This document shows, in pieces, positions 1 to 64,000 of a DNA stretch of 64,000 bases. The position numbers were made by a program, and so were the translations under genes. Source of the DNA: Bacteroides sp. AN502(2024). Its GTDB lineage: Bacteria > Bacteroidota > Bacteroidia > Bacteroidales > Bacteroidaceae. The stretch covers positions 143,549-207,548 of the forward strand of contig NZ_JBGFSP010000009.1 of NCBI RefSeq assembly GCF_041227145.1, in the 5' to 3' direction. Below the pieces are notes generated by a model that worked only from the letters and a program-made list of their open reading frames with translations, had not been told where the DNA came from and ran no database searches. Position 1 is the first letter of the stretch. The number at the start of each line of letters is the position of its first letter.

Positions 1-3000
1 GTCTTTGTAGATGAAGAAAAGCGAATATGGCTCGCCAATTATCCCACCGGAATCACAATAATGGATAATCGCTATGAAAATTATCATTGGATGAAACATT
101 CCATGAATAATCACCAATCGCTAATCAACGATCAGGTACATGCAGTCATTGAAGATGAGGATGGTGATTTATGGTTTGGAACCAGTAATGGTATTAGTCT
201 TTATCAGTCAAAAGTAGGTAAATGGCACTCGTTCCTAAGTTCTTTTGACCCACAGAAAAAAGATAAAAACCATATCTTTATTACTTTATGCGAAGTATCT
301 CCCGGTATTATATGGGCAGGTGGATTTACTTCTGGCATTTATAAAATAAACAAGCATACATTGTCGGTTGAATACTTCTCTCCTTACCTGCTTTCCCAGG
401 TTAATATGCGCCCGGATAAGTATATTCGCGATATAGTTAAGGATTCGAGAGGATATGTCTGGTCGGGAGGATATTATAATCTAAAATGTTTTAATCTGGC
501 AACTAACAGTGTCCGTTTATATCCGGGGTTGAATGCTATCACATCGATTGTTGAAAAAGACGAAGAAAATATGTGGATCGGAACCGTTAGCGGATTGTAT
601 TTGTTAAATAGGAATACCGGTGAATATCAGTTTATTGAAATGGAAATAGGAGCCGCTTATATCAATGCGCTTTATCAGGCAGATGATGGATTGCTATATA
701 TCGGAACAAATGGTGGGGGAGTATTTGTGTACAATCATCAAAATAAAACATTCGAGCACTATTTTTCTGATAATTCCGCCTTGGTTTCAAACAGAATATT
801 TACAATACTGCCGGAAATAAACGGGCGTATAATGATGAGTACAGAGAATGGGATCACCTGTTTTCATATTAAAGAGAAGATATTCAATAACTGGACTAGA
901 GGAGAAGGATTGTTACCTGCCTATTTTAATGCATCTGCCGGAACAGTGCGTAAAAATAAAAGCTTTGTATTTGGAAGTACAGATGGAGCGATTGAATTTC
1001 CGGAGAATGTAACGTTTCCCAAGTATGAATTCACGAGATTGATATTCAGCGATTTTTATCTTTCCTATCAACCAATTTATCCAGGCGACAAAGGCTCTCC
1101 CCTACAGAAAAATATTGATGAAACGGATGTACTGGAACTTAAATATGATGAGAATACTTTTTCATTCGGAGTCTCTACAATCAATTATGACTCACCGGGA
1201 AATGTATTATACTCTTGGAAGCTGGAAGGATTTTATGAGAAATGGACGCAACCTGGAGATAATAATTTGATTCGTTTCACCAATTTACCTCCGGGCAAAT
1301 ATACCCTCCATGTACGTGCAGTATCTAAAGAAGAACATGATATTGTTTTTCAGGAACGTACGATGAAAATCGTCATCAGACACCCTTTCTGGTTGAGTTG
1401 GTGGGCTATTTTGTGCTATATATTGCTTGTAATCGGAGGGTTTTATTTCATTCTACGTATGATAAATCTAAAAAAACAAAAGAAGGTATCTGATGAAAAA
1501 ACACAGTTCTTCATTAATACAGCTCATGATATACGTACTCCGTTAACTTTGATAAAAGCACCTTTGCAGGAATTGTTGGAAGAAGAAACTCTTACCGACA
1601 ATGGAATAGCCCGTACGAACATTGCATTGAGGAATGTGGAAGTTCTTCTACGACTGGTCAGCAGTCTGATTAACTTTGAACGAACAGATGTATATTCCTC
1701 TAAAATGAGTGTTTCAGAGTATGAGTTGAATACCTACATGAATGAAGTATATGATACATTCTCTTCTTATGCAGCCATTAAGCACATAGAGTATACATAC
1801 GAAAGTAGTTTCGGCTATATGAATGTGTGGTTTGATAAGGAGAAGATGGATTCTATTTTGAAGAATATAATATCGAATTCATTGAAATATACTCCGGAAA
1901 ATGGAAAGATCAGCATTTCCGTATCAGATACGGATGATTCATGGAAAGTGATAATCAAAGATACAGGTATAGGTATTCCTACCAGTGAGCAAAGTAAATT
2001 GTTCAAGCTACATTTTCGTGCCAGCAATGCTATTAACTCTAAAGTGGCGGGTAGTGGTATAGGATTAGTGCTGGTAGGAAAACTGGTCAGCCTTCATGGG
2101 GGGAAGATTAGCGTGGAGAGTGTTGAACATCAAGGAACGACAGTCAAAATTGTTTTTCCGAAAAGCAATAAAAACTTTCAAAACACTAGCAAGGAAACAT
2201 CCTTGAAGTTTGAAACGTTGGCTCCTGTATTACCCGCTCCGAATGTTCCGGCAAAGGCAGCTGCCACCGTAGATAATCCAAATTCACAACGGATTCTTGT
2301 TGTAGAAGACAACGATGAGCTACGCTCTTATTTGGTCAGTTCATTATCTTCTATATATAATGTACAAGCTTGCGCCAATGGGAAAGAAGCATTGATTATT
2401 ATAAAAGAATTTTGGCCGGAACTGGTACTTTCTGATATTATGATGCCGGAGATGGGAGGAAAAGAATTGTGTGCCGCCATCAAAAGTGACATTGAAACTT
2501 CCCATATTCCTGTATTGTTGCTAACGGCTTTAGGAGATGAAAACAATGTTCTTGACGGTCTGTCCATTGGTGCTGACGAATACCTTATCAAACCATTCAG
2601 CGTGAAAATTTTACGGGCAAATATTGCTAATTTACTGGCTAATCGGGAACTGTTGCGAATGAGGTTTGCCAATTCGGATATAGAAATAGAAGCAAAGGTC
2701 CCGTCTGCAAACGGTACTAACAGTCTTGACTGGAAGTTCATCTCAAATGTAAAGAAGATTGTAGATGAGAATATAAACAACCCGGAATTTACAGTTGATC
2801 AGCTTTGTGAATTAAATAACATGAGTCGTACCAGTTTCTATTGTAAGTTGAAAACATTGACGGGACAGTCTCCGACAGAATTTATTCGGGTGATGCGCTT
2901 GAAACGTGCTACACAATTATTGAAAGAGGGTAAATATGTTATTAATGAAATTGCAGACATGACGGGATTCTCTGATAGTAAATATTTCCGGGAAGTATTT

Positions 3001-3063
3001 AAAAAATATTACAAGATGAGCCCGACCGAATATGCTAAGTATACATCACACAATCTACAATGA
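1..3063 (+). CDS. Hybrid two-component system sensor/regulator (HTCS), 5'-truncated by window
   Basis: The reading frame is open from base 1, so the gene begins upstream. It encodes the C-terminal ~1,020 residues of a one-protein sensor kinase/response regulator that detects a glycan fragment in the periplasm and activates a neighbouring utilization locus. In order there are beta-propeller (Reg_prop) repeats, a Y_Y_Y domain, one membrane helix (about nt 1390-1465), a HisKA H-box (AHDIRTPLTL, about nt 1520), a HATPase with N-box NIISNSLKYTP and GSGIGL, a receiver domain (SDIMMPEMGG; K in LIKPF), and an AraC-type HTH ending in the usual MTGFSDSKYFREVFKKYY. The architecture is complete from the propeller on. 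It converges on the GH2 gene and overlaps its 3' end by 55 bp. The likely target is the locus at 3-13.7 kb. Confidence 0.95.
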   Translation, partial: VFVDEEKRIWLANYPTGITIMDNRYENYHWMKHSMNNHQSLINDQVHAVIEDEDGDLWFGTSNGISLYQSKVGKWHSFLSSFDPQKKDKNHIFITLCEVSPGIIWAGGFTSGIYKINKHTLSVEYFSPYLLSQVNMRPDKYIRDIVKDSRGYVWSGGYYNLKCFNLATNSVRLYPGLNAITSIVEKDEENMWIGTVSGLYLLNRNTGEYQFIEMEIGAAYINALYQADDGLLYIGTNGGGVFVYNHQNKTFEHYFSDNSALVSNRIFTILPEINGRIMMSTENGITCFHIKEKIFNNWTRGEGLLPAYFNASAGTVRKNKSFVFGSTDGAIEFPENVTFPKYEFTRLIFSDFYLSYQPIYPGDKGSPLQKNIDETDVLELKYDENTFSFGVSTINYDSPGNVLYSWKLEGFYEKWTQPGDNNLIRFTNLPPGKYTLHVRAVSKEEHDIVFQERTMKIVIRHPFWLSWWAILCYILLVIGGFYFILRMINLKKQKKVSDEKTQFFINTAHDIRTPLTLIKAPLQELLEEETLTDNGIARTNIALRNVEVLLRLVSSLINFERTDVYSSKMSVSEYELNTYMNEVYDTFSSYAAIKHIEYTYESSFGYMNVWFDKEKMDSILKNIISNSLKYTPENGKISISVSDTDDSWKVIIKDTGIGIPTSEQSKLFKLHFRASNAINSKVAGSGIGLVLVGKLVSLHGGKISVESVEHQGTTVKIVFPKSNKNFQNTSKETSLKFETLAPVLPAPNVPAKAAATVDNPNSQRILVVEDNDELRSYLVSSLSSIYNVQACANGKEALIIIKEFWPELVLSDIMMPEMGGKELCAAIKSDIETSHIPVLLLTALGDENNVLDGLSIGADEYLIKPFSVKILRANIANLLANRELLRMRFANSDIEIEAKVPSANGTNSLDWKFISNVKKIVDENINNPEFTVDQLCELNNMSRTSFYCKLKTLTGQSPTEFIRVMRLKRATQLLKEGKYVINEIADMTGFSDSKYFREVFKKYYKMSPTEYAKYTSHNLQ

Positions 3064-5096
3064 AAGCTATCACTCAAAGACAACTTCTTATTAGTGGAAA
3101 CAACCTTTATTTCATTTTCACCTGGTTGCAACTCTACATTTTCCCATTCCAGAATAGCGTACGAATCCGGTCTTGCTTTACCATAACTCTTTCCATTTAC
3201 AAATAATTCTGCTTCTGCCTGATTCGTGAAAGCGATAATTGTTTGCAAACGTTGCGTACGCACTGTATTACGTTTTCCTGTCAAATATAGCATGGGTTCT
3301 TCCCTATTCCAGTTGGCCTTGTAAAAGTAAAAGGCATCTTTACGAACTTTCCGGTCGAAGGTAACCAAACCTTTATCATTAATTCCGGGACGATCTCCTT
3401 CAGTACGATGTGCAGCGCCAAAATCAAACATATTCCATACGAAGCTTCCCCATACATAAGGACGGGAAGAAATTGTTTTCCAATTTTCAATGTGATAAAA
3501 CGTCTGCCAGTTTTCCGGATGCCACCAGCTGGCCGGCACTGTTTTAACTACCGAATCTTGTTGGTGGTAAATACTTGCACCGGCACCATATTCACTGATA
3601 GCTATGCGTATTTCCGGATGATCCTTATGCATTCGATCCAACCATCTCCCCAAATCAGCAGGCATACCGCCATACCATCCATCATAACGGTTCCAGGCAA
3701 TAGCATCTGTTATGAAATTCAAATCTCCCATTTGATTACTTGCAGAGGTCGTAAATCGGGTAGGATCTTCCTGATGTGCCAGCACATTTAATTCTTTGAT
3801 GTACTCAACCGGATTATCTCCCAACTCCGTCAACTCATTAAACAAACCCCATACACAAATAGAAGGATGATTGTAATGTTGACGAATCAGTTCTTTGAGC
3901 TGTTCCTTTCCGTTGGCACGGAAAGCAGGTGAATCCACAAAACCTTTGTCATTATACCCACCAGGGCCCACAAAAGGTATTTCAGCCCATACAATAATAC
4001 CATTCTTATCCATCAAATCATAAAAATAAGTGCCCTGCGGATAATGTGCCAGCCGAACAGCATTCACTCCCATTTCCAACATCAATGCCACATCTTCCTC
4101 ATGGTGTTGCGGGCGCAACGCATTTCCCACCTCACTCCTATCCTGGTGACGACAAACACCTTGAAGAGGCAAATGTTTTCCATTCAGGAAAAAACCTTTA
4201 TCAGGCACGATCCGGTAAAAACGAAGTCCTAACGGTTGTATGACACAATCTGCCATCCGACCATTCCGGGAAAGAGTCACTTCCACCTGATAAAGGAAAG
4301 GATCCTGACGACCATTCCATAAGTGAGGTTGATCTATTTCAAATGTAAATTCCTGCTGCATGGCTGCATTTCCAGAAAGATTCACCTTCTTTGTTTCTTC
4401 TTTCACAATCCTTCGACCATCTAACAGGCGTACATTAAGCTCCACTTCCCGATTACCACTATTTCCGTTTGATAAGTCAACAACGGTCCGTACCTTAGCA
4501 TACTCATGACTCACACTATCCTGTATCAGACGTACCCCGGGAGAAGCATAATCCAAAGGAGAGATACACGTCTCATCAGTAATCAGCAAATGTACATCAC
4601 GATAAATACCTCCATAGAAATTGAAATCACCGACTAGAGGCATAATATCCAACTGTTCGCTATTGTTTACCCGTACCCATATAGAGTTTTCTTTCCCATA
4701 TTCCACTTTTTCAGTTATTTCGAAGATAAAAGCTCCATATCCTCCACGATGCTCACCTATATGACGATGATTTATAAATACATCCGCAATGGTATTCACT
4801 CCTTCGAAACGAATGAAAAGACGCTTTCCTTTCCATTCGGAACGAATGAATAAATCCTTCTCATAATTGCCGATTCCCCGTTTATAATCTATTTTCCCGG
4901 ACAAAGCATCCTGCGCATTCCAAGTATGAGGCAAATCAACCCTTACCTCTATCCCTTTCTGCACTTGATGTGAGAATCGGAATCTCCAATCATTATTTAG
5001 CAAGATATCCTGTCGCTGGGCAAACATCGACATACCGTAAAACATGAATAAAACCACCGATACCCAACGGTTAGAGTGTAAAAAAAGTGCTTTCAT
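3009..5096 (-). CDS. Glycoside hydrolase family 2 enzyme (beta-galactosidase-like)
   Basis: This is a 695-residue exported GH2 glycosidase that would release a non-reducing beta-linked sugar, probably in the periplasm. The signal peptide runs from MKALFLHS to about MFAQ. The jelly-roll sugar-binding domain starts at LLNNDWRFRF, an Ig-like domain follows, and a TIM barrel carries the general acid/base Glu in WGLFNELTE (about residue 420) and the nucleophile Glu in SEYGAGAS (about residue 501). Its start codon lies 1 bp after the sulfatase stop, so the two are probably translationally coupled. The C-terminal ~18 residues read into the end of the convergent sensor gene and look unlike a normal GH2 ending, perhaps because the original stop was lost. 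The exact specificity (galactosidase, glucuronidase or other) cannot be read from the sequence. Confidence 0.9.
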   Translation of the reverse strand: MKALFLHSNRWVSVVLFMFYGMSMFAQRQDILLNNDWRFRFSHQVQKGIEVRVDLPHTWNAQDALSGKIDYKRGIGNYEKDLFIRSEWKGKRLFIRFEGVNTIADVFINHRHIGEHRGGYGAFIFEITEKVEYGKENSIWVRVNNSEQLDIMPLVGDFNFYGGIYRDVHLLITDETCISPLDYASPGVRLIQDSVSHEYAKVRTVVDLSNGNSGNREVELNVRLLDGRRIVKEETKKVNLSGNAAMQQEFTFEIDQPHLWNGRQDPFLYQVEVTLSRNGRMADCVIQPLGLRFYRIVPDKGFFLNGKHLPLQGVCRHQDRSEVGNALRPQHHEEDVALMLEMGVNAVRLAHYPQGTYFYDLMDKNGIIVWAEIPFVGPGGYNDKGFVDSPAFRANGKEQLKELIRQHYNHPSICVWGLFNELTELGDNPVEYIKELNVLAHQEDPTRFTTSASNQMGDLNFITDAIAWNRYDGWYGGMPADLGRWLDRMHKDHPEIRIAISEYGAGASIYHQQDSVVKTVPASWWHPENWQTFYHIENWKTISSRPYVWGSFVWNMFDFGAAHRTEGDRPGINDKGLVTFDRKVRKDAFYFYKANWNREEPMLYLTGKRNTVRTQRLQTIIAFTNQAEAELFVNGKSYGKARPDSYAILEWENVELQPGENEIKVVSTNKKLSLSDSFHCRLCDVYLAYSVGLIL

Positions 5097-5097
5097 A

Positions 5098-6537
5098 TTA
5101 TTTCCTTAATGATGATTTCTTTACTCTGATAAAAGAAGATAATGACTCGACCTTATTTTTATATCTTTTCTCATCTACCCGGTTCTTATTTTCCTTCTTG
5201 TCAATCTGATGATCGAACAACATACTGGCTTTCTTCACCTCGCCTTTCATCCATTCCGCATAACTATAACGCCGGTCAACAGCATTATCTCCTCCTTCCC
5301 ACTGAATATAGACTTCATCTTTCGTCTTAGCTTTCAGATTCTTGAAAACCCCGGCAAAGCTTTGCCCGCTTAACTGTTTAGCAGGGACAGGAAGTTTACA
5401 AAGTTCACATAAAGTCGGATATAAATCAACAAATTCAACCATTGATTTCGTTTTTCCCTTTTTCATTCCCGGAACACGGATAATCAACGGTACATGAGTA
5501 GAAGTATCCATCAGATTATGCTTACCTATAAAATTATGTTCTCCCAGATTCCAGCCATGGTCCCCCAGCAAAACTACAATTGTATTATCCGATAAATCCA
5601 ATTCATTCAACGCATCCAGTACTTTTCCGATCTGTGCATCCACATAACTCAAACAAGCATAATATCCATGCTTTACCTCCCGTTGGAATTCAATATCACT
5701 CGTATCCGTAACCCGTGCATACGCATATATCTCACTCGAATTACGAACCTGCTCCGGCACTCCTTCTGGTCGGAAACGATTGGTAGCCAAAGGTATTTTT
5801 TCCCGTTTATATAAATCCCAATATTTCTTCGGGGCATTGAACGGCAAATGAGGTTTCCAGAAACCACAAGCCAGAAAGAAAGGCTTGCCTATATCTTTCA
5901 TACGTTTCAAGTCACGAATAACCCGATTCGCCAGTTTACCGTCATCATAGGCGGTATCAGGCACATCAGCAGATTCGCAGAAAGGTCCTCTCATCGTTTT
6001 CGGATTAATTGTTTTTCCCGACTCCGAGTTCATCCAAAGCTCCCATTTGTTATACTCCGCCCAATATACATCATATCCATCCGGATGATTCCGGTAAGGA
6101 GGCTCGCTCCATGAATCCGCATGATCGCTGATATGATGAAAAACCTTGCCGTCTGATATCGTATGATAGCCATTTCGGGTGAACCATCCCGAAACAGGTA
6201 TTGCTTCAGGACAATCTTTGCCGGCATAGGCGGAAAAGCTGATAAACCGATCGGGATAATGAGGATATACCCCCGTCAATAAACTGGCCCGGGACGCCCC
6301 GCTCACAGGAATATTACAATACGCATTCTGAAACAGGACACCACTTGCCGCCAACCGGTCCATATTAGGAGTTTTCACGGCATCCACCCCGTAACAACCC
6401 AGTTCGGGACGCATATCATCAGCCATTATAAAAAGCACATTCATTCGGGATACATCCTGTTGCGCCCGTAGCATAGACGAGATGCAGCAAGCTGTTCCAC
6501 AAAGAAGCGTATATTTTATTGATATTCTGTTCTTCAT
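5098..6537 (-). CDS. Sulfatase of the S1 family (iduronate-2-sulfatase-like), Ser-type
   Basis: This is an exported sulfatase of about 479 residues that would remove sulfate esters from a glycan. The N-terminus has a hydrophobic signal, then NVLFIMADDMRPELG, the metal-binding Asp pair typical of the family. The formylglycine signature is SGASRASLLTG (about residue 79), so the catalytic residue comes from Ser and needs a radical-SAM maturase, which is not in this window. LLGDHGWNLGEH carries the second metal site. I chose the ATG at 6537, which gives a clean signal peptide with an AAGG-like site upstream; an in-frame ATG at 6561 adds eight residues. It sits between susD and the GH2 gene on the same strand, which supports a sulfated substrate for the locus. 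Confidence 0.9.
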   Translation of the reverse strand: MKNRISIKYTLLCGTACCISSMLRAQQDVSRMNVLFIMADDMRPELGCYGVDAVKTPNMDRLAASGVLFQNAYCNIPVSGASRASLLTGVYPHYPDRFISFSAYAGKDCPEAIPVSGWFTRNGYHTISDGKVFHHISDHADSWSEPPYRNHPDGYDVYWAEYNKWELWMNSESGKTINPKTMRGPFCESADVPDTAYDDGKLANRVIRDLKRMKDIGKPFFLACGFWKPHLPFNAPKKYWDLYKREKIPLATNRFRPEGVPEQVRNSSEIYAYARVTDTSDIEFQREVKHGYYACLSYVDAQIGKVLDALNELDLSDNTIVVLLGDHGWNLGEHNFIGKHNLMDTSTHVPLIIRVPGMKKGKTKSMVEFVDLYPTLCELCKLPVPAKQLSGQSFAGVFKNLKAKTKDEVYIQWEGGDNAVDRRYSYAEWMKGEVKKASMLFDHQIDKKENKNRVDEKRYKNKVESLSSFIRVKKSSLRK

Positions 6538-6605
6538 TTTCGACCTTATCAAGACCTGCAATATACTAAAATATTACAGGTCTTATGCATCATTTCAATT
6601 CAAAA

Positions 6606-8420
6606 TTATTTTGTCCATACCGGATTTTGTTCCAGATTCGTATTTAAAGCCAATTGTTTTAAAGGCAACGGATACAAATAATAATGTTCCTGCCATCCGG
6701 TGGGGGTATCGAAGAAATAAACATATCCTTCATCAGCACCTGCGCCACCCGTTACTTTCAATTTCTTGGCCGAAGCTCCCGTCACATACACACCCAACGG
6801 TTGTTTATTTACATACTCCCCTTTCTTCCATCTGCGCAAATCATCCAGCCGGAACCCTTCACCCATCAACTCAACTCGTCTCTCCCTGCGCACTTCCCAT
6901 AAAAGAGCGGGAACGGAAGGATCACGCTTCGGATCAAAACCTTCATTAATATCATTTACCACCATTTTGGCTACATGAGCCCTTGCACGAAGTTTATTGA
7001 TAGACTTGTCCGCAGCAGCCTGGTCAAACTTGTTCAATTCGCACATGGCTTCGGCATAATTAACCATCACCTCACCCATACGGAACAGCGGAGCATCTGT
7101 TGTATTCACCCCAGTTGCGTTGGTAGCTACAGTATGTGTATTGTAATATTTCCATACCCAGAATCCCATCTGCGAAGCGTTCCAGCCCTGTCCCCAGTTC
7201 ATGTTCTTAAAGTGAGGTTGTCCTTGCACAGTGAATCCTTTGAAGTTGGAAGATGGCAAACGATGATAAGTCTCACCGGAAATTGTAGCCAATAAATCTA
7301 TAAATTCCCTGTCCTGTGCGTTATCCGTATGCTTCCATCCGGCCGTACTGGGTCCGTTTTCTTTCTTCACCATATATGGAGGACATACCGTCAGATATAA
7401 CCGGTAATCACGATCACGGAATTGTCCATAAATATCTTTGTCACCTCCATAACGGCTGGTCGTTGTACTGATCGGTCGTCCATCCGTACAAAGATAACTG
7501 TCCACCGCATCTTTAGTAGCTTCAATATAAGATTCACCTGTACGCACCATACGGGTTAAGCCATGCATCAATTGTCCGGTTTCATAAGCCTTATATAAAA
7601 GAATACCCGTTACTCCATCCAATGTCTCCGAGTTAAACAGTTCATCGTACTTAGGATGTACATCCGGATATTGACGAATCACCTCTTCGGAAGCACGGAC
7701 ACATTCTTTTAAATAAGTATCCGCATCCGACAAACCATGATATTTTCTCCAAGTTCCTTCAAACAAAGCAAAACGGGAAATAAGAGCCTTTACCACATAC
7801 ATGTTGATTGTGTTTTTCCCATCCGCTTCGATATCCTTACCAATATGTTCTTCCGCATACTTCAGATTAGACAGAATATTGGAAGCCACCAAATCACGAC
7901 TATCCCGTTTGCCATATAGCTCGGGACTTTCCTCTGTCAAAGCGTGCTCTACCCAAGGAATACCACCAAATTTAGAAAGCATCTGAAAGTACTTGTATGA
8001 ACGGAAAAAATATCCCACACTTCGCCAATGCTCCTTTTCAATATCATTCATTTTAGAATGATCAATATTATCAAGCATCAGATTAACACGACGGATATAA
8101 TCGTAATCCCAATCATTAGACTCATCCGTAGCCTTTGCTTTGCGATATGCCCATTGACCTTCATATCCATTCAATCCTTTGATCATATTATCCGATTCAA
8201 AATCACCACGGAAAATTTCATCCGTTTGCCTTGTATCATACGCATATCCGAAGAACACATTATACAATCCCCATGTATACGTTTTAAAGTTATCATAGGT
8301 AGTAAAGACCGATGATTCTGTCTGCTGTCCCTTGGGATAAACCTCCAGAAATTCGTCATTCAGACAAGACGACATCAACAAACAAAGACTAACGCTTACA
8401 CATAGTATATATTTACTCAT
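6606..8420 (-). CDS. SusD/RagB-family surface glycan-binding lipoprotein
   Basis: This 604-residue outer-membrane lipoprotein forms the lid of the neighbouring SusC transporter and binds the glycan at the cell surface. The signal peptide ends in the lipobox LMSSC with Cys19, followed by the typical FLEVYPKGQQTESSVFTTYDNF start of the SusD fold. The RagB/SusD C-terminal region includes an LWEVRRERRVELMGEG segment, which is characteristic of the family. The stop lies 69 bp upstream of the sulfatase start, and the start lies 28 bp after the SusC stop, so the genes form one operon. The length and order match ordinary SusC/SusD pairs. The bound sugar cannot be deduced. Confidence 0.96.
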   Translation of the reverse strand: MSKYILCVSVSLCLLMSSCLNDEFLEVYPKGQQTESSVFTTYDNFKTYTWGLYNVFFGYAYDTRQTDEIFRGDFESDNMIKGLNGYEGQWAYRKAKATDESNDWDYDYIRRVNLMLDNIDHSKMNDIEKEHWRSVGYFFRSYKYFQMLSKFGGIPWVEHALTEESPELYGKRDSRDLVASNILSNLKYAEEHIGKDIEADGKNTINMYVVKALISRFALFEGTWRKYHGLSDADTYLKECVRASEEVIRQYPDVHPKYDELFNSETLDGVTGILLYKAYETGQLMHGLTRMVRTGESYIEATKDAVDSYLCTDGRPISTTTSRYGGDKDIYGQFRDRDYRLYLTVCPPYMVKKENGPSTAGWKHTDNAQDREFIDLLATISGETYHRLPSSNFKGFTVQGQPHFKNMNWGQGWNASQMGFWVWKYYNTHTVATNATGVNTTDAPLFRMGEVMVNYAEAMCELNKFDQAAADKSINKLRARAHVAKMVVNDINEGFDPKRDPSVPALLWEVRRERRVELMGEGFRLDDLRRWKKGEYVNKQPLGVYVTGASAKKLKVTGGAGADEGYVYFFDTPTGWQEHYYLYPLPLKQLALNTNLEQNPVWTK

Positions 8421-8448
8421 AATAATAACTCTTTAAGTTGTGAAACAA

Positions 8449-11400
8449 TCAGAATGAAAGATTTACCCCGAACGAATACTGTCTCATATACGGATAGGTA
8501 AAACCACGTTGTCCTAAATCATCCGTGACAGAACGTTCCGGATCAAGTCCCTTCGGCAAGTGATCGAACGTATAAAGATTCTCACCACTGAAGAAAACAG
8601 CCAGATTATTAACTCCAATCTTACTTATCCACTTGGACGGGAAATTATAAGAAAGCGTTATATTACGAATACTTAAGTACGATCCATCCTGTAAATAACG
8701 AGTTTGGACACGTGTATTGGCATTTGTATTTCCGGCTGCTTTCTCATAAATACGGGGGAAATAACTAGTTGTATTTTCCGGGGTCCAATAATTCAACTGT
8801 GAATCGTAAACGGTAGTCCAGGCATCATAATGCGGATAAAACAAATCGTTCATCACCCACAAATCCCGTTTACCTACTCCTTGCAGCAAGAATGACAGAG
8901 AAAAACCGTTCCAACTTGCACTGCCGTGAATACCATACTGATAACGCCGGGTATTATTACCGATGATTTTACGGTCTCCCGGATCTTTCGTTGTACTGGT
9001 TCCGTTGTTGATGATATTGTTACCATCCAAATCTTTATATAATATATCTCCCGGATTCGGATTATACCCTTCCACTTTGGCAATACCCGTTTTCAATTTA
9101 CCTTCCGCATCGAAATCGTCTGCCGTATATAAACGATCGGTCTCATATCCCCAAATCTCACCCAGTTCCATTCCTACACGATAGGTTTCATTACCATTCT
9201 TGTCCTTACCGAATAATCCTGTTTCGTTATTGTATTTAGTAATCTTTGTTTTCGAATCGTACAGATTGAAACCTAAGCCATATTTCACTTTCCCGATCTG
9301 ATCGTTCCAATCAACAGATATTTCCCAACCTTTAGAACGAAGATCAGCTGTATTCTGTAAAGGAGCACTTGCACCTAATACACCCGGAAGTTCAGAACCC
9401 GGAGCAAGCATACCCTTGGTATCCCTACGATACCAGTCGAATACCATATTCAATCTGTTATCCAATAATCCAAGGTCGAATCCCACATCAATTGTCGTCA
9501 CTTTTTCCCAAGTAAAACTATTACTAACCAATGCGGCAGGTTTCAAGGTAGTAACTTTACTACCGGAAACAGTCCAATAAGCTTGCTCTGCATCCATGCC
9601 GGGAATGTATGCGTAAGGAGTGATACTTTGATTTCCTATGTTACCCCAAGAACCACGTAATTTCAAGTTGGAAAGAACTGAATTCAAAGGTTTCATAAAT
9701 GCTTCCTCGCTGATACGCCATCCGACGGAAACAGAAGGGAAGAAACCGAAACGGCTATTCTTCGGGAATTTGGAAGAACCGTCATAACGTCCGTTCGTTT
9801 CAAGCAAATACTTACCGGCAAACGAATAGTTGAGACGATAGAACAACCCTCTTACCGTATAACGTTCAAATTTGTCTTTGGCAAAATAATCACCTGTCGA
9901 CTGCGAGATAGACGGCAGCTCTTCATTAATCATATTCATACGCGACATCTCCGCATAACGGTAGTCACTACTTTCCTGATTGAAACCTCCCATCACCGTT
10001 ACATCATGTTTGCCCCACGAATTGCTATAGTTAGCATAGAAGTTCAATGCATTATAATCCGTAATGCCATTGGAGTATTCATACTTGGAATTGGCAGTGG
10101 AAACTTCTTTCACAAAGTTGCCTCCATGTGCATAATAGAACTTCTTCTCAAATTTCGTTTTTTCATTACTTAGATGATTGAATGTATACTCACCGATCAA
10201 CTTCACATTCTTTAAGGGAGTGATCGTCACCTTGCCGAAGACGCGAAGATTATTCTTCTGAATAGTGGTCGGATAGGCCAGATCAATCAAGTTACGAGGA
10301 GTATTGACCGGTAATTCTTCACCGTCGAGATTCATTGTTCCGGTAGGGAAATAAGAAGGGAATGCGACTGCTGCTCCCCATATACCATACCCTCCGGAAG
10401 TTTCCGGCAATGAAGAGTTGGAGTTCGTATATTTAATATCCAATTCCGGAGTAATCCATGAAAATACGTCCGAGCGGAGATAAGATGACACGTTGTAACG
10501 TTTGTACGTATCTTTATCCGAAGCCAGCACCCCATTTTCATTGACCATACCGAAGGAGAAGCGATAAGAAATATCTTTCGTACCACCGCCTACCGAAATA
10601 TTATGAGTTTGCTGGAAGCCGATCTCCATCATATCATCGAAAAGATCAGTTTCCGCCAAGCTGTAGCGCAGCCCGTCCACCATAGCATAACCATCCGGAT
10701 ATGCAGACGGATTGGCATTATATTCCTTCAAAAGTCCCAACCAAGTATTTACGTTCTGACCGGTTTGATAATTGATCGTCCCCATATCTTTATAAGCTTG
10801 TACCGTTTGGAGTGGAGTAGCCTTATGAGGCATATTGGCAGGTCTGCTAAAGGAGAAATTATTCGAATAATTAATAGAAAGTTTAGTTGCCTCCGAACCT
10901 TTCTTCGTCGTAATCAGAATCACACCGAAAGCTGCCCGTGCTCCATAAATAGCGGAAGATGCCGCATCCTTCAAAACAGTCACTGATTCGATATCGTTCG
11001 GATCGAGCATATTAATATCCATCTCCACATTATCTACCAGCACCAGCGGTTTTCCATTCTTATCCAGACTGTTGACACCACGAATATTGAAACTCATTTC
11101 TTCACCGGGCCTTCCTGAATTACCTGTAATCTGCAAGCCAGGCATTGCCCCTTTCAAAGCGTCACTTACAGACACCACCGGACGATCACCTAAAACATCA
11201 TCCATTTTCACACTACTCACCGCACCTGTCAGGTTTGCTTTCTTTTGTACGCCGTAGCCCACAACGACAATTTCATCTATTAACCGGGTATCTTCTTTCA
11301 GAGTTACATGGAGAGGACGTTGATCTTTTACCACCACTTCCTGTGTGGCATAGCCGATATACGATATGGATAAACGGTCATTCGGAGTGACCGTCAAGGA

Positions 11401-11868
11401 AAAATTGCCATCTATATCCGTAATGGTACCTTCCGTAGAATCGACCACTTTCACATTTGCCCCAATCACCCCTTCACCTGCAGGATCAGTGATCCGTCCT
11501 TTTAAAACAAACGCTTTTCCCTGTCTTTTCTGTGATATCACTGCATGGAACATAATCACCCGGTTTCCGTTCACTTCATAACTGACTTCCGTTCCCGCCA
11601 GCAATTGTCCCATCACATCATTAATAGTACCGTTATTTATATTCACAGAAACTTTCCTATTCAAATCAATGTCATTATTACGGATCAGGAAAGAGCAATT
11701 GCCTTGCTTCTTTATCACTTCAATGGCTTCTTTTAAAGTAATATTGTCTACTTTCACACTGAATTTCTTACTTTGTACCTGTGCCGATAGCTGGAAACCA
11801 CCGGTTAAAGCATTACCTACAGACAAAAGTAGAAGCATTAATAATATCCTTTTTACTATTAATCTCAT
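8449..11868 (-). CDS. SusC/RagA-family TonB-dependent transporter with N-terminal STN domain
   Basis: This protein of about 1,139 residues imports glycan fragments through the outer membrane using TonB energy. After a signal peptide come an STN (secretin/TonB short N-terminal) domain (FSVKVDNITLKEAIEVIKKQ), a carboxypeptidase-regulatory-like beta sandwich (GRITDPAGEGVIGANV), a plug domain with the motif NLTGAVSSVKMDDV and a 22-strand barrel ending in YSFGVNLSF. The STN domain is the part that usually signals to a FecR anti-sigma factor, and such a gene lies just upstream. I chose the ATG at 11868 because it begins MRLIVKRILL, a normal signal peptide; a start at 11892 would add eight residues. 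Confidence 0.96.
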   Translation of the reverse strand: MRLIVKRILLMLLLLSVGNALTGGFQLSAQVQSKKFSVKVDNITLKEAIEVIKKQGNCSFLIRNNDIDLNRKVSVNINNGTINDVMGQLLAGTEVSYEVNGNRVIMFHAVISQKRQGKAFVLKGRITDPAGEGVIGANVKVVDSTEGTITDIDGNFSLTVTPNDRLSISYIGYATQEVVVKDQRPLHVTLKEDTRLIDEIVVVGYGVQKKANLTGAVSSVKMDDVLGDRPVVSVSDALKGAMPGLQITGNSGRPGEEMSFNIRGVNSLDKNGKPLVLVDNVEMDINMLDPNDIESVTVLKDAASSAIYGARAAFGVILITTKKGSEATKLSINYSNNFSFSRPANMPHKATPLQTVQAYKDMGTINYQTGQNVNTWLGLLKEYNANPSAYPDGYAMVDGLRYSLAETDLFDDMMEIGFQQTHNISVGGGTKDISYRFSFGMVNENGVLASDKDTYKRYNVSSYLRSDVFSWITPELDIKYTNSNSSLPETSGGYGIWGAAVAFPSYFPTGTMNLDGEELPVNTPRNLIDLAYPTTIQKNNLRVFGKVTITPLKNVKLIGEYTFNHLSNEKTKFEKKFYYAHGGNFVKEVSTANSKYEYSNGITDYNALNFYANYSNSWGKHDVTVMGGFNQESSDYRYAEMSRMNMINEELPSISQSTGDYFAKDKFERYTVRGLFYRLNYSFAGKYLLETNGRYDGSSKFPKNSRFGFFPSVSVGWRISEEAFMKPLNSVLSNLKLRGSWGNIGNQSITPYAYIPGMDAEQAYWTVSGSKVTTLKPAALVSNSFTWEKVTTIDVGFDLGLLDNRLNMVFDWYRRDTKGMLAPGSELPGVLGASAPLQNTADLRSKGWEISVDWNDQIGKVKYGLGFNLYDSKTKITKYNNETGLFGKDKNGNETYRVGMELGEIWGYETDRLYTADDFDAEGKLKTGIAKVEGYNPNPGDILYKDLDGNNIINNGTSTTKDPGDRKIIGNNTRRYQYGIHGSASWNGFSLSFLLQGVGKRDLWVMNDLFYPHYDAWTTVYDSQLNYWTPENTTSYFPRIYEKAAGNTNANTRVQTRYLQDGSYLSIRNITLSYNFPSKWISKIGVNNLAVFFSGENLYTFDHLPKGLDPERSVTDDLGQRGFTYPYMRQYSFGVNLSF

Positions 11869-11969
11869 ATTTCCACTATTAAAGGTTAACATAATATCTT
11901 TCTATACACCGCTGAACCGCCGATATATCTATCGACTAAGTTCCCAATCATATTTTGTTTTTTCTTATT

Positions 11970-12992
11970 TTACCTCCTTTTCTTATCAGTTATAAAGATA
12001 GTGTCTCCACTAACTTTCCATGTATATTGCTCTTCAACGTTGATTTCTCCCAATATATCATTGATACTTTGGTTACTATTAAAACATCCGGAAAAGCGTT
12101 CCGTTTTCAGACGCTCACTCTCTAAACAGATCTTCACCTGGAATTTGCGCTCCAGACGGTGTGCGATGTCGGCGAACGGAGCATTCTCAAATGTCAAGCC
12201 ACCATCCAACCAGTCACAGGCAGAGCTGGCATTCGATTTCATTTTCTCCATGCACCCCGTACTCTTATCGTAAAAAGCCTGTTCGCTGGGGAATAGTTTC
12301 ATCACCGAACCGGACACAGTGGATAAATTGACACGACCTTCCAACAAAGATACCATTACATAATTGTCATCATCATAAGCGCGGACATTAAAAACAGTAC
12401 CCACCACCTTTACCTGCACCCCATTCGTATTTACGAAGAAAGGAATCTTCTCATTTTTCGCCACCCTGAAATATCCTTCGCCATCAAGCGTGACATCACG
12501 TTCACGAATGCCGAATCCACGGCAATAACGTAACACCGAACCAGCATTCAATGAAACCTCTGTTCCATCCGGAAGCACGATATTTGTCCGCGAACCGGCC
12601 GGCACTTTAATTTCATAAGGAGAATCCGCATTCGTATATACTTCCGTAAGATTTTCAGTATAAGTGTACCATAAGTAATTACAACTCAACAACAAAATAA
12701 TTGCAGCAGCCACCTTCAGACATACGGGCACTGTCTTTCGTGGACGGACAGGCTTCATCTCTGCCGCGGCTATTTTTTCTTTTATCTGTGATAAATTAGC
12801 ATCCTCTACTTGGGCAAATGCAGGCACAGAAGAAACAGCCCATACCGCAGACATCTCCCGGAAAATTTTAGCAGCATCTTCATGGGAAGCCAGATAAGCG
12901 AGCAGGGTCTCTTTCTCTTCTTCGGTACAGTCACCGGACAGATAGTTGCTTATCCGGATTTCCAATTCTTCTATATGATAAGAGTTATTCAT
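11970..12992 (-). CDS. FecR-family anti-sigma factor
   Basis: This 340-residue inner-membrane anti-sigma factor relays the state of the STN-bearing SusC to the ECF sigma factor encoded directly upstream. The cytoplasmic N-terminal part (about residues 1-85) contains ISNYLSGDCTEEEKETLLAYL, typical of the sigma-binding region. One membrane helix follows at about 91-109. The periplasmic FecR domain includes AGSRTNIVLPDGTEVSLNAG and GEGYFRVAKNEK, and a C-terminal secretin-like DUF4974 segment follows (FENAPFADIAHRLERKF). It sits 77 bp downstream of the sigma gene and 101 bp upstream of susC, the standard order for this signalling type. Confidence 0.94.
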   Translation of the reverse strand: MNNSYHIEELEIRISNYLSGDCTEEEKETLLAYLASHEDAAKIFREMSAVWAVSSVPAFAQVEDANLSQIKEKIAAAEMKPVRPRKTVPVCLKVAAAIILLLSCNYLWYTYTENLTEVYTNADSPYEIKVPAGSRTNIVLPDGTEVSLNAGSVLRYCRGFGIRERDVTLDGEGYFRVAKNEKIPFFVNTNGVQVKVVGTVFNVRAYDDDNYVMVSLLEGRVNLSTVSGSVMKLFPSEQAFYDKSTGCMEKMKSNASSACDWLDGGLTFENAPFADIAHRLERKFQVKICLESERLKTERFSGCFNSNQSINDILGEINVEEQYTWKVSGDTIFITDKKRR

Positions 12993-13069
12993 ATACGTAC
13001 TTTTTCTATGTGTGTATATAACTGGATACGCAATAAAAAAAGAAACGTTTAAAAGAAAAGCAATTTTTT

Positions 13070-13657
13070 TTAGAGAAACATCAAAATAGCTATCATATAA
13101 GGAGTATCCAGTGATTCACGCAACTTAGTCAATGCTATTTTCATCTGCACTCTTACAGTGCTCACATTAATATTATGCTCCTCGGCAATTTCACTGTATG
13201 TCTTCCCCTCATACAAACTCGCTTTAAATATGGCACGGCATCTGGCCGGCAATTCCTCCACCTTCTTCATGATGATGGTATTCATTTCGCTATGCTCCAA
13301 CGCCTGTAAAGGGTTATCGGAAGAAAGAATATGATTTTCGAGAAAAGTCCAGATCTCCTCCATTTGTTCTGTCATCTGTTTTTCATTGAAATAAGAAGAG
13401 CGCAGATAACTGATGCTCGCATTTTGAATGGCACGTCGCAAATAGGGAAGAGCCGGATAAGTGATGTGATGTCGATTCTGCCAGAAAGCAACAAAGACAT
13501 CATTCACAATCTCCCCTGCCACCCTTTTATCATGTACATAATAAACGGCTATCGCACACAGATAAAGGTAGTAAGTATGATAGATTTTATCAAATGCTTT
13601 GGTATTACCTTGATTTAACTGTTCAATTAGATTTTCAGAGATTTCCGGTAGATTCAT
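13070..13657 (-). CDS. ECF RNA polymerase sigma factor, Bacteroidetes FecI-like
   Basis: This 195-residue ECF sigma factor directs RNA polymerase to the downstream susC operon when released by the FecR protein. Region 2 lies at about residues 16-85 (GNTKAFDKIYHTYYLYL, then VNDVFVAFWQNR). Region 4 is at about residues 140-182 with the helix-turn-helix YSEIAEEHNINVSTVRVQMK. The start is only 21 bp downstream of the AbgT transporter stop on the same strand, so some readthrough from the two-component/transporter operon is possible. No clear TAnnTTTG promoter was seen in that short gap. Confidence 0.94.
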   Translation of the reverse strand: MNLPEISENLIEQLNQGNTKAFDKIYHTYYLYLCAIAVYYVHDKRVAGEIVNDVFVAFWQNRHHITYPALPYLRRAIQNASISYLRSSYFNEKQMTEQMEEIWTFLENHILSSDNPLQALEHSEMNTIIMKKVEELPARCRAIFKASLYEGKTYSEIAEEHNINVSTVRVQMKIALTKLRESLDTPYMIAILMFL

Positions 13658-13678
13658 TCGTTATCTTTTTTATTAAAA

Positions 13679-15133
13679 CTACAATCCCATCGGTATTTTC
13701 AACAAATACCAAACTATAAACAACAACGTCCAGACCATCAGAATACCTAATGAATATCTCCAGGTATATTTAAGCAATGAACCATACGTAATCTGCTTGT
13801 CATACTGTCGCATATAGGTGAGCACCAGAGGCATATAGAATAAGAAAGGAGTAATGGCATTCGTCGAGCTGTCTCCGATACGGAAAGCACATTGCGTTAT
13901 ATCCGGAGCAATTCCCATTTGTGCAAACATCGGAATAAAGATGAAAGACATAAAAGACCATTTGGAGGTAGCAGATACCATAATCAGGTTTATCAATGCC
14001 GTGAATAGAATAAACAGGACGAGAGCAGACAAAGGAGCCGGTTCAAATGAAGAAAGCAGGTCAGCTCCCATAATGGCCATACATTTGTCCAGATGAGAAT
14101 ATTCAAAACAGGCAAACATCTGCGCAGCAAAAAAAGCAATAACAAAATACACCCCCAGAAGTTTCATCGGCTGTGTAAGTCCTTCAATCACATCATTGTC
14201 TGTGCGATACCGTCCGGAACTGAATCCATAAGCCATTCCCGTAATACCTGCTCCCAAAGAAAGCAAAAACAAAATGCCGGCAATAAAAGGCGAATGCATC
14301 AAACCACCATTCACACCCCGCAAAATCCCATAAGAAGAAAAAGTAAGCCACAAGATAAGAGCTACATAGATCGCTGCCACAACAATGGAAATCATAATGG
14401 CACGCTGCTCTTTACGAGATAGAGGATGGTAAGCCGCCACCTTCATACTACCTTCATACTTACCTAACGTAGGAAGAAGCCATTTTTGAGTAATCCAATA
14501 CACAATAGCCGTAATGGCCACTGTTGAAGCACTCATAAAGAAGTAATTGCAAAGAGGTTCTGTATTCCCCTGATAACCCGTTTGTGCCAGTGCAGCCTCT
14601 TGCGTGGTATGCGCCAACAACGGGTCCATCGTACTCAATACAATATTGGCACTATACCCGCATGCAACGGAAACATAAGCCGTAACAATCCCTGCAATCG
14701 GATGAAGCCCCACCCATTGGAACAGCATAGCAGCAATAGGCAATAAGATGATATATCCACCATCACCAATGGCATTCGACAGCAAACCAAGCACGATCAC
14801 CCACCAGACAATCTTCCTCTTTTCCTGCCGGTTTCCCACCCCCATACGGATACATGCATCAATAAAACCGGAATGTTGTGCCACTCCCAGTCCGAACATC
14901 GCAATAATCACCATCCCCAACGGAGCAAAGCCCGTAAAGTTCTTGATAGCGTTCCGCAACCACCAACGGATTCCTTCCGGACTCAGCAAGCTTTGTACAC
15001 GGATGTCCTCACCTGTCTGCGGCAATGTCACTTTCAATCCATAGATATCACATATCCATGAAAGAAAGACCACTGCCATTGTCAGCAGCAGGAACATCGT
15101 AGCGGGATGGGGCATGCGCCATTTATTCTTCAT
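13679..15133 (-). CDS. AbgT-family transporter
   Basis: This is a membrane protein of about 484 residues with many hydrophobic segments, resembling the p-aminobenzoyl-glutamate transporter family. Recognisable parts are KNFTGFAPLGMVIIAMFGLGVA, GLLSNAIGDGGYIILLPIAAMLF and the paired MVSATSKWSFMSFIFIPMF near the C-terminus, where a conserved serine/threonine-rich loop binds substrate in the family. Some members export sulfonamides, so the substrate is uncertain. The ATG at 15133 lies inside the end of the response-regulator gene (11-bp overlap), which implies translational coupling to that regulator. A longer frame from 15199 would add 22 residues without a membrane signal and is less likely. 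Confidence 0.88.
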   Translation of the reverse strand: MKNKWRMPHPATMFLLLTMAVVFLSWICDIYGLKVTLPQTGEDIRVQSLLSPEGIRWWLRNAIKNFTGFAPLGMVIIAMFGLGVAQHSGFIDACIRMGVGNRQEKRKIVWWVIVLGLLSNAIGDGGYIILLPIAAMLFQWVGLHPIAGIVTAYVSVACGYSANIVLSTMDPLLAHTTQEAALAQTGYQGNTEPLCNYFFMSASTVAITAIVYWITQKWLLPTLGKYEGSMKVAAYHPLSRKEQRAIMISIVVAAIYVALILWLTFSSYGILRGVNGGLMHSPFIAGILFLLSLGAGITGMAYGFSSGRYRTDNDVIEGLTQPMKLLGVYFVIAFFAAQMFACFEYSHLDKCMAIMGADLLSSFEPAPLSALVLFILFTALINLIMVSATSKWSFMSFIFIPMFAQMGIAPDITQCAFRIGDSSTNAITPFLFYMPLVLTYMRQYDKQITYGSLLKYTWRYSLGILMVWTLLFIVWYLLKIPMGL

Positions 15134-15851
15134 CAGGCTCCAGATTATCCAGATCGATAATGCGCAATTCCAATGCACGTACTGCCAACCGGGTAGCATT
15201 CACTCCCACCCGTTCCCCATTCGGGAAAAGGCGTCCGATAAGATCATTCTGCCGTTTTTCCAATGATTTCACACCAAAAGGCATCCCCTTCAGATTGGAA
15301 ATCATCTCCTTCGTATATCCTAATGCCAGATGACGGAGAAAACGTTCGTCATATTCGTCAATATCATAACTGATGACAGCCTCCTGACGCTTGGCATCAT
15401 TGGCTACAGATTTCTTGAAACGATCTACAATCTTTTCCAGAATCGGATAGTTGAATACCAATTTCTTTCCGTCCATCACAGCCTGTACATCTGTTTTCGT
15501 CAGGAGTTCACCTGTTTTGAGGATGATTCCGTCCGCACCGGCATTCAATACATCCACCCACAACTTCTCGTTCAGAATCTCACCCGTGAAGATCAGTACC
15601 CGAACTCCTTTGTAACGTTTGAATATATTCTTGCAAATATCAACACCGATGGTCGTAGAACCTCCCAGTCCTAAGTCCAACAATACCAGGTCGGGAAGCC
15701 GGGCCTCCATCAACGGCCAAAACTCATTTTCCGTCATGGCCGTGCCGATCACTTCCGCATTCGGTATTTCATGACGGAATATTTCTTCCGTCCCTTTCAA
15801 CTCCAGTTTTACATCCTCTACAATAATAACTTTAAACTTCTGTTCTTCCAT
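15123..15851 (-). CDS. Response regulator with receiver domain and LuxR-like C-terminal region
   Basis: This 242-residue protein is the probable partner of the large kinase encoded 34 bp upstream. The receiver domain (about 1-130) has the acidic pair in VEDVK, the phospho-acceptor Asp59 in LVLLDLGLGG and a Lys in GIILKTGEL. The C-terminal region (about 170-235) contains FLRHLALGYTKEMISNLKG and SLEKRQNDLIGRLF, which resemble a divergent GerE/LuxR helix-turn-helix. I believe this C-terminal part corresponds to a Bacteroides-specific family (DUF5932), but that is from memory. The 3' end overlaps the transporter start, so regulator and transporter are probably made together. Confidence 0.85.
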   Translation of the reverse strand: MEEQKFKVIIVEDVKLELKGTEEIFRHEIPNAEVIGTAMTENEFWPLMEARLPDLVLLDLGLGGSTTIGVDICKNIFKRYKGVRVLIFTGEILNEKLWVDVLNAGADGIILKTGELLTKTDVQAVMDGKKLVFNYPILEKIVDRFKKSVANDAKRQEAVISYDIDEYDERFLRHLALGYTKEMISNLKGMPFGVKSLEKRQNDLIGRLFPNGERVGVNATRLAVRALELRIIDLDNLEPDEE

Positions 15852-15885
15852 ATTCCTTATCTACTAACTTTTATGTGTTTTCCTT

Positions 15886-18800
15886 TTATCTTTGCGGAAT
15901 GGTGAAATAAACCGTAAACCCGCCTCCTTCAGCCGGCTCGGCATTGATACGGCATCCCCTACGTCCCGCAAATTCATCGTGGTCGCGGATGATCTGCTTG
16001 CATACCAGATATTCCGTTCCCCTCAACTCCCCTTTTTCACCGGAAGTCATACGTGCCAGATTCGGATAAAACAGTTGATTCAACTCTTCCACACTCTTCT
16101 CACGTCTCGTATCCGTAAAGAGGAAACGAATATATTCATGATCCTTACGTGCCTGCAGACGTATCACTCCATCTTCACGCACAGTCAATGCTTCATCAAT
16201 CAAATTCTCCAACAGAAAACGCAACTGATTCACGTCTCCCATCACCTTCGCCTCCATCGGCTCTATCTCCAGTTCTATCCTCTCCGGCCTATTCTTCATC
16301 CACTTCTTGAAATATTTCCCCGCAGCATCCCAAAGTTCCTGTACCGGAATCACGGTACGCCGGAAAGTGACTTCCTCGAGTTGACGGGAAGCACACGAAC
16401 TCAAAATCGTAAAGATTCCCTTATAGTATTCAATCAACTCCGTCATCGTCTCTACCGCTTCACGCTCCTCCGTTTCCGAAAGATTCAGCTCATTCAACCG
16501 TCCTACAATCTGTTTGATCTTATTCGGATAATAAACGGTCTCATGTTTAATAGTCGACAGACAGTTGTCAAGCACCATATTCTGTACATGCAACATGCTG
16601 TCTTCCCAGGAAGCCCGGCGTGTTTCTTCATGTGCCGACTCAATGTCCCGGTATTGGGTAGCCAGTTTCACCACTGCGTTAAACACGACAATAGTCACAT
16701 AACGCGCTACCAGTTCAAAAAGCAACCGATCCGTCTCCAGTTCCGTTCCCTCCCTGCGCTCCAGATAAAGCACACCGACACATGGATGCTCGCCCCCTGT
16801 TTCCACCATCAGCGGAATGGCCTGAAGATGCTGTCCGGAAAGATATTCCCCGGAATTAAAACACTGCTCTACCATCTCCGGCATTTCCTGTCCGGGACGA
16901 GAAGCATATTCCAGCCGGTGTGTCGTTTCGTTATAAACAGCAATTCCCATCCGGTCAATCGTCAATAATTCATTGACCGAATCGAATGCTTCATCCACAA
17001 TACGTTGAGGAATTTCTTTAAGCGTACTTTCTTCCCGTTGGAGAGCCTCTGCCTTTTCCTGTTCCTGTGGTCTGACCAAAGATGCGGCAAACACCTTCCG
17101 GTTAATTTCAAGTACCTGCTCAAGATTCAAACGATTCTGCAAACGTTTTCTCATGTACAGGAAATAATATCCGACCAACGAAACAACCAATAGAACAAAG
17201 CATAAAATAATTCCCACCGTCTTATTGGTATTCGAACGCTCCAACTGCCGGCAATACGCTTCGAGAGTTTGATCCTCTCCCTGCAACTTATACAAATCCG
17301 TGAATGCCGAATTATTATAACTGTATGCATCCAACTGTTTCAAAGCCAGGAAAGCAACCGACGCCTCATTCCTGATATCCAGAATTACATGATAATCCGA
17401 ATCAAACAGTTCATTCCACCAACTGATTTCAGCAGGTGTTCCTTCACCTACCAGCTTCATATACCGGTGTGGCCGATCCGGACGCGCATATTTTTCATAA
17501 TGCTCATTCAGAAAAAGCATGGCAGAATCTATATATTGCAAAGCTAACTCATAATTTTCGTCCACATTGGCAAAATAGGCGGCATTGGCATAATCCGACG
17601 CTACATCCAGCAGATCCTCATACGCAGAATCCGTAACTACTATAACCGGATCGTCGTCCTGCAACATGGGAGGAGCCGGATCATGCAGACAAGAAACCAT
17701 GCTCGACGGAAGCATCAAGCAAAGTAGCAATCCCCCCATCGCTTTACGCACTCCCGAAGGCAAACGGAAATAGAAACGACTTCCCTTCCCCAGTTCACTC
17801 TCCACATCAAAGACGCATCCCCGGAACACATCATTCGTTTTCTTATACTTCTCAATAATGCCCTTGCAATTCATCAATCCGAAACCACTGCCTTTGTTTT
17901 CTTTCAACACTTCCGGATCAGCTGCATTCTTCATTCCGATCACACGGGAATCATATACCTTCTCACCAATGATGTGCGCCACATCCTCTTCGGAAATACC
18001 TCTTCCGTTATCCTCCACGGAAATCTCGATATATGCATCCTCCGTAGTGCGGGCATATACTTTGATGATTCCTCCTTCCGGAGTATATTTACGGGCATTT
18101 TCCGCCAACGTATTAATCATAAACAGAGTCAGTGCCCGGTCGGCCTTCACCATCACCGTGGCCGGTTCAATCTCCAACTTCTGATTTTTCATTTCAAAAG
18201 CACGTCTTCCCTTGCCTAGCAACTCAAACAGCTCATTGAGATTGAAAGTCTCAATATTCAGGCTAAGCGTTCCCTGCTTCATCTTAATCCAAAGAGCCAG
18301 AATATCGTTGTACTCATTAATCGTAGTTACCAGCTCGTCAATGTATTGATACTTCTCTTTCTTGATCTTCGCATTATCAATATACCCCCGCTCCGTCAAC
18401 TTATGCACCTCGTTCAAGATCCGGTCGATATAAGGATTAATCCCATTGACAATCGCCAGACAAGCCTTCTTGATCAGATTCTGGCGTTTATTTCCCGCAA
18501 TATGTTGTTCGTAAACATACCGTTGCTTTTCCAGCTGCATCCGCTCGTCGCTCAACGCTTCTACCATCTGCTCATTGTCCGCAGCCCAGATAATATACGG
18601 CTCAAGCACATGCACTAACGCTTTCTCATCACGGTTCAACCGATGCAGAGGAACCAATGCCGCTTTCCCCTCCTCCGGAATTTCCAGTTGAAGACGTCCT
18701 TTTCCAAATAATTGATCAATGCCTTGTTGAATGAACGGAACATTCATCGGAATAGACGAAGTAATATCCCGGCAAAGAGTCAGAATCCGTTGCAGCCGTT

Positions 18801-20205
18801 CCACGTCTACCTGATTCCTTATTTTAGACCGTTTATTAAAAAACCACCAGAGAATAACCACCAGCACCAGCCCGACAATAACCAGAAAAAGTACAATCGT
18901 CATTTGTCGTGAATCAGCTTCCAAAGAAAGATAGCGGCTCTCCAACTCCTTATCCTGACGGGTATAATTCAAGATATCCAAGTATATGTTCCGGTTGTAA
19001 TCAGAAGCATACTTCATCCCGAGTCCCGCATACGATACACTCAATTGCTCCCGGATCCTGGAGATCCATTCAGGTACCGTCCTTACATTTTCCTGCGTGA
19101 TCCACGGAACCCCGGTATAAGTGGTGTCTCCTTCTGCAAAAGTACGCAGCTTATCCAATGTATCCGCCGCATGGTGATAATAAAGAACATGATGCCGGTT
19201 CACACAATCCAACGCTTTGGCAAGCGTATCCAATGCCTCTGAATAATGTCCGTGCTCATTCATATATTTACCGATAGACACATACGCACCGGCAATCTGA
19301 TACAAATCATGATACTCGCGGAACTTTTCAAGCGCACGCTGTGCCATTCGCAAAGGCAAAAGCGAATCTACCGGAAAACCGAACTGATCCAGTGCATATC
19401 CCCTTCTCGTCCGGAAAAGTTCGAAATTACGGGGGGAAACCATCAGATTAGCCAATCCTTGCAGACCATTCCCTTCGAAATAAGGATGATGGGTCTGAAC
19501 AGCCATCCGCCACGTAGTATAAAGTTGGTCGAACTCACTCATTTTCCGGTCTTCCGGCTGGGTCTCTTCCACCAATGAGGCCGAACCTTTGATGTAATGA
19601 TAATACAGCAACTGATTGGTATCCGCCAATACTTCATCTTCCGGAATCTGATTGAGAGACACAATAGCCTCTTGCCGTTGCTGAAGGTAATAGTAATAAA
19701 TCGAAGAAACGATGAAGAATTCAGTGAACGCATAATCCAGCCGAAGTGTTTCATGACGGTCGGCAAATAAATCGCTCTCCTCCCGAATACGTTTCATGCG
19801 CCGGAGCGCACTGTTGCGATAATCATAAAACTCTTTGTTCATCGCTGTCCGCTGACAGATTTTCATCAGCCCGATGTCGGCAATCAACAGTTCAAGCTCA
19901 TTTTTAGTCAGTCTATATACCTCCTTATGCCATGCTTCCGCCCGGTCAAAATCCATAGCCATAAAAGCACAGAATCCCAGGTTGTTGGCAGCTTCTGCTT
20001 TCCCCGATTTATAGAAATTCACCTGCCGATAGGCTTCATCGGCATATTTATAAGAAGAATCCAGGTTCCGATAACGATAAGCGTACGCTTTCCCGTTTAA
20101 GGAATCAATCAGGCGCACCTCTTTGGTGGGCACCATATCAGTGCACGAAAAGAAAGAGGCAAACAACACGAAACCTATTATATATAAAGGAAAGCGTGAA
20201 CTCAT
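15886..20205 (-). CDS. Giant lipoprotein-type sensor kinase with two tandem sensor/kinase modules
   Basis: This 1,439-residue membrane sensor consists of two related halves. Half 1 has a lipobox signal (FASFFSC), a helical TPR-like periplasmic region, a membrane helix at about 435-457, and a HATPase with N-box NTLAENARKY (about 698), G1 DNGRGI (about 732) and G2 GSGFGL (about 770). Half 2 restarts with a second lipoprotein-like signal (LCLMLPSSMVSC, about 822-837), a short helical sensor region, a membrane helix at about 994-1016, a GAF-like segment and an H-box-like KHETVYYP (about 1221). Its HATPase keeps ENLIDEA but has lost the G1 glycines. Half 1 has no matching histidine. I recall DUF5112 and DUF5113 for these regions. 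The response regulator follows 34 bp downstream. Confidence 0.85.
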   Translation of the reverse strand: MSSRFPLYIIGFVLFASFFSCTDMVPTKEVRLIDSLNGKAYAYRYRNLDSSYKYADEAYRQVNFYKSGKAEAANNLGFCAFMAMDFDRAEAWHKEVYRLTKNELELLIADIGLMKICQRTAMNKEFYDYRNSALRRMKRIREESDLFADRHETLRLDYAFTEFFIVSSIYYYYLQQRQEAIVSLNQIPEDEVLADTNQLLYYHYIKGSASLVEETQPEDRKMSEFDQLYTTWRMAVQTHHPYFEGNGLQGLANLMVSPRNFELFRTRRGYALDQFGFPVDSLLPLRMAQRALEKFREYHDLYQIAGAYVSIGKYMNEHGHYSEALDTLAKALDCVNRHHVLYYHHAADTLDKLRTFAEGDTTYTGVPWITQENVRTVPEWISRIREQLSVSYAGLGMKYASDYNRNIYLDILNYTRQDKELESRYLSLEADSRQMTIVLFLVIVGLVLVVILWWFFNKRSKIRNQVDVERLQRILTLCRDITSSIPMNVPFIQQGIDQLFGKGRLQLEIPEEGKAALVPLHRLNRDEKALVHVLEPYIIWAADNEQMVEALSDERMQLEKQRYVYEQHIAGNKRQNLIKKACLAIVNGINPYIDRILNEVHKLTERGYIDNAKIKKEKYQYIDELVTTINEYNDILALWIKMKQGTLSLNIETFNLNELFELLGKGRRAFEMKNQKLEIEPATVMVKADRALTLFMINTLAENARKYTPEGGIIKVYARTTEDAYIEISVEDNGRGISEEDVAHIIGEKVYDSRVIGMKNAADPEVLKENKGSGFGLMNCKGIIEKYKKTNDVFRGCVFDVESELGKGSRFYFRLPSGVRKAMGGLLLCLMLPSSMVSCLHDPAPPMLQDDDPVIVVTDSAYEDLLDVASDYANAAYFANVDENYELALQYIDSAMLFLNEHYEKYARPDRPHRYMKLVGEGTPAEISWWNELFDSDYHVILDIRNEASVAFLALKQLDAYSYNNSAFTDLYKLQGEDQTLEAYCRQLERSNTNKTVGIILCFVLLVVSLVGYYFLYMRKRLQNRLNLEQVLEINRKVFAASLVRPQEQEKAEALQREESTLKEIPQRIVDEAFDSVNELLTIDRMGIAVYNETTHRLEYASRPGQEMPEMVEQCFNSGEYLSGQHLQAIPLMVETGGEHPCVGVLYLERREGTELETDRLLFELVARYVTIVVFNAVVKLATQYRDIESAHEETRRASWEDSMLHVQNMVLDNCLSTIKHETVYYPNKIKQIVGRLNELNLSETEEREAVETMTELIEYYKGIFTILSSCASRQLEEVTFRRTVIPVQELWDAAGKYFKKWMKNRPERIELEIEPMEAKVMGDVNQLRFLLENLIDEALTVREDGVIRLQARKDHEYIRFLFTDTRREKSVEELNQLFYPNLARMTSGEKGELRGTEYLVCKQIIRDHDEFAGRRGCRINAEPAEGGGFTVYFTIPQR

Positions 20206-20314
20206 TTTTGACTATTAACTGTTTTCAGCAAGCAAATCTACAAATATTTCCGATAAGTTGGAGAGAAAAATATTTTTTATACAATAAGTCCTTCTAAATA
20301 ATAAGAGAAATTCC

Positions 20315-20322
20315 TACCTTTG
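20315..20322 (+). promoter_or_regulatory. Bacteroides -7 element (TACCTTTG) upstream of prs
   Basis: TACCTTTG fits the TAnnTTTG consensus of the primary Bacteroides sigma factor. It lies 36 bp before the prs start codon. No good TTTG -33 element is visible at the usual 19-21 bp spacing. Confidence 0.6.
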
Positions 20323-20358
20323 CAAGCAAATTAACAAATAGGTAACATCTATTACAAA

Positions 20359-21297
20359 ATGAGCGAAAAAGCACCCTTTATGGTATTCTCGGGAACAAAC
20401 TCGAGATATCTTGCAGAAAAAATCTGCGCAAGCCTGGATTGTCCTCTGGGAAATATGAACATCACCCACTTTGCCGATGGCGAATTTGCGGTTTCGTATG
20501 AGGAGTCAATTCGAGGCGCACACGTATTTCTGGTTCAATCCACTTTCCCAAACTCAGACAACTTAATGGAACTTCTCCTGATGATTGATGCAGCTAAGCG
20601 CGCATCTGCCAAGAGTGTTGTAGCCGTAATCCCCTATTTCGGGTGGGCACGTCAGGATAGAAAAGACAAACCTCGTGTATCGATTGGCGCTAAGCTGGTA
20701 GCCGACCTTCTATCCGTTGCAGGGATCGACCGACTGATTACGATGGACTTGCATGCAGACCAGATTCAGGGATTCTTCAATATCCCGGTAGATCACTTGT
20801 ACGCATCAGCGGTATTCCTCCCTTACATCCAGTCTTTACAACTGAAAAACCTGGTTATTGCCACACCGGACGTAGGAGGCTCCAAACGTGCCAGCACTTT
20901 CTCCAAATACCTGGGTGTACCATTGGTACTCTGCAACAAATCACGCGAGAAAGCCAATGAAGTGGCATCCATGCAAATCATCGGTGACGTAGAAGGTAAA
21001 AACGTGGTATTGATCGACGATATCGTAGACACAGCGGGAACCATCACCAAAGCTGCCAACATCATGATGGAGGCCGGTGCCGAATCCGTGCGCGCTATCG
21101 CCAGCCATTGTGTGATGTCTGATCCGGCTTCTTTCCGTGTACAAGAGTCCGCTTTGACGGAGATGGTATTTACCGACAGTATTCCTTATACTAAAAAATG
21201 CGCGAAAGTAAAACAGTTGAGTATTGCCGGTATGTTTGCAGAAACAATCAAACGAGTCATGAATAACGAATCTATCAGTTCACAATACATCATTTAA
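20359..21297 (+). CDS. prs: Ribose-phosphate pyrophosphokinase (PRPP synthetase)
   Basis: This 312-residue cytoplasmic enzyme makes PRPP from ribose 5-phosphate and ATP for nucleotide, His and Trp synthesis. It has the family's FSGTNSRYLAEKI start, the ATP-binding/flexible-loop segment PYFGWARQDRKDKPRVS, the DLHADQIQGFF signature and the PRPP-binding loop VVLIDDIVDTAGTITKAA. The length is normal. It stands alone, divergent from the kinase operon, with its own promoter and a strong terminator directly behind it. Confidence 0.98.
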   Translation: MSEKAPFMVFSGTNSRYLAEKICASLDCPLGNMNITHFADGEFAVSYEESIRGAHVFLVQSTFPNSDNLMELLLMIDAAKRASAKSVVAVIPYFGWARQDRKDKPRVSIGAKLVADLLSVAGIDRLITMDLHADQIQGFFNIPVDHLYASAVFLPYIQSLQLKNLVIATPDVGGSKRASTFSKYLGVPLVLCNKSREKANEVASMQIIGDVEGKNVVLIDDIVDTAGTITKAANIMMEAGAESVRAIASHCVMSDPASFRVQESALTEMVFTDSIPYTKKCAKVKQLSIAGMFAETIKRVMNNESISSQYII

Positions 21298-21301
21298 CCG
21301 A

Positions 21302-21366
21302 TGATCATTGATAAATGAGAATGGGCCGCGCCATGCGCAGCCCATTCTCTCGTTTATCAATGATCA
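21302..21366. terminator. Long inverted repeat between convergent prs and MORN genes
   Basis: Arms at 21302-21326 and 21340-21366 pair over about 25 bp with one small bulge around a 13-base loop. It fills almost the whole gap between the two convergent stop codons, so it probably terminates transcription from both sides. Confidence 0.75.
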
Positions 21367-21367
21367 C

Positions 21368-22537
21368 TTATTGAAGTCTTCCGTATTTATAAGTTCCCTT
21401 TCTGATCACCTTTCCCTCTTTATCCGTTTCTACAAAAGGACCGTCTTTCTTTCCTTGTTTGAAAAAGCCTTCGAAACGATTACCGTCTTTGTCGGTCTGC
21501 ACACCTTGACCCTCTTCCAATCCATCGACGAACCCTCCTTTATATTGCATGCCGACAACGGTTTTCAGAGTACCTTGTCCATTCGGGCGGTTATCTTTCC
21601 ACTCTCCGTCATAAACATCCCCGTTGCTCCATTTATAAACTCCCTTGCCTTCACGTTTGTTGTTTTTCCAGTTACCTTCGTACACAGCGCCATTTGCCCA
21701 GGTAAAAGTACCTTTTCCCTCCTGCATGCCATTTTTGAAATTGCCTACGTATTTATCACCGTTAGCATGATAATAAACCCCTTCGCCGGTACGTTCACCC
21801 AAGAGATATGAACCTTCGTAACGGTCGCCCGTATGGAAGTAGTAAGTCCCTTTTCCGTGTTGGATATCATCCGCCCAGTCACCATTATATTTATCTCCAT
21901 TGGTATATTCAAATATCCCTTTCCCGTGACGGACATCATCTTTCCAGTCTCCTTCATATTTAGAGCCATCGTCCCAGTTCATGGTACCTTTGCCGTTCTT
22001 CTTATCATTTTTCCAGTGGCCGGTATAATGGGCACCGTTTGCCCAGGTGTATGTCCCTTCCCCTTCACGCTTGTCGTTCATCCAGTTGCCGACATACAAA
22101 TCACCGTTATGATAATACATGGTTCCTTCCCCATGCTGATAATCCTGAAACCACATACCGTCGTAACGGTTGTTATTCATAAAATAATAGATTCCCTTTC
22201 CGTGCTGCTGGTCCTGAAACCACTGTCCTTCGTACTTCTCTCCATCGGGAAACATATAAGTTCCATATCCTTCACGTTTCCCTTTCACATATTCTCCTTC
22301 AAAGACATCCCCGTTTTTAAAGACCGTTTTACCTTTTCCATTCGGTTTCCGTCCTTTCATCTCCCCGGTATAGACACTACCATCCTTGAAAGTATAGTTG
22401 CCGATTTTTATTTCAGTGGAGAATACATCTTTGATTTTTCCGAAAAATCCGCCTTTTTTCCCTTCATTTTCCTGGGCCATCACTCCCTCTTGTGCAAGAA
22501 GAGCCAACAAAAGTGTAGTATATAGATATTTCCTCAT
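21368..22537 (-). CDS. Exported MORN-repeat protein
   Basis: This 389-residue protein has a signal peptide (MRKYLYTTLLLALLAQ to GVMAQ) followed by a short linker and about 14 tandem MORN repeats of 23 residues. Examples are YEGQWFQDQQHGKGIYYF and YVGNWMNDKREGEGTYTW. In other proteins such repeats form an elongated beta solenoid used for scaffolding or membrane contact; no enzymatic domain is present. The function in Bacteroides is unknown. It is transcribed alone, with a TATCTTTG element upstream, and ends at the bidirectional terminator shared with prs. Confidence 0.9.
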   Translation of the reverse strand: MRKYLYTTLLLALLAQEGVMAQENEGKKGGFFGKIKDVFSTEIKIGNYTFKDGSVYTGEMKGRKPNGKGKTVFKNGDVFEGEYVKGKREGYGTYMFPDGEKYEGQWFQDQQHGKGIYYFMNNNRYDGMWFQDYQHGEGTMYYHNGDLYVGNWMNDKREGEGTYTWANGAHYTGHWKNDKKNGKGTMNWDDGSKYEGDWKDDVRHGKGIFEYTNGDKYNGDWADDIQHGKGTYYFHTGDRYEGSYLLGERTGEGVYYHANGDKYVGNFKNGMQEGKGTFTWANGAVYEGNWKNNKREGKGVYKWSNGDVYDGEWKDNRPNGQGTLKTVVGMQYKGGFVDGLEEGQGVQTDKDGNRFEGFFKQGKKDGPFVETDKEGKVIRKGTYKYGRLQ

Positions 22538-22576
22538 CAGTTTTAGTCATTACTCATGTTAGAATTACAATTTGGA

Positions 22577-22584
22577 CAAAGATA
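22577..22584 (-). promoter_or_regulatory. Bacteroides -7 element (TATCTTTG) upstream of the MORN gene
   Basis: On the minus strand TATCTTTG fits TAnnTTTG and lies 39 bp before the MORN gene start. A matching -33 TTTG at standard spacing was not found. Confidence 0.5.
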
Positions 22585-22622
22585 CAATTTCTATCCCAAA
22601 CAGCCCACTTTTGGAAAGCAAA

Positions 22623-23906
22623 TTATGACAACTTTTTACCTGCAATGACCTCTTTTAATGTCTCTTTGCACAAATAGCGCTGTGCCAGATCTTGTATTTC
22701 CACGGGAGTAACCTCGTTCACAGCCTGCAGAGAACGTGAGAAATAATCATCATCCAGACCGGAAGTAGCAATAAAGATCCACGCATCCGAAAGTGAGAAA
22801 GAAGACTCGTAATTACGGCACATCTCTCCCAACATATAGTTGCGCACGATCGTCAGCTCCTCCTCAGACACAGGTTCCTGATGCAGGCGGTTTATTTCAT
22901 GATACACTTCCTGTATCAGCGGTTCCACATATTGATTATCCGTTTCTGTCGAAATAACCAGCAACCCACTATCCGGATAAAGCATGATTCCTGCCGAAAT
23001 ACCATACGTATACCCCTTCTCCTCACGGATATTGGACATCAGCCGACTGCCGAAATAACCTCCGAACAAAGTCATCAACACCCGGAGTTTCAGGTAATCG
23101 GGATGATCGCGGGTAATGGTCGTATATCCCATCTTTACAGCACTCTGCATCGCATCCTCACGCTCTATGAAAATTCTCTTCTCGGGAACGGCAGTGCAAG
23201 GGAAACTTAACTTCGATACCTGCTGCCGAAGTGGATGGAAAGAGGTGCCAAATATGTCTGTCACCCGGCTGATCATATCCTCCGTGACCTTGCCGGACAA
23301 GAAGATAGAGCAATTCCCCGAATGATAATACCGTTTATAAAATTCCCGGAGCACCTCCGGGGTAATGGCATGATAATCTTCCTCCACCACGATTCTGCCA
23401 CATGGATGCTGTTCGCCATAAAGCGACTGCGACAGTGTGCGCTGTGCCAGAAAATCAACCTTGGAAGTATTGACCAAGTATTGTTGGATATTGGCATCGA
23501 GAATCGTACGCAACTCCTTCTCAGGGAAAAGCGGTTCTTTAATCATGGATTCCACCACCTCCAACGTTTTTGCCAGATACTTGTTCAAGGAATAAACCGT
23601 GATATAGGCATATTCCGGCGAGCTGGACAGTTCGAGCCATGAGCCGTAGTAATCCAGCTTTTCAGCCATGGCGGCAGCCGTATATTTCTCCGTACCTTCG
23701 CGCAGCATCCGGTTCGTAAACAACGCCTGCAACTTCTGCGACTGTCGCCAGCTTCCCCCGGCAAACAGCACATCCATGCGTACCACCTCCTGTTCGCCCG
23801 CATGGATAACAGCCAACGGAATACCGTTTGGCAACGTCATTCGAACGGGAGGAAGTATACCGAAGTTTTTCAGGGGCTGTATTTCAGGTTGTATCGTACG
23901 ATCCAT
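22623..23906 (-). CDS. M16-family peptidase homologue lacking the zinc-binding motif
   Basis: This 427-residue protein has the two-domain fold of the M16 (insulinase/processing peptidase) family. The N-terminal part should carry HxxEH, but the corresponding segment reads QALFTNRMLREGTEKY, so neither metal-binding His is there. The C-terminal half keeps SNIREEKGYTYGISAG, the Arg/Tyr substrate-binding region of the family. It is therefore probably a non-catalytic partner or binding subunit. No signal peptide is evident. It is the last gene of a minus-strand operon after kdsB, separated by 4 bp. No active M16 partner gene is nearby. Confidence 0.88.
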   Translation of the reverse strand: MDRTIQPEIQPLKNFGILPPVRMTLPNGIPLAVIHAGEQEVVRMDVLFAGGSWRQSQKLQALFTNRMLREGTEKYTAAAMAEKLDYYGSWLELSSSPEYAYITVYSLNKYLAKTLEVVESMIKEPLFPEKELRTILDANIQQYLVNTSKVDFLAQRTLSQSLYGEQHPCGRIVVEEDYHAITPEVLREFYKRYYHSGNCSIFLSGKVTEDMISRVTDIFGTSFHPLRQQVSKLSFPCTAVPEKRIFIEREDAMQSAVKMGYTTITRDHPDYLKLRVLMTLFGGYFGSRLMSNIREEKGYTYGISAGIMLYPDSGLLVISTETDNQYVEPLIQEVYHEINRLHQEPVSEEELTIVRNYMLGEMCRNYESSFSLSDAWIFIATSGLDDDYFSRSLQAVNEVTPVEIQDLAQRYLCKETLKEVIAGKKLS

Positions 23907-23910
23907 AAGA

Positions 23911-24663
23911 TTAGATTCTATTCTTCAAAAAATCTTCCGCCCGTTTCAAGTCTTGCGGGGTATCGATTCCAATCGTTTCCACTTCGCTGATGCCTACCTT
24001 TATCTTATATCCGTTCTCCAGCCAGCGAAGTTGTTCCAGAGACTCTGCCAGTTCCAGCGAAGACTGTGGAAGCCCGGTAATCTCTTTCAGCACCTCCGTA
24101 CGATACGCATACAATCCGATGTGCTTGTAGTAAGTATGCCCCTTGAGCCACTCCTGTTTCTCGGCATTCCGCTGATAAGGAATGATCGAACGGCTGAAAT
24201 AAAGAGCATTCCAATTCTTGCTGACCACCACTTTCGGTGAATTCACATTTTCCAGTACGGCAAACGGTTCATCGGCAGTAAACGGCTTCACCAGCGTAGC
24301 AATCTGCGTGGTTACATCCTCGAAACAAGCCTTTACCGCCTCCAATTGCGAAGGCTGGATAAACGGTTCATCTCCTTGTATATTCACCACGACGTCAAAG
24401 TCACCTCCGATCTTCGTGCAAGCTTCATAGCAACGATCCGTACCGCTTTTGTGGTGAACAGAAGTCATCACCACCTTTCCCCCGAACGCCTTGACGGCTG
24501 CTTCGATGCGTGCATCATCCGTAGCCACGTAAGCGTCGTCCAAAACGCCTGCCACTTGTTCGTACACGCGTTGTATGACCGTTTTTCCACCCAGCATCGC
24601 CAACGGTTTCGCCGGAAAACGGGTGGATGCGTAGCGGGCAGGTATAATTCCAAGAAATTTCAT
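23911..24663 (-). CDS. kdsB: 3-deoxy-manno-octulosonate cytidylyltransferase (CMP-Kdo synthetase)
   Basis: This 250-residue cytoplasmic enzyme activates Kdo with CTP for lipid A/core synthesis. Diagnostic parts are IPARYASTRFPAKPLAMLGGKTVIQ at the N-terminus, HKSGTDRCYEA, the VVNIQGDEPFI nucleotide/metal site and SRSIIPYQR. The length is standard. It sits directly between folK (its start codon is adjacent to the folK stop) and the M16 homologue, apparently in one operon with the penicillin-binding protein, which groups envelope-building genes. Confidence 0.97.
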   Translation of the reverse strand: MKFLGIIPARYASTRFPAKPLAMLGGKTVIQRVYEQVAGVLDDAYVATDDARIEAAVKAFGGKVVMTSVHHKSGTDRCYEACTKIGGDFDVVVNIQGDEPFIQPSQLEAVKACFEDVTTQIATLVKPFTADEPFAVLENVNSPKVVVSKNWNALYFSRSIIPYQRNAEKQEWLKGHTYYKHIGLYAYRTEVLKEITGLPQSSLELAESLEQLRWLENGYKIKVGISEVETIGIDTPQDLKRAEDFLKNRI

Positions 24664-25050
24664 CTACTTACTAAATAATGAAGAGTGGAAAGCAGATAAC
24701 GACTGTTGTATGTATCTCCTTTGCCAATCCTCCGGTTTTAATATTTGGTTATCATATAAAAGCATGTCAATATCCAGACAAACCTTCTCCTGTTTCTTAT
24801 CCTCCGGATGACGTCCGGACCTCCGTTCGATCTCTTTCAGCATTTTCCTCACGGTCTCCTCCTCCTTGTCGGAAAAGAACAGAACCACTTGGTTGGAAAA
24901 CAGAGCCGGATTCTTGAAAAACAAAGGTTGGGTTTCCAGTTCGGGCGCAAAACAGATGGAAGAGAACAATTCCGTCAGCTTCTGCCTGGCAAAAATCAGA
25001 TTCTCTTTCCTGTTGTAATTACTCCCTATGCAAACAATATACTTGTGCAC
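24664..25050 (-). CDS. Short FolK-like hydroxymethyldihydropterin pyrophosphokinase
   Basis: This 128-residue protein resembles HPPK, which transfers pyrophosphate from ATP to the pterin in folate synthesis. It has the start YIVCIGSNYNRKENL, the segment GRHPEDKK and the metal-binding LDIDMLLYDNQIL. Normal FolK proteins are about 155-165 residues; here the loop before LDID, which usually reads WGPRT, is replaced by KKQEKVC and the C-terminus is short. It may be a reduced enzyme or a paralogue with another substrate. It starts 7 bp after the penicillin-binding-protein stop and abuts kdsB. Confidence 0.75.
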   Translation of the reverse strand: MHKYIVCIGSNYNRKENLIFARQKLTELFSSICFAPELETQPLFFKNPALFSNQVVLFFSDKEEETVRKMLKEIERRSGRHPEDKKQEKVCLDIDMLLYDNQILKPEDWQRRYIQQSLSAFHSSLFSK

Positions 25051-25057
25051 CTCTTCG

Positions 25058-27385
25058 TTAATTGAAAAGATCGTCCAATCCCACTTCTTCTATCACCTCT
25101 CCGTCCGGAGTTTCCGAACCGGCACACGGGTCGAATCCTTCGGGGAGTTGGAATCTCTCCTGCTGGTCGTATCCCAACGTCGGGTCATCATACACCTTCT
25201 TCATATACATCGCCCAGATAGGCAAGGCGGCGGCGGCCCCCTGTCCGTATGTCATTCTGCCGAAGTGGATGTCACGTTCGTCACCTCCCACCCAACAGCC
25301 GGATACCAGTGACGGGGTGAATCCCATAAACCAGGCATCGGAGTTTTCATTGGTCGTTCCCGTCTTTCCTCCCATATCGGCGGTAATCCCGTATCGGCGG
25401 ACACGCCCACCCGTTCCCTCATTGATAACGGCACGCAGCATGACCAGCATCTTGTAAGTGCTCGAAGCGCTTATCACCTCTTCCATCTGCGGTGCAAAAG
25501 TAGAAATCACATTACCATCGTTATCCTCGATGCGGGTGACGAACAACGGAGCTACCCGGATGCCTTTATTGGCGAAAGCCGTGTATGCGCTGACCATCTC
25601 ACCCACCGAAATCTCACAAGGTCCCAGGCACAGTGAAACCACCGGATCGATGTCCTTATTGCGTACCCCGAAACTATGGATCAGGCGTACCAGATCATAC
25701 GGGTTGAGTTTCCCCATCAGATAGGCGGAAATCCAGTTATCGGAATGTGCCAGTCCCCATTTCAGGGTCACCATTTCCCCATAACGCTTATTGTTTGCAT
25801 TGCGTGGCGACCAGGGAATTCCATTCTCGTCGATCAACGTTTGCTCCACGTGGCGCGCCTGGTCGCACGGAGAAAATCCGTTCTCCATGGCCAATGTATA
25901 TAAATACGGTTTAATGGTAGACCCCACCTGACGACGTCCCATCATGGCCATATCATACTGGAAGTATACATAATTCGGTCCGCCCACATAAGCCTTCACG
26001 TGTCCGCTCAGCGGATCCATCGACATGAATCCCGTCCGCAAGAACGATTTGTAGTAGCGGATCGAATCCATCGGTGTCATAATCGTATCCTTATCTCCCT
26101 TCCAGGAAAAGACCGTCATCTCTTCCGGCGTATCGAACGCCTTACGGATCTGTTGTTCCGAAGCTCCCGCCTGTTTCATGAGACGATAACGTTCCGTCTG
26201 TTTCATGGCTTTCGTCAACAGCTCCTCCACCCGCTTCGCAGTCAATGAACGTGCATACGGAGCGTTCTTACTCCCCTCTTTCTCTTTGAAGAATGCCGGT
26301 TGCAGGTAGTTCCCCAAATGCTCTTTTACAGCCTCTTCGGCATATTGCTGCATGCGCGAATTGATCGTGGTGTAAATCTTCAATCCATCCGTGTAGATGT
26401 TGTAATTCGTACCGTCTTTCTTCTTGTTCTTCGCACACCAGCCGTACAACGGGTTCGTTTCCCAGGCGATGGAATCTTCGTAGTATTTCTGCATTTGCCA
26501 ACCGCGATAATCACTCTTTACCGGTTTCGGCGCTGTCATGACGCCACGGAGATATTCGCGGAAATACGTGGCCAGTCCCTCCTTGTGGTCAACGCGGTTA
26601 TACCTGAGTTTCAACGGGAGAGCCTGTAAAGAGTCGCATGCCGCATCTGTGATATATCCGGCTTTACGCATCTGATCGAGCACCACATTACGGCGCCCGC
26701 GAGAACGTTGATTGAAACGAACCGGATTGTAGAGTGACGGATTCTTACACATACCCACCAGCGTAGCCGCCTCCTCCATTTTCAACTCTTTGGGGTCGCA
26801 GCCGAAATAGGTATGTGCAGCCGTTTTGATACCCACGGCATTGTTCAGAAAATCAAATTTATTGAGATACATGTTCAATATCTCCTCTTTGGTGTAGTAA
26901 CGCTCCAGTTTCACCGCAATCACCCATTCAATCGGTTTTTGGAACAGACGTTGCAGTGTATTTCTGGCCACCTTTTCCGTAAACAGCTGTTTGGCGAGCT
27001 GTTGCGACAAGGTACTCCCCCCTCCTGCATTTTTCTGAAACATCAAGCCGCGTTTCACAAACGCACGGAACAACGCTTTGACATCGATTCCGGAATGTTT
27101 GACAAAACGGACATCTTCCGTTGCAATAAGGGCATGGATAATATGGGGTGACAAATCTTTGTAGGCCGTGTACACCCGATTTTCCTTGCTGTAAGACCAG
27201 GTGCCGAGCACTTTTTCATCTTCAGAAAAAATCTCCGTTGCAAATTTATAGCTCGGATTCTCGAGCTCCTCAACAGGAGGCATATAGCCAATCCAACCTT
27301 TTGAAATGGAGACAAATACCATCACGATAGCCAGTAGTACGACTGCTAAAAATATCCAAAGAGCTTTTATTATTTTTCGAATCAT
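25058..27385 (-). CDS. Class A penicillin-binding protein (PBP1A-type transglycosylase/transpeptidase)
   Basis: This bifunctional peptidoglycan synthase of about 775 residues is anchored by an N-terminal membrane helix (ALWIFLAVVLLAIVMVFVSI). The GT51 transglycosylase domain has the catalytic Glu in ATEDVRFVKHSG and the motif GGSTLSQQLAKQLF. The transpeptidase domain carries the nucleophile in GSTIKPYLYTLAM (SxxK), SDN in HSDNWISAY and KTGTT. I chose the ATG at 27385 (MIRKIIKALWIF); an upstream ATG at 27418 adds eleven residues before the helix and would sit almost on the promoter. It heads an operon with folK, kdsB and the M16 homologue. Confidence 0.95.
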   Translation of the reverse strand: MIRKIIKALWIFLAVVLLAIVMVFVSISKGWIGYMPPVEELENPSYKFATEIFSEDEKVLGTWSYSKENRVYTAYKDLSPHIIHALIATEDVRFVKHSGIDVKALFRAFVKRGLMFQKNAGGGSTLSQQLAKQLFTEKVARNTLQRLFQKPIEWVIAVKLERYYTKEEILNMYLNKFDFLNNAVGIKTAAHTYFGCDPKELKMEEAATLVGMCKNPSLYNPVRFNQRSRGRRNVVLDQMRKAGYITDAACDSLQALPLKLRYNRVDHKEGLATYFREYLRGVMTAPKPVKSDYRGWQMQKYYEDSIAWETNPLYGWCAKNKKKDGTNYNIYTDGLKIYTTINSRMQQYAEEAVKEHLGNYLQPAFFKEKEGSKNAPYARSLTAKRVEELLTKAMKQTERYRLMKQAGASEQQIRKAFDTPEEMTVFSWKGDKDTIMTPMDSIRYYKSFLRTGFMSMDPLSGHVKAYVGGPNYVYFQYDMAMMGRRQVGSTIKPYLYTLAMENGFSPCDQARHVEQTLIDENGIPWSPRNANNKRYGEMVTLKWGLAHSDNWISAYLMGKLNPYDLVRLIHSFGVRNKDIDPVVSLCLGPCEISVGEMVSAYTAFANKGIRVAPLFVTRIEDNDGNVISTFAPQMEEVISASSTYKMLVMLRAVINEGTGGRVRRYGITADMGGKTGTTNENSDAWFMGFTPSLVSGCWVGGDERDIHFGRMTYGQGAAAALPIWAMYMKKVYDDPTLGYDQQERFQLPEGFDPCAGSETPDGEVIEEVGLDDLFN

Positions 27386-27422
27386 GTTTTTCTTGCTTAA
27401 AATAACGCGTTTAATCAAGATG

Positions 27423-27454
27423 CAAATGTAGATAAAATTCGCTATTCAGCCAAC
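27423..27454 (-). promoter_or_regulatory. Bacteroides-type promoter for the PBP operon
   Basis: On the minus strand GTTG (27451-27454) and TACATTTG (27423-27430) are separated by exactly 20 bp, matching the TTTG-N19-21-TAnnTTTG pattern except for one base. It lies 37 bp before the chosen start codon. Confidence 0.65.
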
Positions 27455-27709
27455 GGTTGGATTAGATTTTCTATTTTGTTAAAAGATGGAAGGGCACTAC
27501 TGTTCCCACAGGAGGAGACAAACTTTAATGGGCCGGTGTACTCCTCCGGCATGAATTTCAACTCAATCTCCCGATAGCGGTGCAGGAAAACATTGTACAT
27601 CCATTGTATCGATAGGGTCCGTCTTCCTGCGCATGGCTTCATCGGCACAGACTGTGGGACCCGTTGGCAAAATTGCGATGTTTCGTTGTTGCGGATGGAC
27701 GGAAAGAAA

Positions 27710-28091
27710 CGGGAAACGGTGTTTCCGCCCTGTTTCAATGGCGGAAATAACAGGAATCGACCGATGATAGCTCCTTTCCGACCGGAAACAAGCTGAAAAC
27801 GTTGTCTTTTTCTTGGCGGAGGATGGGATGAAGGAAAAGACATCGTTCTTTAGTATCTTTTTGGGTCGGATAAAGCTGAAAACCGCGTTTTTTCCTTGCC
27901 GGAGAACCGGATGAAGGAAAAAACACTGCTCTTTGGTATCTTTTGGGGTCGGAAGAAGCTGAAAACCGCGTTTTTTCTTTGCCGGAGAATTGGGTGAAGG
28001 AAAAAACACTGTTCTTTAGTATCTTTTTGGGTCGGAAGAAGCTGAAAACCGTGTTTTTTTCCTTGCCGGAGAACTGGAAGAAGCTAAAAAC
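27710..28091. repeat. 83-bp tandem repeat array with a hairpin in each full unit (non-coding)
   Basis: Three units of exactly 83 bp start at 27793, 27876 and 27959, each beginning CTGAAAAC. A partial fourth starts at 28042, and a strongly diverged unit of the same length can be aligned at 27710. In units 2 and 3 an 11-bp arm (GTTTTTTCCTT type) pairs with AAGGAAAAAAC around an inner CCGG/AGAA/CCGG-like stem. The period is not a multiple of three, so the overlapping open frames here are repeat artefacts. The array lies between the 3' end of the MATE gene and the promoter of the PBP operon. The rest of 27455-28143 holds no convincing gene. Confidence 0.85.
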
Positions 28092-28143
28092 AGCCTTCCC
28101 GAGTTGTCTTTTTCCTTTCTCCTTGCAAAATTTCAACGATTAC

Positions 28144-29565
28144 TCACATTTTTCTCATCCACCGTTCCCGTTTCAGGCGGACAAGGAAAATCATGCCCCG
28201 GAAACATAGCTCGACGCACATGGCTATCCATACCCCTTTCAAGCCCAGGGAGGGAGCGAGCAAAGCAGCCAGCGACAGACGCACAGCCCAGATACTGAAA
28301 AAGTTCATCATACACGGCACGAGCGTGTCGGCCGCACCGACAAAAACGCCGTAAGCCACAATCGAAGCGGCAAACATCGGCTCGGCAAACGCTTCGATGC
28401 GCAGAGCCATCACGCCCAATTGCCGAATCTCCTCGACAGGGGTCATCAAGCCGATAATCTGGGGGGCGAACATGTACATGAGCACACCCATCAGACCCAT
28501 GACCACCATCCCCGTGCACACCGTCATGCGGGCAAAGCTGCGGGTCAACTTCCAACGCCCGGCTCCGATGCTTTGTCCGACCAGTGTCGTAGCGGCATCG
28601 GCAATTCCGTAACCGGGCATGTAACAGAGGCTTTCGGCCGTGATGGCAAACGAATTGGCGGCAATGGCGAAAACGCCCAACGGAGCCACGATAACGGTTG
28701 TCATGATTTGTGCGCCGCAGATGACCACGTGTTCTATCCCCATCGGGAAACCGATGCGAAATGCCTTTTTCAAGGTCGCGGCTTGTGGCCGGAAACTCCC
28801 TCGTCCGCCGGCTAACCTCAATTTATCGGAGCGGGCCCAAAGGTACCACAACAATATGCCGGCAACCACCGCTTCGGCAGCAACCGTACCCAAAGCCGCA
28901 CCGCCTACGCCCAGTCCCGCCCCCGGCATCGTGAAAGAGAGGCCCGCCACACTCCATGTGCGTGAAGGAAAAATCAGAAAGAAGTTCAGGACGACATCCA
29001 ATACGCACATCGCCACACCTGCCAGGCTCGGTACGTTCATGTTGCCGCTGCAACGCAGCATCCCTCCGGCAAGGAAGTTCATCTGCAGGGCGGGCAGAAA
29101 GAGTGAGAAGATGCAAAAGTAGAGCGACGCATCGTGACGGATGGAAATATCGCCTCCCAGCCAACCGGGCAACGCACCGCTGATTGCCATGCCAAGCGCG
29201 GCGAGCAGCAGACTGAAAACAAGCGTGGATGTAAGCGACTGCCGCAACACCGCACGTGCGCCTTGCATATCGCCTGCACCGATTTTATGCGCCACCTGCA
29301 CGGAGAACCCCGTAGCGGCTGCCGTGCAAAGTCCCCAGAATAGCCATGTGGTCGTCGAGACCAGCCCTATGGAGGCGGATGCTTCGGCTCCGAGACTTCC
29401 CACCATCGCCGCATCGATATACTGCATCACAATGGAGGAGAGCTGGGCAATGACAGCCGGAACACTGAGCAGCACGGTCAGGCGCAACTGTTGTCCCCAT
29501 GTCATCGGTTTACCATCGCGTATCAGCGCAAGCAGACCGTCTGTTTTCTCTGTCTGCATCCTCAT
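28144..29565 (-). CDS. MATE-family efflux transporter
   Basis: This 473-residue inner-membrane protein has twelve hydrophobic segments arranged as two MatE halves, and it exports drugs or metabolites by cation antiport. Typical segments are VPAVIAQLSSIVMQYIDAAMVGSLGAEASA at the start and SLCYMPGYGIADAATTLVGQSIGAG in the second half. It is the last gene of the minus-strand cassette running from the TonB receptor. Its start codon overlaps the stop of a 23-codon open frame (ATGA). Codon use and base composition are clearly more GC-rich than in the kdsB operon, which suggests transfer. Confidence 0.93.
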   Translation of the reverse strand: MRMQTEKTDGLLALIRDGKPMTWGQQLRLTVLLSVPAVIAQLSSIVMQYIDAAMVGSLGAEASASIGLVSTTTWLFWGLCTAAATGFSVQVAHKIGAGDMQGARAVLRQSLTSTLVFSLLLAALGMAISGALPGWLGGDISIRHDASLYFCIFSLFLPALQMNFLAGGMLRCSGNMNVPSLAGVAMCVLDVVLNFFLIFPSRTWSVAGLSFTMPGAGLGVGGAALGTVAAEAVVAGILLWYLWARSDKLRLAGGRGSFRPQAATLKKAFRIGFPMGIEHVVICGAQIMTTVIVAPLGVFAIAANSFAITAESLCYMPGYGIADAATTLVGQSIGAGRWKLTRSFARMTVCTGMVVMGLMGVLMYMFAPQIIGLMTPVEEIRQLGVMALRIEAFAEPMFAASIVAYGVFVGAADTLVPCMMNFFSIWAVRLSLAALLAPSLGLKGVWIAMCVELCFRGMIFLVRLKRERWMRKM

Positions 29566-29633
29566 TCGTTCCGTTCTTTAACGAGTTTGACTCCGATTCC
29601 GGCTGTACGACTGGCAATTGACTCCCACTCCAT
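29562..29633 (-). CDS. Tiny open frame (23 codons) between acetyltransferase and MATE genes
   Basis: An ATG 3 bp after the acetyltransferase stop opens a frame that begins MEWESIASRT, ends KLVKERNE and stops in an ATGA overlap with the MATE start codon. Coupling on both sides could mean a real small protein or a leader controlling MATE translation. It could equally be the last codons of a larger gene that has been lost. I do not recognise the sequence. Confidence 0.3.
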   Translation of the reverse strand: MEWESIASRTAGIGVKLVKERNE

Positions 29634-29636
29634 AGG

Positions 29637-30227
29637 CTATTGTTTTTCGTTCTTATCGATATCCCGAATGTATTTGGCAGGCACGCCACCCACTACGACA
29701 CCGGCCGGTACATCCTTGTTGACCACCGCACCTGCGGCAATGACAGCATCATCACCGATCGTCACACCTGCCAGAATGGTTGCGTGTGCACCAATCCAGA
29801 CCCCTTTACCGATCCGGATAGGCGCATGATACAGGTTCTGTCTATCTTCCGGAACCAACCCGTGATTTAATGTAGCCAACACCACGCTGTGCCCTATCAA
29901 TGCCCCGTCACCGATGAATATACCTCCTTGATCCTGAAACTGGCAACAAGCGTTGATAAAGACATTTTTCCCCACGTGGATATTCTTTCCGAAATCGGTA
30001 TAAAACGGAGGAAACATACGGAATGATTCATGCACCTCACTCTCGGTAATCCGACTGAAAAGGGAAACAATCTCTTCAGGTGTATGGTATGAGCAGTTCA
30101 GGTCGAACAGCAACCGACGGGTGTTGTCGCTCTGCTCGCGCATGAAGGTGATCATTTCTTCACCCCGCAGCGGTTCTCCTGCGGCAATCATCCGCTGGAA
30201 ATGCTGTAAATCCATATCGCTTAGCAA
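29637..30227 (-). CDS. Sugar O-acetyltransferase, hexapeptide-repeat (maltose/galactoside acetyltransferase-like)
   Basis: This 196-residue cytoplasmic enzyme would transfer acetyl from acetyl-CoA to a sugar or related acceptor. The N-terminal cap (RLLFDLNCSYHTPEEI) matches the maltose acetyltransferase family. The left-handed beta-helix follows, with hexapeptide repeats such as IGKGVWIGAHATILAGVTIG and VPAGVVVGGVPAKYI. The catalytic His is in ATLNHGLVPEDR. It overlaps the end of the upstream flavodoxin-like gene by 7 bp, so the two are coupled. The real acceptor is unknown. Confidence 0.9.
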   Translation of the reverse strand: MLSDMDLQHFQRMIAAGEPLRGEEMITFMREQSDNTRRLLFDLNCSYHTPEEIVSLFSRITESEVHESFRMFPPFYTDFGKNIHVGKNVFINACCQFQDQGGIFIGDGALIGHSVVLATLNHGLVPEDRQNLYHAPIRIGKGVWIGAHATILAGVTIGDDAVIAAGAVVNKDVPAGVVVGGVPAKYIRDIDKNEKQ

Positions 30228-30760
30228 TTTCTGCCCATTTCGTAGGCTTCATTCAACTTAGGATTGCCTTTTATTTCTCCCACATGCCACACACCGCCGC
30301 AAAACAGCGTTCCTTTTACGGTCGGATTCTCCAGGCAGTCGAGAAAGCCCATGAAGTTGGCAACGATGCGGTCCATGATGGTGTCATCGTCCTCGGCAGC
30401 CGTGGCTATGAAATAGAAATCCTTGTTCTTCATCTCGGTATAAGGGCCGCAGCAACGGTCTATCAATGTCTTCATCTGCGCACTCATCGCATAGAAATAG
30501 ACCGGCGTCCCCATGACAATGATATCCGCCGCGAGTATCTTTTCGATAACTTCTGCCGCATCGTCTTTCTGCGGACAGGGCTTTTTGTCCCGGCTGCATA
30601 CGCTACATCCCGTGCAGGGGTGTATCGTCTTGTCGCGCAGGAATATTTTCTCCACTTCGTTGCCATGATCCATCGCTCCGCGCATAAATTCATCGCAAAG
30701 CGTATCGGAATTGCCGCCACGACGGGGGCTGGACGATAAAATCAACACTTTCTTTGTCAT
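30221..30760 (-). CDS. Flavodoxin-like NAD(P)H-dependent FMN reductase with cysteine motif
   Basis: This 179-residue cytoplasmic protein has the FMN-binding start VLILSSSPRRGGNSDTLC and the second flavin loop MGTPVYFYAMSAQMKTLIDR. Between them lies CTGCSVCSRDKKPCPQ, a cysteine cluster found in iron-sulfur flavoproteins and related oxidoreductases; four Cys could hold a cluster. It probably moves electrons within this cassette, beside a DUF362 lipoprotein. It begins 88 bp downstream of the DUF362 gene. Confidence 0.88.
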   Translation of the reverse strand: MTKKVLILSSSPRRGGNSDTLCDEFMRGAMDHGNEVEKIFLRDKTIHPCTGCSVCSRDKKPCPQKDDAAEVIEKILAADIIVMGTPVYFYAMSAQMKTLIDRCCGPYTEMKNKDFYFIATAAEDDDTIMDRIVANFMGFLDCLENPTVKGTLFCGGVWHVGEIKGNPKLNEAYEMGRNC

Positions 30761-30848
30761 ATCCTTTTGTTCTTTTTATACCTTACCCATACCGGACTCC
30801 TGTCGTAGAAGCGATGACCATTTACAGGGGTCGGCATGGGTTCGTTTC

Positions 30849-31826
30849 CTATTTGAGTTCAACCAATTCATATTGCTGACTTCCCATACCGAGCTGTTCG
30901 GCATAGTCGAGCGTGTGCATCCCGTGGCGCGAATCGATGCGTTCGATCAGATGTATCTTTCCGTGGTCTTTGGAGGCACGAACCAAATCTGTACAGGCGC
31001 GGTCGAGTGCCACCGGGTCGAGCGAAGCGAGAATACCGATGTCTCCCATCCTAGGGTCTTCGGGCGAGGAATCGCAATCGCAGTCCACCGAAAGATTGTT
31101 GGCCACGTTGATATAAAGAATCTTATCACCGCAATGGTCGATGATGGCTTTTGCAGCTTCCGTCATCGATTCCAGAAAATCATCCTGCGGAGGAAGATTG
31201 CCCCAGACTTTGCCTGCGTCCTTGCTCTTCCCGGCCGAATGAATCCACGCTTTGCCGCCCGACGAGGCGATGCCGATGGAGATGTTCTTGATGGCACCGC
31301 CGAAACCGCCCATCGCATGGCCTTTGAAGTGCGAAAGGACAACGGTGAAGTCGTAGTTCAGATAGTTCTTGCCGACAAAATCCTCTTTCAGGTGCTTGCC
31401 ACCCTTTACCGGCAGCGAAACCTCCCCGTCGGCATCCATGATGTCCACTTTGGCGACAGCCGTAAAGCCGTGGTCGGCGGCGGCTTTCAGATGTGCTTCC
31501 GTATTAGCGCGTCCTCCGCCGTAGGCCGTGTTGCACTCCACAATCGTACCGTTTACTCTCTTTACGAGCGGTGCGATGAGTGCCGGCTGGAGGAAGTTGT
31601 GTCCGCCCGGCTCACCGGTCGATAGTTTCACCGCCACTCTCCCCTCGGCTTTGCGGCCGAGTGCTTCATACACCTTCACCAGGTTTTCCGAATTGATTTC
31701 CTTGATGAAATAGACTTTCGGGAGTTCGGAGGAGCCGCCCGAAGTTTGCTTCTGCGCCTGCGCGCATCCCGTTGCTGCCAACGACAATGCCGTTGCCGCC
31801 ATGACCATACTCATCATCTTTTTCAT
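30849..31826 (-). CDS. DUF362-domain lipoprotein
   Basis: This 325-residue protein begins with a lipoprotein signal (LSLAATGC), so it is anchored in the envelope. The body matches DUF362: YFIKEINSENLVKVYEALG, VAVKLSTGEPGGHNFLQPAL, SHFKGHAMGGFGGAIKNISIG and a C-terminal DPVALDRACTDLV. Many DUF362 proteins carry a ferredoxin domain; none is visible here. The biochemical role is not established. It lies 20 bp downstream of the TonB receptor and before the flavodoxin-like gene, which suggests a joint role in handling an imported cofactor, metal or electron acceptor. Confidence 0.87.
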   Translation of the reverse strand: MKKMMSMVMAATALSLAATGCAQAQKQTSGGSSELPKVYFIKEINSENLVKVYEALGRKAEGRVAVKLSTGEPGGHNFLQPALIAPLVKRVNGTIVECNTAYGGGRANTEAHLKAAADHGFTAVAKVDIMDADGEVSLPVKGGKHLKEDFVGKNYLNYDFTVVLSHFKGHAMGGFGGAIKNISIGIASSGGKAWIHSAGKSKDAGKVWGNLPPQDDFLESMTEAAKAIIDHCGDKILYINVANNLSVDCDCDSSPEDPRMGDIGILASLDPVALDRACTDLVRASKDHGKIHLIERIDSRHGMHTLDYAEQLGMGSQQYELVELK

Positions 31827-31846
31827 AATACATTATAATTTAGCGA

Positions 31847-33769
31847 TTAAAAATTCAGATGGATACCTGCCGTCACCGTTGCTCGCGGCATCGGATATCC
31901 GGCATTGATTTCGTAACGCTGCGCCAACAGGTTCTCTCCGCGTGCCCAGATGTCGAGCCATTTCGTGGCATGGAATTGTCCGCGGAGATTCCACAACACG
32001 AAATCTTCGGTCGTTTCCGTACCCCGCCCGTTGGTAACGACCGAAGTATAAAGCCCGTCGATATATTGCACTCCTGTCGATACCGACCAGCGTCCTTGCG
32101 TGAAGTTCGCTCCGGCATAGAGCTTGTGTTCGGGAGCGGCAATCACGGGATTCTCCATGTGCAGGTAGCTGTAATGGGCATCCACCGACCAGGAGTTGTT
32201 TATACGGTAAGCGGCCTGCACTTCGATGCCCGCATTCTCTATCTTGCCCGAGTTCTGGTTCAGCATACCGCTACCATTCGGATTGGGCAGGGTCATAATC
32301 AGGTTCTTACCGTCGATATAGAAGAGATTGACGCCATACGACAAACGTCCGCCGGGCAGCTTTTGAGAGAAGGCTATCTCGTAGTTCCACATCGATTCGG
32401 GTTTCAAATCAGGGTTTTGAGGGGGAAACATATACATCTCGCGAAGTATCGGATAGCGGAAACCTTTCGAGGCGGATGCCTTCAGTTCGATGGCGCGAGG
32501 CAGGTGGAATGCCAGTCCCGCCTGCGGTATCCATTCCGTTCCGACACGGGAATGGTGATCGACACGCAATCCCGCATTGAGCGTGAGCCACGAGCCTGCA
32601 TCCTGACGGATGTCCACATAGCCCGCCACTTCGTTTTCATGCTTATCGACCAAGTCCTTGCGTGTTCCCGCAGACGCTCCGCTTACATATTCGTTCCATG
32701 CCTCGCCGCCGTAACGGAACCAGTCGACGCCTGCCGTGATACGGTTCCCTTTGAAAAACCGGGCACTTTGGTATAAAGAAACACCCATCATGTCATCAAA
32801 GGAATTGAAGCGGTCATCCTGAGGCTTTTCTCCGGCGGAAGGCGTGTAACCGTCGTTGATCCAATGATCGCCCCAGTTATAGAAGAAGCTCAACGCACCG
32901 GAGGTCTTCCCGTATTCGTTCTCGACGGCAAAAGAGGTCATTCCCCGCGTGATGCGCTGGTCGCCTTCCAGCAACGGAGTAGATTCCGGACCGGGATAAG
33001 AGGCATTGAAATGTGTCACGTTCACATCGGCACGCAGCTGCCAGTGGTCCGTCACGGCATACCCGATCTTGCCATAACCGCCGTACTGCTCGAATCCCAT
33101 GTCGGCACGATGTCCGTCCGTGCGGTTGTACGACCCGCTGACGACACTCGAGAATCGTCCCTTGCGGATGCGGTTTGTCAGCTCGGTTTCCAACGTGTTA
33201 TAGGAACCGTAACCGGTGTGCAGGTCGGTACGAATCCCATCCTCATGCATTTGGCGGGTCACGATATTCACCACGCCGCCCATAGCGTTCGACCCGTAGA
33301 GTACGGATGCCGGACCGCGCAACACTTCCACCCGGTCGGCCAAAAGTGTCTGGCAGGCATCGGATATCGGATGCCCGAAGATTCCGGCATACTGCGGGTG
33401 TCCGTCGATCAGCACCATCATGCGGGCATTCCCTCCGCTCAATCCGCGCAAGGAGATACCGCCTGCCGCACCGTTCGATACGCCATATCCCATCACGCCG
33501 CGCGAGGTGGTGAACAGTCCCGGCACTTGTTCGGTAAGCACCGGGAGCAGGGAGGGCTGCATCGCCTGCTCCAATTTATTCCGATCGACGACCGAAACCG
33601 TTTGTGACAAGTGTCGGATGTCAGTAGCGTTACGGGTACCCGTCACCACCACTTCTCCGATGGTGTAATTCCGGGATATGGCCGTAGTGTCTGCGTTCTG
33701 TGCCTGTGCCTGCAATAGCGCAGTCATGGCAAATGCCGTTATCAGTTGTCTTTTAAGTTTTTTCATCAT
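31847..33769 (-). CDS. TonB-dependent receptor (BtuB/siderophore-receptor type)
   Basis: This 640-residue outer-membrane receptor has a signal peptide, then IGEVVVTGTR, which serves as TonB box, a plug domain (EVLRGPASVLYGSNAMGGVVNIVTR) and a 22-strand barrel ending in ATVTAGIHLNF. At 640 residues and without STN or regulatory sandwich domains it is a small-ligand receptor (metal chelate or cobalamin-like) and not a SusC. It heads the operon TonB receptor, DUF362, flavodoxin, acetyltransferase, MATE, divergent from two AraC regulators. The ligand cannot be read from sequence. Confidence 0.92.
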   Translation of the reverse strand: MMKKLKRQLITAFAMTALLQAQAQNADTTAISRNYTIGEVVVTGTRNATDIRHLSQTVSVVDRNKLEQAMQPSLLPVLTEQVPGLFTTSRGVMGYGVSNGAAGGISLRGLSGGNARMMVLIDGHPQYAGIFGHPISDACQTLLADRVEVLRGPASVLYGSNAMGGVVNIVTRQMHEDGIRTDLHTGYGSYNTLETELTNRIRKGRFSSVVSGSYNRTDGHRADMGFEQYGGYGKIGYAVTDHWQLRADVNVTHFNASYPGPESTPLLEGDQRITRGMTSFAVENEYGKTSGALSFFYNWGDHWINDGYTPSAGEKPQDDRFNSFDDMMGVSLYQSARFFKGNRITAGVDWFRYGGEAWNEYVSGASAGTRKDLVDKHENEVAGYVDIRQDAGSWLTLNAGLRVDHHSRVGTEWIPQAGLAFHLPRAIELKASASKGFRYPILREMYMFPPQNPDLKPESMWNYEIAFSQKLPGGRLSYGVNLFYIDGKNLIMTLPNPNGSGMLNQNSGKIENAGIEVQAAYRINNSWSVDAHYSYLHMENPVIAAPEHKLYAGANFTQGRWSVSTGVQYIDGLYTSVVTNGRGTETTEDFVLWNLRGQFHATKWLDIWARGENLLAQRYEINAGYPMPRATVTAGIHLNF

Positions 33770-33789
33770 ACCTGCTTTATTTCTGTTAC

Positions 33790-33971
33790 ACGCAATGCGA
33801 TCATCACTTCATCGTAAATGCCGTTCGTCTGGATGGAACCGCCCCGTAGGTCAGCGGCACTTTCGGACCGGATTTCTTCCATTCTTCGCCCGTTTTTTTC
33901 TGAGCATCATCCCCGAAATAGAGTTTCGCGGGATGGAAATAACTGACATTTCCTAACAATGTTTTTATCAT
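33790..33971 (-). pseudogene. N-terminal remnant of an iron-containing alcohol dehydrogenase, frameshifted
   Basis: From an ATG at 33971 the frame reads YFHPAKLYFGDDAQKKTGEE and then KVPLTYG, the typical start of NADH-dependent Fe-type alcohol dehydrogenases. After TYG the homology continues one frame over as GGSIQTNGIYDEVMIALR, so one G has been lost from a run near 33850. Nothing remains of the other ~320 residues; the TonB receptor gene begins immediately after. The fragment is GC-rich like the cassette, so it probably belonged to it. Confidence 0.75.
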
Positions 33972-34162
33972 TGGTATTGTATTCTTTCTACATTCTACAT
34001 TCTTTGGGGAACGTTGCAAAATTCGGCATTTTTGCATGACTCCCTTGTAGATAAATTACGGATATTATCTTTTGATTATGACCTCAATTACAGATTTTAT
34101 CATACTGACATAGGAAAATACGGCACAATCTGTAACCGGGGTCATACAATCCGTAAAAAAGG

Positions 34163-34195
34163 TTGTCCGAATGCCGGAATTATTCCGTACTTTTG
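34163..34195 (+). promoter_or_regulatory. Probable promoter for the tandem araC genes
   Basis: TACTTTTG (34188-34195) matches TAnnTTTG, with TTG at 34163-34165 about 22 bp upstream. It lies 26 bp before the ATG at 34222 and overlaps the alternative start at 34171, which argues for the later start. Confidence 0.5.
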
Positions 34196-34221
34196 TGGTT
34201 GATTTTAAGAACGTAATAACG

Positions 34222-35136
34222 ATGATTATGGATGAGATATTCAACTTGAGTAATGTAGACCAGTACAACAAATTGTATGGACTTGAAACTTTGCACCCGC
34301 TGGTAAGTGTGGTAGATTTGAACAAGGCCACCCGACAGATGAAATACGCCCACTGGCATTACGAAATCTATGCGCTTTATCTGAAACTCGAAAAAGCGTG
34401 TGACATACGGTATGGACGACAAAAATATGATTATCAGGAAGGGAGCATTGTCTGTTTTGCCCCGGGGCAGGACACGGAAACAACACTGATTACCGACCGC
34501 GTACAAATAAATGCGCTCGGCATACTTTTTCATCCGGATTTGTTACTGGGAACATCGCTTGGCAAGACCATCCGGAAATACACATTTTTCTCGTATGAAG
34601 TAAACGAAGCGCTGCATCTCTCCGAAGAAGAGCGGAACATCGTGATGGATTGTCTGCGCATCCTCCGTATGGAACTGGAACACGGAGTGGACAAACATAG
34701 CAAGACATTGCTCGTCAACCATATAGAATTGCTTCTGAACTACTGCATGCGTTTCTATGAACGGCAATTCGTTACCCGCAGCAAGGCCAATCATGATGTA
34801 TTGGCGCGTTTCGACCGGCTGCTCGACGATTATTTCGAGGGGACGCATGCCGAACAGAATGGCCTGCCTTCCGTTAAATATTTCGCCGACAAGATCTGTC
34901 TTTCCTCGAACTACTTCGGTGATATGGTGAAGAAAGAGACCGGCAGGACACCGCAAGAGCATATTCAGGAGAAAGTGATTGAAATGGCGAAAGAGCGCGT
35001 AACGGGTACAACGGACACCGTCAGCCAAATTGCCTACTCGCTGGGATTCCAGTATCCGCAACACTTCTGCCGCCTGTTCAAAAAGCGGGTGGGATGTACT
35101 CCCAACGAATACCGCACACAGAATCATAATTTGTGA
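34222..35136 (+). CDS. AraC-family transcriptional regulator (first of two paralogues)
   Basis: This regulator has about 304 residues. The N-terminal ligand-sensing region starts MIMDEIFNLSNVDQYN and has the segment HWHYEIYALYLKLEKACD. The C-terminal pair of helix-turn-helix motifs includes YFADKICLSSNYFGDMVKKE and SQIAYSLGFQYPQHFCRLFKKR. It is divergent from the TonB receptor operon and probably controls it. The promoter position and a better site favour the ATG at 34222 over 34171. The downstream gene is a paralogue with the same layout. Confidence 0.88.
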   Translation: MIMDEIFNLSNVDQYNKLYGLETLHPLVSVVDLNKATRQMKYAHWHYEIYALYLKLEKACDIRYGRQKYDYQEGSIVCFAPGQDTETTLITDRVQINALGILFHPDLLLGTSLGKTIRKYTFFSYEVNEALHLSEEERNIVMDCLRILRMELEHGVDKHSKTLLVNHIELLLNYCMRFYERQFVTRSKANHDVLARFDRLLDDYFEGTHAEQNGLPSVKYFADKICLSSNYFGDMVKKETGRTPQEHIQEKVIEMAKERVTGTTDTVSQIAYSLGFQYPQHFCRLFKKRVGCTPNEYRTQNHNL

Positions 35137-35143
35137 GAAGGAA

Positions 35144-36049
35144 ATGGAGAAGGAAAAAGAGACATTGGATTTTAACACCGTACATGAATGCAACCGTTGT
35201 CTGGACTGCAAGACATTGCACCCTCAGGTAAGCCTTATCAATTTGGAGAATCCGTCATTGGAACAATATGCCGTCAAGTTCGAGTTCTATGCCATCTTAT
35301 TGATAGAGGAGTGTTCGGACGAGTGTTCCTGCTGCGGACGGAGGTACTACGATTATTCCAATGCGACGATGGTATTTCTCACACCGGGAGAAATATTTCG
35401 GATGAACGAGGAAAAGACCTTGCCCGGCAAAGGTTTCCTGTTGGTCTTTCATCCGGATTTGTTATTCCGAACCACATTGAAGAATCACATAAACAACTAT
35501 ACCTTCTTCCATTATCGCAAGGAAGAGGCGTTGCATTTGTCGCAGCGTGAGACAGAAAAAGTCACCTGCTGTCTTTGGCATATCGAGGAAGAATTGCATC
35601 ACGCGATTGACACGCACAGCAGCACCATCCTGTCACGTCATATCGAATTGTTGCTGGATTACTGTACCCGTTATTACGAACGTCAATTCATCACCCGCGA
35701 AAACAAGAACAAAATTATTCTTGGAAAAATGGAACAGTTGCTCGACGATTACATCAAGTCCGGAAAATTACAGGGTGGCAAAATGCCGACACCGGAATAT
35801 TGGGCCGACAGGCTCAATCTCTCCACATCATACTTTAACGACCTGCTGAATTTTGAAACCGGCAAGACGCTGGAACAGTATTTTCAACTCAAACGATTGG
35901 ATGCCGCCAAGCGGATGCTACTGAAATCCGATGCGACCCCCACTGTTGTGGCTCGGCAATTAGGCTATCCGAACGTGCAGCATTTCAGCCTTGTCTTCAA
36001 GAAACTGACAGGTGTTGCGCCAACCGATTATCGCAGCTCGCAGAACTAA
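35144..36049 (+). CDS. AraC-family regulator with N-terminal cysteine cluster (second paralogue)
   Basis: This 301-residue regulator starts 7 bp after its paralogue with a good site (GAGAAGGAA) before the ATG at 35144. The C-terminal DNA-binding domain has YWADRLNLSTSYFNDLLNFE and ARQLGYPNVQHFSLVFKK. The sensing region aligns with the first paralogue (shared TLHP and later RRYYDY/RQKYDY), but here seven cysteines appear at residues 16, 19, 22, 57, 61, 63 and 64 (CNRCLDC and CSDECSCC). The first copy has only Cys at the position of residue 57. Such a cluster suggests metal binding or redox/electrophile sensing, which is an inference. Confidence 0.88.
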   Translation: MEKEKETLDFNTVHECNRCLDCKTLHPQVSLINLENPSLEQYAVKFEFYAILLIEECSDECSCCGRRYYDYSNATMVFLTPGEIFRMNEEKTLPGKGFLLVFHPDLLFRTTLKNHINNYTFFHYRKEEALHLSQRETEKVTCCLWHIEEELHHAIDTHSSTILSRHIELLLDYCTRYYERQFITRENKNKIILGKMEQLLDDYIKSGKLQGGKMPTPEYWADRLNLSTSYFNDLLNFETGKTLEQYFQLKRLDAAKRMLLKSDATPTVVARQLGYPNVQHFSLVFKKLTGVAPTDYRSSQN

Positions 36050-36110
36050 AGCGCGGACTATATACGAACTATATACTTTTTTGCAGAAACATATAATACG
36101 GTACAAGCAG

Positions 36111-36338
36111 TTAGTAATGGTGATTGATTTCACCTTTTAGTTCTTCGTACAAGTCCACCGGTCCCAAATGCCAATATTTAGTGCTTTCGGTTGACAGCTT
36201 CTTATAGAGTTTTGAATGATATATGCAGTCTAAGCACTCTTGCAGTGTGAAACCGTAGTCATCGTGCAGGTATTCCACCAACCAGCTCACTTTTCCCGGC
36301 AAAAGCAGGTGGAGATTGCTTTGATTTATCTGGAACAT
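36111..36338 (-). CDS. DUF3791-family small protein
   Basis: This 75-residue protein contains VSWLVEYLHDDYGFTLQECLDCIYHSKLYKKLS followed by a DLYEELKGE end, the pattern I associate with DUF3791. That family is often found beside DUF3990 genes in mobile or toxin-like contexts. No partner gene is present here. It has its own TACCTTTG promoter element and convergent orientation to the araC pair. Its function is unknown. Confidence 0.65.
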   Translation of the reverse strand: MFQINQSNLHLLLPGKVSWLVEYLHDDYGFTLQECLDCIYHSKLYKKLSTESTKYWHLGPVDLYEELKGEINHHY

Positions 36339-36409
36339 ATCATTATTCTATTTTAATCGCTTCAATAAAATGCAAGGCTGTCAGTACCGGATTCATACAA
36401 ACCGAAATG

Positions 36410-36417
36410 CAAAGGTA
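36410..36417 (-). promoter_or_regulatory. Bacteroides -7 element (TACCTTTG) for the DUF3791 gene
   Basis: The minus-strand TACCTTTG lies 71 bp before the DUF3791 start codon. No convincing -33 element was seen. Confidence 0.5.
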
Positions 36418-36553
36418 GTGAATAAGTTATATATTGGGAGCATTTAATTGCTGTTTTATTGTTGGAATACAATATTGTCCTAAATAAATTTTGAGCATGA
36501 GCTAACTGACTATACTGTTAAGTATAGCCTCGAGAGTTCAAAATCAATCCCCC

Positions 36554-37705
36554 CTAATCGTTTTCGATGGTTTCGGGAGGTGGTGTAAATGGTTGATCAA
36601 GCCATTTTTGGAGGTCGATTTTGGTAAATGTGTTCAGCCGGAGCGTGACCACAAGGTTAGCCAATGCCCATTTGTATCTTGCGATGTGCTTTAGCCATGT
36701 CAGAATCAGCATTGTAGTCATAGCAGTCCATATTTGGGTCTCTACGGCATTGCGGGATGTGCCGATAAAGCTCTTGATGCGTAGCAGTTGCTTGAGGTTG
36801 CGAAAGAAGATTTCTATATTCCACCGAGCCTTGTACAGAGCCGCTATGCTTGATGCTGCCAATGTGAAGTTGTTTGTGAGTAACTCAATCTCAAAACCGT
36901 GTTCATCGTTCCATACTGCGATGCGACGTAAACGTTTGGGATATTTGGATTTGGCCGCCGAGAGTTCGAACTCGATTATTTCGTCAATAAGTACATTCTG
37001 AGCGTGTTTTTCAGGCAAAGGCAACTCCTCTATGGCTTTGTACCGGATATTGTCTTTATGACGCACTACAAAGAACACGTTGCTGCTGTCCCAATTATTC
37101 AACAATGAGTAGTCACAGTAGCCTCGGTCGGCTACTACAATACTATACGGATGTAACTCAATATCAAAAGCAGCTTTGTTGTCGGTGGTTTTGCCATCGG
37201 TGATATTCACGAACTCCGGCAAAAGACTGTCATAGTCCAATAGCGTGTGCATCTTGACCGCCCCCTTGGTGGTAGTGTAATGTGCCCAGTCATATATTGA
37301 CAGAGTCAATGACACCAATGTGGAGTCGAGCAGTTTTATCGGCATCTTGAAACGGAACTTTCTTCGTTGCCATAGGGCTTGCTGTCCGAAATACTGAAAC
37401 AACGAGTAGAATATGCCGCGAAAAACCGAACTGTCTCGGTTGGCGTTCTGATATGCTACCGTTGACTTGGATGGTGCACGGTTGATTCCCAAATGATTGA
37501 GGTTGCCGGTGGCTGATTTCAGCCCGTTTGAGATATCTCTGACTGAATCACATCCTGAGAATTGGCTGAAAATCATGCTAACAAACTGACTCCATGTATT
37601 GTAGCCCTTACAATGCTTGTCTGACCCCGAAGATTTTATGATTTTCCTGATATTTTCTTTCGGGAGATGTGATATTACCTGTGCGAAAAGTGTTATATTT
37701 GCCAT
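36554..37705 (-). CDS. IS4-family transposase with DUF4372 N-terminal domain
   Basis: This 383-residue transposase begins with a DUF4372-like region (LFAQVISHLPKENIRKIIK, then YNTWSQFVSMIFSQFSGCDS) and continues into the DDE domain. The first Asp is in IKLLDSTLVSL, the second in SIVVADRGYCDYSLL and the Glu in KARWNIEIFFRNLKQLL (the Y-E-K signature region). It looks intact, so the element may still move. The start codon is followed upstream by a strong inverted repeat in the leader. Confidence 0.92.
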   Translation of the reverse strand: MANITLFAQVISHLPKENIRKIIKSSGSDKHCKGYNTWSQFVSMIFSQFSGCDSVRDISNGLKSATGNLNHLGINRAPSKSTVAYQNANRDSSVFRGIFYSLFQYFGQQALWQRRKFRFKMPIKLLDSTLVSLTLSIYDWAHYTTTKGAVKMHTLLDYDSLLPEFVNITDGKTTDNKAAFDIELHPYSIVVADRGYCDYSLLNNWDSSNVFFVVRHKDNIRYKAIEELPLPEKHAQNVLIDEIIEFELSAAKSKYPKRLRRIAVWNDEHGFEIELLTNNFTLAASSIAALYKARWNIEIFFRNLKQLLRIKSFIGTSRNAVETQIWTAMTTMLILTWLKHIARYKWALANLVVTLRLNTFTKIDLQKWLDQPFTPPPETIEND

Positions 37706-37706
37706 A

Positions 37707-37766
37707 GGAAGTAGATGAGTTGGTAGCTCGCTACTAAGGTAGTCATTTTACCTTAGTTCTACTTCC
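37707..37766 (-). promoter_or_regulatory. Leader hairpin before the transposase start
   Basis: Outer arms GGAAGTAGA (37707-37715) and TCTACTTCC (37758-37766) enclose an inner 8-bp stem CTAAGGTA/TACCTTAG. The structure lies within 2 bp of the start codon and could block translation of readthrough transcripts, as known for other insertion sequences. That role is inferred. Confidence 0.45.
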
Positions 37767-37803
37767 TTTTTATTTGTTCCCCCAATTTATTTAGGACAAT
37801 ATT

Positions 37804-38230
37804 GGATGGAATACACCAATAATTGGGATAAAAATAAAGTCAAGTAGACGAGATAAAAAATCTTAAGGTCTTATTGCTTAAGCAGACACAGTATGCTTAG
37901 GCTTTATCCACAAACAAAGCATGGGGAGTCCATTGAACTTTGTTAGGCATATATCCGCATCATTTAATGTAAGAATTCTGTTCAAATTGTCTGTCTTTTT
38001 CCGAGTATACCATACTAACTCCGAGCAAATCAAGAAGCATATAGGATATATAATATACGGAAGCTGCATCAGGAGTTGCGAGTCCGATTTGATTTAAGAC
38101 AGCTTTAATTGTTTCAATAAAGGATAATCTTAATGGATATCATGTGATTACCATCAACAATAGATTGTATGAAATCGATCTGTCAAAATATATGGTAACG
38201 ATGTATGTATTGTATAGAATAAGATATTAT
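37804..38230. other. No convincing gene
   Basis: This stretch is AT-rich. It holds a 63-codon minus-strand frame at 37878-38069 (ending CLWIKPKHTVSA) that I do not recognise and that has no clear start signal. It may be the eroded end of a lost gene next to the insertion sequence. Confidence 0.5.
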
Positions 38231-38870
38231 TTATCCTTTAATTTTTTGATTTCTTTGTCAAAGTCGCTTTCTAGCAAATCCATTTCGCTCTATCCAATCT
38301 TTCATAGTCATAGGATTCATTTCCAAAGCTTGAAACTCGGCAAAGTCTAAAAAACCGGAAACAAGCAGATTCAAACGTTGGAGTTCAATCTCTGACAAAT
38401 AATTCTTGGCAATTTTCACATCGTCCTTAGTCACATAGTTACCCTTAAAGTTCATCATGCCGACAAATGGCTTTTCATTGTCAACACGGTTATAAATGAC
38501 TTCTGCTGCCGTATTCTCATGGACAGCATAATGCAGCTTGTTTTGCACGGTAGCAAAAAATATTTTGTCATCTCATCACGTGGGTCATAGTCCGTTGCCG
38601 TAGCATAAATATCCGTCACTTGCTGGTAAAAGTTGCGCTCACTACTGCGAATATCCCTAATGCGTTGTAAAAGTTCACGGAAATTCCGAACAACCACATT
38701 CTTATCAAGTTCTCCATCTTCAAATATATGCTTAATATGCTCACTTACATTTGATTTACTTGTTTGATATATCTCCATGTAAGCCACAAATCCTCATCTG
38801 CAAAACGCACCGACACGTGAGTAATTTCGTTATCGTCCTGATAGAGTATTATTTTGTTTTCTTCGTTCAT
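38231..38870 (-). pseudogene. Broken rhuM (RhuM-family) gene
   Basis: From an ATG at 38870 the frame reads MNEENKIILYQDDN then VRFADEDLWLTW, a RhuM start. A frameshift near 38776 moves on to YQTSKSNVSEHIKHIFEDGE. About 40 codons are then missing in frame before LLQRIRDIRSSERNFYQQVT. A one-base loss at a T6 run near 38562 shifts to TVQNKLHYAVHENTAAEVIY. A final deletion joins KDWIERNG to the C-terminal ESDFDKEIKKLKDK. RhuM genes are often found in type I restriction loci and islands; the function is not established. This copy cannot make a full protein. Confidence 0.85.
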
Positions 38871-39111
38871 GAGTCTATTTTTTCTTTGTATTAGTCAATA
38901 TACATATCCATCTCACCAATATTTTTGAATCTTATGTTTCGAGATTCTGTATTCATTCTTTTGTTATAATGAGATATAGATCTGTAATTGTTCGAGTTGT
39001 TGCCAACAAAACATTCTGTTCTGCAAGCCATTTACCTGTTCTCTTATGCTCTACCAATACAACTTTTATCCATTGGAAAGCCGGAAAAAGAACAGTGTGC
39101 CAATCATAGAG

Positions 39112-39832
39112 AATGTGCCTATCCGTATGCGTGTCATATACGCAAGCCAACGCATCGAGTTTACAACAGGCTACCCGGATTGACGTAGCCAAATGGGATG
39201 CTGACAAACAACGGGTAAAAAATGGATGCACCAACAAGCTAAAACAAAGTGCATCCGAAATCAATGCGGACTTGCTGAAATACTATACCGAGATTCAAAA
39301 CGTGTTCAAGGAATTTGAGGTGCAGGAAACCATGCCGACCACCAAACAGCTAAAGGATGAGTTCAATCTAAGGATGAAAGACACCAATGAAGAACAGCAA
39401 GAAGAATCGCAGATTAGTTTTTGGGAGGTGTTTGATGAGTTTGTAAACGAGTGTGGCAATCAGAATAATTGGACGGCATCTACCTATGAGAAATTTGCAG
39501 CGGTAAGAAATCACCTCAAAGAATTCAAGGAAGATATAACCTTTGAATACTTCAACGAGTTTGGATTAAACGAATATGTGAATTTCCTGCGTGACAAAAA
39601 GAATATCTGTTGCTTCACAAGCCTGCGATATTCAGATGTTCGTAACCTGAAAAGAATCGATGTGAACCCCGACCACATAGAAGTTACCACAGTCAAAACG
39701 GCGGACAGCCTGATATTTGAACTGAACGACCACAGCAAAGCCATTCTTGAAAAATACAAAGATGTTCACAGAAGATGAATGATTATTTGGAAGAACTGGG
39801 GAGAACTGGCTGAAATCAACGAGCCTGTGCGG
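39112..39832 (+). pseudogene. Eroded tyrosine recombinase (integrase)
   Basis: Homology begins with NVPIRMRVIYASQRIEFTTGY, an arm-binding domain, then shifts frame at an extra C near 39172 to RIDVAKWDADKQRVKNG. The SAM-like domain runs to GLNEYVNFLRDKKN and is joined directly to CCFTSLRYSDVRNLKRIDV, so about 70 residues are missing, although the first catalytic Arg survives. After KAILEKYKDV another deletion and a frameshift lead to MNDYLEEL and ELAEINEPVR. The C-terminal catalytic His/Arg/Tyr region is gone. The end is fused in frame to a yhcG fragment. Confidence 0.82.
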
Positions 39833-40048
39833 CTGATTACCGCTGCCAATGCGCAAATGCTGTTCCATTACTGGAAAGTAGGCAGCTATATTCTCTATCA
39901 TCAGCAACTACACGGATGGGGAAGCAAAACCATCAAACAGTTGGCAAAAGCTATCCGGCTGAATTTCCCTGAAAAGAAAGGATATTCAGAACGCAACCTT
40001 ACCTATATGTGTCAGTTTGCAAGGACATATCCTTTAAGGGCATTGTAG
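39833..40048 (+). pseudogene. N-terminal fragment of a yhcG-like (DUF1016) nuclease gene, premature stop
   Basis: Directly after the integrase remnant the frame reads ITAANAQMLFHYWKVGSYIL and then GWGSKTIKQLAKAIRLNFPEKKGYSERNLTYMCQFA, the DUF1016 N-terminal domain. It ends at a TAG where intact relatives have Lys (ARTYPLRAL-stop); the same frame continues downstream as NLIETDSKLIAPSV. The join with the integrase is a deletion junction. Confidence 0.8.
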
Positions 40049-40087
40049 AATCTCATTGAAACGGATTCAAAACTGATAGCTCCAAGC

Positions 40088-41080
40088 GTGAAGAAAATAG
40101 CAGATGAAGTACAATGCTTAAACGATGCACAATTTACGCAAGAGCCTCTTGCGCAAATTCAGAATGTTGCCAAGACCGTATTTGATATTTACCGGATGGA
40201 GATTAAGAATATAGAAAGTGTATTCATGGCATCACCTGTCGCAAGAACCAATTGGGCAAGCCATGTGGTTATGCTTAACAGTTCGCTTCCATTGGGTGCA
40301 AGCTATTGGTACATGAAACAATCCGTGGAAATGGGCTGGAGCAGCAATGTACTCAAAATACAAATTGAGACCAACCTACATAACAGACAAATCAGCAACA
40401 ACAAGGTAAACAATTTTACAGCCACACTTCCGGCTCCACAAAGCGACCTTGCCAATTACCTGTTGAAAGACCCGTACATCTTTGACTTGGTTGGAACTAA
40501 GGAAAAAGCGGACGAAAGGGACATAGGAGAGAATATACGGACTTATGAGACAAGACCACTAAGGGATGACATCATAAAGCGTGTATGTTCCCAATACATG
40601 GACAGACATAATCCTGCGATAAAAGACCAGTTGGAGATTACAACTAAGTTGCATGAGCCTTTGAATGACGCATATCACAGATATGATTTCATTGGTTTTA
40701 GACCGCATACGGATGAAGAAGAAATACTTGCGGAAAAGGAATATGAACGCTGTAAGGCTGAATACGACAAGGAAAAGAAAGAACTGGAGAAGCTCTATGA
40801 ACTGCAAAAGCAAGACAGGAAAGAAGCTTTTCAATATATGGAAAACCTTTCCGGTAATATTTACCGCTTGAGCCTTCTTTTTATGGAAATTCTGAAAAAA
40901 TACCTTCCTGACAATATGGAAGAGAAACAGCAGGGAGAACCAACCAAACAAGATGAGGTGCAGGAAACTTCGGAAGAAGAACACGAATACTTCGATACGA
41001 AGCTGCTCTCACTCATCCATGAAACCTGTGTCGGGGAACAGTTCGAAGCCATTACAGCGCCGGACTTTATGCCAATATAA
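40088..41080 (+). CDS. Chimeric open frame: DUF1016 middle region joined to an unrecognised C-terminal part
   Basis: The 330-codon frame starts in the continuation of the yhcG remnant. Up to about 40,536 it is clear DUF1016 (MASPVARTNWASHVVMLNSS, then NFTATLPAPQSDLANYLLKDPYIFDL). Then, exactly where the PD-(D/E)XK nuclease domain should begin, it changes to RTYETRPLRDDIIKRVCSQY and a long charged, probably coiled-coil stretch (EYERCKAEYDKEKKELEKLYE) ending TAPDFMPI. I do not recognise this second part; it may come from a mobile-element gene. Whether the fusion is expressed is unknown; an in-frame ATG or the GTG near 40088 would be needed. Confidence 0.6.
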   Translation: MKKIADEVQCLNDAQFTQEPLAQIQNVAKTVFDIYRMEIKNIESVFMASPVARTNWASHVVMLNSSLPLGASYWYMKQSVEMGWSSNVLKIQIETNLHNRQISNNKVNNFTATLPAPQSDLANYLLKDPYIFDLVGTKEKADERDIGENIRTYETRPLRDDIIKRVCSQYMDRHNPAIKDQLEITTKLHEPLNDAYHRYDFIGFRPHTDEEEILAEKEYERCKAEYDKEKKELEKLYELQKQDRKEAFQYMENLSGNIYRLSLLFMEILKKYLPDNMEEKQQGEPTKQDEVQETSEEEHEYFDTKLLSLIHETCVGEQFEAITAPDFMPI

Positions 41081-41154
41081 ACCTGCCCCCCTGCAAGAAC
41101 AAACTAAAAATCAAAGCAAGGGAAAAGATACGGGTGTGTTACCTGATATTCCTG

Positions 41155-41328
41155 ATGAGCGAAAAACTATCCAAGCAATACAGGGACGAATGGAGAAACA
41201 AAATATTAAAACTACTGGATATTGATGAGAGCTATTACAGGTCGAAGTATAAAGAACCCGTTTCCGATTTTCCAAGTGACAGTAACCAGAAATTCGCCAA
41301 AGAAATGGAATACATATTTAATAAATAA
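41155..41328 (+). CDS. Small hypothetical protein (57 residues)
   Basis: The frame MSEKLSKQYRDEWRNKILKL, then DIDESYYRSKYKEPVSDF, ending KEMEYIFNK is acidic/basic and soluble-looking. It lies 75 bp after the chimeric frame on the same strand. I do not recognise the family. It could be a genuine small gene of the mobile region or the end of a larger lost gene. Confidence 0.4.
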   Translation: MSEKLSKQYRDEWRNKILKLLDIDESYYRSKYKEPVSDFPSDSNQKFAKEMEYIFNK

Positions 41329-41371
41329 TCACAATAAGACAAATAAAAATTTCATACCAAAAGCATAAGAT

Positions 41372-41655
41372 GGACAAAGAAGATTTTATTTCTAAAAAAC
41401 CGAACTTTTCAGTCTATCTCGAGAATTGCTATAGAATGTCGTATAAATCCTCAAAAGTATAAATGTTTTATTTTGTATTACGATAATAAATAAATCTTCA
41501 TATAGAAATACAGTTATGGTTGGATTATTTTTCAAATACCAGAAATCTTGAAAAATAATCGCATTGAGAAATATAGAATAATTATTCAAGATGGAGAGAA
41601 CAACACATCGAAAGTCGAAAGTTTATTAATTAAAGATATTCATTATGATGATTAA
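41372..41655 (+). pseudogene. Possible degraded small gene of unknown family
   Basis: An ATG at 41372 opens MDKEDFISKKPNFSVYLENC. From about 41,437 protein-like sequence continues in another frame (CRINPQKYKCFILYYDNK), is broken by two stops, and resumes as YSYGWIIFQIPEILKNNRIE and ends IKDIHYDD-stop. The pieces read like one protein with a frameshift and two nonsense changes. No family was recognised, so this remains tentative. Confidence 0.35.
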
Positions 41656-41754
41656 AAAAATATCAGCACCAATATTGGTATTTGGTACAAACATAATGAT
41701 TAATCATGAAAACCAACACAGGCTTAGCAGAAATCTATTCTCATATTCACAGCT

Positions 41755-42010
41755 CTTTCATTTAAAACTGTTTTGTTCTTTAAAGAGTGTCAGCCGTAGC
41801 ACTACACAGCTATAGCTTCCGCTAGCTCACAGGTACTATGGAAAAATTATACCAACGATCTTCACAGACAGTTGGTATAATAGAAATCACATCGGATTTA
41901 CACCGACATGAGGGCGTTGATCAGGAATACACCGCTGTATATTTCCTGACCTGCAAAATGTAGGGATCTTCATGTGTGTAGCATGAAGTTAGGGACCTAC
42001 ATATTTTGTC
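41755..42010 (+). other. Dense run of hairpins, possible structured RNA
   Basis: No gene is visible. Four inverted repeats follow each other: TTATACCAAC/GTTGGTATAA (41847-41880), a small TCGG/CCGA stem (about 41894-41909), TCAGGAA..TTCCTGA with an inner TACA/TGTA (about 41920-41951), and a nested stem of ATGTAGG/CCTACAT around CTTCATG/CATGAAG (about 41958-42002). The last one abuts the VirE remnant. This could be a regulatory RNA or the end structure of a lost element. Confidence 0.4.
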
Positions 42011-42283
42011 TCATATTTTCTTTCATCCGCTGACAGCCGGACAACGCCATTCCAACGTCTTCAAACTCGCCTGCGAAGCCTGTCGCCGACACTATCCCCA
42101 AGAAGACATATTACGTGAACTTACCGCATTTTTCGAGCACACGGATTTTAGTTCCGAAGAGCTGAAAAGCATATTATCATCTGTATATAAGCAAGTTAAC
42201 AAGCAATCACCTGCTTCCTCGCCGATCACCGACCCTTCCTTTCAAAAGGACAAAAGGACAAAAGGACATATAGCACTATGGAA
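42006..42283 (+). pseudogene. C-terminal remnant of a VirE/PriCT-like protein
   Basis: The frame reads HPLTAGQRHSNVFKLACEAC, then FSSEELKSILSSVYKQVN, matching the C-terminal part of the VirE N-terminal-domain proteins commonly found beside Bacteroides capsule loci. The whole front two thirds is missing; there is no ATG, and upstream sequence is the hairpin region. It overlaps the start of the DUF3987 remnant, the normal order for this gene pair. Confidence 0.65.
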
Positions 42284-42710
42284 AATTCCACTTCCGATGA
42301 CGAAACCTATTGGTGCGGAGAAGAATTCCGGAAAGGAACGCCTTTATTTCCCCGGGATTTGTACAATAATCTTCCCGATCTGCCGAATGACTGTATCTCA
42401 CTGGAAGATTCTTTCAAACCGATCTTTTTCCCGAGATTTATTGTACGGACGCTGATTTCGAGCGTCCCCTTCTGTCCGTCCATTAAAGAATCCTGACACC
42501 ATCCGTCATTTCGTCCAAGAGTTGCCCGACAATTTCACAACGGATGAAGCGCTTCTTATTGGCGCAAAATACGATTTCAGCCACTGCAAGGTAACACGCC
42601 TGCTAAAGTCACTCAACGAATTAAAAATCAATAAGATATCATATAGTTCCTATACCAAGATAAATGATCAATAGTACTATATGTCCTTTTTGTCCTTTTG
42701 TCCTTTTGAA
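42241..42710. repeat. Pair of ~41-bp imperfect inverted repeats flanking the DUF3987 remnant
   Basis: The arms are 42241-42281 and 42669-42710. Both contain three tandem copies of AAAAGGAC-type octamers and an ATATAG(C/T)ACTAT-like end, and they differ by two bases and one indel. The left arm contains the remnant's start codon; the right arm overlaps its stop. They enclose 387 bp and could support inversion or deletion of the segment. Confidence 0.7.
42278..42674 (+). pseudogene. Internally deleted DUF3987 gene remnant
   Basis: An ATG at 42278 gives MENSTSDDETYWCGEEFRKG and LFPRDLYNNLPDLPNDC, a DUF3987 start. The frame soon ends, and in another frame the C-terminal end of the same family appears: NPDTIRHFVQELPDNF, then KYDFSHCKVTRLLKSLNEL, stopping at 42674. 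The ~500 residues between are lost. The remnant is flanked by a pair of about 41-bp inverted repeats. Confidence 0.65.
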
Positions 42711-42764
42711 GCCTCCGGAAAAACATGGGGAGATTTGAAAAAAACATCCCGATGATCGAATTCA

Positions 42765-42810
42765 AACATTGGGAAATTCCAAGACAAATATCCCAATGTT
42801 TTTTTCTTTT
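42765..42810 (+). terminator. Rho-independent terminator
   Basis: The stem AACATTGGGA (42765-42774) / TCCCAATGTT (42791-42800) is followed by TTTTTCTTTT on the plus strand. It lies after the DUF3987 remnant and 38 bp beyond the 3' end of the capsule operon, so it may also stop that operon from the other side. Confidence 0.75.
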
Positions 42811-42847
42811 CTTCTGTGCGTTACTACGCATCATTCAGCCTGCACCT

Positions 42848-45289
42848 TTACTCTTCCTTGGTATGAGATCGCTCTCCATACCCATAACCGTAGACATATC
42901 GTTTACCGTAGCCGTAGTACTTGCCATATTTGCCATAACCATAATAATAACCGTACTTTCTTCTCTTCAGGTCCAACCCATTTATCACCGTACACAGGTT
43001 GGGTAATTTATTATTTTCAGCAAGTTCGTTAATCAACGTATACTCATTTTTATGAGTATAGTCTGCACGGCAGACATAAACAGATAAATCGGCCACCCGC
43101 CCAATCAGCAAGGTATCGGTAACCATACCGACAGGGGCCGTATCCAGAATCACATAATCAAAATTCTTCTTGAGCGTTTCAATCGCTTTATCCAATCCGT
43201 CACGAGCCAATAATTCGGTCGGGTTAGGAGGCACTGTCCCTCCGGGAAGAATAGACAGGTTCTTGCTCACATCAGAAAGCTGTACCAGATCCATCAAGTT
43301 CCTTTCCGGATCGACCAAATATTGAGTGATACCTTGCTCCTTCCGGGAAATATTAAACACTTTATTCAATCCCGGCTTACGAATATCAAGACCAACGATC
43401 ACCACTTTCTTCCTCAATAAAGAAAGACTGATAGCAAGATTAGATGATACAAAGGACTTCCCCTCACCGCTAACCGTCGAAGTGACCAAAATCACCTTCT
43501 TGCCATTGTCAAGCATAAACTGGAGATTCGTACGAATATTCCGGAAAGTCTCACTCATCAGGTTATTTTGGTTTTCAAACACAGCAATGGCCCCCTGTTT
43601 TTCATCGGTCAATGGGATGTCACCAACAATCGGCAAACCGGTGAGTTTTTCCACATCCGAACGGCCTTCAATTTTAAACTTGGTCAATTCGAGCAGATAA
43701 ATACCCCCTACCGGAATTCCCACTCCTAACACTAAAGCTATCAGGTAAATCATCTTGTCCTTAGGAAACACGGGAGCATCATCCGCTATAGCGTCATCTA
43801 TAATCTTCGCATTATTGGCAGTAGCAGCCAGAGTAATAGCATTCTCCTCACGCTTCTGAAGAAGCATCAGATAAAGTCCTGCCTTTATCTCCTGTTGACG
43901 CGCAATGCTCACAAACTCACGCTCCTGACCGGGTGCCTCACTGATACGGCGGGAATAACGGTTCGCTTCACGATCCAAATCCGCCTTGGTGATGAACAAT
44001 CCGCGCAACACCCTGTCCAAAGATACCTGCACATTCTCTTTCATTGCACCGATGCTGGTATCCAAGTTGATAATGGCAGGATTATTCTCCGTTGATGTAC
44101 GCAGCAACCGTTTCCTCTCGACAAGCACATCATTATAACGATTGATGGCAGCCGCAAGATTCACATCCTGCAATCCGATGTTACTGGGCAGCACCTCATA
44201 CCCTCCATTTTGCATATATTTCTGCAAATCCTGCAGCAAATTAATCTGGGTTTGATTCTCCACACGCTTCTTTTCATATTCAGCACTACCGGTCAAAGCA
44301 ATCTGGGCATCACTGGTCAAATCCGTAATACCCGCCCCGCGTTTGAAACTTTCCAAATCCTTTTCCGTACTACCCAGTTCTTTCGAGATTATACCAATGC
44401 GTTCATTGATAAATTCTGCCGTTTTTTGCGCCACTTCATTCTTGTCATTATTCGTATTGATGTTATACATCTCCAATAACTTATTGATAAAATCTTTGCC
44501 ACGCTGTATATGGGAGTCCTTCAATGATATGACAGCCACAGAAGTGGTTTTGGAAGTGGGTTCGATAGTCAGATTCTCGCAACACCCTTTCGCTACAGTC
44601 AAAGGCTTATTAATTGTCGCCGTAATATTACGTGCGCCCCTTTCCGAATCAGTAGCCTCATCCGATGTTTTTTGAGAAGACAGCACGGAATCCGGCGTCA
44701 GAAAAAAAGCCAGTGCTCCCCGATCGGTGGGAAAAACAGCCGGCAACTTCTCAAAATGTTTCTGATATTCATCATCACCCACCTTCACATGTACATCCAG
44801 ACTTCCCTGCGGTTGCAATGTCATTTCCACACGCATTGGTTCTTCCAGCAAATCAGCTTCCTGTGGAGTCAGACTCACTTGTACGGGTGAAGTCTTATAC
44901 ATGTTTTTCGAAGGGAATTCATCCTCATCCGTATAAGATATATAGAGTCCCAAATCCTCAACCACCTCTTTGACGATATTTTTTGAACGGAGAACTTCAA
45001 TCTCGTTATCGATATTCTGCGAAGAAGACACCATGCCATCCAATCCCAGACTCTCCAACCCGGAAAGCATTCCGGCACTCCCCCCTTTCTTATCATCCTT
45101 AATTAAAACCGTGGCAGAAATGTTATATACAGGAGTGGCTATATGTAAATAGACCCATGCTGCAATCAAGCAAGCCACAACCGTCCCCACAAACCAAGGC
45201 CAGTGGATCAAAAATTTAAACAACAGCTCCTTGACGTCTATATTTTCTTCCTTAGATTCTATTGCTTCATTGAAATCGATTTCTTTCAT
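42848..45289 (-). CDS. Wzz chain-length regulator fused to BY-type tyrosine kinase
   Basis: This 813-residue inner-membrane protein controls polymer length and export of capsule. The Wzz domain is bounded by membrane helices at about 30-52 and 503-525, with long periplasmic coiled coils between. The cytoplasmic kinase has Walker A SGEGKSFVSSNLA, Walker A' VVIVGLDIRKPGL and Walker B YVILDTAPVG. The C-terminus is an unusually long tyrosine/glycine cluster (YGYYYGYGKYGKYYGYGKRY), the autophosphorylation tail. It is the last gene of the capsule operon, 9 bp after the export lipoprotein gene. Confidence 0.95.
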   Translation of the reverse strand: MKEIDFNEAIESKEENIDVKELLFKFLIHWPWFVGTVVACLIAAWVYLHIATPVYNISATVLIKDDKKGGSAGMLSGLESLGLDGMVSSSQNIDNEIEVLRSKNIVKEVVEDLGLYISYTDEDEFPSKNMYKTSPVQVSLTPQEADLLEEPMRVEMTLQPQGSLDVHVKVGDDEYQKHFEKLPAVFPTDRGALAFFLTPDSVLSSQKTSDEATDSERGARNITATINKPLTVAKGCCENLTIEPTSKTTSVAVISLKDSHIQRGKDFINKLLEMYNINTNNDKNEVAQKTAEFINERIGIISKELGSTEKDLESFKRGAGITDLTSDAQIALTGSAEYEKKRVENQTQINLLQDLQKYMQNGGYEVLPSNIGLQDVNLAAAINRYNDVLVERKRLLRTSTENNPAIINLDTSIGAMKENVQVSLDRVLRGLFITKADLDREANRYSRRISEAPGQEREFVSIARQQEIKAGLYLMLLQKREENAITLAATANNAKIIDDAIADDAPVFPKDKMIYLIALVLGVGIPVGGIYLLELTKFKIEGRSDVEKLTGLPIVGDIPLTDEKQGAIAVFENQNNLMSETFRNIRTNLQFMLDNGKKVILVTSTVSGEGKSFVSSNLAISLSLLRKKVVIVGLDIRKPGLNKVFNISRKEQGITQYLVDPERNLMDLVQLSDVSKNLSILPGGTVPPNPTELLARDGLDKAIETLKKNFDYVILDTAPVGMVTDTLLIGRVADLSVYVCRADYTHKNEYTLINELAENNKLPNLCTVINGLDLKRRKYGYYYGYGKYGKYYGYGKRYVYGYGYGERSHTKEE

Positions 45290-45298
45290 TGCAAATCA

Positions 45299-46102
45299 TT
45301 ATTTTAAGATATTTACTAATAAGCTGACGATAGATACCAGAATAGAGGTGGCAGAGAACCAGAGACTGGTACTGTTACCGACATCCGAATTTCGAGCTTT
45401 TGCCTTGTTGGGAGTCACATAGACAATATCATTCTGCTGTAACCAATAGTAAGGTGAGAGAATGGTTTCGGCATGATTCAAATCCAAGGTTACAATCTGC
45501 TGCTTACCGTTTGCGTCCTCACGAATCAGCTTCACATTATCACGAAGGCCGTACACCGTCATGTCACCGGCCATGGCCAAAGCCTCCAATAAGTTCACCT
45601 TCTCATTGGAAATGGTAAAAGTACCGGGGCAAGCCACTTCACCAATCACGGATATCTTATAATTGACCATACGCACCGTTACAATAGGAATCTCCTTCAT
45701 GTAAGGTTTTAGTTTATCTATAATCAACTGTTCAGCTTCCCTTTTCGTTAAACCTCCCAATTTCAATTCTCCCAATACCGGGAAATTGATGTTGCCTTCA
45801 TTATCAACCAAATAAGGCTGCAACGCAGCTTGAGTAGTCACAGAAGACGAACTCGCAGCCAAGCCTGCATTACTGGCTACTGTCAGGTTAAAAGGTATCG
45901 CAAGTTCCGGATTCGTACACGACACCACAATAGTCAACAAATCTTTCGGCATGATCTTGGCATCATAAAGCCTCTCCGGCTGTTCTGCCCGATTCACCAC
46001 ATCCACATTCTGAAAATATGGAACTTTCTTGTAAGACTGGCATGCAGCCAAAAGAAAAGGCAGCATCAGCCAAAGCAATAGCTGTTTATTTACTCTATTC
46101 AT
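45299..46102 (-). CDS. Polysaccharide export lipoprotein (Wza-like, SLBB domain)
   Basis: This 267-residue lipoprotein has lipobox LLAAC with Cys21, followed by SYKKVPYFQNVD. It has the poly-export domain (YDAKIMPKDLLTIVVSCTNP) and an SLBB-like domain (ISVIGEVACPGTFTISNEKVNLLEALAMAG). The C-terminus ends in a membrane helix (ILVSIVSLLVNIL). It is shorter than enterobacterial Wza, as usual in Bacteroides. It forms the export pair with the Wzz-kinase encoded immediately downstream. Confidence 0.94.
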   Translation of the reverse strand: MNRVNKQLLLWLMLPFLLAACQSYKKVPYFQNVDVVNRAEQPERLYDAKIMPKDLLTIVVSCTNPELAIPFNLTVASNAGLAASSSSVTTQAALQPYLVDNEGNINFPVLGELKLGGLTKREAEQLIIDKLKPYMKEIPIVTVRMVNYKISVIGEVACPGTFTISNEKVNLLEALAMAGDMTVYGLRDNVKLIREDANGKQQIVTLDLNHAETILSPYYWLQQNDIVYVTPNKAKARNSDVGNSTSLWFSATSILVSIVSLLVNILK

Positions 46103-46252
46103 ACAATCTATTTTATATAGTTATTACTTTCGGTTCTTCATCCGACGAGGCATATTTTTTGACCTTCCCACTTCGAATATTGTACAATTGGGATACTAAG
46201 TTACAACCGACAGCCCTTTTCTTTTCTGTATTCAATTAAATATTGAATGTTA

Positions 46253-47659
46253 TCAATAAGCCTCTTTTTCTCCATGCATGGCATTATACACCGTCTTATA
46301 TATAATATATAGATCCAATAAAAACGTCCAGTGCTCTATATACCAGATATCACGTTGCACACGCCCCTCCATCTGCCAGAGTTCTTTCGTCTCACCGCGA
46401 AACCCCGTCACCTGTGCCCATCCGGTTATTCCGGGTTTCACGAAATGACGCACCATGAACTTATTTATCAGACGGGAATACTCCTCCGTGTGCTTCAGCA
46501 TGTGCGGACGAGGTCCCACAATGGACATATCCCCCTTCAGCACATTTATAAATTGCGGCAATTCGTCCAAACTCGTCTTTCTCATAAATTCTCCGATACG
46601 CGTTTTACGAGGATCATTTTCCGTAGCCTGAAGGGTATTGCACTGCGCATTAACCCGCATTGAGCGAAACTTGTAACACCAGAATACACGGCCATCCTCA
46701 CCGCTGCGTTTCTGTTTGAAAAAGACAGGACCGGGAGAACTCAGCTTAATCGCAATCCCGAAGAATATATATATGAAGGGGAAGATAGTACAAAGAAATA
46801 ACCCCGAGCAGACAACATCAAAAGTACGCTTGACCATACGATTCTCCAATAATTCCAATGGCTCACAACGAATGGAAAGCACGGGCACATTACCCAATAG
46901 CTCGAAATGCATCCTACGCTTCAAATAATTACGGACATTAGGAACACTAAAGAAACGGACCAAATGATTTTCACAGTAATTAATGATAGGGACAATCTCT
47001 GCACTTCGCACAGAAGGAAGACTACAATAAAGCTGGTCGATCTCTCCCGCATGTCTCTCTAAAAAAGCACATACCTCATTGGGGTGTCCCAAATAGGGAA
47101 CATCCTGCGGATACCGTTCGGAAGGAACATCCTCGAAATACCCCAGTACACGATAACCGGACGTAGGATCATCCGTCATCGCATGATACAGCTCCTGCAT
47201 ATTCTCATGCCCGCCCACCAATACGACCTTGCGGACATTTCCTCCCCTTTTCCGATAAAGCTCCAAAAAGTGGCGGAAAACCAGGCGATAGCAGACAATT
47301 ACAACGATCAAAACGATATAAAACAATCCGAAATAACGGGAATGAGAAAAATGAAAATGAAAAACGAGCAACGTACAAATCGAGAAAAAGACAAAAGGAA
47401 CCATGTTGCGTAAGACACGAATCATGATCTGTCCGGGACGTACCACCGGACGATGAAGAATAACCCCTGAACGCAGGTTACAAAGTAAATAGCACAGAGT
47501 GATAAGAGTCATTCCCTGAAAGATAGAACCGCAATGGATACACCAGAAACGGGTACCCCCCAATAAATTAAATCCCCATAAAAGCAGGTTCAGCAAAATA
47601 AGATCACCCAAGAGGACCAAAGATTTTAGGACTTTGTTAAAACGTTGGACTTCCTGCAT
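46253..47659 (-). CDS. Undecaprenyl-phosphate sugar phosphotransferase (WbaP/WcaJ-type initiating enzyme)
   Basis: This integral membrane protein of about 468 residues starts the repeat unit by moving a sugar-1-phosphate onto undecaprenyl phosphate. It has four to five N-terminal membrane helices, a CoA-binding-like central domain (VVLVGGHENMQELYHAM), another hydrophobic segment, and the catalytic C-terminal domain with PVFFKQKRSGEDGRVFWCYK, KTSLDELPQFINVLKGDMS and GPRPHM. I prefer the ATG at 47659 (MQEVQRFNKVLK); an in-frame ATG at 47701 would add 14 Asn/Tyr-rich residues. Which sugar is used is not known. Confidence 0.93.
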   Translation of the reverse strand: MQEVQRFNKVLKSLVLLGDLILLNLLLWGFNLLGGTRFWCIHCGSIFQGMTLITLCYLLCNLRSGVILHRPVVRPGQIMIRVLRNMVPFVFFSICTLLVFHFHFSHSRYFGLFYIVLIVVIVCYRLVFRHFLELYRKRGGNVRKVVLVGGHENMQELYHAMTDDPTSGYRVLGYFEDVPSERYPQDVPYLGHPNEVCAFLERHAGEIDQLYCSLPSVRSAEIVPIINYCENHLVRFFSVPNVRNYLKRRMHFELLGNVPVLSIRCEPLELLENRMVKRTFDVVCSGLFLCTIFPFIYIFFGIAIKLSSPGPVFFKQKRSGEDGRVFWCYKFRSMRVNAQCNTLQATENDPRKTRIGEFMRKTSLDELPQFINVLKGDMSIVGPRPHMLKHTEEYSRLINKFMVRHFVKPGITGWAQVTGFRGETKELWQMEGRVQRDIWYIEHWTFLLDLYIIYKTVYNAMHGEKEAY

Positions 47660-47732
47660 AATAAAATAATAAATGTTATTAGAATAATTATTGTCCCCCA
47701 TACAACGTACTCCTGTTTATCAACAAGTTACG

Positions 47733-48458
47733 TTACCCCTTGGATTTCTCACGCCAGATATTCATCAGAAACAGCGGATTGCCGATGACATACCTGCGCC
47801 ACATCCGTCGAGGCTCCTTTATCAATCGGTACAACCACTCCAAAGAGTGCTCCTGCCACCAGCGTGGCGCACGCTGATAGGTACCAGCAAAGAAGTCGAA
47901 CACCGCTCCGATGGTACCCACATGGCAATGAATATTCAGTTCACTCCAATGACTATAAGTCCATTTCTCCTGCTTCGGTGCGGTCATTCCTATCCACAAC
48001 AAATCGGGATTAGCGTCATTGATAGCTGTTATTATCGCCCGGTTCTCCTCCTCCGTAAACTCCGGCTTATAAGGAGGAGAATACGTCACCACCTCTATGT
48101 TAGGATATATTGCCTTTGCCCGTCCCATAATCAGGTCGAGCACTTTCGGCAAGCTGCCCATGAACATACACCGTCCACCCCTACCATTCAACCGCCCCAT
48201 CTCAAACTCGAACAAGTCCCATCCGGCTATGCGCTCCTTCGGCTGACTCTTGCACCCCAACCATCGGCAAGCCTTTACAATGCTTGCTCCATCAGGAATA
48301 AGATAATCCCCATTCTTTAAGGCTTCTGCAAATAAACCATCTTTCTGTGCCGTGTTGAATGAGTGTGCGTTTATCGTGTTTATCAATCGCTTGCCGCAAG
48401 GTATATCCGCCAAAGACTCGCGGCTTTCCACGAGCGTAAGATTTTTTAGTAATAACAT
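47733..48458 (-). CDS. WecG/TagA/CpsF-family glycosyltransferase
   Basis: This 241-residue membrane-associated enzyme is of the family that adds N-acetylmannosamine or related sugars to a lipid-linked primer. Key parts are NAHSFNTAQKDGLFAEALKN, LIPDGASIVKACRWLG, IGMTAPKQEKW and GTIGAVFDFFAGTYQRAP. The C-terminal LEWLYRLIKEPRRMWRRY is the membrane-targeting region. It lies between the initiating transferase and a GT4 gene, so it probably adds the second sugar. Confidence 0.93.
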   Translation of the reverse strand: MLLLKNLTLVESRESLADIPCGKRLINTINAHSFNTAQKDGLFAEALKNGDYLIPDGASIVKACRWLGCKSQPKERIAGWDLFEFEMGRLNGRGGRCMFMGSLPKVLDLIMGRAKAIYPNIEVVTYSPPYKPEFTEEENRAIITAINDANPDLLWIGMTAPKQEKWTYSHWSELNIHCHVGTIGAVFDFFAGTYQRAPRWWQEHSLEWLYRLIKEPRRMWRRYVIGNPLFLMNIWREKSKG

Positions 48459-48470
48459 GTTGTTGTGTAT

Positions 48471-49583
48471 TTATTCATTGACAACTATCAGGCTATCAAA
48501 TATATGCTTGATTCTGCTCTCGAATACGTTCAACGTAAACCGCTCCTCAAACCTTTTTCGTGCCGACAGACCGAATTGTGTCATCAGTTGTGGAGTATTT
48601 ATGAGTTGTTCTATCTTCCCGACCAAAAGTTCCGGATTCTGCTTCTCGATGACAAATCCGGTCTTACCGTCTTCTATGATATCGGGTATGCCTCCTTCCG
48701 CAGTGCTGATGCAAGCTACTCCATGCTGCATGGCTTCAAGAAGCACTAATGGAAAGCACTCGTTACAATAAAACGTTGGAAAAACGAATATGTCTGCATA
48801 TTGCCAAAAAGGTTCCTTGTCACTACCATACTTTTTACCTTGATAGATAACCTGTTTATTAAGTCCCCTCTTTTCCACCTCGCGGATAAAACGCGCAGCA
48901 TCTATCTCTGCGGTCTCACTGCCGACAAAATCGCAAACAAAACTATATCCCCTATCTTTCAGTATTTTACAGGCATCCAACAAAACCAGCACGCCTTTAC
49001 TCTCCAGAAGATTTGAAAGAAACAACAGATGAGGAATCTTGTTATTTCTTTCTATCGCAGCTTTATCCGCCAATGTCTCCGGTATTCCGTTCGGACAAAT
49101 GTACACATCATCCCGACAAACATATTTCTTTATATCTTGATAAAGAGCTTCTGCCAAAAGTATGACCTTCAGCCCCTTGAAAAATTTCCTGTACAGAAAA
49201 TCATCGAACAGCCTGTCCTGCCTCGTTGCTACACCCTTGTTATGGTAATGCACAACCACACGACATCCCATACGCTTCAACATTTTCACCACAATGAAAT
49301 CTTTATAAAAAGCTCCGCCGCAGGCATTGGGCGTAACATAAACGAAACAAGGTCTTAACCGTTTAATCTCTCGTCGTATCCGCCTTAACAACGTTGCACA
49401 TTGCTTGATTTTCCGCAATCCCACCTTACCGATGTCGGAAAGGTCGCGCGCCGTGGTAAGATTGATGTAATGACAATCGAATGATTCATTTATCACACGG
49501 CTGTCATGAATATATTTCCCCACCATCGCCGCACCATGAACGGGAAGAGGAAGATGGAGAATAAAAAGAATCGTTGGTTTCAT
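48471..49583 (-). CDS. Glycosyltransferase family 4
   Basis: This protein of about 370 residues has the GT-B fold. The N-terminal domain starts TILFILHLPLPVHGAAMVGK. The C-terminal domain has LLFLSNLLESKGVLVLLDAC and the nucleotide-binding ADIFVFPTFYCNECFPLVLLEAM (the E-x7-E region). The ATG at 49583 (MKPTILFILHL) is preferred over 49610, which would overlap the upstream gene. It makes one glycosidic bond of the capsule repeat; donor and linkage are unknown. Confidence 0.92.
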   Translation of the reverse strand: MKPTILFILHLPLPVHGAAMVGKYIHDSRVINESFDCHYINLTTARDLSDIGKVGLRKIKQCATLLRRIRREIKRLRPCFVYVTPNACGGAFYKDFIVVKMLKRMGCRVVVHYHNKGVATRQDRLFDDFLYRKFFKGLKVILLAEALYQDIKKYVCRDDVYICPNGIPETLADKAAIERNNKIPHLLFLSNLLESKGVLVLLDACKILKDRGYSFVCDFVGSETAEIDAARFIREVEKRGLNKQVIYQGKKYGSDKEPFWQYADIFVFPTFYCNECFPLVLLEAMQHGVACISTAEGGIPDIIEDGKTGFVIEKQNPELLVGKIEQLINTPQLMTQFGLSARKRFEERFTLNVFESRIKHIFDSLIVVNE

Positions 49584-49603
49584 ATAGATGTTTTTATTGG
49601 GGC

Positions 49604-50479
49604 TTACCAATAGCAGCCACCTTCCACTTTTTCCAAATTCTTAGGTTTTTCATTTGCAGACGGTTCTACCCAATATTCATTATAGAAAGGATAATGTTTC
49701 CAGCGTTTTCCTTTAATGCCGAAATTTAATTGGAGAGTTCCTCCTATATGAATGGCCTTTTTTCCCATTCTTTTAATATATGCAGCTAAGGGAAACCCAT
49801 AAGCACCACATCCCAATAGAGCTATTTCGAAATCTTTCTCTTTTATTTCATTTTTCATGTATTCCAATGCTTCAAACCAACTAGAAAATCCGTCTGTATT
49901 TCCAGCTATGGTTTGTACTGCTTTTATTGTTTCTAATGATTCGAACTCCGGTAATATCAAGTCATTGGGAAACAATTTATCTCTGTACTGCATATATTGT
50001 GTACGAATACTATCTGCAAATGGATGTACGACCAAAATCTTTTTTCCTTGCAAGGCCTTGCTCCAATAATCACTATCACAGCTGGGCCATAAATCGCTTA
50101 ACGATATTTTAAAAGCATTATGCAATCGTTTTCTAAAAAAGAATTCTTCCGGTCGCCAAGAGGCCAATATATCCACCTCCTTCATATCCTGTAACATTAA
50201 CTTGGCGAATTGTTTTAACGACCCCTCATCAACAGGAAAGAAGCCAGCATTATTTCTCATGCATTTATAAGTATATTTTCTTAACAAATAAGACAGGGGG
50301 GGGGGTAAAATTACATAAAGCACAGCTTTGATTTCTACAGCTCCAAAACGTGCCACCATCAAAGGAGTGTCTGATTGTATCTTTTGTTGCATATATAAAT
50401 AAGATTCCTTGCCTATATGTTTAGGAAAAATAAAATCCCCTATTTTAAATATAACCTTGCGAAATATATTATTCTTCAT
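49604..50479 (-). CDS. Putative GT-D-fold glycosyltransferase containing a C10 tract
   Basis: This 291-residue protein has the features I associate with GT-D/DUF1792-like transferases: TPLMVARFGAVEIKAVLY near the N-terminus, an ILVVHPFADSIRTQY segment and a C-terminal IALLGCGAYGFPLAAYIKRMG followed by HIGGTLQLNFGIKGKRW. No signal peptide is seen. Codons 59-61 (PPP) lie in a run of ten C; the frame is open at this length, and a change of one base would stop translation early. The family assignment is tentative; the capsule context supports a sugar or phosphosugar transferase. Confidence 0.68.
   Translation of the reverse strand: MKNNIFRKVIFKIGDFIFPKHIGKESYLYMQQKIQSDTPLMVARFGAVEIKAVLYVILPPPLSYLLRKYTYKCMRNNAGFFPVDEGSLKQFAKLMLQDMKEVDILASWRPEEFFFRKRLHNAFKISLSDLWPSCDSDYWSKALQGKKILVVHPFADSIRTQYMQYRDKLFPNDLILPEFESLETIKAVQTIAGNTDGFSSWFEALEYMKNEIKEKDFEIALLGCGAYGFPLAAYIKRMGKKAIHIGGTLQLNFGIKGKRWKHYPFYNEYWVEPSANEKPKNLEKVEGGCYW
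50296..50305 (-). repeat. Homopolymer C10 tract (coding strand) in the GT-D-like gene
   Basis: Ten consecutive C on the coding strand (G on the plus strand), about 58 codons into the gene, in an otherwise AT-rich region. It is long enough for slipped-strand mispairing. The gene is in frame at ten. Confidence 0.9.
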
Positions 50480-50588
50480 TTTTCTTTTAATTATTGATGT
50501 GAATAGCCGTTTTCTACTATTATTTTTTATTACAACCTTCTGGTATATAGCAACGAGAGAGTTTTTATTTTCATATCTTTAAGGTTGT

Positions 50589-51590
50589 CTATATAAAACT
50601 GTGAGCGATTGCAAGAAGCCGCTCAACGGACGCTTCATTAGAGGTAGTGCTCTTGTCGATGCTTGACCACAGCCGCTCATTGTTACCCTGTCGCATCACT
50701 TTTCGGATTTTGGATTTCAGTTCAGAAATGTCCATTACATCGTTTATCACATCGTCATCTGTAAGTTCTTTTATCACCTCGCGAGCACCCACATTGTGCG
50801 ACACCAATACACTGCACCCACACGACAACGCTTCAATAGTCCCAAGACTAAATGGCTCAAAATCAGAATTTTGTACAAAAAGTGCAGTTCTATTCAATAC
50901 ATTAAACAACTCTGTTTGCGGTATAACATGATGGTATCTAGTGCAAGAAATTTGACTGATTGCTTTCGAATCATCATTGTCGTTATAATATCCGTACACA
51001 GCTACTTTTATATTAACATTATCTTCTTTGTTTATTTCTTCTACAGCCTGACATACTTGTAAATTGCGTTTCGTCACACGACCACCTCCTATCAATACTA
51101 TTGAAGAATCGTCCCTAGTTATAGACATATTTCTGTTTTTGGTCAGAACATTCCAATTAATGCCATTAGTCAGTACTCCCAGCTTTTGTCTATATTGAGG
51201 ATATCTTTCAGAAATCTGTTCCTTGTAAAAGGAAGACACACACAGAATCTTGTCAGCCATTTCTAACATTAACCGTTCGTTATCTATTCCACGCTGATTA
51301 GAGAAGTAGTTATTCTGTTCATATTCCCACGAAAGACAACCATGCATGATATATATGATTCTCTTATGTAGCTTTTTAGCAATAGGCACTGTGATATGAT
51401 CAACGCTTGAAATTCCAGAGAAAACAATCACCTTTGAGTTGACTATCTTGTAAATCATTTCCATCATCCTCAATATCTTTGATTTGAAATGAGTAAACGA
51501 AGCCTTCCCTTTCAAACATTCTACTATGTTCTTGTTTACATTCCAAGGACCGCCAGTCCCGAAATAATTACCTGCGAAAAATATGTCCAT
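50589..51590 (-). CDS. Glycosyltransferase (GT4/GT1-like)
   Basis: This is a 333-residue GT-B enzyme. It starts MDIFFAGNYFGTGGPWNVNK, with the glycine-rich acceptor loop, and the C-terminal half has IVLIGGGRVTKRNLQVCQAV and the donor-binding LFVQNSDFEPFSLGTIEALSCG. It lies 2 bp downstream of the Wzy/ligase-like gene, in the same operon. Donor and linkage cannot be told. A gap of about 110 bp with no gene separates it from the GT-D-like gene. Confidence 0.88.
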   Translation of the reverse strand: MDIFFAGNYFGTGGPWNVNKNIVECLKGKASFTHFKSKILRMMEMIYKIVNSKVIVFSGISSVDHITVPIAKKLHKRIIYIMHGCLSWEYEQNNYFSNQRGIDNERLMLEMADKILCVSSFYKEQISERYPQYRQKLGVLTNGINWNVLTKNRNMSITRDDSSIVLIGGGRVTKRNLQVCQAVEEINKEDNVNIKVAVYGYYNDNDDSKAISQISCTRYHHVIPQTELFNVLNRTALFVQNSDFEPFSLGTIEALSCGCSVLVSHNVGAREVIKELTDDDVINDVMDISELKSKIRKVMRQGNNERLWSSIDKSTTSNEASVERLLAIAHSFI

Positions 51591-51592
51591 AA

Positions 51593-52798
51593 TTATTGTT
51601 TTTCTATTTTCTTCAAAGTCAATATATACTTGTTGGCATGTAATAGCACAGCCAGCATCACAGCTAATGAAAATGTATAATTGACAGCAAATTGCAGCAT
51701 CTCAAGCCCCGGATTGAGTAATATGATAATTACCTGATATAGAAAATTAGCCAACGACCACCCTATATATTGTTTATGTATGTTGTCGGATGCTTGATAG
51801 CATTTCACACTCCATACCACAAACATCATATTGATCAGCATAAAAAGAACACCTCCTATAATGCCCATACGATAGAACATATTGAGAAATGTATTATGAT
51901 TTGCCACAAGGAACAATCCCTCCCACCCGCTATTGCCTTCTCCGAAATACATATTGATATTATCGGTAAATCTGGCGATATTCGAAGTGACATAGGCTGA
52001 ACCAAACCCCACACCTGTAAATCCGGTCTGTCGGAGCGAATCTATTTCATTTGTCCAGACTATCAAACGCCAAATCGCATTAGGGTCGCTATTTACCACT
52101 TCCATCACTATCGAAGAAGCAAGCACCAACAATACTGCAAAAGCAGATAGCAAAGCAAATATTTTGGTTTTCGTATTTTCGGCAAAAGCCGACATAAGAG
52201 GTTGAAGACAAACAATGACTGCAATCAATATCATAGAGGCTATGAGATAAGCCGATTGAGCAATAAAAACAAAAGGTACAACTAAGAGCAATATCTTCAT
52301 TCGAAATTTCATTGCCATCAATGAGATGCTACTTACCACCAGTCCTATCAGACTAAGACCTCCTCCGAGCAAGAAAGAAGCCGAAGCTATAAGAACAAGC
52401 AAGAACAATTGAAACTTCTTCATCCGGAATATATAGTCTGTTCGATACAAACAATAACCCAACCCCATTGCCATTGCCATTTCTGCAATGACCATAAAAT
52501 GACGATAGATATATGCCATATCAAACCGCAAGTTCTCTACATTCCATAACTTTGGCAGATTGACATACGATAGCAATAGATAAACAAATGCCACCATGAA
52601 GAATCCCATAAGCAATCGTTTGAATATGTATCCTTCTTTGATTAACGAACTATTATGGCTGAATATCTTATATCTATGTATCCAATAAACGGAAAACAGT
52701 GCTATCTCAATTACATAAATCAACTGGGTTAGATTTTTGGGAAGGAGGAATATGCTGAGCCAAAACGCTATGTATTGGAGGATTAAAAGTTTTTCCAT
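51593..52798 (-). CDS. O-antigen polymerase/ligase-like membrane protein
   Basis: This 401-residue protein has about ten to twelve membrane helices and a large loop before NHNTFLNMFYRMGIIGGVLF, the conserved His-containing Wzy/WaaL-type segment, preceded by GFTGVGFGSAY. It probably polymerises or ligates capsule repeats. Its first 92 bp overlap, in another frame, the end of the upstream frameshifted Wzy-like gene. Two Wzy-type proteins in one operon are unusual; with the other out of frame this one may be the only functional copy. Confidence 0.85.
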   Translation of the reverse strand: MEKLLILQYIAFWLSIFLLPKNLTQLIYVIEIALFSVYWIHRYKIFSHNSSLIKEGYIFKRLLMGFFMVAFVYLLLSYVNLPKLWNVENLRFDMAYIYRHFMVIAEMAMAMGLGYCLYRTDYIFRMKKFQLFLLVLIASASFLLGGGLSLIGLVVSSISLMAMKFRMKILLLVVPFVFIAQSAYLIASMILIAVIVCLQPLMSAFAENTKTKIFALLSAFAVLLVLASSIVMEVVNSDPNAIWRLIVWTNEIDSLRQTGFTGVGFGSAYVTSNIARFTDNINMYFGEGNSGWEGLFLVANHNTFLNMFYRMGIIGGVLFMLINMMFVVWSVKCYQASDNIHKQYIGWSLANFLYQVIIILLNPGLEMLQFAVNYTFSLAVMLAVLLHANKYILTLKKIEKQ

Positions 52799-54058
52799 TT
52801 GTCATTTTTGCAAGACAAGCAAATCTTATTAAAGCATACATCATGAACTCGCTTGTTTCTAACCATAGATGCGTTATCAAAGACACTATCATGAACAAAT
52901 CAAGCAATAATATATACTGATAAAGAAATGCTTGCCTCTTTTTGAATTTGATTAAATCTCTATAGTTTTTCCATAGTAGTGAGCAAAAAAACACAAAGAA
53001 AAACACTCCATGTTCCGCCCATAATGATACCATACTGGAGTATGGCTTATTGCGCGTCCCATCGGTAAAATGACTTTGAGATACCAATCCGTCATTCCAC
53101 AAACTGTATATATTTTTCTTATAATAGGGGGGGGGGGGGGGGTAGATGAACCGAATATCTTTTTTAACGGGTTGAAATGATCCGGAGAAAGTAACAATGC
53201 GCTCCGACTGTTATACCCTCCGGCACCGGTTCCTACGACACAAAAAGTCATATCATGATTCACATTGTCAAAAAAATCGACAAACATTTCCATCTTGCGG
53301 GCATCGCTTCCATTTTCTGCTTTCATAATATTTTCTCGCTCATAACGGAAGCTATCCAAAGTGAGTAACCAACTTCCTATTGCCAGTACCATGACGGCTA
53401 ATACAACCGTCTTGATGCGTCTCATCATCAAAAGATAAATCAGTATGCTTATAAACAGACATATCATTCCCAACCCATATTGACAGCCAAATATGGAAAT
53501 AAGAAAGAATACAAATAAGAACACAGTCTTATCATCTCGCTTTTCATAAAATATTTTCAATCCTAAATAAAGCAATACATATATATTGATCATAGCAAGT
53601 CCGTGCACCGTTTCATAATGGCTTCCGTATGGAATACCCCACGCGTCTCCGATCATTCCTGATTTCACCCAACATACTCCTCCAAAGATATTGAGAGGTA
53701 TTAGTATATATAGCATCCAGCGTTGCAGTAAGCTCAATTTGACAGTAAACAGAGAACGTATATTCCGTTGTGGCTTGATAAAAAACAAGTATAACATCGG
53801 TAGGAATATAATGACTGATACCATCACATTTTGCAAATTGGTAGTTCCACTTAAAACTCCCATAAAAGAGGTAATACCCCATAAGGCTATCAACCATCTC
53901 ATACCGCGCTGTACCTTAAAAGGATGAATACAATAAATCCCATACAAAAACAATGGAGATACCAAGATGGCAATGCTACGAATTGGAGTGAGTAATAAAA
54001 GCAAGAACATTCCAATAAGTATTTTTGCTTGGAACATTGTCAATTGAGTTTGTTGCAT
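52707..54058 (-). pseudogene. Wzy-like capsule polymerase, out of frame at a C16 tract (possibly phase-off)
   Basis: The gene starts MQQTQLTMFQAKILIG at 54058 and encodes several membrane helices plus FCVVGTGAGGYNSRSALLL, a Wzy-type motif. After KKIFGSS the coding strand has sixteen C. In the present frame translation runs into unrelated sequence (IIRKIYTVCGMTDW) and ends at 52952. With 14 or 17 C it would continue as YYKKNIYSLWNDGLVSQSHF and YSSMVSLWAEHGVFFF, the conserved end of the family, to a stop at 52707, giving about 450 residues. The rest is intact. It may be a reversible off state or a homopolymer-length error. Confidence 0.85.
53127..53142 (-). repeat. Homopolymer C16 tract (coding strand) inside the Wzy-like gene
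   Basis: Sixteen consecutive C on the coding strand interrupt an AT-rich gene. Reading frame requires a count that leaves remainder two on division by three (14 or 17); at sixteen the polymerase is truncated. Confidence 0.92.
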
Positions 54059-54073
54059 ATTGAAAATATAGAT

Positions 54074-55062
54074 TTAAAATCTCCCCAATAGTATCTTTTC
54101 AAGCAATCTATTCGCATGAATAATTTTTGAGACAAAAATACTGGGAATGAGAATCATAAACATTCCGATAGAAAAAACGAGTAATTGTATCACAAAAGGA
54201 AATTCCGACATTTGCCACCCTTGCAATATAGTGGAAATAGAGCCTTTAAATCCTAAAAAGAAAAAATAGTGTATCACATAAATGTCTAAACTGATATGCC
54301 CGCAATAATTAACGAACCGATTTATTTTGCTATCAGATTTCCACTGACTTATGATCATAAATACAAAAATGGTGAGAGGTGTACGAATAAGATATGTGAG
54401 TATTGTATTACAGTCAATACCTGTTGTATAGATAATGGAGAACAATACAGTACCCGTCAATCCGAGTATACCTACTATGTTTTGATGTTGTGCGAACCAT
54501 TCATACCAATTTTTGTACCTGAACGTTATTCCCAGCAAATAAAATACAAGATAATCTTTAGCGAAAAGATGTATGTAAAAAGAAATTACCACCCCACAAG
54601 AAGTATGCCAAGGCATTGCAAATAGAAATTATTTATGCGCATACTTTGTGCTATATATAAAACCACTATACTTGTAAGGCGGAAGAAAAACAACGAATAT
54701 ATAAACCAATATCCGTTTTTTGCTTGAACGGTAAACAGCGTACCCAAAGATTCTATATCATACAGAATGCCTTGCTGATATTTTAGCAGTGCTGTATAAC
54801 TGAGCCCTAACACAAGAAACGGTATAAGCAATGTAAAATTTTTATAATTAGCAACATCTCTCCACGCCAAAGGTCGAGTAAATATTTTATATCCCACATA
54901 ACCCGAAGCCATGAAAAACATACTCATATAGAACATGGGAAATAAATGTCCAAGCATCCATTCTGTCTTGTTGAAAGGCATATAAGCAATGTGTCCCAAT
55001 ACAACGCAAAGGATGCCTATACCCTTTATGTTGTCTATCCATTCCAATCTTTTTGTCATCAT
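54074..55062 (-). pseudogene. Acyltransferase-3 (OafA-like) gene with a one-base frameshift
   Basis: The start MMTKRLEWIDNIKGIGILCVVLGH is a classic acyltransferase-3 beginning with the catalytic His. The frame stops after YLQCLGILLVGW, and the second half continues in another frame as VVISFYIHLFAKDYLVFYLLG, ending KILLGRF at 54074. Adding one G to the G4 run at 54592-54595 rejoins the halves into about 330 residues, the usual length. It would O-acetylate capsule sugars. It is the most upstream capsule gene left; 8 bp before its ATG the prophage begins. Confidence 0.85.
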
Positions 55063-55087
55063 TTATATGGTGTATTTTATAATCGCG

Positions 55088-55130
55088 AAAACGAAACGTA
55101 CAATTTTCTAAAACGAAACGTACAATTTTC
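55088..55130. repeat. Two tandem end repeats, 22-bp period (probable transposase binding sites)
   Basis: Two identical 21-bp copies at 55088-55108 and 55110-55130 share the core CGAAACGTACAATTTTC. They lie 17 bp inside the proposed prophage terminus. Mu ends carry arrays of about 22-bp MuA sites, so the same role is inferred here. Confidence 0.75.
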
Positions 55131-55154
55131 ACTATTTTTTCAGCCCATCAAAGC

Positions 55155-55196
55155 AAAGGCATTTAATCACCATTCAAGCGGTAATTAAATGCCTTT
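55155..55196. terminator. Inverted repeat downstream of the Mom-like gene
   Basis: Thirteen-bp arms AAAGGCATTTAAT (55155-55167) and ATTAAATGCCTTT (55184-55196) surround a 16-base loop. It probably ends the leftward late transcript before the prophage terminus; no strong T-run follows. Confidence 0.55.
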
Positions 55197-55256
55197 TGAA
55201 CATCTGCAAAAAGCGCGGAAAATGTTGTTTTTCATCTGCATTTTGCCTGCACTTTA

Positions 55257-55288
55257 TTTGTTCAATTCGTAGAAAATCATTATCTTTG
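55257..55288 (+). promoter_or_regulatory. Full Bacteroides promoter pointing into the Mom-like gene in antisense
   Basis: TTTG (55257-55260), 20 bp, then TATCTTTG (55281-55288) is a perfect TTTG-N19-21-TAnnTTTG match on the plus strand. Transcription would start near 55296 and run antisense through the Mom-like gene, which ends at 55340. No plus-strand gene follows. Confidence 0.7.
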
Positions 55289-55339
55289 CTTAGTGATTAA
55301 GAGATCGTTTTGCATAGGTTTGCCCCGTTAGCAAGCTTT

Positions 55340-56092
55340 TTATGTAACCAGCTTATCAAGCAGGCGAACAATGTTTGTCTTTATCTTGTGCCTGTCTCTT
55401 TGCCACTCTATTTGTTCCATCCCTTTGTCATATTCGGGATAAGGCTTTTCTTTCATCTTAAACTGAAAATGCTTGCACAAAGGATAAATGTAACGGTAGG
55501 TTTTCACCACGAACACATCCAGGTCACCAAGCAAGAAGGCTACATTTGAACGTACATAGCCGGATGGTGATGTCGTATTTGTGAGTATTTGGTTATGGAT
55601 AAACTCGCCCGTTCGCCTATTGCGCAGAAAACGCGTGTAATGAAAGCCGTAATATTTGAAGTTGGCCGCCTTGTAAATTGTTCCGCAGCCTAAACGACCA
55701 TCGGCGAAACTTTGTATAGCCACGATATTCTCATCCATTTTGCGGATCAACTTGATGCTGGCGGCAATTAGCACGGTTTCCGCATTCTTCCCGAGGCAGT
55801 CGTCAATCCACAAACGGTTTAATTCGCATATCCACGCTTTCGGACTCGGGTGATGGAATAATCTTACTTTGGGATTCTTCATGTAACCGTAAACCGCAAC
55901 ACCGAGGCATTTGTCCGGTTCATCGGCGCGGAAGATACCGAAGTTAAACACTCCAAAGCCGCCAAAGTTCCATTTATGGGAATAATGGTGTTCAAGCACC
56001 ATTTGGCGGGCTAGTTCCTTTGTCACGGGTTTGATAAGCAGGTCGCCGAGCGATGAGGTTTGTTTCAGGACAAACAGATTTTCTTTAATCAT
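55340..56092 (-). CDS. Mom-like DNA modification protein (GNAT-fold)
   Basis: This 250-residue protein has the pattern of the phage Mu Mom family, which modifies adenines to protect phage DNA from restriction. Visible are VLEHHYSHKWNFGGFGVFNF, LGVAVYGYMKNPK, the ICELNRLWIDDCLGKNAETV motif and FADGRLGCGTIYKAANFKYYG, where Mom has its conserved substrate region. It is the terminal gene of the prophage, as mom is in Mu. No Com-like zinc-finger activator is encoded next to it. The exact chemical modification in this family member is unknown. Confidence 0.75.
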   Translation of the reverse strand: MIKENLFVLKQTSSLGDLLIKPVTKELARQMVLEHHYSHKWNFGGFGVFNFGIFRADEPDKCLGVAVYGYMKNPKVRLFHHPSPKAWICELNRLWIDDCLGKNAETVLIAASIKLIRKMDENIVAIQSFADGRLGCGTIYKAANFKYYGFHYTRFLRNRRTGEFIHNQILTNTTSPSGYVRSNVAFLLGDLDVFVVKTYRYIYPLCKHFQFKMKEKPYPEYDKGMEQIEWQRDRHKIKTNIVRLLDKLVT

Positions 56093-56134
56093 TCAGCATA
56101 TTGATAGCGTTTTAATGTTTCATGAATATTTCCC

Positions 56135-56413
56135 TCACGATCCTTTTGCCGGGTGGCGCACGATGAGTGGTTCCTGCGGGTTGTCGGGTGGAGCCGTGAC
56201 AGCGACGAACGATCGCAAGAGATACGGTGACTGTTCCGGCGCATGGCATCGGGCCACACTCCGCACGTTGAACGAGCGGATGATACCGTTTTTTCTTTCT
56301 TCATCCCCCGTCGCCATGTGGACATGGAGCGCAAAACCGCGCAGCATGGCGGAATCATCACGGACTGTCCGCGGTGATGCGCCAATTGAGAATGTACGGA
56401 TGATCGGTTTCAT
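56135..56413 (-). CDS. Small phage protein of unknown function (92 residues)
   Basis: The frame begins MKPIIRTFSIGASPRTVRDD, 3 bp after the stop of the beta-helix gene, and ends PLIVRHPAKGS. The composition is protein-like (RGFALHVHMATGDEERKNG) and it lies in the late operon before the Mom-like gene. It has a single Cys and so is not a Com homologue. I do not recognise the family. Confidence 0.55.
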   Translation of the reverse strand: MKPIIRTFSIGASPRTVRDDSAMLRGFALHVHMATGDEERKNGIIRSFNVRSVARCHAPEQSPYLLRSFVAVTAPPDNPQEPLIVRHPAKGS

Positions 56414-56416
56414 TGC

Positions 56417-58279
56417 TTACTGTTTACGGGCTATTATTTTAAATTGGCAATAGCGGTCGTTCATCACACTCTTGCACAGTTTTTCGGCGTATCCGCCATC
56501 GCTTTGAGGCTGATAGGAGCGGTTGTTCCCCGAGGAGACGGGGATGCCGTCATCATCATACTGTACCACGCCGCCGGACTTGCAGACAAAGTAGTCGCCG
56601 AAGAGTTGTGCGGGTATCCACGGCTGTGCGGGCACCCGTGTGTCGTCGAACATGATGGCGATGCGGTATTCAGGATCATCGGCGGGTGGTATGAATATGT
56701 CGGTATCGTTGGCCGCCACGAAACTCTCGCCGGGCACAACGGTCCGTCCGCGGTATCGGATGGGGCTCTCACCCGTGTTGAGATAGACACCACCGCTTTG
56801 CAGGGAGTCTGCCGCCTGCAGCGTGGAGAATATGACGGGGGTCGATCGCAGGTAGCACACGTTTTCGATGTTGGGGTCTTCGAGTGTGTGAAGTGTACCC
56901 GTATCCGTGCCGTTAAGCCCGGATACGAACGTGGTACCCTCCTCGTCGACCGCCAGCACGTTTCCCGTGACATAAACGGCGTTGCGGTATGCCACGTTTC
57001 CATCTACTACGTACCGGCCTTGCGGCAGGAGGTCTCCGGGGGCGAATGTGCGGTCGGTCACGGGGCGGTCGTTGAGTACGATGCCGTGCGAACCGAACAG
57101 GGAGGTGAACGATGCGAGTATACCGGTAACGGATGCCCGTGCGGTGTCGAGTCTGATGATTTTACTGAGCACTTCGCCCACCGTGTCGATGCTTGTCTCA
57201 TCCAGACAGATGGCTCCGCCTGCAATGGTGAGTATGCCGGCCGCACTCTGCTCGTCCCATGTGCCGGCTATACCTATACTGTTATCCATGATGGGTATGG
57301 AGAGTGCGGGAGGCAAGGCACCCAGATAGGAATCGGTAATGCCCGGCAGGAATCCGGCGGGATTGGCGGCCGGGCTGTCGGCTCGAAGTGTCAGATCACC
57401 TGCTCCGGGGTTGTTAAAAAGTTCTTCCGCCGTTTGCGCTGTGAAGATGCAGCGGGTGAACACGGGCATGAGTTCCTCTCTCACACCCCGTCCGCGGCAT
57501 TGCCCGAGCAGACTGTCACGTCGCGCTTCTCCCCCGGATGCTTCGGTAATGAGTTCCTCACCGTCGAGGAACCAGCGGCAATCGGCAGTGAACAGGCACT
57601 CCTCGAAACGCAACGGTTCGTCGGCGTAGAAATCGCACCGGGCAAGAATGCTTGTACGGATAATTTCGATGCCGTACGATTCCCGCCTACGGTGTCCGAT
57701 GGGCACGTTATGGACAGTGAAGTGAGACACTTCTCCATTACCCGCATAGCATATTTTCCTATCTCCGCAGATCTTGGGGCTGTCTATCACCACATGGTGT
57801 ATGCCTCTTTTCCCGCCGATGCACCCCATGTATAAGGGTGAGTTGCGTATGATAACGCTATGGTCGCCCACACCCCATGAGTGCTGCGCCCACCCGAAAT
57901 ATCCTCCCCAGGCACGTCCCACCCCGGCATATCCCCATGCGCCGTATCGTATCATGGCGGTGTAGGTGGCCGGCGCGCAATTCTCCACGATGATGTCATT
58001 CAGCGTGAAGCCATGAATGAGATAGGTGTCTTGCCCGTCGAATGTGGCCGCTCCCATGTAGTCTCCTTGTATGCGGGTATCGTGGTCTCCATCGGACATG
58101 TCCTCGCAGAATCGTCCTCGGCAGATGATTTCTTTCGCCGCGGTTCCGTGTCCCCTATACGCCTTTCCCAGTGTCTGATAGGGATTATCCGGGGTTCCTG
58201 TGCCGATGAGGTCGTTTCCCGCGTATGAGTCCACATAGACACACCGGGCGTTTCGTGTCCGCCACAAATAAGGTCTCAT
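56417..58279 (-). CDS. Prophage tail fibre/appendage with right-handed beta-helix region
   Basis: This 620-residue protein opens with CVYVDSYAGNDLIGTGTPDN, then PYQTLGKAYRG, a DUF1565/pectate-lyase-like start, followed by irregular beta-helix coils (TYLIHGFTLNDIIVENCAP, VIIRNSPLYMGCIGG). The C-terminal part is repetitive and Asp/Gly-rich with an unclear fold (PRYRGRT-type turns). It is probably a host-binding fibre or tailspike. Its start overlaps the stop of the 98-residue gene by 4 bp (ATGA). The antisense strand is open for 463 codons, which reflects GC-rich codon use. Confidence 0.75.
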   Translation of the reverse strand: MRPYLWRTRNARCVYVDSYAGNDLIGTGTPDNPYQTLGKAYRGHGTAAKEIICRGRFCEDMSDGDHDTRIQGDYMGAATFDGQDTYLIHGFTLNDIIVENCAPATYTAMIRYGAWGYAGVGRAWGGYFGWAQHSWGVGDHSVIIRNSPLYMGCIGGKRGIHHVVIDSPKICGDRKICYAGNGEVSHFTVHNVPIGHRRRESYGIEIIRTSILARCDFYADEPLRFEECLFTADCRWFLDGEELITEASGGEARRDSLLGQCRGRGVREELMPVFTRCIFTAQTAEELFNNPGAGDLTLRADSPAANPAGFLPGITDSYLGALPPALSIPIMDNSIGIAGTWDEQSAAGILTIAGGAICLDETSIDTVGEVLSKIIRLDTARASVTGILASFTSLFGSHGIVLNDRPVTDRTFAPGDLLPQGRYVVDGNVAYRNAVYVTGNVLAVDEEGTTFVSGLNGTDTGTLHTLEDPNIENVCYLRSTPVIFSTLQAADSLQSGGVYLNTGESPIRYRGRTVVPGESFVAANDTDIFIPPADDPEYRIAIMFDDTRVPAQPWIPAQLFGDYFVCKSGGVVQYDDDGIPVSSGNNRSYQPQSDGGYAEKLCKSVMNDRYCQFKIIARKQ

Positions 58280-58572
58280 TCCTCACCTCCTTTCACCGTT
58301 TCCACATTGATGACATCCCCGCGTCGTCCCCATGTGGGTTGTTGCGGGTTGATATACTCGCGGCGGATGGTTACACGCCACGCCTTATTTTCAATCACCC
58401 ACCTTATGGGGCGCCCGAACCGGTCGGTTTGAGGCATGACCTTTCCCGTTTCTTCGGTATTCATGGCCAGAAGAGGATAGATTTCTTCGTATATCCACCT
58501 CATGGCGGATTCGGTTTGCGAAGTGTGCGGGTCTGTCTGCCACGTCACTCCTTCTTTTATTTTGATTTCCAT
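58276..58572 (-). CDS. Small prophage protein (98 residues)
   Basis: The sequence begins MEIKIKEGVTWQTDPHTSQT, continues SAMRWIYEEIYPLLAMNTEE and ends with INVETVKGGEE. It overlaps the beta-helix gene by 4 bp and lies 18 bp downstream of the 324-residue fibre gene. Nothing identifies a function; by position it may be a fibre connector or chaperone. Confidence 0.6.
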   Translation of the reverse strand: MEIKIKEGVTWQTDPHTSQTESAMRWIYEEIYPLLAMNTEETGKVMPQTDRFGRPIRWVIENKAWRVTIRREYINPQQPTWGRRGDVINVETVKGGEE

Positions 58573-58590
58573 TCGATATTGGTTTAGAGA

Positions 58591-59565
58591 TTATACATCA
58601 GAGGCACGCCGGTGAGGCCGGCTCATCACACATCTTATTCCGACGGCCGCCGCGGCTTCGTTGACGCGTTGGATTTCCCATGTGGCGAGTTGTCCCGGTT
58701 CAATCAGTATCGCCTGCGGGTTTTCGGGATCGACCTCCCGGCGTATCGTGTTCCCGGCGGTTATCCACAGGTGTGCCACGTTGAACAGACGCACCTCTTT
58801 CATCGTCACCGCATACGCCTCCATGTTGACATCCTGAATGGCGACTCCCGTCTGCCCGAAGTCGAGCGTGTAGCTGCGGTCGGCAAGCGAGTCGCGCAGG
58901 TTCTCGAGGGTCTTTCTCAAGCCTTCCTCGGCATCGGTGGCACGTTTTGTCTCATCGCTTATTTCTTCGTGACAAGCGGTTGCGATGGTTTTCCGTAGTT
59001 CTTCCAGCATGCCGGTCAGCGTCTCCGCATCGGTCACCCCTTGGAGAAACGCTTCCATCTCCCGCCATCGGTTGATCGTACTGTCGGCCGTGTCCTTTGC
59101 TTCCAAAAAGGTCTTAATTGTATTCGCCAAAGCCCATAACGTGCTGTAATTCGCGCCCAAGGCGGAAAACGTGCTTTCCAGAGAAGCGCAGGGATCCGTG
59201 GGGTGCAGACACCCTCGCAGGCTTTCCGCATCGGCGTTGGCCGTGTCGATCTCCGCCTGCTGTCGTATGTCCGTGGCTTGCAAGTCGTCCATGTCGTCCG
59301 AAACGCGCCTGAACTCTTTCTCGGCCACGGCTGTATGTTGGTCGAACTCCGTGCGCAACATACTGTGTCTTTTTTCCAAAGCCACACCGGAGGAGTGGTC
59401 GTATTTCGCATTTAGCTGTTCAGGGAGATCCTCCACATTGGCAAGGGGCAGTTTGTCTTCCGTCTTATGCAGAAAACTGTCTATCCAGTCCGCGAACTGT
59501 TCTTCAATCGGGTATTTTCCGCGTTTGAACCATTGTTTTAATGTTGAACGTAATCTGATAGCCAT
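58591..59565 (-). CDS. Coiled-coil prophage tail fibre protein
   Basis: This is a 324-residue protein. The N-terminus MAIRLRSTLKQWFKRGKYPIEEQFADWIDSF recurs in Bacteroidetes phage fibres as a baseplate attachment segment. A long alpha-helical coiled coil follows (about 60-230; ALEKRHSMLRTEFDQHTA, DETKRATDAEEGLRKTLENL), then a beta-rich C-terminal domain (DFGQTGVAIQDVNMEAYAVT). It lies just after the tail-collar gene on the same strand. A trimeric fibre or fibre base is likely. Confidence 0.72.
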   Translation of the reverse strand: MAIRLRSTLKQWFKRGKYPIEEQFADWIDSFLHKTEDKLPLANVEDLPEQLNAKYDHSSGVALEKRHSMLRTEFDQHTAVAEKEFRRVSDDMDDLQATDIRQQAEIDTANADAESLRGCLHPTDPCASLESTFSALGANYSTLWALANTIKTFLEAKDTADSTINRWREMEAFLQGVTDAETLTGMLEELRKTIATACHEEISDETKRATDAEEGLRKTLENLRDSLADRSYTLDFGQTGVAIQDVNMEAYAVTMKEVRLFNVAHLWITAGNTIRREVDPENPQAILIEPGQLATWEIQRVNEAAAAVGIRCVMSRPHRRASDV

Positions 59566-59576
59566 TGTGATATTAT

Positions 59577-60563
59577 TTATTTAAGTCGCATGATATAAGC
59601 CAAAACATAATACGGGGGACGGTTTTCATGTTGCGCACCACCGCCCTTGCCTTCCGTGTCATGCCTGTAATAGAACAGATGCTTGTTGTCATAATCCGTA
59701 TCATTTGACCCGATATTGTTGTTCGTCACGATGGTGTCGTAGTTCTGGCCGTCGTGGGCTTCCGGATAATAATAATCCTTGAACGTATGCGCATGGTTCG
59801 GCATTTCATTGATGGTAAGGGCATGTTTTTTCTCACCGCCTGCCGTGCCTTTCGTCTTGTAGTCATTATCACTGTCGTGGTAGCCCACGACAAAACGGCC
59901 GCGCAGATCGGGAAGACGGAAAAAGCCGCTGGTCGTAGTGTACCGTGTACCGTTGGCACTGTAAGCATTGTTAAAGGTCGTACCCAAAGCCTTGTACAGG
60001 TCGGGATAGTCCTTTGTGCTTAATTGCCGCCCGTCACAAAGGGCGTAACCGTCAGGCTCGGTTTTTCCCGCCCATAGCAGCACGATACCCAAAGGTGCGG
60101 GGGTGAATTTTGCCGCCTCCTCTTGCAGGTCTTCTTTCAGGTCGGCAATAGCCTGATTAAGTGCGTCAGAAGTCTGCACATTCTTGAAGTCCTCCCATCT
60201 GAAATTTTCATAGCCCACACCCGCGGCAAGCGTCCGTTTCGTGTAGGCTTTCGGATAATCGTATCCTTGCGCCGTCACGGGTATATCCTCTTGTTTCACA
60301 TACATGCCGCTGCCGACCGCACCGCCCTCGAAACGCAAAACTTCACCGGCGGGAAAAGCCGCCGTCCGTACAAATACATAGCCCTCGGAACGCTTTGTGC
60401 CGTCCTGTGAAAGGTCGCAGCCGCGCAGGATTACTTTGTCGCCGGCGATGTTGCCTAATATAGCGACAAGCGCGATATTGGTCTGCAAGGCGTCCAGCGT
60501 CTCACAGTCCAGCGGAAAATCCTTGTTTCCCTGTGTCAGGTAATTACCTGTGATTTTATCCAT
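59577..60563 (-). CDS. Prophage tail-collar fibre protein
   Basis: This protein of about 328 residues carries a phage tail collar domain in its C-terminal half: PLGIVLLWAGKTEPDGYALC, DGRQLSTKDYPDLYKALGTTF, FRLPDLRGRFVVGYHDSDND, MPNHAHTFKDYYY, ending RPPYYVLAYIMRLK. The N-terminal half (NYLTQGNKDFPLDCETLD) probably binds the baseplate. I chose the ATG at 60563 (MDKITGNYL), which has an AAAAAAGATA leader and avoids a 22-bp overlap with the upstream gene; an in-frame ATG lies at 60593. The C-terminal domain resembles receptor-binding collar proteins. Confidence 0.85.
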   Translation of the reverse strand: MDKITGNYLTQGNKDFPLDCETLDALQTNIALVAILGNIAGDKVILRGCDLSQDGTKRSEGYVFVRTAAFPAGEVLRFEGGAVGSGMYVKQEDIPVTAQGYDYPKAYTKRTLAAGVGYENFRWEDFKNVQTSDALNQAIADLKEDLQEEAAKFTPAPLGIVLLWAGKTEPDGYALCDGRQLSTKDYPDLYKALGTTFNNAYSANGTRYTTTSGFFRLPDLRGRFVVGYHDSDNDYKTKGTAGGEKKHALTINEMPNHAHTFKDYYYPEAHDGQNYDTIVTNNNIGSNDTDYDNKHLFYYRHDTEGKGGGAQHENRPPYYVLAYIMRLK

Positions 60564-60571
60564 TATCTTTT

Positions 60572-61066
60572 TTATTTGTAGTTTATAGTCCAACGTTTTG
60601 AAGCAAGTTTGTAAGTGTCCACGATTGCGTTCATACGATTTTCATCCACCCGGTCGCGCAGGCTTATCGGTACCGTGACCCAAAAATCGTAACCATTCAC
60701 ACCACCGAAGCCGCGGCGGTTAAGGATAAAAGCAGTTCCCATGATATGCGAAGGTAGCAGTATGAACCGCTCCTGCTCGCGTTGGAAAATGCGTTGTCCC
60801 TGCAATGACACGCTCCATTCGTCCTCCACCAGAATACGGCGTTCCACAGGGTCGAACGTGTCATTCAGGACGGCACGCAGGTGGCACACCTGCCCGTTAT
60901 GCGACAGCCTGTATTGCTTATCCTGACGCCAGCGCATGAAATTTCCGTAAACGATGTTCACACCCTGCACCATGCTTTGCGCAAAGGCGGCAATCAGAGG
61001 CCTGCGGTAGTGTGTGGGCAGCAACAGCAACGCCAGACGTTTTATTTTAAGGTCATAGAGGCTCAT
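60572..61066 (-). CDS. Prophage baseplate/tail protein, position of Mu gp48
   Basis: This 164-residue protein starts MSLYDLKIKRLALLLLPTHY and contains IYGNFMRWRQDKQYRLSHNG-like and DTFDPVERRILVEDEW segments. It overlaps the gpJ-like gene by 4 bp and precedes the fibre gene, the place of Mu gp48 (P2 gpI), which links baseplate and fibres. The role is assigned by position only. Confidence 0.6.
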   Translation of the reverse strand: MSLYDLKIKRLALLLLPTHYRRPLIAAFAQSMVQGVNIVYGNFMRWRQDKQYRLSHNGQVCHLRAVLNDTFDPVERRILVEDEWSVSLQGQRIFQREQERFILLPSHIMGTAFILNRRGFGGVNGYDFWVTVPISLRDRVDENRMNAIVDTYKLASKRWTINYK

Positions 61067-61902
61067 TTGTAAGGTGTCATGTTAAGTTTGATATTTCCAG
61101 CTTTGAAATAACCCGACGCAGGTGTGTAACGGGCGTTTATCTTCGTGGGCGTACCCTCGCCGCTTACCATCGTTTCAGACCCGCGCAACTCGACAATGCG
61201 CACCCCGTCGATGGCTTGCAGACAATCCACAAGTGCCATGTTGGTGTATTCACCGTTGAAAGGCAGGTTTTCGATATAGGCGATAATGGCTTCACGGCAG
61301 GCCGTCTCGACATTTTCGGACAGCAGCATCGCGTCAAAATATACGTCCGCCTCGCAATTGAATGCGTCAGGAGGCCGGTTTACGAGGTTCACACGCACGC
61401 CGGCGTCTTTTATTTCCGCAATGTAGGCCGCAAGCTGCCCCTCCGTATCGGTATCGAGCGGCTGCCGCTTTCCCCCGGCATCACCCGCCACCTTGATGGT
61501 AAGGATGGAGGCATCGGCATTTTCTGTGGCCGCGGCATATTTTACCACGTGGGCGGTCTCGATGTCACCGTCACTCATGCCCTCCGTGTCGTAGTGATCC
61601 GTATCGGGAACGAGGGTTTTGTCTTTTATGAAACCCAGCACCTTGTCCCTGTACCATTTGGGGCGGTGAGGCATGATAGCCTCGATGCGTTCCTCCACGT
61701 CCTTTTTATGCCTGTCAAAAAGGTTTTCAAGTACCCATGTGGCACAAGCCACGATATAGAACAGCAGGCTCTCAACGCTTACCTTGCTGAAATGCGAGGA
61801 AAAAGCCGTCCCCGTCTCAAAACCATAGGCGCGCGCAACATCCGAATTGCGCATGAAGTCGGTCGTCATACTGTCTTTTATGTCCGAGATTGTTCTTGCC
61901 AT
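61063..61902 (-). CDS. Baseplate J-like protein (Mu gp47 type)
   Basis: This 279-residue protein begins MARTISDIKDSMTTDFMRN and has a helical first part, then TIKVAGDAGGKRQPLDTDTE, AYIAEIKDAGVRVNLVNRPP and the NLPFNGEYTNMALVDCLQAI segment before a terminal RYTPASGYFKAG. This is the pattern of wedge proteins of the gpJ/gp47 family. It lies between the LysM-like and gp48-like genes. It forms the baseplate rim that contracts to expose the spike. Confidence 0.75.
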   Translation of the reverse strand: MARTISDIKDSMTTDFMRNSDVARAYGFETGTAFSSHFSKVSVESLLFYIVACATWVLENLFDRHKKDVEERIEAIMPHRPKWYRDKVLGFIKDKTLVPDTDHYDTEGMSDGDIETAHVVKYAAATENADASILTIKVAGDAGGKRQPLDTDTEGQLAAYIAEIKDAGVRVNLVNRPPDAFNCEADVYFDAMLLSENVETACREAIIAYIENLPFNGEYTNMALVDCLQAIDGVRIVELRGSETMVSGEGTPTKINARYTPASGYFKAGNIKLNMTPYK

Positions 61903-61913
61903 ATCCCAATTAT

Positions 61914-62207
61914 TTAGCTTACAATAAAATCTATTTCTATTCCCATGAAGTTGATGCCCTCCTGTGCGAGTGCGGCCATTTCGTCCGCACTCAATGCCGT
62001 GGCGGGTTGCAGGTTCTGCACACTGTAACGGCGCACCGTGTCGGCATTTTCGACGGCAACCGTATCAAGAACCTGCCCGTCCTGCAAGGTATCTGTCAGG
62101 CTTATGCCGTTTGCTTCGGAAAGCCTGAAAGCGGCTTCCATGCTGCCCGAAGTCTCCACGGCCATGTCGAGCAGGCTCTGTCTGTCCTTTACTGTTACTT
62201 CCATCAT
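61914..62207 (-). CDS. LysM-like small tail protein
   Basis: This 97-residue protein reads MMEVTVKDRQSLLDMAVETS, GSMEAAFRLSEANGISLTDT, then LQDGQVL, a LysM-like fold such as in tail protein X. Its start codon overlaps the TGA of the upstream shifted frame (ATGATGG). It ends 11 bp before the gpJ-like gene. In other contractile tails such proteins stabilise the tube end. Confidence 0.65.
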   Translation of the reverse strand: MMEVTVKDRQSLLDMAVETSGSMEAAFRLSEANGISLTDTLQDGQVLDTVAVENADTVRRYSVQNLQPATALSADEMAALAQEGINFMGIEIDFIVS

Positions 62208-62483
62208 TCCACTGTTATAATGTTATCTTCCGTTATGCTCACTTTCCGGACGTCAAGCCCGCAGGCCTCCAGCATTTTTTTTGACCTGACCCCGCCACAT
62301 GACATCCACCTCGCCGCCAAGCATTTTTTTCACTTCGCCGCCAATAAGCGGAAATTCTTTCCACTCGCCACGCATGACAATAAGGACACCCTCGACAATC
62401 TGGCTGTCAGTGTTACCGATTACGACACTGCCGCGCTCTATCAGCAGGTCGCCACTTTCCGCGTCTATCAGTATGCCGTTCAT
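62204..62483 (-). CDS. gp25/gpW-like baseplate wedge protein, frame broken at an A8 run
   Basis: The frame starts MNGILIDAESGDLLIERGSV and VEGVLIVMRGEWKEFPLIGG, typical of GPW/gp25 wedge proteins. As written it ends at LRA, position 62253, because eight A (62275-62282) put the last third out of frame. With seven A it reads KKMLEACGLDVRKVSITEDN and stops at 62204, overlapping the next start codon, and gives the usual length of about 92 residues. So this is either an error, a mutation or a slippage site. Confidence 0.75.
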
Positions 62484-63094
62484 CCGTGTTTCACTTTTTC
62501 GTTTTCATAATCACCCCGCTGTGTAGGCGTCAGCAGGTTGCCCGCCCAGTTCCCCGTCAATGCGGATAACGCCGCACCGCCATCCTGCGGAACGGCCACC
62601 CATGCGGAAAAGATGTTTTTCAACTCGTTGATGTCATTCTCTATGGCGTTGAAATGTTCAGTCAGCTGCTCGACCTTAACCGTGCCGCCGAAGCCGCCGC
62701 TGTTCAGTGTTATGCCCTCTGTTGTCAGTTCCGCACCGGTATCGTCGCCCATCAGCACGCGCACACCGTCTTTGTCGGCTGAAATCCGGGCGGTGTCGCC
62801 ACTGATTACCACCTCGACGCTTTCCACTTCGTCGGTTAGCAACACCACCCCCGCAGCACCGTCGGCCACAAAACCGACAACCACATAACTACCCACTTTC
62901 GGGTACGTCACCACTCCGAACGTGCTTTCCTGATTGGCTTGCAGGTTCACGCCCAGAAGCGGCGCGCTTTCGTCCAATGGCGTGCAGTCCACCGTGCGCG
63001 CCGTCTTGTCCACGGTGTCCACCGTGCAGACAAGGCTCGCGCTCTGGCGGCCGCCCTGTGCCAACTGCCTGATGGTTTCTTTTATATTGTTCAT
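62480..63094 (-). CDS. Baseplate spike protein (gp45/gpV-like)
   Basis: This 204-residue protein has an OB-fold-like beginning (ASLVCTVDTVDKTARTVDCT, VVTYPKVGSYVVVGFVAD) and a C-terminal segment with GITLNSGGFGGTVKVEQLTE. This layout matches membrane-puncturing spike proteins (Mu gp45, P2 gpV) in Bacteroidetes phages. It overlaps both neighbours by 4 bp (ATGA), showing tight translational coupling. Confidence 0.78.
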   Translation of the reverse strand: MNNIKETIRQLAQGGRQSASLVCTVDTVDKTARTVDCTPLDESAPLLGVNLQANQESTFGVVTYPKVGSYVVVGFVADGAAGVVLLTDEVESVEVVISGDTARISADKDGVRVLMGDDTGAELTTEGITLNSGGFGGTVKVEQLTEHFNAIENDINELKNIFSAWVAVPQDGGAALSALTGNWAGNLLTPTQRGDYENEKVKHG

Positions 63095-64000
63095 TCTTCT
63101 ACTCGTTGGCCGAGCGTGATTTCCTGACGGAAGCCGCCCGTGCCGTATTTGATTATATTTTTCTTTACCTGATAGACACCTTTTTCTCGCCGTCTATCTT
63201 GATGCCGATGGCGTCCAGCTTATCGAGCAGACTGTAACCGAACGTCTTGAAACTGCCCGTAAGGCCGTCACGTTTAAGACGCTTGATTTCCTGCTGCGCC
63301 CACGCTTTGAGTTCGGCTTCCTGCTTGTTGTAGGTATGGAGGGTACGGTGTTCGCCGTCGGCGTCGCCCACCTCCACCCTGATTTTTTTGTTATTCGGCA
63401 TTAGGCTGACCGCTTTGATGCGCAGCCGCATGTTTTCAGCCTTTTGCTGTTCCAGGTTCCGGTCGTCGATGATATTTACACCCGTGGCGAAAACCTGCGT
63501 CGGGCGGCTGGTTTCCCTCTCGAACAGGACACTGCAATAAAGCACGGGGCTGCCGTCCTCGTAGCGGAAGAACGAGCGGACGCCGTTTTCCTGCAAGTGG
63601 CCGAGAAGCGATGCCACGGTGTCCGCCGTGACACGGTACTGGCCGAGGTTCTGTTCACCCATCACGCGCAGCGGGTAGTTCAGGCCTTGTTCTTTCAACA
63701 GGGTTTCAAGGTTCACGCTCTTGTAGGCTTTCTTCTGTGCCTGCATCTGTTTCAACTTGAACATTTCGTCCTCGCAGGTAATAACGACGGGCGTCTTAAA
63801 ACCTACGTCACGCACGTAACCCACAAAGGTCAACTGCAAATCCCCGTCGTAGCCCAGCCACACTTTCACCCCGTCGCCGCGCTGCACGGGTATCTCGGCA
63901 GCACCGTCCCACTTGATTTTTTTGGGCAATGTCAGACGGCATTCATCCCATCTTTTCGGTGTCGCGGGTGATTTCCACCTCCGTGACCTTTTCAAGCCGC
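63091..64000 (-). pseudogene. Late-control gpD-like baseplate hub gene, two frameshifts, truncated by window
   Basis: The middle reads ECRLTLPKKIKWDGAAEIPV, GDGVKVWLGYDGDLQLTFVG and FKTFGYSLLDKLDAIGIKID, a gpD/gp44 hub protein. Near 63,183 a missing base shifts the end; one frame over it continues GVYQVKKNIIKYG and FRQEITLGQRVEE and stops at 63091, overlapping the spike gene start by 4 bp. Near 63,947 a second shift separates the front part RLEKVTEVEITRDTEKMG. The start lies outside the window. Confidence 0.72.

What the first reader, a model, noticed from the sequence alone, without database searches (positions are those of the whole stretch)
53127..53142. Capsule polymerase gene split by a C16 tract: candidate phase-variable off state
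Seen: a Wzy-like gene is intact except for sixteen consecutive C on the coding strand; at 14 or 17 C the two halves form one 450-residue protein with a normal family ending. Known: long homopolymers in surface-structure genes switch genes by slippage in Campylobacter, Neisseria and Haemophilus. Bacteroides capsules are known mainly for promoter inversion. Inference: this is a slippage-controlled polymerase, currently off.
Basis: partly seen in the sequence, partly recalled or inferred. Interest (0 to 1): 0.85.

Follow-up and report, generated by a model that had tools for sequence, protein, structure and literature searches.

The report
Slippage-prone capsule gene in Bacteroides
A gut Bacteroides carries a run of sixteen C's that splits an otherwise intact sugar-polymer gene, and similar runs are concentrated in its other surface-sugar genes, which suggests that this bacterium may vary its coat by DNA slippage as well as by its known promoter flips; switching itself has not been observed.

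Summary
Observation confirmed. Sixteen C on the coding (minus) strand, window 53127-53142, sit between two conserved halves of a polymerase-like membrane gene in a capsule-type operon. Two tract-free relatives from another genus are single open frames that align to both halves; the C-half resumes at the first codon after the tract and shows no decay. Neither half nor the G220 relative matches Pfam, so 'Wzy' is inferred from context and topology.

The new evidence is the wider pattern. The window's genome has 24 G/C runs of at least 8; they cluster, and 14 lie within 5 kb of a glycosyltransferase gene, in 7% of the genome (12 of 22 without the window's two). In 69 genus genomes, 7 of 24 runs of at least 12 lie in Acyl_transf_3 genes, against 0.04 expected.

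Best reading: slippage contingency loci across polysaccharide genes of this Bacteroides, this one out of frame as assembled. Switching was not observed: no reads or sister isolates were available. The gene upstream is also broken, at a non-tract site, so decay of the operon remains a rival. Ten literature searches found no report of this.

The parts
53127..53142 (-). C16 tract on the coding strand (G16 on +), between the two halves of the polymerase-like gene
53144..54058 (-). N-terminal half of the polymerase-like gene, 305 codons; as read, the open frame runs on to 52952 (368 aa)
   Evidence: 37% identical over 290 columns to the open homologue G220; no Pfam match
52707..53126 (-). C-terminal half, open in another frame from the first codon after the tract
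   Evidence: 55% identical over 108 aa to G220 and 41% over 114 aa to G542; codon preference
50296..50305 (-). second tract of the same operon, C10, in frame in a GT-D-like gene
   Evidence: absent from the 16 homologues aligned, one of them a paralogue in the same genome
49604..50479 (-). GT-D-like transferase gene holding the C10 tract, open frame 291 aa
   Evidence: PF22882; a 57% identical gene directly follows the polymerase homologue in G220
51593..52798 (-). intact neighbouring polymerase/ligase-like gene
   Evidence: PF04932 Wzy_C, E 1.1e-8
54074..55062 (-). first gene of the operon, Acyl_transf_3, split into two frames (54586-55062 and 54074-54616) at a site with no long tract
   Evidence: the upstream piece over the PF01757 cut-off (44.2 against 31 bits), the downstream piece at E 1.8e-6 but below it (27.7 bits)
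42848..51590 (-). rest of the capsule/exopolysaccharide operon: glycosyltransferases, WecG-type, sugar transferase, Wza-like and Wzc-like genes
   Evidence: the Wza and Wzc labels are by eye; relatives of the Wzc-like gene in Bacteroides

Best explanation
The C16 tract is a replication-slippage contingency site in a capsule-type polymerase gene of a gut Bacteroides. Shown: the tract lies between two conserved coding halves, the assembled length puts them in different frames, and such tracts are concentrated in polysaccharide genes of this genome and, in acyltransferase genes, of some related species. Inferred: strand slippage adds or removes C's at high frequency. In-frame lengths give a full membrane protein with a few prolines in a variable stretch between two conserved motifs. 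Out-of-frame lengths give a protein cut before its last membrane segments and the conserved ...DGTRNKP... stretch. Together with similar tracts in transferase and acetyltransferase genes, this would let cells differ in polymer structure, a second layer beside the known promoter inversion.
For: A single lesion exactly at the tract: the G220 and G542 homologues are uninterrupted, have no tract and align to both halves. No decay after the tract: C-half 59/107 identical to G220, against 40/107 between the two open homologues; N-half 108/298 against 96/287. Genome-wide: 24 runs of 8 or more; 14 of 24 within 5 kb of a gene of two glycosyltransferase families (7.0% of the genome, binomial 7e-11) and 11 of 24 within 3 kb (4.8%, 4e-9); without the window's own two runs 12 of 22 (5e-9) and 9 of 22 (4e-7). 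For the 24, three radii and two definitions were tried and all gave P of 3e-8 or less (positions). Seven neighbouring pairs are closer than 10 kb against 1.1 expected; none of 20,000 simulations reached 7. Genus: 7 of 24 runs of 12 or more lie in PF01757 genes, expected 0.04; 5 of 24 if the two less certain ones are dropped, P 6e-10, or 1e-7 with a threefold larger background. Orthologous acyltransferase genes of G011 and G151 both carry a long G run at one site, split there in one and open in the other; 39 of the 74 differences after the tract fall at third codon positions. Tract-bearing genes of the window's genome show mixed states.
Against: No reads and no second isolate: length variation within this species was not seen. 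The adjacent Acyl_transf_3 gene is broken without a tract, and another tract-bearing gene (L128) has a second lesion, so some of these loci may be decaying. Of 69 genus genomes 54 have no run of 12 or more. The polymerase occurs in no other genus genome except one weak hit (2 of 158, own included), so no orthologous tract could be compared. 14 of the 24 long runs lie outside polysaccharide and acyltransferase genes. The frame difference of the G011/G151 pair is not purely a matter of the count of G: it comes from the tract together with its edges. Of the seven acyltransferase runs, the one in G016 abuts a 54-base run of N, and the one in G156 lies at the very start of the open frame, before the domain. 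Two of the 14 runs near glycosyltransferase genes are not in polysaccharide genes (one in a GH57 gene, one between genes).
Confidence: 0.72

Rival explanations
1. The polymerase gene is a recent, permanent pseudogene in a decaying capsule operon; the tract grew by drift and is not a switch.
For: The first gene of the operon is split as well, at a non-tract site; the operon abuts a Mom-family gene and DNA that looks phage-like by eye; no TAnnTTTG promoter motif was found on its strand in 54900-55500.
Against: Neither half of the polymerase has a further stop or frameshift, and the C-half is as conserved as in the open homologues. Drift does not explain the concentration of G/C runs near glycosyltransferase genes. 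Eight of the ten operon genes are open.
Confidence: 0.16
2. Assembly or sequencing error: the true tract length is in frame and the gene is simply intact, with an unusual proline run.
For: Long G/C homopolymers are hard to call (recalled); 5 of the 24 runs of 12 or more lie within 350 bases of a contig end and one abuts a run of N in related assemblies.
Against: The tract is mid-contig with conserved coding sequence on both sides. Its presence is not in doubt, only its exact length. Even an in-frame allele would keep a long run that the two homologues lack.
Confidence: 0.08
3. Slippage by RNA polymerase or the ribosome at the tract makes a fixed fraction of full-length protein without any change of DNA.
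For: Homopolymers are known sites of transcript slippage (recalled, no call).
Against: Not tested here. It does not by itself explain that the G011 and G151 orthologues differ in length at the tract and its edges.
Confidence: 0.03

Closest known systems
Poly-C switching of the meningococcal capsule polysialyltransferase gene siaD
   Same: A C tract inside the coding region of a capsule polymer-forming enzyme (recalled; one search gave only listings of papers that mention siaD and slipped-strand terms).
   Different: Other phylum, unrelated enzyme; switching proven there (recalled) and not here.
Campylobacter jejuni G/C homopolymer contingency genes (e.g. Cj1295, PMC3068675, title and start of abstract seen)
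   Same: G/C tracts concentrated in surface-glycan genes, with in-frame and out-of-frame states (recalled for Campylobacter).
   Different: Here 24 runs of 8 or more in 4.8 Mb, in Bacteroides, and variation within cultures is not shown.
Invertible promoters of Bacteroides capsule operons
   Same: Would also vary the polysaccharide coat within one strain.
   Different: Acts on transcription of whole operons by recombination. In 54900-56500 the repeat search gave one inverted pair only, a hairpin with 17-nt arms and an 8-nt loop; other places were not searched for invertible promoters.
Bacteroides fragilis 638R acetyltransferase frameshift in a run of four C (PMC3090145; passages read)
   Same: Authors suggest that slipped-strand mispairing could vary a polysaccharide acetyltransferase.
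   Different: A four-base run, one gene, a suggestion only; no long tracts and no genome-wide pattern in the passages read.

Membership tests
Simple-sequence (homopolymer) contingency locus | Repeat tract far longer than chance in or near the gene | tested here: met
   C16; expected 3e-5 or fewer per window
Simple-sequence (homopolymer) contingency locus | Tract length decides the reading frame of an otherwise intact gene | tested here: met
   Two conserved halves in different frames meeting at the tract
Simple-sequence (homopolymer) contingency locus | Tracts concentrate in surface-structure genes of the genome | tested here: met
   14 of 24 runs within 5 kb of a glycosyltransferase gene, 7.0% of the genome; 12 of 22 without the window's two
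Simple-sequence (homopolymer) contingency locus | Tract length varies between related copies | tested here: inconclusive
   An acyltransferase orthologue pair of two other species differs at the tract and its edges; for this gene no other copy with a tract was found
Simple-sequence (homopolymer) contingency locus | Reversible, high-frequency length change with change of phenotype | not testable with these tools
   Needs reads or cultures
Wzy polymerase | Match to a Wzy or O-antigen ligase family model | tested here: not met
   0 Pfam families for both halves and for the G220 homologue; no relevant NCBIfam match for the halves. Hence called Wzy-like, not filed as Wzy
Wzy polymerase | Many membrane segments with a large loop, in a polysaccharide operon | tested here: met
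   9 hydrophobic segments by a crude hydropathy scan of the G220 homologue, longest gap at residues 243-348; operon genes
Wzy polymerase | Fold of Wzy/WaaL enzymes | tested here: inconclusive
   Single-sequence model of the N-half too poor to compare, mean pLDDT 52

The most novel reading that the evidence does not exclude
Some Bacteroides species run a Campylobacter-like, genome-wide set of G/C slippage switches in their polysaccharide genes (polymerase, glycosyltransferases, O-acetyltransferases, sugar-nucleotide enzymes). Each operon could then yield many polymer structures within one clone, a combinatorial layer on top of promoter inversion.
Probability: 0.55. Interest if true: 0.82.

Novelty: new member of a known kind. 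Interest (0 to 1): 0.62.

Why it matters
Bacteroides coat variation is known chiefly as promoter inversion. If polysaccharide genes also switch by slippage, coat structure, phage sensitivity and immune recognition could vary inside an operon that looks constitutively 'on', and pipelines that discard homopolymer indels would miss it. The tract positions given here make it directly testable by counting tract lengths in reads.

Tried and rejected
Homologues of the polymerase N-half: genome contigs and viral contigs gave none. The genus search gave 2 of 158 genomes, own included; G155 is a weak hit, 37% over query residues 163-230, and its protein does not match the C-half. The family search gave 3 of 399, own and G155 included. 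The genus of G220, searched with the G220 protein, gave 5 of 398, G220 itself and three short weak hits included.

PDB search of the N-half gave two weak pilin hits (E 0.0056 and 2.4), dismissed as chance. The AlphaFold model of the N-half was too poor for a fold search, so none was run.

The first tally of runs of 12 or more counted overlapping windows and included incomplete genomes. It was replaced, which counts each run once in genomes of at least 98% completeness: 24 runs in 15 of 69 genomes; none was dropped before the counts given here. Five of them lie within 350 bases of a contig end (G011:C53, G057:C124, G078:C41, G118:C44, G133:C7). The PF01757 background is a count of matches with an assumed 1.15 kb each; candidates were capped in some genomes, so it may be low, and therefore also gives a threefold background. 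A first attempt to align the GT-D homologues picked wrong frames (second part) and was redone. An invertible promoter was looked for by repeats in 54900-56500 only.

Literature, 10 searches (eight of them with Bacteroides or Bacteroidetes among the terms): nothing listed reports slippage contingency loci in Bacteroides capsule genes. The library holds open-licence papers only. Passages were read in PMC3090145, PMC11868660, PMC13183296 and PMC12413058; all other papers were seen as listings with the start of the abstract.

Full report
What is there. The window holds 16 G on the + strand at 53127-53142. On the minus strand this is a C16 run between an open stretch of 305 codons (53144-54058) and a second open stretch (52707-53126) in another frame. 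Under a first-order Markov model the window should hold 6e-7 G runs and 3e-5 C runs of this length. The gene lies in a polysaccharide operon read from right to left: split acyltransferase, split polymerase-like gene, PF04932 Wzy_C gene, glycosyltransferase, GT-D-like gene, glycosyltransferase, WecG-type, sugar transferase, then Wza-like and Wzc-like genes (by eye). Of the 18 relatives found for the Wzc-like gene, 17 bear Bacteroides names and one is a Bacteroidia bacterium; the best segment is 91% identical.

One gene, broken only at the tract. In another genus of the family, genome G220 holds a 434-codon open frame that matches the N-half at 37% (E 5e-58) and the C-half at 55% over 108 residues (E 8e-38), the latter from the first codon after the tract. 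A second such gene, G542, is open over 425 codons. Neither has a G/C run over 5. At the tract site both have a short variable stretch with one proline codon between the conserved ...GGYNSR... and ...DG.RNKP... stretches. Summed codon preference also moves from one frame to the other at the tract, though window by window the signal is weak. The C-half shows no decay: 59 of 107 residues equal G220 and 43 of 107 equal G542, while the two open genes share 40 of 107; for the N-half the figures are 108 of 298, 77 of 287 and 96 of 287. The last part of the C-half, after residue 108, has no counterpart in G220, and the half overlaps the next gene by 92 bases. Neither the halves nor the G220 gene match a Pfam family, so 'Wzy-like' rests on topology and context.

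The pattern in the same genome. There are 24 G/C runs of 8 or more in 4.8 Mb. Of these, 11 lie within 3 kb of a gene of two main glycosyltransferase families (zones of 4.8% of the genome, binomial 4e-9) and 14 within 5 kb (7.0%, 7e-11); without the window's own two runs the numbers are 9 of 22 (4e-7) and 12 of 22 (5e-9). Seven neighbouring pairs lie closer than 10 kb, against 1.1 expected. By reading of the loci, with Pfam matches for all but the polymerase-like gene, 13 of the 24 lie in genes of polysaccharide type: four hexapeptide acyltransferases, a hexapeptide/sugar-transferase frame, an Acyl_transf_3 gene, a GT11-type gene, a PF00534 gene, a GT2 gene, the GT-D-like gene, a short-chain dehydrogenase, a UDP-sugar dehydrogenase and the polymerase-like gene. 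One more lies upstream of a gene that looks like a flippase. Of the 13, four are out of frame at the tract (polymerase, GT11, dehydrogenase, one hexapeptide gene that has a second lesion), seven are in frame, and two have the tract so near the gene end that the state cannot be told; this is a reading by eye of three-frame translations and of the open frame for the GT-D gene. The other ten runs are in or near unrelated genes, among them a SpoIIM-like gene split at a G12 run. Two of the 14 runs within 5 kb of a glycosyltransferase gene belong to these ten.

The pattern in the genus. In 69 genomes of at least 98% completeness, runs of 12 or more number 24, in 15 genomes. Seven lie in Acyl_transf_3 genes, while that family covers about 0.17% of the bases (468 matches, 1.15 kb assumed for each), so 0.04 are expected (P 1e-14). 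One of the seven abuts a run of N (G016) and one lies at the start of the open frame, before the domain (G156); without them 5 of 24 remain (P 6e-10). One (G133) has no polysaccharide genes beside it by eye. By eye two of the seven are split at the tract and four are open; G016 cannot be judged because of the N run. Three more runs lie in polysaccharide genes: two in the window's genome, and one in G007, where a G15 run splits a gene without a Pfam match between an epimerase and a GT2 gene. Of the remaining 14, five lie within 350 bases of a contig end, one is in the SpoIIM-like gene, one is in an RND-like frame, and seven have no coding assignment by eye. G011 and G151 hold orthologous acyltransferase genes (79% over 218 residues) with a G run at the same site, split there in G011 and open in G151; the difference lies in the tract together with its edges, not in the count of G alone. 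After the tract 39 of 74 differences fall at third codon positions, so the sequence downstream has evolved as coding sequence. G011 has a further G10 run that splits a GT4 gene, with family matches on both sides.

How it most likely works. Shown: tract, frames, conservation, concentration near polysaccharide genes. Inferred: replication slippage changes the tract length, and the protein is complete in some cells and lacks its last part in others. Because a PF04932 gene follows intact, the out-of-frame state may change chain structure rather than abolish the polymer. The in-frame C10 tract in the GT-D gene of the same operon, absent from the 16 aligned homologues, would be a second site.

What speaks against. 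No reads or sister isolates could be examined. The first gene of the operon is split at a site without a tract, and the operon abuts a Mom-family gene and DNA that looks phage-like by eye, which fits a decaying locus. Of 69 genus genomes 54 lack runs of 12 or more.

What is known. Homopolymer contingency genes are well known in Neisseria, Haemophilus and Campylobacter (recalled; listings). For Bacteroides my ten searches brought up promoter inversion and one suggestion of slippage for a four-C run in a B. fragilis acetyltransferase (PMC3090145, passages). A 2025 review of phase variation speaks of Bacteroides only in connection with inversion or in general terms in the ten passages shown (PMC11868660). 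The mechanism is therefore of a known kind; its use in Bacteroides polysaccharide genes appears unreported in what I could search.

Noticed in passing
window 54586-54616: The first gene of the operon, an Acyl_transf_3 gene, is split into two frames at a site with no long tract; one piece scores over the PF01757 cut-off and the other just below it.
   Followed up: partly
window 50296-50305: A C10 run lies in frame in the GT-D-like gene of the same operon, absent from the 16 homologues aligned.
   Followed up: yes
L134:1005-2165 (G000:C3, C14 run): A C14 run lies just past the hexapeptide repeats of an acetyltransferase; as assembled the open frame runs on into a sugar-transferase domain, a possible length-dependent fusion.
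   Followed up: partly
L127 / G000:C3:2343954-2343965: A G12 run splits a SpoIIM-like membrane gene in a cluster with genes that look like ABC-type ones; not a polysaccharide gene.
   Followed up: partly
L140 / G000:C4:403242: A T12-G10 double run lies upstream of a gene that looks like a flippase; it could act on promoter spacing rather than frame.
   Followed up: no
window 55343-56092 and onward: A Mom-family gene (PF25680) stands directly upstream of the capsule operon; beyond it genes that look phage-like by eye (three tested, no Pfam match) reach the contig end.
   Followed up: partly
window 55088-55130: Two perfect 21-base direct repeats, 22 bases start to start, lie just upstream of the operon; function unknown.
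   Followed up: no
window 39113-39775: Piece of a tyrosine integrase (PF13102 SAM-like domain), apparently a mobile-element remnant.
   Followed up: no
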